DNA of 32,958 bases from Halomonas sp. (GTDB lineage: Bacteria > Pseudomonadota > Gammaproteobacteria > Pseudomonadales > Halomonadaceae): NCBI GenBank assembly GCA_024636705.1, contig JAGXGN010000164.1, positions 1 through 32,958 of the forward strand. Direction: 5' to 3'. Below the pieces are notes generated by a model. The model saw only the letters and a program-made list of their open reading frames with translations, had not been told where the DNA came from and searched no databases. How positions within the stretch are numbered: position 1 is the stretch's first letter; each line of letters begins with the position of its first letter. Of the stretch, positions 1 through 32,958 are shown piece after piece. The position numbers were made by a program, and so were the translations under genes.

Positions 1-177
1 ATGGGCATGAAATGCGGGGAAATCCGCTCACTTTGAGAATATCGGGCGCTGAAGACGGAAAATACGCACCATGGCGGTGCAAAAACGACTGATGCAGCCG
101 GCATCAACTTCCTGCCGATGCTGAGTCCGACAGGCTGCTAGTTGCTTAACATTGGATAGGTTGAATCAGGAGCAAGG

Positions 178-1527
178 ATGAAGATTACGATTTTCGGTAC
201 CGGTTATGTGGGCCTTGTCACCGGGGCGTGCCTGGCCGACGTGGGTCACGATGTGCTGTGCATGGACGTGGATGCGGCCAAGATCGCCCGGCTGGATGCG
301 GGCGAGGTCCCCATTTTCGAGCCGGGCCTGGAGCATTTGGTCAGCTCGAATGTGGCGGCGGGGCGCCTGCGTTTCACCACCGATGCCGCGGCGGCGGTGG
401 CCCACGGCACGCTGCAGATCATCGCCGTGGGCACGCCACCGGACGAGGACGGCAGCGCGGATCTCAAGTATGTGTTGGCGGTGGCTTCCACCATCGGCGA
501 GCAGATGGCCGACTACAAGGTGATCATCAACAAGTCCACGGTGCCGGTTGGCACGGCGGACCGGGTTCGCGAGACGGTGGCTCGGGCCATCGAGGCGCGA
601 GGCGAGGCAATCGAGTTTGATGTCTGCTCCAACCCGGAATTCCTCAAGGAAGGCAACGCCATCGAGGACTTCACCCACGGGGCGCGCATCGTGGTGGGCA
701 CCGATTCCGAGCGGGTCAAGGACCTGATGCGCGAGTGCTACAGCCCCTATATCCGCCTGCACGACAAGCTGATGTTCCTGGATATCCGCGCCGCCGAGCT
801 GACCAAGTATGCCGCCAACGCCATGCTGGCCACCAAGATCAGCTTCATGAGCGAGATCGCGAACCTGGCCGAGCGGCTGGGCGCCGACGTGGAGCAGGTG
901 CGCCGCGGCATCGGCAGCGATCCGCGCATCGGTTATCAGTTCATCTACCCGGGGTGCGGCTATGGCGGTTCCTGCTTTCCCAAGGACATCCAGGCCCTGG
1001 CCCGCACCGCCAGCGACATCGGCTATGAGGCAGAGCTGCTTAGCGCCGTGGAGGCGGTGAACCGGCGCCAGAAGCACAGCCTCTTCGACAAGCTGGCCCA
1101 GGCCTTCGATGGCGACCTGGCAGGCAAGACCATCGCGGTATGGGGGCTCGCCTTCAAGCCCGGCACCGACGACATGCGTGATGCCCCCAGCCGCACCCTG
1201 ATGGAGGCGCTGTGGGATGCCGGCGCCCGGGTACAGGCGTATGACCCGCAAGCCATGAAGGAGTGTCGGCGACTCTACGGCGAGCGCGACGACCTGGTGC
1301 TGGTGGCCGACCGCATTCAGGCGGTGAAGGGCGCCGACGCCCTGGTGATCTGTACCGAGTGGAACGATTTTCGCGCGGTGGACTTCGCCTGGCTGAAGCA
1401 GCAACTGGCCACTCCGGTGATCGTCGACGGCCGCAACCTCTTCGATCCCGCCCTGGTCAAGCAGGCCGGGCTGCTCTACTACGCCGTCGGCAGGGGGGAT
1501 TCGCTGCAGGCGCCATCACGGGCTTGA
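178..1527 (+). CDS. ugd: UDP-glucose 6-dehydrogenase
   Basis: 449 aa ORF; N-terminal Rossmann [26 protein letters not shown]; catalytic Cys motif [24 protein letters not shown] motif. Confidence 0.96.
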
Positions 1528-1532
1528 TGGCG
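1511..1532 (+). terminator. 8-bp perfect hairpin overlapping the ugd stop (CGCCATCA-CGGGCT-TGATGGCG), no U tract
   Basis: direct inverted repeat read in sequence. Confidence 0.3.
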
Positions 1533-1608
1533 CGCGCTGAAGTCGAAACGTCGAACCGGCCCTCCCACGAAAGGCGGTATCGGTGGCAATGCAGGATGGA
1601 AGGCAGTT

Positions 1609-1640
1609 GTAGGCCGGATAAGCCGTAGGCGCATCGGGCG
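1609..1640 (+). repeat. REP-like intergenic repeat, copy A (GTAGGCCGGATAAGCCGTAGGCGCATCGGGCG)
   Basis: nearly identical to copy at 10100-10131; resembles enterobacterial REP/BIME units. Confidence 0.7.
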
Positions 1641-1720
1641 AGGAGGCTATTTCTAGAATTTGTTTTTCGTTATGCTGGCGCTATCATCAGGCCAGCGACA
1701 TTCAATTGAGGCCGTTTCCC

Positions 1721-2602
1721 ATGTCCAAGCCAACCGTGGCCCGACCAACCGTGACCCATTTCTTCGACGAGCCCACCAATACCTTCAGTTATGTGGTTCA
1801 GGATCCCGATAGCCGCGCCTGCGCGATCCTCGATTCGGTGCTGGATTTCGATTACGCCGCCGGACGCACCGATGTGCGTTCCGCCGACGAGATCATCGCC
1901 TTCGTGCGCGACAACGGCCTCGAGGTGGAGTGGATCCTCGAGACCCACGTCCATGCCGACCACCTCTCCGCCGCGCCTTACCTTCATGAAAAATTGGGCG
2001 GCAAGACCGGCATCGGGGCGAAGATCGTCGAGGTGCAGGAAATCTTCGGCAAGGCATTCAACGCCGGCACCGAGTTCGCCCGTGACGGCAGCCAGTTCGA
2101 TCGCCTCTTCGAGGAGGGCGATACCTTCACCATCGGCGGCCTGGAAGGGCGGGTACTGCACACCCCGGGCCACACCCCGGCCTGCCTGACCTATGTGATC
2201 GATGATGCCGCCTTCGTCGGCGATACCCTGTTCATGCCCGATTACGGCACCGCCCGCTGCGATTTTCCGGGCGGCGATGCTCGTACCCTCTATCGCTCCA
2301 TCCAGAAGGTGCTGGCCCTGCCGGACGAGACCCGCCTCTTCCTGTGCCACGACTACAAGGCGCCGGAGCGCGAGGCCTACCAGCACGAGACCAGCGTGGC
2401 CGAGCAGCGCCAGCAGAATGTGCATGTGCATGAGGGCATCAGCGAGGATGAATTCGTCAAGATGCGCACCGAACGCGACGCCACCCTGGATATGCCCAGG
2501 CTGATCATCCCCTCGGTGCAGATGAACATGCGCGCCGGTGAGATGCCGCCGGCCGAGGACAACGGTCGGGTCTACCTGAAGGTGCCGGTCAACACGTTCT
2601 GA
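1721..2602 (+). CDS. MBL-fold metallo-hydrolase, ETHE1/Blh persulfide dioxygenase-like
   Basis: THVHADHLSAAPYL metal motif, HTPGHTPACLTYV, FVGDTLFMPDYGTARCDFPGGDA, LCHDY; ATG at 1721 chosen over the TTG extension at 1706. Confidence 0.88.
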   Translation: MSKPTVARPTVTHFFDEPTNTFSYVVQDPDSRACAILDSVLDFDYAAGRTDVRSADEIIAFVRDNGLEVEWILETHVHADHLSAAPYLHEKLGGKTGIGAKIVEVQEIFGKAFNAGTEFARDGSQFDRLFEEGDTFTIGGLEGRVLHTPGHTPACLTYVIDDAAFVGDTLFMPDYGTARCDFPGGDARTLYRSIQKVLALPDETRLFLCHDYKAPEREAYQHETSVAEQRQQNVHVHEGISEDEFVKMRTERDATLDMPRLIIPSVQMNMRAGEMPPAEDNGRVYLKVPVNTF

Positions 2603-2645
2603 CCGTTGTTCCCCCTCTTCAACGCTTACTCGCGGAGGAACCCCC

Positions 2646-2774
2646 ATGCAGTTCCATGAACTCGAACCCGGCTTCGCCATCACCGATGCCCTGCTGGCCG
2701 CCGCCCATGACGCGGGCCATGACCTGCAGGCGTGGCATCCGGCCCTGGAGGAAAGGGCGCGTCGGCGGACCTGA
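2646..2774 (+). CDS. short ORF (42 aa), possibly truncated N-terminus of a TIGR01244-type phosphatase
   Basis: MQFHELEPGFAITDALLAAAHDAGHDLQAWHPALEERARRRT with a good upstream GGAGG; family assignment is only a resemblance. Confidence 0.35.
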   Translation: MQFHELEPGFAITDALLAAAHDAGHDLQAWHPALEERARRRT

Positions 2775-2871
2775 CAATATTTTTGCAAACATAATGTGTT
2801 TTGGTATATTGATTGACACGGCCGCATCGTCACCAAGCGGGCCGACCAGCAGGGGCTCTTTTTTGCTCTAC

Positions 2872-2889
2872 AATATATAAATATATATT
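2872..2889. promoter_or_regulatory. AT-rich near-perfect palindrome, candidate ArsR/BigR-type operator
   Basis: AATATATAAATATATATT in an AT-rich island upstream of the arsR-family gene. Confidence 0.45.
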
Positions 2890-2943
2890 ATGTTATTTAA
2901 GATATTGTGACACCGTCAACCCAATGACCGGGGAGAACCTCGC

Positions 2944-3315
2944 ATGCCGGACACCTCACAACTGGATGTGAACGCGATGCGTGACGCGGCCTCGTTGGCC
3001 ACGGCGCTGATGCGTGTGCTGGCCCACGAGGACCGTCTGTTGCTGCTGTGCCAGATCAGCCAGCGGGAGTTGTGCGTCGGTGAGCTCGAGGAGCGGCTTG
3101 ACATCCATCAGCCGAGCCTTTCGCAGCAGCTCGGAGTGCTGCGCAAGCAGAAGCTGGTGGCTACGCGGCGAGAGGGCAAGCACATCTACTACCGGATTGC
3201 CGACGGCAAGGCACTGGCCCTGCTGGAGGTGCTCTACGAACAGTTCTGTCGCGGCGCGGACGAGTGGGCCGATAGCGCCCCGTCCACCCCGGCATCGCCG
3301 GAGGCATCGTCATGA
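2944..3315 (+). CDS. ArsR-family transcriptional regulator, BigR/SqrR persulfide-sensor-like
   Basis: winged-HTH LDIHQPSLSQQLGVLRKQKLVATRREGKHIYYRI; Cys in LLLLCQIS and C-terminal YEQFC as in BigR/SqrR. Confidence 0.88.
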   Translation: MPDTSQLDVNAMRDAASLATALMRVLAHEDRLLLLCQISQRELCVGELEERLDIHQPSLSQQLGVLRKQKLVATRREGKHIYYRIADGKALALLEVLYEQFCRGADEWADSAPSTPASPEASS

Positions 3316-5939
3316 ATCCCGTTACATCGGAGACTGCCGGCATGGGTGGCAAACTCGCACGGTTCAGTATGGCAAGGCGGCGCTGGGTGTTCCTGCTGGT
3401 ACTGGCCGTGGTGGTGGCGCTGGGGGCGCTGATCCCGCGGATCACCATCGATACCGACCCGGAGAACATGCTGGCGGCCGACCAGCCCGACCGGGTGCGC
3501 GATGCCCGCATCAGCGAGCGCTTCGATCTCTATGACACCCTCGTGGTGGGGCTGGTGAGCGAGCCCGGGGAACGCGGCGTCTACAACCCGGCCTCGCTCA
3601 CGGCCTTGCACGACCTGACGCGTGCGATCCAGGACATCGACGGGGTGGTGGCCGACGACGTGATGTCGCTGGCCACGGTGGACAACGTCGAGCAGGTCGC
3701 CCCCGGCACCATCAGTTTCGACTGGTTGATGGACGCCCCTCCCGGCACCACCGACGAGGCCGAGGCGCTGCGCGCGGCGGTCGAGCGGTTGCCGATGTTT
3801 CTCGGCACCCTGGTCTCGGAGGATGGCCGCGCCGTGGGCATCGTGGTGCCCATCGAGGACAAGGACGAGAGCCATCGCATCGCCGGCGAGATCGAGGCGG
3901 CGGTGGCCGAGCTCGACATTCGCGACACGGCGTACATCACCGGCCAGCCGGTGGCCCAGGACACCTTCGGGGTGCAGATGTTCGAGCAGATGGCGATCTC
4001 CGCTCCACTGGCGGGCCTGCTGATCTTCGTGGTGATGGTCTACTTCTTCCGCAGCGTGCCGCTGCTGGTGGCGCCGATGCTGCTGGCCATGGCCACGGTC
4101 ATCGCCACCATGGGGCTGCTGATCGGTATGGGCTACACCGTGCACATCATGAGCTCGATGATCCCCATCTTCCTCATGCCCATCGCGGTGGTCGATTCGG
4201 TGCACGTGATGTCGGGCTTCTCCGACCGCTACCGGCCGGGCCTCGATCCCCGTCGAGTGATGGCCGAGGTAATCCAGGAGCTCTACAAGCCGATTCTCTT
4301 CACCTCGCTCACCACCAGCGTGGGCTTTGGCTCGCTGGCGCTCTCGCCGATTCCGCCGGTGCAGGTCTTCGGTGTCTTCGTGGCCGTCGGCGTGCTGCTG
4401 GCCATGGTGCTGACCCTCACCTTCCTGCCGGCCTATGTCGCGGCCATGCCCTCGCGGGTACTCGACCGCATGGCCGCGCGGGTGCATCGCCACGGTGACG
4501 AGGGGGTGGCGTCGGGGCGCCTGGCGCGTCTGGTCGCCGCCACCGGCCGGCTGGCCATGCGTCGTTCACGCCTCCTGCTGGTGCTGTTCCTCGCCCTGCT
4601 CGGCGCGGCGATCTACGGCATCACCCTGATCCAGATCAACGACAATCCCACCCGCTGGTTCAAGTCGGATCACCCCATCCGGGTCGCCGACCGGGTGCTC
4701 AACGATAATTTTGCCGGCACCTACAAGGCCTATCTGGTGCTGGAGGCGCCCACGGTCGACCTGGTGGAGGAGCTGGCGTCGCGGGCGTCGCCGGTGCTTG
4801 ACGAGGCCCGCGATGCCGGCGTCGCGCTGGACGAAGATTGGGCCGCCCTGCTCGAAGCGAGCCGGGGCGAGAACGCCGAGGCGACGCTGGACAACCTGCT
4901 GTTCGCGCTCGATGACCGCCTCTTTGCCGCCGCTTCCGACGAGGCCGAGTGGTGGGAGCGCCTGCTCGCCGTCACCGAGACGGTGAGAAGCGAGGCACTG
5001 ACCTTCCAGTCCCCCGAGGTGCTGCGCTATATGGCCGACCTCCAGGCGTACCTGCAGTCCGAGGGGGTGGTGGGCAAGGCCAATTCCCTGGCCGACCTGG
5101 TGCGCACCGTCAATCGCGAGCTGGTCAGCGGCGAGCCCGACGACTTCCGCATTCCCGACCGCGCGGCCGGCGTGGCCCAGGCGATCCTGAGCTACCAGTC
5201 GTCGCATCGGCCCGACGACCTGTGGCACTTCGTCGCCAGCGACTACCGCTCGGCCAATATCTGGCTGCAGCTGCCCAGCGGGGACAACCAGGACATGCGC
5301 CGCGTGGTGGAGGCGGTCGATACCTATATCGCCGAGCATCCCTTGCCCGCGGATCTCGAGCGGCAGTGGGCCGGCAGCACCTACATCAACCTGGTGTGGC
5401 AGGGGGAGATGGTCGCGGGCATGTTGATGGCCCTGATCTCGGCCTTCGCCGTCGTGCTGGTGATGTTGGTGTCGCTGTTCCGCTCGCTGTGGTTCGGCAT
5501 TCTCGCCATGCTGCCGCTGACGCTCACTGTGGCGCTCATCTATGGCGTCATGGGGCTGGTCGGCAAGGACTACGACATGCCAGTGGCGGTGCTCTCGGCG
5601 CTAAGCCTTGGGCTGTCGGTGGACTTCGCCATTCACTTCATCCAGCAGCTGCGGGCCACCGTGGCCGAGACCGGCGACTGGCGCGAAGGGCTCACCCAGG
5701 TCTACGCGGCGCCGGCCAGGGCGATCGTGCGCAACGCCATCGTGATCGCCATCGGCTTTCTGCCGCTGCTGGCCGCGCCGCTGATGCCCTACGTCACCGT
5801 GGGCTTCTTCCTGGCCAGCATCATGGCGGTGTCGGCCGTGATTACCCTGCTGATGCTGCCCGCCGTCGTGGCCACCTGGCCGCGACTGTTCTTCCCCCAG
5901 CAAACGGCGTCCGCCGCCGACCCCAGGCCGAGTGCCTGA
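3312..5939 (+). CDS. MMPL-family RND transporter
   Basis: 875 aa with two repeated multi-TM blocks, DTDPENMLAADQP, IAVVDSVHVMSGFSDRYR and LSLGLSVDFAIHFIQQ motifs; start overlaps arsR stop (ATGA). Confidence 0.9.
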   Translation: MNPVTSETAGMGGKLARFSMARRRWVFLLVLAVVVALGALIPRITIDTDPENMLAADQPDRVRDARISERFDLYDTLVVGLVSEPGERGVYNPASLTALHDLTRAIQDIDGVVADDVMSLATVDNVEQVAPGTISFDWLMDAPPGTTDEAEALRAAVERLPMFLGTLVSEDGRAVGIVVPIEDKDESHRIAGEIEAAVAELDIRDTAYITGQPVAQDTFGVQMFEQMAISAPLAGLLIFVVMVYFFRSVPLLVAPMLLAMATVIATMGLLIGMGYTVHIMSSMIPIFLMPIAVVDSVHVMSGFSDRYRPGLDPRRVMAEVIQELYKPILFTSLTTSVGFGSLALSPIPPVQVFGVFVAVGVLLAMVLTLTFLPAYVAAMPSRVLDRMAARVHRHGDEGVASGRLARLVAATGRLAMRRSRLLLVLFLALLGAAIYGITLIQINDNPTRWFKSDHPIRVADRVLNDNFAGTYKAYLVLEAPTVDLVEELASRASPVLDEARDAGVALDEDWAALLEASRGENAEATLDNLLFALDDRLFAAASDEAEWWERLLAVTETVRSEALTFQSPEVLRYMADLQAYLQSEGVVGKANSLADLVRTVNRELVSGEPDDFRIPDRAAGVAQAILSYQSSHRPDDLWHFVASDYRSANIWLQLPSGDNQDMRRVVEAVDTYIAEHPLPADLERQWAGSTYINLVWQGEMVAGMLMALISAFAVVLVMLVSLFRSLWFGILAMLPLTLTVALIYGVMGLVGKDYDMPVAVLSALSLGLSVDFAIHFIQQLRATVAETGDWREGLTQVYAAPARAIVRNAIVIAIGFLPLLAAPLMPYVTVGFFLASIMAVSAVITLLMLPAVVATWPRLFFPQQTASAADPRPSA

Positions 5940-5958
5940 ACCCGAAGGAGATGCAACC

Positions 5959-6768
5959 ATGAATTCCAAGCGGCTTTCGCGTCTCGGCCTGATGGCCTCC
6001 CTGATGGCGGCGGTGATCGCCACCCCGCTGCAGGCGCAGCAACAGCCCGATGTCGAGGAGATCGTCCAGCGGGCGAACGAGGCGGCCTACTATGCCGGTG
6101 AGGACGGACGCAGCGAAGCGCGTATGCGCATCCTCGACGGCAGTGGCCGCGAGCAGGTGCGCCAGTTCACGCTGCTGCGCCGCGACGGCGAGGCGGGGCG
6201 TCAGCGGTACCTGGTCGCCTTCAGCCGGCCGTCCGACGTGCGCGGCACGGTGTTCCTCGTGCACAAGACCCCCGGGGCCGACGACCAGCGCTGGCTCTAC
6301 CTGCCGGGGCTGGATCTGGTGCGGCGCGTCGCGCCGGGCGACAAGCGCACCAGCTTCGTCGGTTCCCACGTCTACTACGAGGATGTCTCGGGACGCCACC
6401 TGCAGGAGGATCGCCACGAGCTGGTGGAGGCCACCGACGCGTACTACGTGGTCAGGAGCGTGCCCAAGGCGCCGGCGAGCGTGGAATTCGCTGCCTTCAC
6501 CACCTGGATCGACCGCGACACCTGGCTGCCGATGCGCAGCGAGTACGAGCGCGACGACGGCAGCGTCTACCGCCGCATGGAACTGCTCGAGGTCGAGCAG
6601 ATCGACGGCTATCCCACCGGCACGCGCATGCGCATATCGGATCTCGATTCGGGCGGTTACACCGATGTCGAGTTCCGCTTCAGCGCCTACGACCTGGGCA
6701 TCCCCGAGGAGGTCTTCACCGAGCGCTCGCTGCGCAACCCGCCCCGCCAGTGGCTGGAGCGCCCCTGA
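5959..6768 (+). CDS. outer membrane lipoprotein-sorting protein (LolA-like fold)
   Basis: signal peptide; RSEARMRILDGSGREQVRQFTLLRRDGEAG..VFLVHKTPGADDQRWLYLPGLDLVRRV; RBS GAAGGAG upstream of ATG 5959. Confidence 0.85.
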   Translation: MNSKRLSRLGLMASLMAAVIATPLQAQQQPDVEEIVQRANEAAYYAGEDGRSEARMRILDGSGREQVRQFTLLRRDGEAGRQRYLVAFSRPSDVRGTVFLVHKTPGADDQRWLYLPGLDLVRRVAPGDKRTSFVGSHVYYEDVSGRHLQEDRHELVEATDAYYVVRSVPKAPASVEFAAFTTWIDRDTWLPMRSEYERDDGSVYRRMELLEVEQIDGYPTGTRMRISDLDSGGYTDVEFRFSAYDLGIPEEVFTERSLRNPPRQWLERP

Positions 6769-8078
6769 TGGCCGCCGTGGCGAGGGCGCTGCACCGCCTG
6801 GGAGCGGTCGGCGTGGCGGCGCTGCTGGCGACGGGGACGGCCCTGGCCCAGGACGCAAGCGGCGATGCCTGGGGCGATGACCCCTGGGGGGAGGAGGCCT
6901 CGGCCTTCAGCTGGTTCGGCTTCGTCGAGGGCGCGGGGGCCTGGCGTACCCAGAGCAACCCGGCAATCGACGAGGACATGACCCTGGAGGAACTGCGCCT
7001 GCAGCTCGAGGGGGAGTACCTCACCGACCGCACCACCTGGACCTTCAAGGCCGATGGCCTGCTCGACGGGATCGAGGACGAACTCACCGGCGAGGTGCGC
7101 GAGGCCATGGTCGCCTTCTCGCCGGGCACGCGTGTCGACGTGCGCCTGGGGCGCCAGGTGCTGACCTGGGGTACCGGCGACCTGCTGTTTCTCAACGATC
7201 TCTTTCCCAAGGACTGGCAATCCTTCCTGTCCGGCCGCGACGACGACTACCTCAAGGCGCCCAGCGATGCGGCGCGCTTCAGCTGGTTCGGCGAGGCGGT
7301 GAACCTGGAGGCGGTGATCACGCCGCGCTTCGAGCCGGACCGCTACGTCGATGGCACGCGGCTTTCCTATTTCGATCCAGCCCGCAGCGAGATCGTGGCA
7401 ACGATGCCGACCGCCGAGGCGCCGTCGCATACGGTCGACAACGCCGAACTGGCGCTTCGCCTTTACGGCCTGGTCGGCGCGCGGGAGTGGGCGCTCTACG
7501 GCTACCGCGGCTTCTTCGGCCAGCCCACGGCCTTCGACGCCGCGCGCGGCGTCAACACCTTCGCCCGGCTCAACAGCCTCGGGGCGAGCCTGCGCGCGCC
7601 GCTGGCGGGGGGGATCTACCACCTGGAGGCCGCCTGGTACGACTCTGCCGACGACCGCGACGGCGACGATCCCAACGTGCCCAACAGCGAGCTGCGCCTG
7701 CTGGGCGGCTTCGAACGCGAGCTGGTCACCAACCTCACGGCGAGCACCCAGTACTACCTGGAGTGGCGGCAGGACTACGACGCCTTCGCGGCGAACTACC
7801 CCTTCGATCCCGCCGACCGCCCCGACGAGGTCCGCCATGTCGTGAGCCTGCGCCTGAACTATGCGATGTGGCGCGACAACCTGATCCTGGGAGTGATGAC
7901 CTTCTACTCCCCTAGCGACGACGACGCCTTCCTGCGCCCCACCGCTCGCTGGCGCTATAGCGACCGCCTCGAGTTCAACGCCGGCGCCAACCTCTTCGTC
8001 GGCGAGCAAGACCACACCTTCTACGGGCAGTTCGAGGAGAACTCCAACCTCTTCCTGCGCGCCCGCTATCGTTTCTGA
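6768..8078 (+). CDS. outer-membrane beta-barrel protein (DUF1302/porin-like)
   Basis: signal peptide; alternating amphipathic strands, terminal LFLRARYRF ending in Phe; ATG overlaps upstream TGA. Confidence 0.7.
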   Translation: MAAVARALHRLGAVGVAALLATGTALAQDASGDAWGDDPWGEEASAFSWFGFVEGAGAWRTQSNPAIDEDMTLEELRLQLEGEYLTDRTTWTFKADGLLDGIEDELTGEVREAMVAFSPGTRVDVRLGRQVLTWGTGDLLFLNDLFPKDWQSFLSGRDDDYLKAPSDAARFSWFGEAVNLEAVITPRFEPDRYVDGTRLSYFDPARSEIVATMPTAEAPSHTVDNAELALRLYGLVGAREWALYGYRGFFGQPTAFDAARGVNTFARLNSLGASLRAPLAGGIYHLEAAWYDSADDRDGDDPNVPNSELRLLGGFERELVTNLTASTQYYLEWRQDYDAFAANYPFDPADRPDEVRHVVSLRLNYAMWRDNLILGVMTFYSPSDDDAFLRPTARWRYSDRLEFNAGANLFVGEQDHTFYGQFEENSNLFLRARYRF

Positions 8079-8102
8079 CCCCGACTACCGAGGAGAATGA
8101 CC

Positions 8103-8297
8103 ATGACCGTCAATGAAGCCCTTCGCCTGATCGCCGGCAGCTTCGTGCTGATCTCCGTGCTGCTGGCCTACTTCATCCATCCCGCCTGGCTGCTGTTCAC
8201 CGGCTTCGTGGCGCTGAACCTGATGCAGTCGGCCTTCACCCGCTGGTGCCCGATGATGACCCTGCTGCGAAAGCTGGGCCTGCGCGAGGTGCGCTGA
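8103..8297 (+). CDS. DUF2892 (YgaP-transmembrane-domain-like) inner-membrane protein
   Basis: TVNEALRLIAGSFVLISVLLAYFIHPAWLLFTGFVALNLMQSAFTRWCPMMTLLRKLGLR; RBS AGGAG. Confidence 0.85.
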   Translation: MTVNEALRLIAGSFVLISVLLAYFIHPAWLLFTGFVALNLMQSAFTRWCPMMTLLRKLGLREVR

Positions 8298-8423
8298 GAC
8301 CACACTAGCCGGGCCGTGCTGACAAACCGGAAGCTGACCGATGGTATCGGTCTGCTGCTGAGCCTGGCGGCTGTGGCGGCGATTCCGCCGGCCTGTGCCC
8401 GGATGACGGGAACCGTTACACTA

Positions 8424-8450
8424 TCGCCACGTTTTATGGCGACGTTTTTT
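8424..8450 (+). terminator. rho-independent-terminator-like hairpin upstream of nrdR
   Basis: TCGCCA-CGTTTTA-TGGCGA followed by CGTTTTTT. Confidence 0.5.
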
Positions 8451-8470
8451 CCTCGACCCGGAACACGCCG

Positions 8471-8938
8471 ATGCATTGTCCCTTCTGTGGCACCCATGAT
8501 ACCAAGGTGACCGATTCCCGGCTGGTGGTCGAGGGCGATCAGGTGCGTCGTCGGCGCCAGTGCGCGGCCTGCGGCGAGCGGTTCACCACCTACGAGACCG
8601 CCGAACTGATCATGCCACGGGTGATCAAGGGCGATGGGTCGCGGGAGTTCTTCGACGAGAACAAGATGCGCGCGGGGATGCTCAGGGCGCTGGAGAAGCG
8701 GCCGGTGAGCGCCGAGGCCATCGAGGCGGCGGTGGAGCGGATTCGCCAGACCCTGCGGGCGCGTGGCGAGCGCGAGATTCACGCCCGCGACATCGGCGAG
8801 GCGGTGATGCAGGCCCTCAAGGGCCTCGACCAGGTGGCCTATATTCGCTTCGCATCGGTCTATCGGCGTTTCCAGGACATCGACGAGTTCCGTGCCGAGA
8901 TCGACCGCCTGTCCCGGGAACCCGTTCACCGGGACTGA
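8471..8938 (+). CDS. nrdR: transcriptional repressor NrdR
   Basis: [19 protein letters not shown] zinc ribbon plus ATP-cone. Confidence 0.97.
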
Positions 8939-8960
8939 TCTTGCCGCATCGAGGACCCCC

Positions 8961-10088
8961 ATGACCGAGCCGAATCCCCCTGCCTGGATGGCCCGGGCCC
9001 TGACCCTGGCCCGCCGAGGCCTCTATACCACCGACCCCAATCCCCGGGTCGGGTGCGTGCTGGTTCGCCATGGACGCCCGGTCGGCGAGGGCTTCCATGC
9101 GCGTGCCGGCGAGCCTCATGCCGAGATCCACGCCCTGCGGGAGGCCGGTGAGGCCGCCCGAGGGGCCACGGCCTATGTGACCCTGGAGCCGTGTTCCCAT
9201 CAGGGTCGCACCGGCCCCTGTGCGGTAGCGCTGATCGAGGCCGGTGTGGCGCAGGTGAGGGTGGCCATGGCCGATCCCAACCCCGCCGTGGCCGGTCGAG
9301 GGATCGCCCTGCTGCGTGAGGCCGGCGTCGACGTCGACGTGGGCATCCTGGAGGATCAGGCGAGGGAGCTGAATCCGGGCTTTATCATGCGCATGGAGCA
9401 TGGCCGGCCCTTCGTGCGCCTCAAGATGGCCATGAGTCTCGATGGCCGCACTGCCATGCGATCCGGCGAGTCGCAATGGATCACCGGCCCCCAGGCGCGC
9501 CGCGAGGTCCAGCGCCTCCGGGCGCGTTCCAGCGCTATCCTGACCGGGGTGGACTCGATCATCTTCGACAACTCACGCCTCACCGTGCGCCCCGAGCAGG
9601 CCGAGCTCGAGGGCATCGAGTGGCCCGCCGGCCGACAACCGCTGCGGGTGGTGGTCGATACCCAGCTGCGCCTGCCCCTGGCGGCGGCCTGCCTGCGTGA
9701 GCCGGGGCGGACGCTGGTGGCCACCGTCGAGGGCCATGAGACCGAGCGACGAGCGCGTCTCGAGAAGGCCGGTGCCGAGGTGTTGGTGATGCCCGCCGGC
9801 CGAGAGGGTCGTGTCGATCTGCCGGCCTTGCTGGGTCATCTCGCCGCGGTGGAGGAGGTCAATGAGGTACTGCTCGAGACCGGCGCCACCCTGGCCGGCG
9901 CCATGCTCGATGCCGCCCTGGTCGACGAGATGCAGCTGTTCATGGCCCCGATCCTGTTGGGTGGCGAGGCCCGGCCCTTGTTCGAACTGCCGGGCCTGGC
10001 GCGCATGGCCGAGCAGCGGCCCCTGGATATCCTCGATATCCGCGCCGTGGGTCGCGATTGGCGCATCACCGCTCGGCCGCGGCGGTGA
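8961..10088 (+). CDS. ribD: bifunctional diaminohydroxyphosphoribosylaminopyrimidine deaminase / 5-amino-6-(5-phosphoribosylamino)uracil reductase
   Basis: HAEIHALREAG, PCSHQGRTGPC deaminase zinc motifs; RibD C-terminal reductase domain. Confidence 0.96.
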   Translation: MTEPNPPAWMARALTLARRGLYTTDPNPRVGCVLVRHGRPVGEGFHARAGEPHAEIHALREAGEAARGATAYVTLEPCSHQGRTGPCAVALIEAGVAQVRVAMADPNPAVAGRGIALLREAGVDVDVGILEDQARELNPGFIMRMEHGRPFVRLKMAMSLDGRTAMRSGESQWITGPQARREVQRLRARSSAILTGVDSIIFDNSRLTVRPEQAELEGIEWPAGRQPLRVVVDTQLRLPLAAACLREPGRTLVATVEGHETERRARLEKAGAEVLVMPAGREGRVDLPALLGHLAAVEEVNEVLLETGATLAGAMLDAALVDEMQLFMAPILLGGEARPLFELPGLARMAEQRPLDILDIRAVGRDWRITARPRR

Positions 10089-10099
10089 TCGAAGGGTCG

Positions 10100-10131
10100 G
10101 TAGGCACGATAAGCCGGAGGCGCATCGGGCG
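10100..10131 (+). repeat. REP-like repeat, copy B (forward)
   Basis: GTAGGCACGATAAGCCGGAGGCGCATCGGGCG. Confidence 0.7.
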
Positions 10132-10165
10132 TGGTTGGTCTCGAGCGTTGGTGGTGGCCGCCATT

Positions 10166-10195
10166 GCCCGGTGCGCTGGCGCTTACCGTGCCTAC
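10166..10195 (-). repeat. REP-like repeat, copy C (inverted)
   Basis: GCCCGGTGCGCTGGCGCTTACCGTGCCTAC, imperfect reverse complement of copy B. Confidence 0.7.
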
Positions 10196-10230
10196 TGGTT
10201 TGTCGCCATCGATCGAGGCGTGAAGCAATT

Positions 10231-10261
10231 CGCCCGGTGCGCTGGCGCTTACCGGGCCTAC
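10231..10261 (-). repeat. REP-like repeat, copy D (inverted)
   Basis: CGCCCGGTGCGCTGGCGCTTACCGGGCCTAC; same orientation as copy C. Confidence 0.7.
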
Positions 10262-10356
10262 ATGCTTCGAAACTGGCGCCCGACGCTGCGCCAAGGTACC
10301 CTGACGCGTTTCGAGGCGGGTGCCGAGCACCGCCGAGCTGAACCACCGGAGATCCC

Positions 10357-11505
10357 ATGGTGCACTCCTCTTCCGGGGGCCTGGCCCCCATTGAAGACCT
10401 GATCGAGGACATCCGTCAGGGCAAGATGGTGATCCTCATGGATGATGAGGATCGCGAGAACGAAGGCGACATCATCATGGCGGCCGAACGGGTCGAGGCC
10501 GAGCACATCAACTTCATGGCGCGTCATGGCCGGGGGTTGATCTGTCTGCCGATGACCCGGGAACGCTGTGAGCGGCTGCAGCTGCCCTTGATGGTGCGCG
10601 ACAATGGCTCGGGCTTCGGCACGAAGTTCACCCTCTCCATCGAGGCGGCGGAGGGCGTGACCACCGGTATCTCCGCCGCCGATCGTGCGCGTACCGTTCA
10701 GGCTGCCGTGGCGCGGGATGCCGTGGCTCAGGACATCGTCCAGCCCGGCCATATCTTTCCGCTGATGGCCGAGCCTGGCGGCGTGTTGCGTCGCGCCGGC
10801 CACACCGAGGCGTCCTGTGACCTTGCCGCCCTGGCGGGCTTCGAGCCCAGCGGCGTGATCTGTGAGATCATGAATGATGACGGCACCATGGCGCGTCGGC
10901 CCGAGCTGGAGCACTTCGCCGTCGAGCATGACCTCAAGATGGGCACCATCGCCGACCTCATCCATTACCGGATCCACAACGAACAGACCGTGGAGCCCGT
11001 GGAGGCCGCGCCGGTGCGTACCGCCTTCGGTGAGCTGACCCTGCATGTCTTCCGCGACCGCATCCAGGGGGCGCACCACCTGGCGCTGGTCAAGGGGCGG
11101 CCCAGCCCCGACGCCTTGACCACGGTGCGCGTGCACCTGGCCGATACCCTGCGTGACCTGCTCGGCCTGCAGAAGGGGGAGGCGGCCAACTGGACCACCT
11201 GCCGCGCCCTGGAAGAGGTGGCCAGTGCCGACCAGGGCGTCTTCGTGCTGCTCGATGACGGTCGCCCGCACCAGGATTTCCTCGACCAGCTAGAGGTGTT
11301 CCTGGACCGCCGTCGGCCGCCTCGCAGCAGTGCCTCCGATGGGGCGGGCAACTACCTGACCATCGGCACCGGCTCGCAGATACTGCGCCACCTGGGCGTG
11401 GGTCGGATGCGCCTGCTCAGCTCGCCCTGGAAGTTCTCGGCGCTTTCCGGTTTCGACCTGGAAGTGGTCGAGCGGCTGGGCCCCGAGGATGCCGTCGACC
11501 ATTGA
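10357..11505 (+). CDS. ribBX: 3,4-dihydroxy-2-butanone-4-phosphate synthase with degenerate GTP cyclohydrolase II domain (RibBX-like)
   Basis: [42 protein letters not shown]-terminal GCHII-like domain lacks the SECLTGD and RCDCG cysteine motifs. Confidence 0.92.
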
Positions 11506-11596
11506 ATTAGTCGATGACCATCAGATGACACTCGAGGGTGGCGTGGCAGAAATACCGGCGTCACCCATAGACCGGACTCACGAGGAACCCGTAACC

Positions 11597-12109
11597 ATGC
11601 AACCGATTTCCCAAGTTGAAGGCGATTTCATCGACGTCGACGGCCGCTACGTCATCGTGGTCGGTCGCTTCAACCACCATGTGGTCGATAGCCTGGTGGA
11701 AGGCGCCGTGGACATCCTGGTGCGCCACGGGGTAGCGAGCGAGAACATCGATATCATCCATGTGCCGGGTGCCTGGGAGTTGCCCCTGGCGGTCAAGAAG
11801 GTGCTCAAGTTCGCCCGTCCCGATGCGGTGATCGCCCTGGGGGCGGTGATTCGCGGCGGCACGCCGCATTTCGAATATGTGGCCGGTAGCTGCAACACGG
11901 CGCTGGGCAGCCTCCAGCTGGAGTTCGAGACGCCCATTGCCAATGGCGTGCTCACCGTCAATTCCATCGAGCAGGCCATCGAACGTGCCGGTACCAAGGC
12001 CGGTAACAAGGGGGCCGAGGCCGCCATGGCGGCGATGGAAATGGTCTCGCTGCTGCGCTGCTTCGGTGATGACGATCTCGCCGAGGACCCGCAGGGAGGT
12101 GAGGCATGA
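11597..12109 (+). CDS. ribH: 6,7-dimethyl-8-ribityllumazine synthase
   Basis: [51 protein letters not shown] 11597 preferred over upstream extension. Confidence 0.96.
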
Positions 12110-12609
12110 GCGGCGAGCGATCCCGCGCGCCCTCGGCCGCCCAGCAGTCCCGGCGGGCCGCCCGTGAACTGGCGGTCCAGGGGCTTTATCAGTGGCAGAT
12201 GACCGGCACGCCGATCGCCGAGGTGGAGGTACAGTTCCGTAGCCAGGTGGCCGACGACGACCTGGAGGACCACGAGAACTGGCTCAAGGTCATGGAGATC
12301 GCCGACCTGGCGCTCTTCCATGAGCTATTGCACAGCGTGGTGCGCCACAAGGCCGAGCTGGATGCCAGCCTGTCGCCCTTGCTCGACCGTCCCCTGACGG
12401 AGCTCGATCCCATCGAGCTCGCTATCCTGCGTCTGGGGGCCTACGAACTCTCTCGGCGCATGGAGGTGCCCTATCGCGCCGTGATCAATGAGGGCGTGGA
12501 ACTGGCCAAGTCCTTCGGGGCCACCGACGGCCACAAGTACGTCAACAGCATCCTCGACAAGCTGGCCGGCAAGTTGCGTGGAGCCGAGGTCGCCGCCCGC
12601 CGCCGCTGA
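12106..12609 (+). CDS. nusB: transcription antitermination factor NusB
   Basis: [60 protein letters not shown]. Confidence 0.96.
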
Positions 12610-12621
12610 GGGCCCGATCCC

Positions 12622-13599
12622 ATGCACAGCGAATACAGCGAATTCGATCTCATCACCCGCTTCTTCACGCCCGACCCCCCCGGTGAAGCGGCCGGTGTGA
12701 CGCTGGGGGTGGGCGATGACTGTACCCTGCTGGCCCCGACCCCCGGGCAGCGGCTGGCGGTCAGCGTGGATACGTCGGTGGTCGATGTCCATTTTCCCGG
12801 TGATGCGCCGGCCGAGGCCATCGGCCATCGCGCCCTGGCGGTGAGTCTGAGCGACCTGGCCGCCATGGGCGCCCGGGCACGCTGGTGCCTGATGTCGCTG
12901 ACCCTGCCCGAGGCCGATGAGGCCTGGTTGACGGGCTTTGCCCGGGGATTCCATGCGCTGTGCGCGGCCACCGGCACGGCCCTGGTGGGCGGGGACATTA
13001 CCCGGGGAGAGCTGGCCATCGGCGTGACGGTGATGGGTGAGGTGCCCGCCGACGCTGCCTTGACCCGCGGCGGGGCCAGGCCCGGGGATCTGCTTGCCGT
13101 GACCGGGGCGCTGGGGGGCGGCGCCGGGGGGCTGGCACTCTGGCAGGCCGGCGAGCGAGACCCGTCCCACCCCCTGCTCAGGCGTTACCTGCATCCCCAG
13201 CCGCGGCTGGCCGCCGGCGAGGCGCTGCGCGACCTCGCGACCTCGGCCATCGATCTCTCCGACGGCCTCTTGGCCGATCTCGATCATCTCCTCGAGACAT
13301 CCGGAGTGGGGGCCGCGCTCTCCCTGGATGACCTGCCCCTCGTCGATGGCCTCGTCGACGCCCTGGGTGAGCAGCAGGGCCGTCGAGCCGCGCTGTGCGG
13401 CGGCGATGACTATGAACTCCTGGTGACCCTGCCGCCCGGAAAATGGGACCAGGCACGGCAGCGATTGACCCGGCAGGGCCTTCCGCTCAGGATGATCGGT
13501 CAGATCACCACCGGATCGGGGGTTTCCGGGCTGGGTGATGAAGGGCGACGGGGCTGGCAGCACTTCCAGGGTCGGCCCGACACAGGAGGGATGCCATGA
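12622..13599 (+). CDS. thiL: thiamine-phosphate kinase
   Basis: EFDLITRFF, VGDDCTLL, SVDTSVVDVHF, GDDYELLVTLP. Confidence 0.95.
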   Translation: MHSEYSEFDLITRFFTPDPPGEAAGVTLGVGDDCTLLAPTPGQRLAVSVDTSVVDVHFPGDAPAEAIGHRALAVSLSDLAAMGARARWCLMSLTLPEADEAWLTGFARGFHALCAATGTALVGGDITRGELAIGVTVMGEVPADAALTRGGARPGDLLAVTGALGGGAGGLALWQAGERDPSHPLLRRYLHPQPRLAAGEALRDLATSAIDLSDGLLADLDHLLETSGVGAALSLDDLPLVDGLVDALGEQQGRRAALCGGDDYELLVTLPPGKWDQARQRLTRQGLPLRMIGQITTGSGVSGLGDEGRRGWQHFQGRPDTGGMP

Positions 13600-14069
13600 A
13601 CCGAGCCCCCGCCAGCGTCTGGCATCGCCCGACCCATTTCCTCGCCTTCGGCCTGGGCAGTGGTGCCGTGCCCTTCGCACCGGGCACCTTCGGTACCTTC
13701 GCCGCCATCCCCTTCTACTGGTTGATGTCGGAACTGCCCCTGGACTGGTACCTGGCGGTCGTCGCGGTCACCTTCGTATGGGGCGTCTGGCTGTGCGATT
13801 CCACCTCCCGCGACCTGGGTGTGCATGACCACTCGGGTATCGTCTGGGACGAATTTGTCGGCTACTAGCTCACCATGACCGCCGTGCCCTTCTCGTGGGA
13901 GATGGCCCTCTGGGGCTTCGTGGTCTTTCGTGTCTTCGATGTGATCAAGCCCTGGCCGATCCGCTGGGCGGACCGGCATGTGGCAGGCGGTTTCGGCATC
14001 ATGATCGATGATGTCCTCGCCGCCATCTATGCCTGGAGTACGATGCATCTTTGGTTCTGGTTATTTTGA
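13596..14069 (+). pseudogene. pgpA: phosphatidylglycerophosphatase A, interrupted by in-frame TAG at 13866-13868
   Basis: VWDEFVGY*LTM then, in the same frame, FRVFDVIKPWPIRWADRHVAGGFGIMIDDVLAAIYA; both halves intact. Confidence 0.88.
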
Positions 14070-14134
14070 CGCGAGGATGGCGGGATGCCATCTGCTGACG
14101 TCGAGTGCCGGAACCCGGGGCCTGGAGTAGTGGG

Positions 14135-15379
14135 ATGCGCAAGGAACGTTGGATCGTCCCGGTATTGGCGGGGGTGGCGGTGGTCTGGGCGGCGGCACAG
14201 TTCGTCGCCGGTCTGTTGTTCGAGCGTGAACTCGCCAGGGCCCTGATCGACCTCGAGGCGCGTGGCGAGCTGTTGGTGGAGCGCAGCGACGTGGAACGGG
14301 GCTGGCTGACCTCCAGCGGCACCATCCAGGTAGCGCCGGTGCTCGGCGAGGCCTGGCAGCTCGAGTTCTCCTATGTGGCCCGTCATGGCGCCCTGAGTAC
14401 CCGTGTCGATGGTGAAATAATACCTCGTCTGGGCGCTCGTCAAGAGCGCGTTTTCGGTGATGTCCTGCCCTCCACCCCTCCCCATTGGACGGCTCGCTAC
14501 CTGACCCTGAGCGGTACCCTGGATGGCAGCGTTCAACTGGCACCCTTCATCGTCAGCCAGGGACAGCGAGAACTCGATTTCCAGGGCGGGCACCTGGCCT
14601 TCGGTGGACAGTACGGTGACTGGCGGTTACGTGCCAGGCTTTCCCCCTGGCGATTGACCGATGGCGAGAATTCGGTGGCTTCCGGTCCCATCGGCCTGGA
14701 AAGCCGTTATACCTACATCGACGGGGCCTACCATTTCACCCAGTACGACGACCTGCATATCGAGCGCCTCGTCTGGCACCAGCCCGATCTCGACATCACC
14801 GCGCGGGATCTCGTCTACCGCAGCCTGATGGAGCTCGACGATAGGGAGCTCAGCATCGACGCCGAGTTGAAGATCACCGAGATCCTGGCGGCGGATCAGG
14901 TATTGCTGACCGGGTCGGTTTCGATGGAAGCGTCACGGATCAATGCCGATGCCGTGCGTGCCCTTCTGGCCCGTTTGCACGACGAGGCGGCGATGGGTGA
15001 TCCAGCAGAGGAGGGGGGGGAGCTACTGGCGCGCATCGAGCCGGCGTTCATCGCCCTGCTGCAGGACTCGCCCAGGCTGGAGGTCACCCGGGTGGATCTG
15101 GAAAGCCCCATGTTGGGCTTGACGGCCAGGGGCGAGGGTGCACTCTTCTTCGACGCCCGTCGGCTCGATGCGCTCAGCCTTGTCGGACTCGGCGATGAGG
15201 CAGAGCAGGCGCGCTGGCTGTCCCGCCTGGATGGCGATTTCATCTGGCATGATGTCCCCGCCGTGGTTGCCCTCTGGTTGGGCCTGCGCCTGGGGACCGA
15301 CGACCTGGAAATCGACGTGGCTCGCGGTCAGGTCCGGGTCAATGGTTGGCCGATGCCGCCCCTCTGGCGTCAATTCTGA
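14135..15379 (+). CDS. YdgA-family DUF945 protein
   Basis: single N-terminal TM, LEARGELLVERSDVERGWLTSSGTIQV pattern typical of DUF945. Confidence 0.75.
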   Translation: MRKERWIVPVLAGVAVVWAAAQFVAGLLFERELARALIDLEARGELLVERSDVERGWLTSSGTIQVAPVLGEAWQLEFSYVARHGALSTRVDGEIIPRLGARQERVFGDVLPSTPPHWTARYLTLSGTLDGSVQLAPFIVSQGQRELDFQGGHLAFGGQYGDWRLRARLSPWRLTDGENSVASGPIGLESRYTYIDGAYHFTQYDDLHIERLVWHQPDLDITARDLVYRSLMELDDRELSIDAELKITEILAADQVLLTGSVSMEASRINADAVRALLARLHDEAAMGDPAEEGGELLARIEPAFIALLQDSPRLEVTRVDLESPMLGLTARGEGALFFDARRLDALSLVGLGDEAEQARWLSRLDGDFIWHDVPAVVALWLGLRLGTDDLEIDVARGQVRVNGWPMPPLWRQF

Positions 15380-15456
15380 CTTGAAGTCGTCGCTGCTCGC
15401 CCGCATTCACTTGTCCAGTAGCCAATTTCGTCACACTGGATCAGGACAACAGGCCG

Positions 15457-17904
15457 ATGAGCGACGACCAGGATCGACCCCGGGACCCGGAAGTCCCGGA
15501 ATGGATTCACGACATCCACGATGAAGACGAGGCCCCCGCCTCCCTTGGCGATGCCGAGGGCAGTGGACGTTCCATGGTGCCTGCCCGGGACACCCTACCC
15601 GAGCGTATCTACCTGCTGCCGATCCACAATCGGCCCTTCTTCCCCGCTCAGGTGCAGCCGCTGGTGATCAACCGCGAGCGCTGGGAAGAGACCCTGCATC
15701 GCGTCGCCAAGACCACGCACCACACCGTGGGACTGGCCTTCGTCGGCGAGACGGCCGTCGAGGAACTCGGCCACGAGCAGTTTCCCGAGATCGGTACCGC
15801 GGTGAAGGTGCACAAGATCCAGGGCGAGGAAACCCAGTTCCAGTTCATCGCCCAGGGTATCCAGCGCTTTCGCATCACGCGCTGGCTGTCCAAGGAGCCT
15901 CCCTTCCTGGTGGAGGTCAGCTACCCACGCGAGCCGGTGGATGCCGAGGACGATGAGACCCGCGCCTACGCCATGGCGATGATCAACGGCATCAAGGAGC
16001 TGTTGCCGATCAATCCGCTCTATGGCGAGGAGCTCAAGCACTATCTCAATCGCTTCAGCCCCCATGAACCGGGGCCCTTGACCGACTTCGCCGCGGCGAT
16101 TACCTCCGCCAAGGGCCAGGAACTCCAGGACGTGCTGGCGACCCTGCCGGTGATGGCGCGGATGCAGAAGGTCCTGCCGCTGCTGCGCAAGGAGATCGAT
16201 GTCGCCCAGTTGCAGAGCGAGATCAGCGACCAGGTCAATGCCCAGATGCAGGATCGCCAGCGCGAGTTCTTCCTGCGCGAGCAGCTCAAGGTGATACAGC
16301 GCGAGCTGGGCATCTCCAAGGACGACCGCGAGAATGATGTCGATACCTTTCGTGACCGTCTCGAATCGCTGACCGTGCCGCCCAAGGTGCTGACACGCAT
16401 CGAGGAGGAGCTCGACAAGCTCTCGGTACTGGAGACCGGTTCACCGGAGTATGGCACCACCCGCAACTACCTGGATTGGCTGACGTCCTTGCCCTGGGGC
16501 GTGCGCAGCGCCGACAACATGGACCTGCCGCATGCCCGCGAGACCCTCGATCGCGACCATGACGGCCTCAAGGACGTCAAGGAGCGGATCATCGAGTTCC
16601 TCGCCGAGGGCACCTTCAAGGGGGACGTGGGTGGCTCCATCCTGCTGCTGGTCGGCCCGCCCGGGGTGGGCAAGACCTCGGTGGGGCGCTCCATCGCCGA
16701 GGCGCTGGGTCGCGAGTTCTATCGCTTCTCGGTAGGGGGCATGCGCGACGAGGCCGAGATCAAGGGGCATCGGCGTACCTATATCGGCGCCATGCCGGGC
16801 AAGCTGGTGCAGGCCATCAAGGAGGTCGAGGTCGAGAATCCGGTCATCATGCTCGACGAGATCGACAAGATGGGGCAGTCCTTCCAGGGCGATCCGGCCT
16901 CGGCGTTGCTCGAGGTGCTCGACCCCGAGCAGAACGTCGAGTTCCTCGACCACTATCTGGATGTGCGACTCGACCTCTCCCGGGTGCTCTTCGTCTGCAC
17001 GGCCAATACGCTGGACGCGATCCCCCCGGCGCTGCTGGATCGCATGGAGCAGATCCGCCTGTCCGGCTACATCGCCGAGGAGAAGGTCGCCATCGCCAAG
17101 CACCACCTCTGGCCCAAGCTGCTCAAGCGTGACCGCATCCCCAAGAAGCGCATCAACCTCACCGATGCGGCCCTGCGACAGGTGATCGAGGGCTATGCCC
17201 GGGAAGCCGGGGTGCGCCAGCTGGAGAAGCAGCTGCACCGCATCGTGCGCAAGGCGGCCGTGAAGCTGCTGGAGAACGACCAGAAATCGGTGCGGGTCTC
17301 GGTGAACAATCTCGAGGACTTCCTCGGCGCTCCGCTCTTCCGCAAGGAGCAGGTGCTCGAGGGTGAGGGCGTGGTCACGGGGCTGGCCTGGACCTCGATG
17401 GGTGGGGCGACCCTGCCCATCGAGGCGGGCAAGGTGCATGCCCTGGAGCGTGGCTTCAAGCTGACCGGCAAGCTCGGCGACGTCATGAAGGAATCGGCCA
17501 ACATCGCCTACAGCTATGTGCTGGGGCATCTGAGCGAGTTCGGCGCCGATGCCGACTTCTTCGACTCGGCGTTCGTCCACCTGCATGTGCCGGAAGGGGC
17601 CACGCCCAAGGATGGTCCCTCGGCGGGGGTCACCATGGCCACGGCGCTGCTGTCCCTGGCGACACACCGGGCCATCGATCGGCCGCTGGCGATGACCGGC
17701 GAGTTGACCCTCACCGGCCAGGTGCTGCCGGTGGGCGGCATTCGCGAGAAGGTGATCGCCGCCCGCCGCAGCGACATCTTCGAGCTGATCCTGCCCGAGG
17801 CCAATCGGCGAGACTTCGATGAGTTGCCCGACTATCTTCGCGAGGGGATCAGGGTGCATTTTGCTTCCCGTTACCCGGATGTGGCCAGCGCCGCCTTCGG
17901 CTAG
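15457..17904 (+). CDS. lon: ATP-dependent Lon protease
   Basis: [50 protein letters not shown]; catalytic [14 protein letters not shown]. Confidence 0.96.
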
Positions 17905-17927
17905 CGGAGCGCTCGGTTCAGCGTTAT

Positions 17928-19475
17928 TTACTTCGACGTCGGCATCACGAACTCGGCTCCCTTGGCGATACTCTCGGGCCAGCGCTGCATGATCGACTTC
18001 TGCTTGGTGTAGAAGCGCACGCCCTCTTCGCCGTAGGCGTGCATGTCGCCGAACAAGCTCTTCTTCCAGCCGCCGAAGCCGTGCCAGGCCATGGGTACCG
18101 GGATCGGAACATTGATACCGACCATGCCAACCTCGATGCAACGGCCAAACTCGCGGGCAACGTTGCCGTCGCGGGTATAGCAGGCGACGCCGTTGCCGAA
18201 CTCGTGGGCATTGACCAGGTCCACCGCCTCAGCGAAATCCTTCACCCGCACGCAGGCCAGCACCGGTCCGAAGATCTCCTCCTTGTAGATGCGCATCTCC
18301 GGGGTGACGTGATCGAACAGCGTGCCGCCGATCCAGAAGCCGCCCTCGTGGCCGGGCACCGTGAAGGGGTTGCCGTCGGCGTCGACGCGGCCGTCAACGA
18401 GCAGCTCGGCGCCGCTTTGTGCGCCGTCTTCGATGTAGTCCTGGATCCGCTCCAGCGCCTGACGGGTGACAATGGGACCCATCTCGGCGTCGAGTTCCAT
18501 GCCGTTCTTGATCTTGAGCTGCTTCGTCCGTTCAGCCAGCTTGGGCATGATCTTGTCGGCGACATCACCTACCAGCACCGCCACCGAGATGGCCATGCAG
18601 CGTTCGCCGGCGGAGCCGTAGGCGGCGCCGATCAGACCGTCGACCGCCTGGTCGAGATCGGCGTCGGGCATCACCACCATGTGGTTCTTCGCGCCGCCCA
18701 ACGCCTGCACGCGCTTACCCTGTTCGGCGCCGCGCCGGTAAATGTAGTGCGCGATCGGAGTGGAGCCGACGAAGCTCGCCGCCTTCACGTCCGGGTGGTC
18801 GATCAGTGCGTCCACGGCGACCTTATCACCTTGGACGACGTTGAAGACGCCGTCGGGCAGCCCGGCCTGCTTGAATAGCTCGGCCATGTACAGCGCGGCC
18901 GAGGGGTCGCGCTCGCTGGGCTTGAGCACGAAGGTGTTGCCGCAGGCGATGGCCACGGGGAACATCCAGCAGGGCACCATCACCGGGAAGTTGAACGGGG
19001 TGATGCCGGCGACCACACCCAGGGGCTGGCGCAGCGTCCAGTTGTCGATACCGGTGGAGACTTGGTCGGTGAAGTCGGTCTTGAGCAGTTGGGGGATGCC
19101 CAGGGCGAACTCCACGATATCGATACCGCGGGTCACCTCACCCTGGGCGTCGGTAAATACCTTGCCGTGCTCGTGGGTGAGGATCTCGGCCAACTGGTCG
19201 CGGTGCTCGTTGAGCAGGGCCAGGAAGTTGTTGAGGATGCGGCTGCGGCGAATCGGCGGAAGCTTTGCCCAGCCCGGCAGAGCAGCCTTGGCGCTGGCGA
19301 CCGCGGCCTCGACGTCTTGTACGCTGCCCAGGGCCACCTTTCGGCTTACCTCGCCGGTGGCCGGGTTGAACACGTCTTGGGTGCGCTCACCGGTGCTTGG
19401 CGCCACATGGCCACCGATCCAATGCTGAGCGACGTCACTCTGTGCGATCTGCGAGGGGGTGTTGGAAACGCCCAT
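17928..19475 (-). CDS. mmsA: CoA-acylating methylmalonate-semialdehyde dehydrogenase
   Basis: [67 protein letters not shown]. Confidence 0.92.
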
Positions 19476-19557
19476 GAATTCGACTCCGTTTGCGTGGGAA
19501 CGGGCCCTAGCCTAGGCGGCGAGTGGTGGCTTTACAATCGCTAATAGCTAATTACAC

Positions 19558-19575
19558 TGTTCATATATTTGAACA
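19558..19575. promoter_or_regulatory. palindrome TGTTCA-TATATT-TGAACA in the mmsA/LysR divergent intergenic region
   Basis: perfect 6-bp arms, 31 bp upstream of the LysR start. Confidence 0.5.
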
Positions 19576-19605
19576 ATCCATCTTTCGCCGTGAACGAGTT
19601 CTGCC

Positions 19606-20538
19606 ATGTCCGCCCAACAAATTTCCCCCGTGCTCGCTGACCTGCATCTGCTGACCGTGCTGGGCCAGGCGCGCAGCTTTACCAAGGCGGCGCGCCGGCT
19701 GGGCGTCTCCAAGGCCTCGGTAAGCACCCGCATCGCCAACCTTGAGCGTGTCGTTGGCATGCCGCTGGTGCGCCGGACCACCCGCTCGGTGGTGCTCACC
19801 GACGCCGGGCTGCAACTGGTGGAGGACATTGAGCCCTCTTTCGTCCGCATCGAGCAGAGCCTCTCCAGCATCAAGGATCTGGCCGGGAACCCGCGCGGCC
19901 TGTTGCGGGTGAGCGCCCCGGTAGCGCTTGGGCGCCAGCGTATCGCCCCGATGCTGCCGGCCTTCCTGCAGCGCTACCCGGAGATCCGGTTGGAGCTCGA
20001 TCTCTCGGATCGCTTCGTCAACCTTGCCCAGGAGGGCTTCGATCTGGCCATCCGCCACACCCAGTCAGCGCCGGAGACCCACGTGGCATGGGTCCTGAGG
20101 GAGTCGCGCTCGCTGCTTGTCGCCAGCCACGATTACCTGGAGCGCCACGGCGTACCCCGACACCCTGCAGACCTGAGTCGCCATGAGTGCTTGATGTATC
20201 TGCGTGACGGCAACACCCAGAGCTGGAGCTTCGAACGCGAGGCCGGCCGTAAGCGCGGCGAGCGGATCGGTGTGCCAGTCGGCGGGCGCTTCAAGGCCAA
20301 CAACAGCGAGGTGCTACGGGAAGCGGTGCTGGGCGGGCTGGGCATTGGTCTGTTGCCGGACTTCACCGCCGTGGATGAGCTCCGGCCCGGTCGCTTGGCG
20401 CAGGTGCTGCCGGCCTGGAAGCCGGTGGGCTTCTTCGGCGAGCGGTTGTTTGCGATCAGGCCTTGGACGCGGCAAGTGCCGCGGGCGGTGCAGTGCCTGG
20501 TTGATCACTTGCGCCAGGGCTTCGCGGCAATAGCGTAG
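19606..20538 (+). CDS. LysR-family transcriptional regulator
   Basis: N-terminal HTH SFTKAARRLGVSKASVSTRIANLERVVGMPLVRRTTRSVVLTDAG. Confidence 0.93.
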   Translation: MSAQQISPVLADLHLLTVLGQARSFTKAARRLGVSKASVSTRIANLERVVGMPLVRRTTRSVVLTDAGLQLVEDIEPSFVRIEQSLSSIKDLAGNPRGLLRVSAPVALGRQRIAPMLPAFLQRYPEIRLELDLSDRFVNLAQEGFDLAIRHTQSAPETHVAWVLRESRSLLVASHDYLERHGVPRHPADLSRHECLMYLRDGNTQSWSFEREAGRKRGERIGVPVGGRFKANNSEVLREAVLGGLGIGLLPDFTAVDELRPGRLAQVLPAWKPVGFFGERLFAIRPWTRQVPRAVQCLVDHLRQGFAAIA

Positions 20539-20588
20539 CCCTCTAGGTGTGATTTCTCGGTAGATACTGTCTCACGGCGCATGGGCGA

Positions 20589-20729
20589 GCCCTGCTGGTT
20601 TACCGAGTGCCGGTGGAGGCGCTGGAGCGAAGCAGGCAATTACCTGCCTGGCTTTATCAGTACAACTGGCATCGGCTGCATGCCAGCCTGGATTATCGTC
20701 CCCAGTTAGCCGGGTGGGAATTTGCGTGA
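20589..20729 (+). mobile_element. IS481-type transposase C-terminal remnant
   Basis: frame reads ALLVYRVPVEALERSRQLPAWLYQYNWHRLHASLDYRPQLAGWEFA*; YNWHR.H.SL is the integrase-core C-terminal motif; no start or upstream catalytic residues. Confidence 0.65.
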
Positions 20730-20785
20730 ACAACCCATCCACAGCCTCAAGTCGATCTGTTACGCAAGCGCGCCGACCTATTGCC

Positions 20786-20815
20786 ATGCCTTCTTAGAGC
20801 CTTTTGAGAAGGCAT
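20786..20815. terminator. 9-bp perfect hairpin (ATGCCTTCT ... AGAAGGCAT)
   Basis: inverted repeat with 12-nt loop; no U tract. Confidence 0.3.
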
Positions 20816-20820
20816 GCTTG

Positions 20821-20840
20821 AATTTATCGACCGATTAACA
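20821..20840. promoter_or_regulatory. putative shared operator, site 1 (upstream of TRAP operon)
   Basis: AATTTATCGACCGATTAACA; 17/20 match to reverse complement of site 2. Confidence 0.6.
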
Positions 20841-21042
20841 GATCATTTGATCAATGCCAAGACAAGAGGCGTCCGCCTGGATGGAGCGTCCCAGAGGAGC
20901 GAGGGTAGACCTCTCGGCAATTCACTGCATTGCCAGATCAGCCAAGCCGGCGGTAGGTCCGCCGGGGCATAATCTCTCCTCCCTTGCCGAGGCAGAAGGT
21001 ACCGTCCAGTGTGACGGTCGTCTGCAACTGTAGGAGAAAACA

Positions 21043-22113
21043 ATGAAACTATTTAAAGCCGGCCTTGCCGGTGCTCTTGCCTTGGGTGTAGGTCTGGCAA
21101 GCACCAATGTCGTCGCAGCAGAACGCATCACCGTCAACATCGGTTCCAGCCATCCGGTTCAGAACATCTGGGTATGGGCGATGAAGAACGTCTTTCAGCC
21201 CGAGGTGAACCGCATCCTCGAAGAGCAGGGTGACGACTACAAAATCCGCTGGCGCGAGAATTATGGCGGAACCCTGTATAAGTTTTCCGAGACCCGCAAG
21301 GCGGTGAAAGAAGGCATCGTCGACGTCGGCATGATTGGTACCGTGTGGGAGGAGTCCGACCTGCCGCTGCAGAACGTCACGTACTACACCCCGTTCGCCA
21401 CCGATGACCACAAGCTCATCATCAAGATTTTCGATGACCTTAACCAGAATCTTCCGGAACTTCGCGACAGCTGGCACAGGCAAAATCTGGTGCACCTTTC
21501 GACGCTGGTCACCGACAGCTACGACATCTACGCCACCAGCCAGATCAAGACGCTGGAGGACCTTCAGAATATACGCCTAAATGCTCCGGGTACTTCCGCG
21601 AACTGGCTTAAGGGTACCGGCGCCATTCCTGTCGACGGTGGCCTGACCACCTACTACACCAATATCCAGACTGGTGTCACCGAAGGCACCTTGTCATTCG
21701 CCAGCGGCATTGGCCCGGCTCGAGTGCATGAGGTCGCTCCGGAGCTGACCCGTGTAGGCTTTGGCTCAATGGCCTTCGGTGCCGTGGCAGCCAATAAGCG
21801 TTTTTTTGACAATCTTCCAGAGGAAGTCCAATCAGCGTTCCGTCAGGCTGGCAAGGTCATGTCGACGCGTCATGGTGAGCACGTCACCAAGACCGCCGAG
21901 GAGTGGCTGGCCGTTATGCAGGAAGAGGGATTGGAGATCCATGACTTGCCTGCCGCCGAGAAGCAGCGTTGGGTGAACAGCTTGCCGAACCTGGTCGGCC
22001 CATGGCTGGAGGCCAATGGTGAGGATGCTGAAGTGGTCCTGAAGGCTTACTTCGATAAGTTGCGCGAGAACGGCGTTGAGCCGTTGCGAGCCTGGGACGC
22101 AGTCGTCCGCTAA
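21043..22113 (+). CDS. dctP: TRAP transporter substrate-binding protein (DctP family)
   Basis: signal peptide, IDTLEDLQ-like KTLEDLQNIRLNAPG, TNIQTGVTEGTLSF; followed by DctQ and DctM. Confidence 0.9.
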   Translation: MKLFKAGLAGALALGVGLASTNVVAAERITVNIGSSHPVQNIWVWAMKNVFQPEVNRILEEQGDDYKIRWRENYGGTLYKFSETRKAVKEGIVDVGMIGTVWEESDLPLQNVTYYTPFATDDHKLIIKIFDDLNQNLPELRDSWHRQNLVHLSTLVTDSYDIYATSQIKTLEDLQNIRLNAPGTSANWLKGTGAIPVDGGLTTYYTNIQTGVTEGTLSFASGIGPARVHEVAPELTRVGFGSMAFGAVAANKRFFDNLPEEVQSAFRQAGKVMSTRHGEHVTKTAEEWLAVMQEEGLEIHDLPAAEKQRWVNSLPNLVGPWLEANGEDAEVVLKAYFDKLRENGVEPLRAWDAVVR

Positions 22114-22120
22114 GCCGCAT

Positions 22121-22142
22121 GGCCGCGCCCTTCGGCGCGGCC
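22121..22142 (+). terminator. 9-bp GC hairpin between dctP and dctQ
   Basis: GGCCGCGCC-CTTC-GGCGCGGCC; no U tract, so attenuator/RNA-stabilising element rather than full terminator. Confidence 0.5.
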
Positions 22143-22170
22143 TATTCCAAGTCACGAAACGAGACTTGCC

Positions 22171-22713
22171 ATGAGCATCACGAATAACGCAACTTCGTCT
22201 GCTGTCGGGTGGTTCGTACGTCTTGCCGACCTCCTCGCTGCCCTCGGCACATTCTGGATTTTCGTACTGATGAGCCTGGTAGTGGCGGATGTCGCCGGGC
22301 GCAACTTCTTCGACACACCGCTTACAGGTGTCGCCGAGTTTGCTGGTCTATCCGTGGCGGCCATCGTGTTCCTGCAGCTGGGAGCGGGAATCCTTGGTGG
22401 CCGCATGACTCGTGCCGGCTTCCTGATTGACTTAATCGATCGGCGCCTCCCGAGGCTGCGGTTGGCTCTGGATGTGCTGTATGCCCTGGTGGGCTGTTTC
22501 ATCTTCGCGCTGCTTACATACAGTGCCTGGCCGGAGCTGATGCTGTCCTGGCAGAGCGACGAGTTTTATGGTGTACGCGGCCTCTACATGCTTCCGGGCT
22601 GGCCCTTCCGAGCCCTGGCAGTGATCGGGGCAACGATGGCGACCCTGGCCTACCTGTTTCTGATTCCGGTGCTGTTGCAGCGGGGGCCAACCGACACAAC
22701 GAGGGCTTCCTGA
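22171..22713 (+). CDS. dctQ: TRAP transporter small permease (DctQ family)
   Basis: four hydrophobic segments; VVADVAGRNFFDTPLTGVAEFAGL. Confidence 0.9.
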   Translation: MSITNNATSSAVGWFVRLADLLAALGTFWIFVLMSLVVADVAGRNFFDTPLTGVAEFAGLSVAAIVFLQLGAGILGGRMTRAGFLIDLIDRRLPRLRLALDVLYALVGCFIFALLTYSAWPELMLSWQSDEFYGVRGLYMLPGWPFRALAVIGATMATLAYLFLIPVLLQRGPTDTTRAS

Positions 22714-24041
22714 TGAGCGATCTAGGCTTCACCGCCCTGGTTATTGGCACACTTGTTATGCTGGTGCTGATGGGGATGCACATCGCTGTGGCGCTAATGA
22801 CAGTGGCCTTCGTTGGGATGTGGGTAATCCGGGGCAATTTCGACTTGGCCCTCCAAATGATGTACATGTCCGCTTACGGTGGTATCTCCAGCTATATCTT
22901 CGCGACCATTCCATTATTCGTCCTGATGGGTTTATTGGTCAGTATTTCCAATATTGGAAAGGATACTTTCGACGTCGCTGAAACCTTTCTGCGGCGCGTA
23001 GCAGGCGGTCTGGGCGTGGCCACCGTGGCGGCGAATGCGGTCTTTGCGGCCGTAACCGGCGTGTCCATCGCCTCCGCAGCGGTGTTTACCAAGGTGGCAG
23101 TTCCTGAGATGGCCAATCATGGCTACCGTAAGGCATTCGCCGCTGGGACCGTGGCGGGCAGTTCGGTTCTGGGTATGCTGGTGCCGCCAAGTCTGCTTTT
23201 GATCGTCTATGGTGTGCTAGCGGAGGAGTCCATTGGCAAGCTCTTCATCGCCGGATTGATTCCGGGGGTAATCCTGGCGGTTGGTTTCGTGGCAATTATT
23301 GTGCTGTTGGCTATATTCGCTCCACGCTTTGTGTTCGATTTCGACCGCCTGAAGGAGCTCGGCGAAGCCCGGAGGATTCAGCCGGTGCTCACCGGTAAGC
23401 AGTTGGCGGGTAAGTCCCTGCCCATTGTCGCCTTGGTGCTGCTGGTTTTGGGCGGACTTTACGCTGGCTTCTTCACGCCGACTGAGGCGGGCGGCATGGG
23501 CGCCTTTGGTGCCTTCGTCATTGCTCTGATGCGTCGCTCGCTGACTCCACAGCGGATGTGGGAGGTGCTGCGGGAGACCGGAGGAGTATCCATCAGCATC
23601 CTGATTCTGTTGATCGCCGCGCTCTTCTATAGTCGCATGCTTGCCATGGCTGGTGTACCTATGGCCATTTCGGATATGGTGTTGGACGCGAACCTGGGGC
23701 CATATGGTTTTCTGGCGTTGTATGTTCTCATCGTGCTGTTGATGGGCATGATATTAGACTCTACTTCGATACTGCTGGTAATGGTCCCAATCGCGGCCCC
23801 GATTGCCACGGACTTCGGCTTCGATTTGATCCACTTTGGCATTATCACAGTGATCGCGGTGGAGATCGGCCTGCTGACACCGCCATTCGGCATCTCAATC
23901 TTCACTGTGAAATCCACGCTCAATGACGAGAGTGTTTCGGTGGAGTCCATTTTCGGTGGAGTCCTGCCCTACGTCGCAGTGATGCTTTTCGTTCTGGCGC
24001 TGATCGCGGCGTTCCCAGCGTTGACTCTGGTCCTGGTCTGA
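22713..24041 (+). CDS. dctM: TRAP transporter large permease (DctM family)
   Basis: PLFVLMGLLVS, GTVAGSSVLGMLVPPSLLLIVYG, FFTPTEAGGMGAFGA, LLTPPFGISIF. Confidence 0.95.
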   Translation: MSDLGFTALVIGTLVMLVLMGMHIAVALMTVAFVGMWVIRGNFDLALQMMYMSAYGGISSYIFATIPLFVLMGLLVSISNIGKDTFDVAETFLRRVAGGLGVATVAANAVFAAVTGVSIASAAVFTKVAVPEMANHGYRKAFAAGTVAGSSVLGMLVPPSLLLIVYGVLAEESIGKLFIAGLIPGVILAVGFVAIIVLLAIFAPRFVFDFDRLKELGEARRIQPVLTGKQLAGKSLPIVALVLLVLGGLYAGFFTPTEAGGMGAFGAFVIALMRRSLTPQRMWEVLRETGGVSISILILLIAALFYSRMLAMAGVPMAISDMVLDANLGPYGFLALYVLIVLLMGMILDSTSILLVMVPIAAPIATDFGFDLIHFGIITVIAVEIGLLTPPFGISIFTVKSTLNDESVSVESIFGGVLPYVAVMLFVLALIAAFPALTLVLV

Positions 24042-24131
24042 GCGTGTGCCGGTCGCGACAGCTGTCATCACGTCTATCCACCTGGGCGCCGCGGACAACG
24101 GGGCGCCGTGTTTTCCGGAGGCCATCGGCCA

Positions 24132-24830
24132 ATGAAACAACCGGTTCCTCTGGACGATGTGGGACTGCCCGGCCGCGCCCTGGACTGGAGTCGCGAGCAC
24201 CGCAATGGGGTGCTCCAGCGCCCTCGAGTCGCCGCCCTGGTGCTGGCGGCTGGTGGCTCGCGCCGGATGGGCCAGGCTAACAAGCTGCTACAGCCTTGGC
24301 GGGACGAGGCGTTGGTGCGGCATGCGGTGCGCGCGGTGGTGCAAAGCGGTGCAGCACCGGTCTATCTGGTGGTCGGCCACCAGGCCGAGGCCGTCACCCG
24401 GGCGACGGACGACCTGCCCGTGATGACTGTCTACAACCCCGATCACGCAGAGGGGCTGTCCAGCAGCCTGCGGGCGGGACTGCGCGCCTTGCCTGAAGAG
24501 GTCGACGGTGTACTGGTGGCCCTGGGCGACATGCCGCGAGTCAACCCGCGGGATCTACGTCGTCTACAGGCCGCCTTCAACCCAGCCGAAGGCCGGGCCA
24601 TCTGTGTGCCGATCTATCAGGGCAAGCGCGGCAATCCGGTGTTGCTGGGTCGGCAGTTATTCGCCGAACTACTGCTCCTAGAGGGGGACCTGGGCGCGCG
24701 TTACCTGATCGGAGTCCATGAGGACCTGGTAACCGAAGTGGCAGTGGAGGGATCCGGGGTGCTCTTGGATGTGGACACCCCCGCCGCCCTGGAGCAGCTG
24801 CGTCGCGACGCAGGGGAGCCGGCTTCATGA
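24132..24830 (+). CDS. MobA-like NTP transferase (molybdenum cofactor cytidylyltransferase-like)
   Basis: ALVLAAGGSRRMGQANKLLQPW; GLSSSLRAGLRALP; LVALGDMPRV; GKRGNPVLLGRQLF. Confidence 0.88.
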   Translation: MKQPVPLDDVGLPGRALDWSREHRNGVLQRPRVAALVLAAGGSRRMGQANKLLQPWRDEALVRHAVRAVVQSGAAPVYLVVGHQAEAVTRATDDLPVMTVYNPDHAEGLSSSLRAGLRALPEEVDGVLVALGDMPRVNPRDLRRLQAAFNPAEGRAICVPIYQGKRGNPVLLGRQLFAELLLLEGDLGARYLIGVHEDLVTEVAVEGSGVLLDVDTPAALEQLRRDAGEPAS

Positions 24831-24934
24831 GCGTCCTTCCTCCGCTACCTGCCACAGCGCACCCGGATGTCTGGTGCAAGGTGCGAGAGGTTTTCGGCAT
24901 CGACAGTGAGCTGCGCGTGCCGGCCTCTCGCTAG
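24827..24934 (+). CDS. 35-aa ORF coupled to the MobA-like gene, probably a truncated gene
   Basis: ATGA overlap; MSVLPPLPATAHPDVWCKVREVFGIDSELRVPASR*. Confidence 0.35.
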   Translation: MSVLPPLPATAHPDVWCKVREVFGIDSELRVPASR

Positions 24935-24989
24935 CCAAGCGAGCATCTTCTGGTCAAGTCGTAGTGGACACTTTTTTCAGCAGATTTCG

Positions 24990-25547
24990 CTACAGCAATA
25001 TAAAGGCACTGGCCGCGGCAGCGGCGAGAACGACGGCTGCGATGATCCAGCCGAGGCGGTTAATGCCGGCTGTCGGTTGTGCCGCCCCCGGCGCGGTGGA
25101 CTTGCCGCCGCTGACCTGCTCGACGAAATTGCAGAAGAAATCATCTGCGGTCTTGCGGACTACGCCCTGGATGAGCCGGCTGCCTACGCTGGCCAGCTTG
25201 CCAGCCACCTCCGCATTGGCGGTGTAGCGCAGGACGGTTTCCTGCGGTCCGCTCTCCTCCAGTTCGACGCGGGCCGAGCCCTTGGCGGAGCCGGCCATGC
25301 CGCCTTGGCCCTGGCCGGAGATGGTGTAGCTGCGCGGGGCGTCGATATCGGAGAAGTCTACCTTGCCGTTAAACCGAGCCTTGATGGAGCCGATCTTGCT
25401 GACGATACGGGCGGTGAAGGTGGTGTCTGATACCTTGTCCAGGGCCTCACAACCGGGGATCGACTCCTGCAGCACCGCCGGATCATTGAGCGCCTCCCAG
25501 ACCTGCTTTCGTGGTGCGGGGATACGATGCTCGCCTGAAATCTCCAT
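24990..25547 (-). CDS. coxG: CoxG-family SRPBCC protein
   Basis: MEISGEHRIPAPRKQVWEALNDPAVLQESIPGCEALDKVSD...; C-terminal hydrophobic anchor. Confidence 0.9.
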   Translation of the reverse strand: MEISGEHRIPAPRKQVWEALNDPAVLQESIPGCEALDKVSDTTFTARIVSKIGSIKARFNGKVDFSDIDAPRSYTISGQGQGGMAGSAKGSARVELEESGPQETVLRYTANAEVAGKLASVGSRLIQGVVRKTADDFFCNFVEQVSGGKSTAPGAAQPTAGINRLGWIIAAVVLAAAAASAFILL

Positions 25548-25568
25548 AGTGCGTCCTCCTCGGTACGC

Positions 25569-25588
25569 TATTTATCTTTTGATAACTA
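25569..25588. promoter_or_regulatory. putative shared operator, site 3 (upstream of coxG)
   Basis: TATTTATCTTTTGATAACTA; perfect TTATC-N4-GATAA arms. Confidence 0.55.
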
Positions 25589-25750
25589 AAATAGATGATA
25601 GCGGCTGGAGCGAAAAAATCAAGGGGAAGAATGCGCCGGGCGCGGGGGTCTCATGCGTTAGTCAAGCTGGCTCAGAGCGCAGAGAAGGCATCACACGGCT
25701 TTTCACCGTGACCCTGTGCCTCCCTATGGTACGTTTGATGAACGGAGCGC

Positions 25751-25776
25751 ATGGGCTTCGCTGGGCTATGCCCATC
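25751..25776. repeat. possible REP-like intergenic hairpin between coxG and tetR
   Basis: ATGGGCTTCGCTGGGCTATGCCCAT... ATGGGC/GCCCAT arms; only one copy seen here. Confidence 0.3.
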
Positions 25777-25805
25777 CTGTGGGAGCTACCGCGGAGCCGG
25801 GCCCG

Positions 25806-26462
25806 CTAAACATCGTGCCTGGCGAAGTGCCAGCGCAAGGTCACGGGCGTGCCTTCGATGAAGCTGTGAACCACTCTTTCGATGTGACCATCGAGGTCCT
25901 CCGGGATGGGCAGGTTGTAGATCCACTTGCGGATGGCCAGGTAATAGATCCCGCCATGGAGGTTCCAGGCAAGCTCCAGCTCTTCGGGCTCAAGCGGCAC
26001 CTCGTCGGTGGAAGGCAACCCTGCCACCTCACGCAGTTCGGTGCATACTGGTACGAACAGCTTGTCCTGGACGATACTCAGGTAACGCTCGGTGATGTTC
26101 CCGCCCTTCAGCCCGGAAAACATGAAGATGCGCACCCACTCATAGTTGAAGATCGCCCGGGTGTACTCCCGATACAGGGTAACCAGGCGCTCCTCCAGGG
26201 GCCGGCTACGGTCGATGATCAGCGCCTCCCAGTGCGGCTGCCAGCGTTTGATGTAGACCTCGTTATAGACCCGTTCGATCAAGCACTCTTTGCTCGGGAA
26301 ATAGCGGTACAGTAATGGCTGGGTGATGCCTAAGCGCTTGGCCAGCTCCCGGGTTTGACCCTCGAAACCGACCTCGGCGAAGAAGCGGATCGCCCCGTCA
26401 ACAATCTGGCGCTCCCGCTGCTCCGGGGTAAGCCGCCGCCGTTTGCCTGTTTCCGCTTTCAC
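25806..26462 (-). CDS. TetR/AcrR-family transcriptional regulator
   Basis: RERQIVDGAIRFFAEVGFEGQTRELAKRLGITQPLLYRYFPSKECLIERVY. Confidence 0.93.
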   Translation of the reverse strand: MKAETGKRRRLTPEQRERQIVDGAIRFFAEVGFEGQTRELAKRLGITQPLLYRYFPSKECLIERVYNEVYIKRWQPHWEALIIDRSRPLEERLVTLYREYTRAIFNYEWVRIFMFSGLKGGNITERYLSIVQDKLFVPVCTELREVAGLPSTDEVPLEPEELELAWNLHGGIYYLAIRKWIYNLPIPEDLDGHIERVVHSFIEGTPVTLRWHFARHDV

Positions 26463-26553
26463 CGCTCTACTCCTTTCGCTAAGACTGCCACCATTCTTGC
26501 CGCCTGCGGATACGACTACAAGGGCATTGACATCGGCCCACCGGTCGCCGCAT

Positions 26554-26573
26554 AGTTAATCGATTGATAAATT
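26554..26573. promoter_or_regulatory. putative shared operator, site 2 (between tetR and coxM)
   Basis: AGTTAATCGATTGATAAATT; reverse complement AATTTATCAATCGATTAACT. Confidence 0.6.
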
Positions 26574-26623
26574 GCGGCGACGCTACCGGTTGCCGCCTAT
26601 GAGCTGCCGGAGGAGACGAAGAC

Positions 26624-27523
26624 GTGAAGTCGCCGCAATTCGACTATGTACGCCCGGGTTCGCTGGACCAAGTGCTGGACCTGTTGGCCGAGCACGGGGA
26701 CGAGGCCCAGGTAATCGCGGGCGGCCAAAGCCTAGTGCCCACCATGAACATGCGCCTGGCAGCCCCGAGCGTGCTGGTGGATGTGAACCACGTCCCTGGT
26801 CTGGCCGGTGTCGAACTGTGCGGCAAGTGGCTGCGCATTGGTGCGCTGACTCGCCACGCAGAAATCGCGTGCTCCCCGGAGGTTGCTCGTCACGCCCCGC
26901 TGCTAGCCCGTGCAGCGCCTTACATCGCCCACGAGGCGATCCGCAATCGCGGCACCTTCGGCGGCAGCGTCGCTACCGCCGACCCCGCCTCGGAGTGGCC
27001 GGCCTGTTGCCTGACCCTTGGGGCGCGCATTCACCTGGCCAGCCGCAAAGGCACCCGAACCATCCCGGCGGAGGATTTTTTCGAGGGCGTCTACCAGACC
27101 GCCATCGAGCCCCACGAGCTGATCACCCACGTGGAGGTGCCGGCGGCCGCCGACGGCATGCTCTACGGCTTCGACGAACTAGCCCGGCGCAAGGGCGATT
27201 ACGCCATCGTTGGACTAGCCGTCCAGGCTCGAATCGGCGCGAAGGGGCCCATGAAGCTGCTGCGGCGCAACGACCAGCGCCTGTCCGAGGTTAGGCTGGG
27301 CTTCTTCGGTGTGGCCGAAACTCCTGTGCTGGCCCAGCAAGCCGCCGCCGCACTGGAGGGCCGGCCCCTAGACGCCGAATCCATCCAGGCCGCTCAGTCA
27401 GCCCTGGCCGATGACCTCCAGCCCCTAAGCGATCTCTACACCTCAGCCGAGGCCAAGACCCACATGACTCGCGTGCTCCTTGGCCGAGTGCTGCACGCAT
27501 TGAGCGGAGACCATAGCGCATGA
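26624..27523 (+). CDS. FAD-binding subunit of molybdenum hydroxylase (CoxM family)
   Basis: VIAGGQSLVPTMNMRLAAPSVLVDVN; AIRNRGTFGGSVATADPASEWPACCL. Confidence 0.93.
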   Translation: MKSPQFDYVRPGSLDQVLDLLAEHGDEAQVIAGGQSLVPTMNMRLAAPSVLVDVNHVPGLAGVELCGKWLRIGALTRHAEIACSPEVARHAPLLARAAPYIAHEAIRNRGTFGGSVATADPASEWPACCLTLGARIHLASRKGTRTIPAEDFFEGVYQTAIEPHELITHVEVPAAADGMLYGFDELARRKGDYAIVGLAVQARIGAKGPMKLLRRNDQRLSEVRLGFFGVAETPVLAQQAAAALEGRPLDAESIQAAQSALADDLQPLSDLYTSAEAKTHMTRVLLGRVLHALSGDHSA

Positions 27524-28011
27524 GCGACATCAACTACGAGCTCAACCTGACCGTTAATGGCGAGCGCGGCAGCTTCCGTGTCAGTCCGCGACTTTCCTTG
27601 GCCGACTTTCTACGCGAGGAACTGCACTTGACCGGCACCCATGTCGGCTGCGAACAGGGTGCCTGCGGCGCTTGCACCGTGCGCTACAACGGCGACCAAG
27701 TGCGCGCCTGTCTGATGTATGCCGTGCAGGCCGAAGGGGCGGAGGTCGAGACCATCGAGGGTATCACCGAGAGCGGCGAACTGGCCGCCCTACAGGAGGC
27801 CTTCCACCGCAACAACGCCTTGCAGTGCGGCTTCTGCACGCCGGGCATGCTGATAGCCGCCGCCGACCTGCTCAAGCACAACCCCAGCCCGGATCGCGAC
27901 CAGATTCGCGCCGGGATATCCGGCAACTACTGCCGCTGCACTGGCTACCATTCCATTGTCGACGCCGTGGCCGAGACCTGCAGCGGTGGCACCAAGGAGG
28001 CTACGCAATGA
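27520..28011 (+). CDS. 2Fe-2S subunit of molybdenum hydroxylase (CoxS family)
   Basis: THVGCEQGACGACTVRYNGDQVRAC and NALQCGFCTPGM ... GNYCRCTGYHSI. Confidence 0.96.
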   Translation: MSDINYELNLTVNGERGSFRVSPRLSLADFLREELHLTGTHVGCEQGACGACTVRYNGDQVRACLMYAVQAEGAEVETIEGITESGELAALQEAFHRNNALQCGFCTPGMLIAAADLLKHNPSPDRDQIRAGISGNYCRCTGYHSIVDAVAETCSGGTKEATQ

Positions 28012-30389
28012 GCGAAAAACCTCACTTGAGCGTCCTAGACCGTCCGAACAGTTATATCGGCCGCAGCGTGCCGCGGCCCAACGCCCGCCGGCTGCTGGCG
28101 GGCCGCGGTCAGTATCCCTCCAACGTCAGCTTGCCGCGCATGGTTCACGTAGCCTTCGCCCGCAGCCCCTTTGCCCACGCCCGTATCGTCGGCGTCGACA
28201 CCGAGGCAGCCCGTCAAGCGCCCGGAGTAGTGGGGGTGTTCGTCGGCGAGGACATTGCCAAGATCTGTCAGCCTTGGGTCGGCACCCTGGAACACTTCGC
28301 CGGCATGAAGTCCGCGCCGCAGTACCCGCTGGCCCACAACGTGGTTCGTTGGCAGGGCGAGCCGGTGGTAGCGGTGGTGGCCCAGACCCGCGCCCTGGCT
28401 GAGGACGCGCTGGAACTGCTGCTAATCGACTACGAAGAACTGCCCGCGGTAACCGACCCGGAGACCGCCCTGGACCCGGACACGCCATTGATCCACCCGG
28501 AGCTGGGCGACAACCTCGTTTTCGGCAGCAAGGTGGAGGCTGGCGACATTGAGCGAGCCTTCGCCGAGGCGGACCTGGTGGTGGAGGACGAGTTCCACTT
28601 CGGCCGCCACACCGGGGTGACCCTGGAGCCACGGGTGGTGGTGGCTGACTATGATCCCAGCGAGGAGCGGCTGACTGCCTACCATGGCACTCAAACGCCT
28701 TACCAGATGCAGGACGTCTATGCCCGCCACCTCGGCTTGGCCGAGGAGAACGTGCGGGTGGTCGTGAAGGACATCGGTGGTGCCTTCGGTATCAAGCTGC
28801 ACGTTCACGGCGAGGAAATGACCACCTGCGCACTGAGCATGCTGCTCAAACGCCCGGTGAAGTGGTCGGCGGACCGGTTGGAGTCCTTCGTCAGCGACAT
28901 TCACGCCCGCGATCACCGGGTGCGCGCTCGGCTGGCCCTGACCAAGGACGGCAGGATCCTTGGTTATGACGTGGACGATCTCACTGGCGTTGGGGCCTAC
29001 TCCGTGTACCCGCGCACTAGCGCGGTGGAGGGTAACCAAGTCATCAAGCTGGTGGGTGCCCCGTACACCCAGCAGCACTACCGGGCGGTGCTCAAGGTAG
29101 TGCTGCAGAACAAGAACGTCATGAGCCAGTACCGGGCGGTGGGCCACCCAATCGCCTTCACCGTCACCGAGGCGTTGGTGGACAAGGCTGCTGCCGAGCT
29201 GGGGCTGGACCCGATGGAACTGCGCGCCCGCAACTATGTCCCCGACGACGCCTATCCCTACAAGAGCGCCAGCGGTTTCACCTACGAAGGGCTGTCCCTG
29301 CAGCGCTCGCTGGAGAAGCTCAAGGAGATGATCGGCTATCCGGAGTTGCGCGAAGAGCAGCGGGGGCTGCGGGACAAGGGGGTCTACCGTGGCATCGGCA
29401 TTGCTACCTTTGTTGAAATTACCGCCCCTGGGCCGGCCTTCTACGGCGTCGGCGGCGCACGCATTTCCTCCCAGGACGGTTGCTCGATGAAGCTCGAGCC
29501 CTCGGGCAAGGTGCAACTCGCTATCAGCGTCAACGAACTCGGCCAGGGTACCGAGACCATAGTTGCCCAGATCGCTGCTACCGAACTCGGCATTGCCATG
29601 GAGGACATCCGCGTCGTCACCGGCGATACCGGCGCGACCCCCTACGGTGGCGCCGCCTGGGCTTCCCGGGGAGCAGCCATCGGCGGGGAAGTCACCGTGC
29701 GTGCCGCCCGGGCCCTGCGCGACAGCATTCTGGAGGTGGCTGGAGCTTCCCTGCAGACATCTCCGTCAGAGCTCGACCTGCGCGACAGTCTGGTGGTCAG
29801 CCGCGAGGATGGCGAGGAGCTGATCAGCCTCGCCGAGGTTGGCCGGATCGCCTACTTCCGCAGCGACACTCTGCCCCCAGGATTTCAGCCCCAGCTCTCG
29901 GTGGTGCGCCACTACTCGCCGCAGGGCCTACCCTTTGCCTTCACCAACGGCGTGCACGCTTCCTATGTGGAAGTGGACGTGGATACCGGCCTGGTGCGGT
30001 TGCTAAACCATTGGGTGGTGGAGGACTGCGGCCGGGTGTTGAACCCGAAGTTGGTGGACGAACAGGCCCGCGGCGGCGTCGCTCAGGGCATCGGCATGGC
30101 CTTGTTCGAGGAGTGCCTGTACAGCGCCGACGGCCAGCTCACAAACGGCAGCCTTGCGGATTACCTTGTGCCGCTGTCCTCTGAGCTGCCCGACATTGAA
30201 GTGGCTCATATAGAGACGCCCAGCCAGTACTCTGAGATCGGCGCCAAAGGCGCCGGCGAGGCGGGTACTGCCGCCTCACCGGCAGCGATCATGAATGCCG
30301 TTAACGACGCGATCGCCCCGTTGGGCGGGCGGGTTACCGCCATGCCCATGACTCCCGAGCGCATCCTGCGCAGCCTAAAACGCATCTAG
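28008..30389 (+). CDS. molybdopterin-binding subunit of xanthine dehydrogenase/CoxL family hydroxylase
   Basis: start ATG 28008 overlaps coxS-like stop; IGRSVPRPNARRLLAGRGQY; GGAFGIKLHVHGEE; GAKGAGEAGTAASPAAIMNAV with catalytic Glu; 793 aa. Confidence 0.92.
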   Translation: MSEKPHLSVLDRPNSYIGRSVPRPNARRLLAGRGQYPSNVSLPRMVHVAFARSPFAHARIVGVDTEAARQAPGVVGVFVGEDIAKICQPWVGTLEHFAGMKSAPQYPLAHNVVRWQGEPVVAVVAQTRALAEDALELLLIDYEELPAVTDPETALDPDTPLIHPELGDNLVFGSKVEAGDIERAFAEADLVVEDEFHFGRHTGVTLEPRVVVADYDPSEERLTAYHGTQTPYQMQDVYARHLGLAEENVRVVVKDIGGAFGIKLHVHGEEMTTCALSMLLKRPVKWSADRLESFVSDIHARDHRVRARLALTKDGRILGYDVDDLTGVGAYSVYPRTSAVEGNQVIKLVGAPYTQQHYRAVLKVVLQNKNVMSQYRAVGHPIAFTVTEALVDKAAAELGLDPMELRARNYVPDDAYPYKSASGFTYEGLSLQRSLEKLKEMIGYPELREEQRGLRDKGVYRGIGIATFVEITAPGPAFYGVGGARISSQDGCSMKLEPSGKVQLAISVNELGQGTETIVAQIAATELGIAMEDIRVVTGDTGATPYGGAAWASRGAAIGGEVTVRAARALRDSILEVAGASLQTSPSELDLRDSLVVSREDGEELISLAEVGRIAYFRSDTLPPGFQPQLSVVRHYSPQGLPFAFTNGVHASYVEVDVDTGLVRLLNHWVVEDCGRVLNPKLVDEQARGGVAQGIGMALFEECLYSADGQLTNGSLADYLVPLSSELPDIEVAHIETPSQYSEIGAKGAGEAGTAASPAAIMNAVNDAIAPLGGRVTAMPMTPERILRSLKRI

Positions 30390-30459
30390 CGATAACGCTG
30401 AGCGCCACCGGAAAGCGCAACCGGGACCTGCTCATTGGCAAACAGCTGGAGATCTGATC

Positions 30460-31440
30460 ATGCAGCATCTGGACCTCCAGGTCATCGAACGCGCCCTGGC
30501 CTGGGCTCGCGAGGGCGAAACGCTGTGGCTGTGCACCGTACTCGCTACCTTCGGTTCCTCGCCCCGGGAACCCGGCTCCTGGCTGGTGGCGCGGCGGGAC
30601 GGTCGGCATGTCGGATCGCTCTCCGGCGGCTGTGTCGAGGAGGATTTCCTCGCCCGCCTGCGTGACGGCGAGTTCGATCGTCCGGTGTCCACCTTGTGCT
30701 ATGGAGACCCCGAGGGTCCTCGAGGCCCTCGGATCCGCCTACCCTGTGGAGGCATCCTTGAAGTACTGATCGAGCGACTCCCGCCGAATGCCGCCACCCT
30801 GGCGCACTTCGAAGCGCTATATGATGCATTGGTGGGTCGCCGCCATCTGGTTCGCTGCGTCGATCCGACCACCGGGGACGTACATTGTCTCGATGACCAG
30901 GGCGTGGGGCCGCGGGTTGTGCGGGATAGTAAGGGGGGCATGATACGGATGCGCGTCGGGCCGACGGCCCGGCTGATCGTCGCCGGGATTTCTCCGGCTT
31001 CTGTGGCCTGCGCCGAGTTCGCTCGCGCTCTGGGCTTTGAGGTGATCGTCTGCGACCCTCGCGAGGAGGCCCGCCTCGACTTCAACGTACCCGGCGTTGA
31101 GTTGCGCCCGGAACTGCCCTCGCTGCATATCGCATCGGGCGCCTGCCATGCTGCCACTGCCGTGGTGGCCCTGACCCACGACCCGCGCATCGACGACTTG
31201 GCCATGATCGAAGCGGTGCGAACGCCCGCCTTCTACATCGGGGTGATGGGCTCGCTGCGGACTTCCGAGGCGCGCGCCGAGCGGCTACGCCGTTCCGGCG
31301 GCCTGACCGACGACGACCTCGACCGCCTGCACATGCCGATCGGCCTGTCGCTTGGTAGCAAGACACCTGCCGAGATCGCTTTGGCAGTGATGGCCGATAT
31401 CCTGCGCGTGCAGCGTGGTAGAGCCCGGGATACGCTCTAA
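30460..31440 (+). CDS. XdhC/CoxI-family protein
   Basis: TFGSSPREPGSWLVARRDGRHVGSLSGGCVEEDF; C-terminal Rossmann YIGVMGSLRTSEARAERL; HMPIGLSLGSKTPAEIALAVMADI. Confidence 0.92.
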   Translation: MQHLDLQVIERALAWAREGETLWLCTVLATFGSSPREPGSWLVARRDGRHVGSLSGGCVEEDFLARLRDGEFDRPVSTLCYGDPEGPRGPRIRLPCGGILEVLIERLPPNAATLAHFEALYDALVGRRHLVRCVDPTTGDVHCLDDQGVGPRVVRDSKGGMIRMRVGPTARLIVAGISPASVACAEFARALGFEVIVCDPREEARLDFNVPGVELRPELPSLHIASGACHAATAVVALTHDPRIDDLAMIEAVRTPAFYIGVMGSLRTSEARAERLRRSGGLTDDDLDRLHMPIGLSLGSKTPAEIALAVMADILRVQRGRARDTL

Positions 31441-31469
31441 GCGTCACGGCGCTGGCCGTCAGCTCAATG

Positions 31470-32072
31470 TCACCAGGTGAGTGAGGTGTCTTCCCGGTAG
31501 CGCTGACGCAGGGTGTCGCGGGCAATGAAAAGGGCCGCGATGGCCCGCGCCTCATGGAAATCCTCACGCAACAGCAGGGCCGGGAGTTCCTCAAGGGCAT
31601 GAGTCTCGACCACCAATTGTTCCGGTTCGTCACCCGGCAAGCGCTTCGGGTAGAGGTCGCTGGCCAGCAGGACCTGCATGCGGTGGCGCATGTAGTTGGG
31701 GGCCAGGGACAGTTCCACGAGGGATTCGATGCGCCGGGCACCGAAGCCACATTCCTCCATCAGTTCCCGATTGGCGGCGGTGATGATGTCCTCGCCCGGG
31801 TCGACCAGCCCCTTGGGTAGGGTCAGCACATAGTCCTCGAAGCCCGCGGCGTATTCGCGGATCAGCAGCACATGCTCGGGGTCGGGCATGGCGACGATCA
31901 TGACGGCGCCGTGGTCACTGCCGGTCAGCCGCTCGAAGGTGCGTTCCGCCCCGTTGGAGAAGCGCAGGTCCAGGGATTCGATATGGAAGAGGCGACTCCT
32001 GGCCACCGACTGGCGGGCGAGAACTTGAGGCTTCTTCGGCCACTGCGATTCGGACCTGGGGGCTTTGGACAT
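31470..32072 (-). CDS. nudE: ADP compounds hydrolase NudE (Nudix)
   Basis: Nudix box GLVDPGEDIITAANRELMEECGFGA; start MSKAPRSESQWPKKP at 32072. Confidence 0.88.
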   Translation of the reverse strand: MSKAPRSESQWPKKPQVLARQSVARSRLFHIESLDLRFSNGAERTFERLTGSDHGAVMIVAMPDPEHVLLIREYAAGFEDYVLTLPKGLVDPGEDIITAANRELMEECGFGARRIESLVELSLAPNYMRHRMQVLLASDLYPKRLPGDEPEQLVVETHALEELPALLLREDFHEARAIAALFIARDTLRQRYREDTSLTW

Positions 32073-32146
32073 AGAGGCTCCGTTTCTGGGTAAGGAGGAC
32101 GCCTGATACAATACCATCCCTTGCCAGCCACCACCCGGGAGTCACG

Positions 32147-32836
32147 ATGATCGACTGGCGCGCCATCGATACCGTCCTGCTGGACATGGACGGCACCCTG
32201 CTGGATCTCCACTTCGATAGTCACTTCTGGCTGGAGCATCTGCCCCGTCGCTATGTGGAGCTGCATCATCTGGACGAGGCCACCCAGGAGACGGTGCGCT
32301 CGCGCATCCTCCACGAGAAGGGCAGTCTCAACTGGTACAGCCTGGCCTACTGGAGCCGGGAACTCGATGTCGACATCCTGGCACTCAAGCGTGAGATCCA
32401 GCATCTGATCGGCCTGCGCAGTGACGCCCTGGATTTCCTTGAGTGGCTCAAGCAGGCCCATCCGCGGGTGGTACTGGCCACCAATGCCGATCGCGAGAGC
32501 CTCGAGCTCAAGCTGCCGATTACCGGCCTGGAGGCGTATCTCGATGCCATCGTCTCCTCGGCGGATCTGGGGGTGCCCAAGGAGGCCCAGGAATTCTGGT
32601 TTGCCCTACAGGATGTCGAGCCCTTCGACCCCGAGCGCACCCTCTTCATCGATGATAACCCCAGGGTCCTGGAAAGTGCCCGTGAGTACGGCATTCGCTA
32701 CCTGTTGGGAATAAAACAACCCGACAGCACCCGGCCCGACAAGGCGATCAAGGAGTTCGTGGCCCTGGATCGCTTCGCTTCCATCTTCCCTGGCAACTCG
32801 CCGCCGGTCGGCAGGGAGGATCAGGCTCATGGATAG
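32147..32836 (+). CDS. yrfG: GMP/IMP nucleotidase YrfG (HAD superfamily)
   Basis: DTVLLDMDGTLLDLHFDSHFWLEHLPRRY; LFIDDNPRVLESAREYGI. Confidence 0.92.
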   Translation: MIDWRAIDTVLLDMDGTLLDLHFDSHFWLEHLPRRYVELHHLDEATQETVRSRILHEKGSLNWYSLAYWSRELDVDILALKREIQHLIGLRSDALDFLEWLKQAHPRVVLATNADRESLELKLPITGLEAYLDAIVSSADLGVPKEAQEFWFALQDVEPFDPERTLFIDDNPRVLESAREYGIRYLLGIKQPDSTRPDKAIKEFVALDRFASIFPGNSPPVGREDQAHG

Positions 32837-32958
32837 CGTAAGGCTAGACAAGTGGCTGTGGGCGGCACGCTTCTTCAAGACCCGGGCGCTGGCCAAGAAG
32901 GCCATCGAGGGCGGCAAGGTGCAGTACAACGGCACCCGCGCCAAAACCAGCAAGGCCG
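32829..32958 (+). CDS. hslR: ribosome-associated heat shock protein Hsp15 (partial, runs off window)
   Basis: MDSVRLDKWLWAARFFKTRALAKKAIEGGKVQYNGTRAKTSKA, S4 domain. Confidence 0.9.
   Translation, partial: MDSVRLDKWLWAARFFKTRALAKKAIEGGKVQYNGTRAKTSKA

Follow-up and report, generated by a model that had tools for sequence, protein, structure and literature searches.

Local TetR repressors of catabolic gene clusters include NicS and NicR2, which act in nicotinate and nicotine degradation in Pseudomonas putida. In systems of this type, the TetR gene lies beside a molybdenum-hydroxylase pathway and short dyad operators are placed at the regulator's own promoter and at its target promoters. The locus described here, in a 32,958-nucleotide stretch of Halomonas DNA (the window), shares this arrangement as far as its candidate operators are concerned, and release of the regulator by a pathway compound is expected here as well. 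The original prediction for this DNA held that three palindromes connect a TRAP transporter, coxG and a divergent tetR/coxM pair into one regulon of the TetR protein, and this reading withstood each computational test proposed with it, namely the frequency of the motif in the genome and its conservation in orthologous loci. We consider it very likely, judging from sequence comparisons, that the TetR encoded at 25806-26462 has its operators in the three palindromes and that this protein is a substrate-relieved, autoregulated repressor of import and hydroxylation genes.

Gene content of the locus

The genes around the sites are as follows.

17928-19475, minus strand: CoA-acylating methylmalonate-semialdehyde dehydrogenase (MMSDH; TIGR01722, 678 bits)
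19606-20538, plus strand: LysR-type regulator upstream of dctP, a rival candidate for binding the palindromes
21043-22113, plus strand: dctP, TRAP substrate-binding protein (PF03480; NF037995)
22171-22713, plus strand: dctQ, TRAP small membrane subunit (PF04290)
22713-24041, plus strand: dctM, TRAP large membrane subunit (PF06808)
24108-24830, plus strand: MocA/MobA-like molybdenum cofactor nucleotidyltransferase (PF12804; best model TIGR03310)
24990-25547, minus strand: coxG, membrane-anchored maturation-type protein with a C-terminal hydrophobic segment (PF06240, 8e-34)
25806-26462, minus strand: tetR, TetR-family regulator of 218 aa (PF00440)
26624-27523, plus strand: coxM-type FAD subunit of molybdenum hydroxylase (PF00941/PF03450)
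27520-28011, plus strand: coxS-type [2Fe-2S] subunit (PF01799/PF00111)
28026-30389, plus strand: coxL-type molybdenum subunit (PF20256/PF02738/PF01315)
30460-31440, plus strand: xdhC-type maturation factor (PF13478/PF02625)

The DctP, DctQ and DctM components of a TRAP transporter are encoded within one operon. The MocA/MobA-like gene, whose product scores 156 bits against TIGR03310 (under the cut-off of 186), starts 67 bp after dctM and probably belongs to the dctPQM operon, while xdhC, 70 bp after coxL, is probably in the same operon as coxL. With this operon structure, the predicted regulon is larger than originally proposed and also takes in dctQM, the cofactor gene of MocA type and xdhC. 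The MMSDH gene adjoins the regulon and has no exact operator in the window.

The Mo-binding, FAD and 2x[2Fe-2S] subunits are encoded together, which places the enzyme in the three-subunit xanthine oxidase family. Its likeness to aerobic CO dehydrogenase (CoxMSL/CoxG) lies in the subunit architecture and the CoxG partner. The CoxL of form I CO dehydrogenase carries a diagnostic active-site loop, (A/S)YRCS(F/L)R (PMC13240472). This loop is not found in the coxL-type subunit, where the aligned segment is SQYRAVGHP, and the large subunit scores 482-528 bits against CO dehydrogenase models that have cut-offs of 950-991. These two results rule out an identity as CO dehydrogenase; therefore, the 'cox' name is not to be taken as CO oxidation. 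The nearest solved large subunit in the PDB, matching over the whole length with 525 bits, is that of quinoline 2-oxidoreductase (Qor, 1t3q), which is likewise a three-subunit molybdenum hydroxylase of the xanthine oxidase family. The Qor loop reads GAYRGVGF as against SQYRAVGHP here, and this closest solved relative does not thereby establish the substrate.

Three palindromes at promoter-like elements

The three palindromes are located as predicted, upstream of correctly called dctP, coxG and tetR/coxM genes. Sites 1 and 2 are identical at 17 of 20 positions and all three sites fit TTTATC-N4-GATWA. We refer to them as candidate operators 1 to 3, and a weaker dyad lies next to the first.

20824-20837 (extended 20821-20840), plus strand: operator 1, core TTATCGACCGATTA, 206-219 bp 5' of the dctP ATG
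20840-20853, plus strand: weaker second dyad AGATCATTTGATCA, centre 16 bp from operator 1
25572-25585 (extended 25569-25588), minus strand: operator 3, core TTATCAAAAGATAA, 25-38 bp 5' of the coxG ATG
26557-26570 (extended 26554-26573), minus strand: operator 2, core TTATCAATCGATTA, in the gap of divergent tetR/coxM

Operator 1, on whose upstream side the LysR gene ends, is found within a promoter-like TTGAAT(20817-20822)-N17-GATCAT(20840-20845) element that was spotted by eye and has both hexamers kept in the related locus L122. The operator and its flanks are kept in L122 and L007, with 11 of the 14 core columns invariant. Operator 2 abuts a promoter-like TTGACA-N18-CATAGT (26527-26556, plus strand) in the direction of coxM and is, among four genomes, the most conserved 14-mer of the tetR-coxM intergenic region. 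Just upstream of operator 3 lies a promoter-like TTGATT-N16-TATCAT (25622-25595, minus strand), and the position of this operator is kept in L006, L007, L008, L022 and L029. The σ70 promoter-like elements are weak consensus matches; the operators overlap, abut or follow them, so the arrangement fits a repressor. The dyad AGATCATTTGATCA, identical in L122 and partly retained in L007, is possibly a second, tandem TetR binding site or just a conserved −10 region.

A terminator-like hairpin (20785-20816; 14 pairs, loop of 4) is present 3' of the LysR gene, directly before operator 1. In addition, a 9-bp inverted repeat, GTCGCCGCA...TGCGGCGAC (26545-26582), encloses operator 2; this outer repeat is absent from L006 and L007 and may be accidental.

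The motif is rare and clustered

With up to one mismatch allowed, TTTATC-N4-GATWA gave six strand-matches in the 33 kb window, which are the three sites on both strands each. Dinucleotide shuffles of the window gave an expectation of 0.08 matches, and six were reached in none of 100 shuffles. In the host genome, a draft of 2,605,834 bp that is 80% complete, TWATC-N4-GATWA occurs four times compared with twice for a backwards-pattern control, and three of the four sites fall within 5.75 kb. At the control rate, a stretch of this length expects ~0.004 sites and the Poisson probability of three is ~1e-8; thus, the clustering is far beyond chance. A scan of spacer lengths from 0 to 11 returned nine loci at N4 and none at every other length. 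When the host genome was scanned with a less strict consensus of 19 bases, allowing up to two mismatches, the three sites were among seven one-mismatch matches, and the remainder were scattered genome-wide. By both the genome counts and the shuffles, then, the motif departs from its background frequency. The consensus is short (10 bases), and one might suppose that the three sites are AT-rich dyads that arose by chance against a GC-rich background, but the genome-wide and shuffle statistics and the conservation in relatives refute this computationally, leaving it a practically negligible probability.

The fourth exact site (C73:30927, TTTTCCACATAATCTGTGGATAAG) is an inverted pair of DnaA-box-like TTATCCACA/TTTTCCACA between two converging genes. 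We set aside this site and the weaker C56:7330 and C152:426, which are DnaA-like, at a gene end or intragenic.

Conservation of the candidate operator in relatives

A search for TetR orthologues in the host's order at E<=1e-30 returned none except the window's own. Because this narrow search was empty, relatives were drawn from a broader TetR scan of contigs from 84,980 species genomes, which gave 80 relatives. The orthologous intergenic regions keep the motif upstream of coxM/tetR, coxG and dctP, as anticipated, to ~56% TetR identity, and loci of both gamma- and alphaproteobacterial orthologues have the same operator at coxM/tetR, coxG and dctP (or dctP/dctQ). It is found in the coxM/tetR gap of L006, L007, L008, L010 and L017 and at coxM in L121 (L009 contig), L018, L020, L021 and L029. 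The coxG position carries it in L008, L022 and L029, and a mixed TGATC-N4-GATAA in L006 and L007. It is also present at dctP in L007, L122 and L018 and between divergent dctP/dctQ in L021, L022 and L126 (L020/L126), with L029 likewise by position. Among loci whose TetR has a TQPL-type recognition helix and an adjacent coxL, 12 of 14 contain the exact site; it is absent from L012 and L025 despite their tetR-cox pair, and away from cox clusters a further 20-odd TQPL-type TetRs are without it.

When the intergenic regions of three or four genomes are aligned, the 14-bp cores have 11, 11 and 9 invariant columns of 14, compared with means of 3.2, 2.8 and 2.4 for intergenic 14-base windows elsewhere. 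No other window of the tetR-coxM gap is as conserved as the operator core, and in the other two regions a few windows reach it, the top ones listed being at the ribosome-binding site and the start codon. In each of the three regions, the operator thus ranks first or close to first in conservation.

The L006 genome (2.5 Mb) contains two exact sites, both in the regulon, and the sole exact site of the L009 genome (3.3 Mb) is in the regulon, while the backwards-pattern control is 0 in both. Gammaproteobacterial genomes of the cox-cluster group have 1-5 exact sites each. Further sites, L120 in the L007 genome and L117 within a SulP-like coding sequence of the L008 genome, were put down to chance. 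Low-GC alphaproteobacterial genomes (e.g. G307) are rich in background matches and were therefore used at the tetR locus only.

Covariation of half-site and recognition helix

The tetR product belongs to the TetR family, matching the HTH model PF00440 at residues 20-65 (2e-13, 50 bits). Its AlphaFold2 model (pLDDT 91.8) consists of ten helices, with HTH helices at 37-44 and 48-54, and combines the HTH with a ligand-binding/dimer domain; the named PDB fold hits are TetR-family regulators. The recognition helix reads TQPLLYRY, and the model has the TQPL residues opening the second of the two HTH helices (48-54). Likeness to RutR, the TetR of pyrimidine utilisation, is confined to the HTH, and a RutR identity or regulon was rejected, as the scores of 21-24 bits fall well below the cut-offs, 230 and 368.

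TetR paralogues encoded away from cox clusters differ in their recognition helix. Within the same palindrome geometry, the half-site differs by helix: TTATC with TQPL, TGATC with TQSL, TTACC with THQN and TRACC with SHAV. The 38 TQPL-type loci contain 25 TWATC-N4-GATWA sites (0.2 expected), the 39 TQSL-type loci 53 TGATC-N4-GATYA sites (2.2 expected) and the three THQN-type loci six TTACC-N4-GGTAA sites (0.0 expected). L041, which has a SHAV helix and the same coxMSL-coxG-dctPQM cluster, carries two TRACC-N4-GGTYA sites in its tetR-coxM gap and no TWATC site. The helix classes follow clades (TQSL one, THQN/SHAV another), so that this pattern reflects two or three independent changes, not dozens. 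The sites, their rarity and conservation, the gene content and the HTH/operator covariation are all directly computed.

This covariation bears on which protein recognizes the palindromes and gives strong, though indirect, support to binding by this TetR. The LysR-type regulator, or another DNA-binding protein, could be proposed instead of TetR, as the LysR gene adjoins site 1, the order LysR-site-dctP is preserved in the L006 genome and the regulator is a conserved neighbour in L122. However, in alphaproteobacteria the motif accompanies cox, TRAP and coxG genes next to tetR, and the fetched loci yielded no homologue of LysR; the TetR helix and half-sites change together. LysR operators, moreover, are typically T-N11-A with longer footprints, and we regard this assignment as very improbable. 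The box of a global regulator (ModE, Fur, DnaA or similar) occurring here by happenstance would be a further explanation: the relatives' sites near modB and xdhC make a molybdenum-responsive factor imaginable, and the fourth genomic site is DnaA-like. Such a box is hardly credible, since from one class to another the sites accompany tetR and shift in sequence with the TetR helix, and a global regulon would need far more than the 1-5 exact sites counted in each gammaproteobacterial genome of the cox-cluster group. Because the half-sites follow the TetR helix and LysR was not found in the alphaproteobacterial loci that keep the motif, TetR rather than LysR or a global factor is, with high confidence, the predicted binder of the three palindromes.

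Other helix classes have sites of their own. The large TQSL paralogue clade of Burkholderiales (L043, L034, L036, L046 and others) has TGATC-N4-GATYA operators, which in L043 adjoin a hydrolase gene as well as genes resembling flavin reductases and luciferases (all named by eye); this clade seems to represent a second and apparently undescribed regulon. In L027, L084 and L085 (Cupriavidus/Pseudomonas, THQN), pairs of AATTACC-N4-GGTAATT-like sites are located at tetR and ~4 kb off at efflux-like genes (names by eye).

Proposed mechanism and possible wider regulon

In the proposed mechanism, an inducer-free TetR dimer would occupy the 14-bp dyad TWATC-N4-GATWA and repress three transcripts, namely coxMSL-xdhC together with tetR from the shared gap, coxG, and dctPQM-mocA. 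A small molecule would act as inducer, and the simplest candidates are the substrate imported by the TRAP transporter and the hydroxylase product. On its entry into the C-terminal pocket, TetR would leave the DNA, and the transporter, the molybdenum hydroxylase and the cofactor and maturation genes would then be turned on together. We infer the DNA binding, repression rather than activation, and the identity of inducer and substrate, and suppose that the TRAP-imported compound is what the hydroxylase oxidises.

The best PDB sequence and fold hits of this TetR are HapR/LuxR/SmcR-type regulators, which have the same fold. HapR/SmcR-type proteins both activate and repress, and the present TetR might accordingly bind the sites as an activator or respond to an inducer unrelated to the transported compound, such as a stress or quorum signal. 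However, the similarity is moderate (19% identity, TM about 0.6, and 22 bits against the NCBIfam HapR model with a cut-off of 350), the regulon is a compact catabolic set rather than a quorum set, and the operators overlap or follow promoter elements. We thus consider activation or an unrelated signal unlikely and prefer substrate-relieved repression.

Relatives add operator-linked MMSDH, xdhC, modB and chemoreceptor genes. A site lies between an MMSDH homologue and divergent xdhC in the L008 genome (L125), and in the L007 genome sites are found between xdhC and modB (L118; modB passes TIGR02141) and 5' of a Tar-like methyl-accepting chemotaxis gene (L119). These single-genome cases suggest that the same regulator can extend its reach to chemotaxis, to the uptake of molybdate and to a C3/C4 semialdehyde step further down the pathway. 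A 3-hydroxyisobutyrate-dehydrogenase-like gene is present inside the L010 cluster; together with the MMSDH neighbour, it hints at a substrate route ending in (methyl)malonate semialdehyde.

Comparison with known systems

The regulon and operator are testable for an unstudied TetR clade common to gamma- and alphaproteobacteria. They would link to one substrate a TRAP transporter and a 'cox'-type hydroxylase that are both orphans, the latter often mis-named CO dehydrogenase, and the operator could lead to that substrate through a search for the molecule that dislodges TetR. The covariation between helix and half-site also makes a clean small data set on DNA-specificity change in TetR proteins. 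More tentatively, and with rather less than even probability, an undescribed TetR subfamily may govern whole 'supply chains' for molybdenum hydroxylation, with paralogues rewired via recognition-helix substitutions. If true, one regulator and one dyad coordinate different steps genome by genome, including chemotaxis to the compound, TRAP import, molybdate uptake, cofactor nucleotidylation, hydroxylase maturation and a downstream semialdehyde dehydrogenase, and the rewiring of paralogues follows a readable helix-to-half-site code.

Open-access text contained no relevant description of a TetR/TRAP/molybdenum-hydroxylase regulon (subscription journals were outside the search). The type of system is well known, while the particular regulator, operator and target set are not described in the open-access literature searched. 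NicR2 (5fgl) has no close sequence relation to the present TetR and, with a TM of about 0.58, is just one among many fold matches of moderate quality. Compared with the NicS and NicR2 systems, the predicted targets here are a TRAP transporter, coxG and xdhC.
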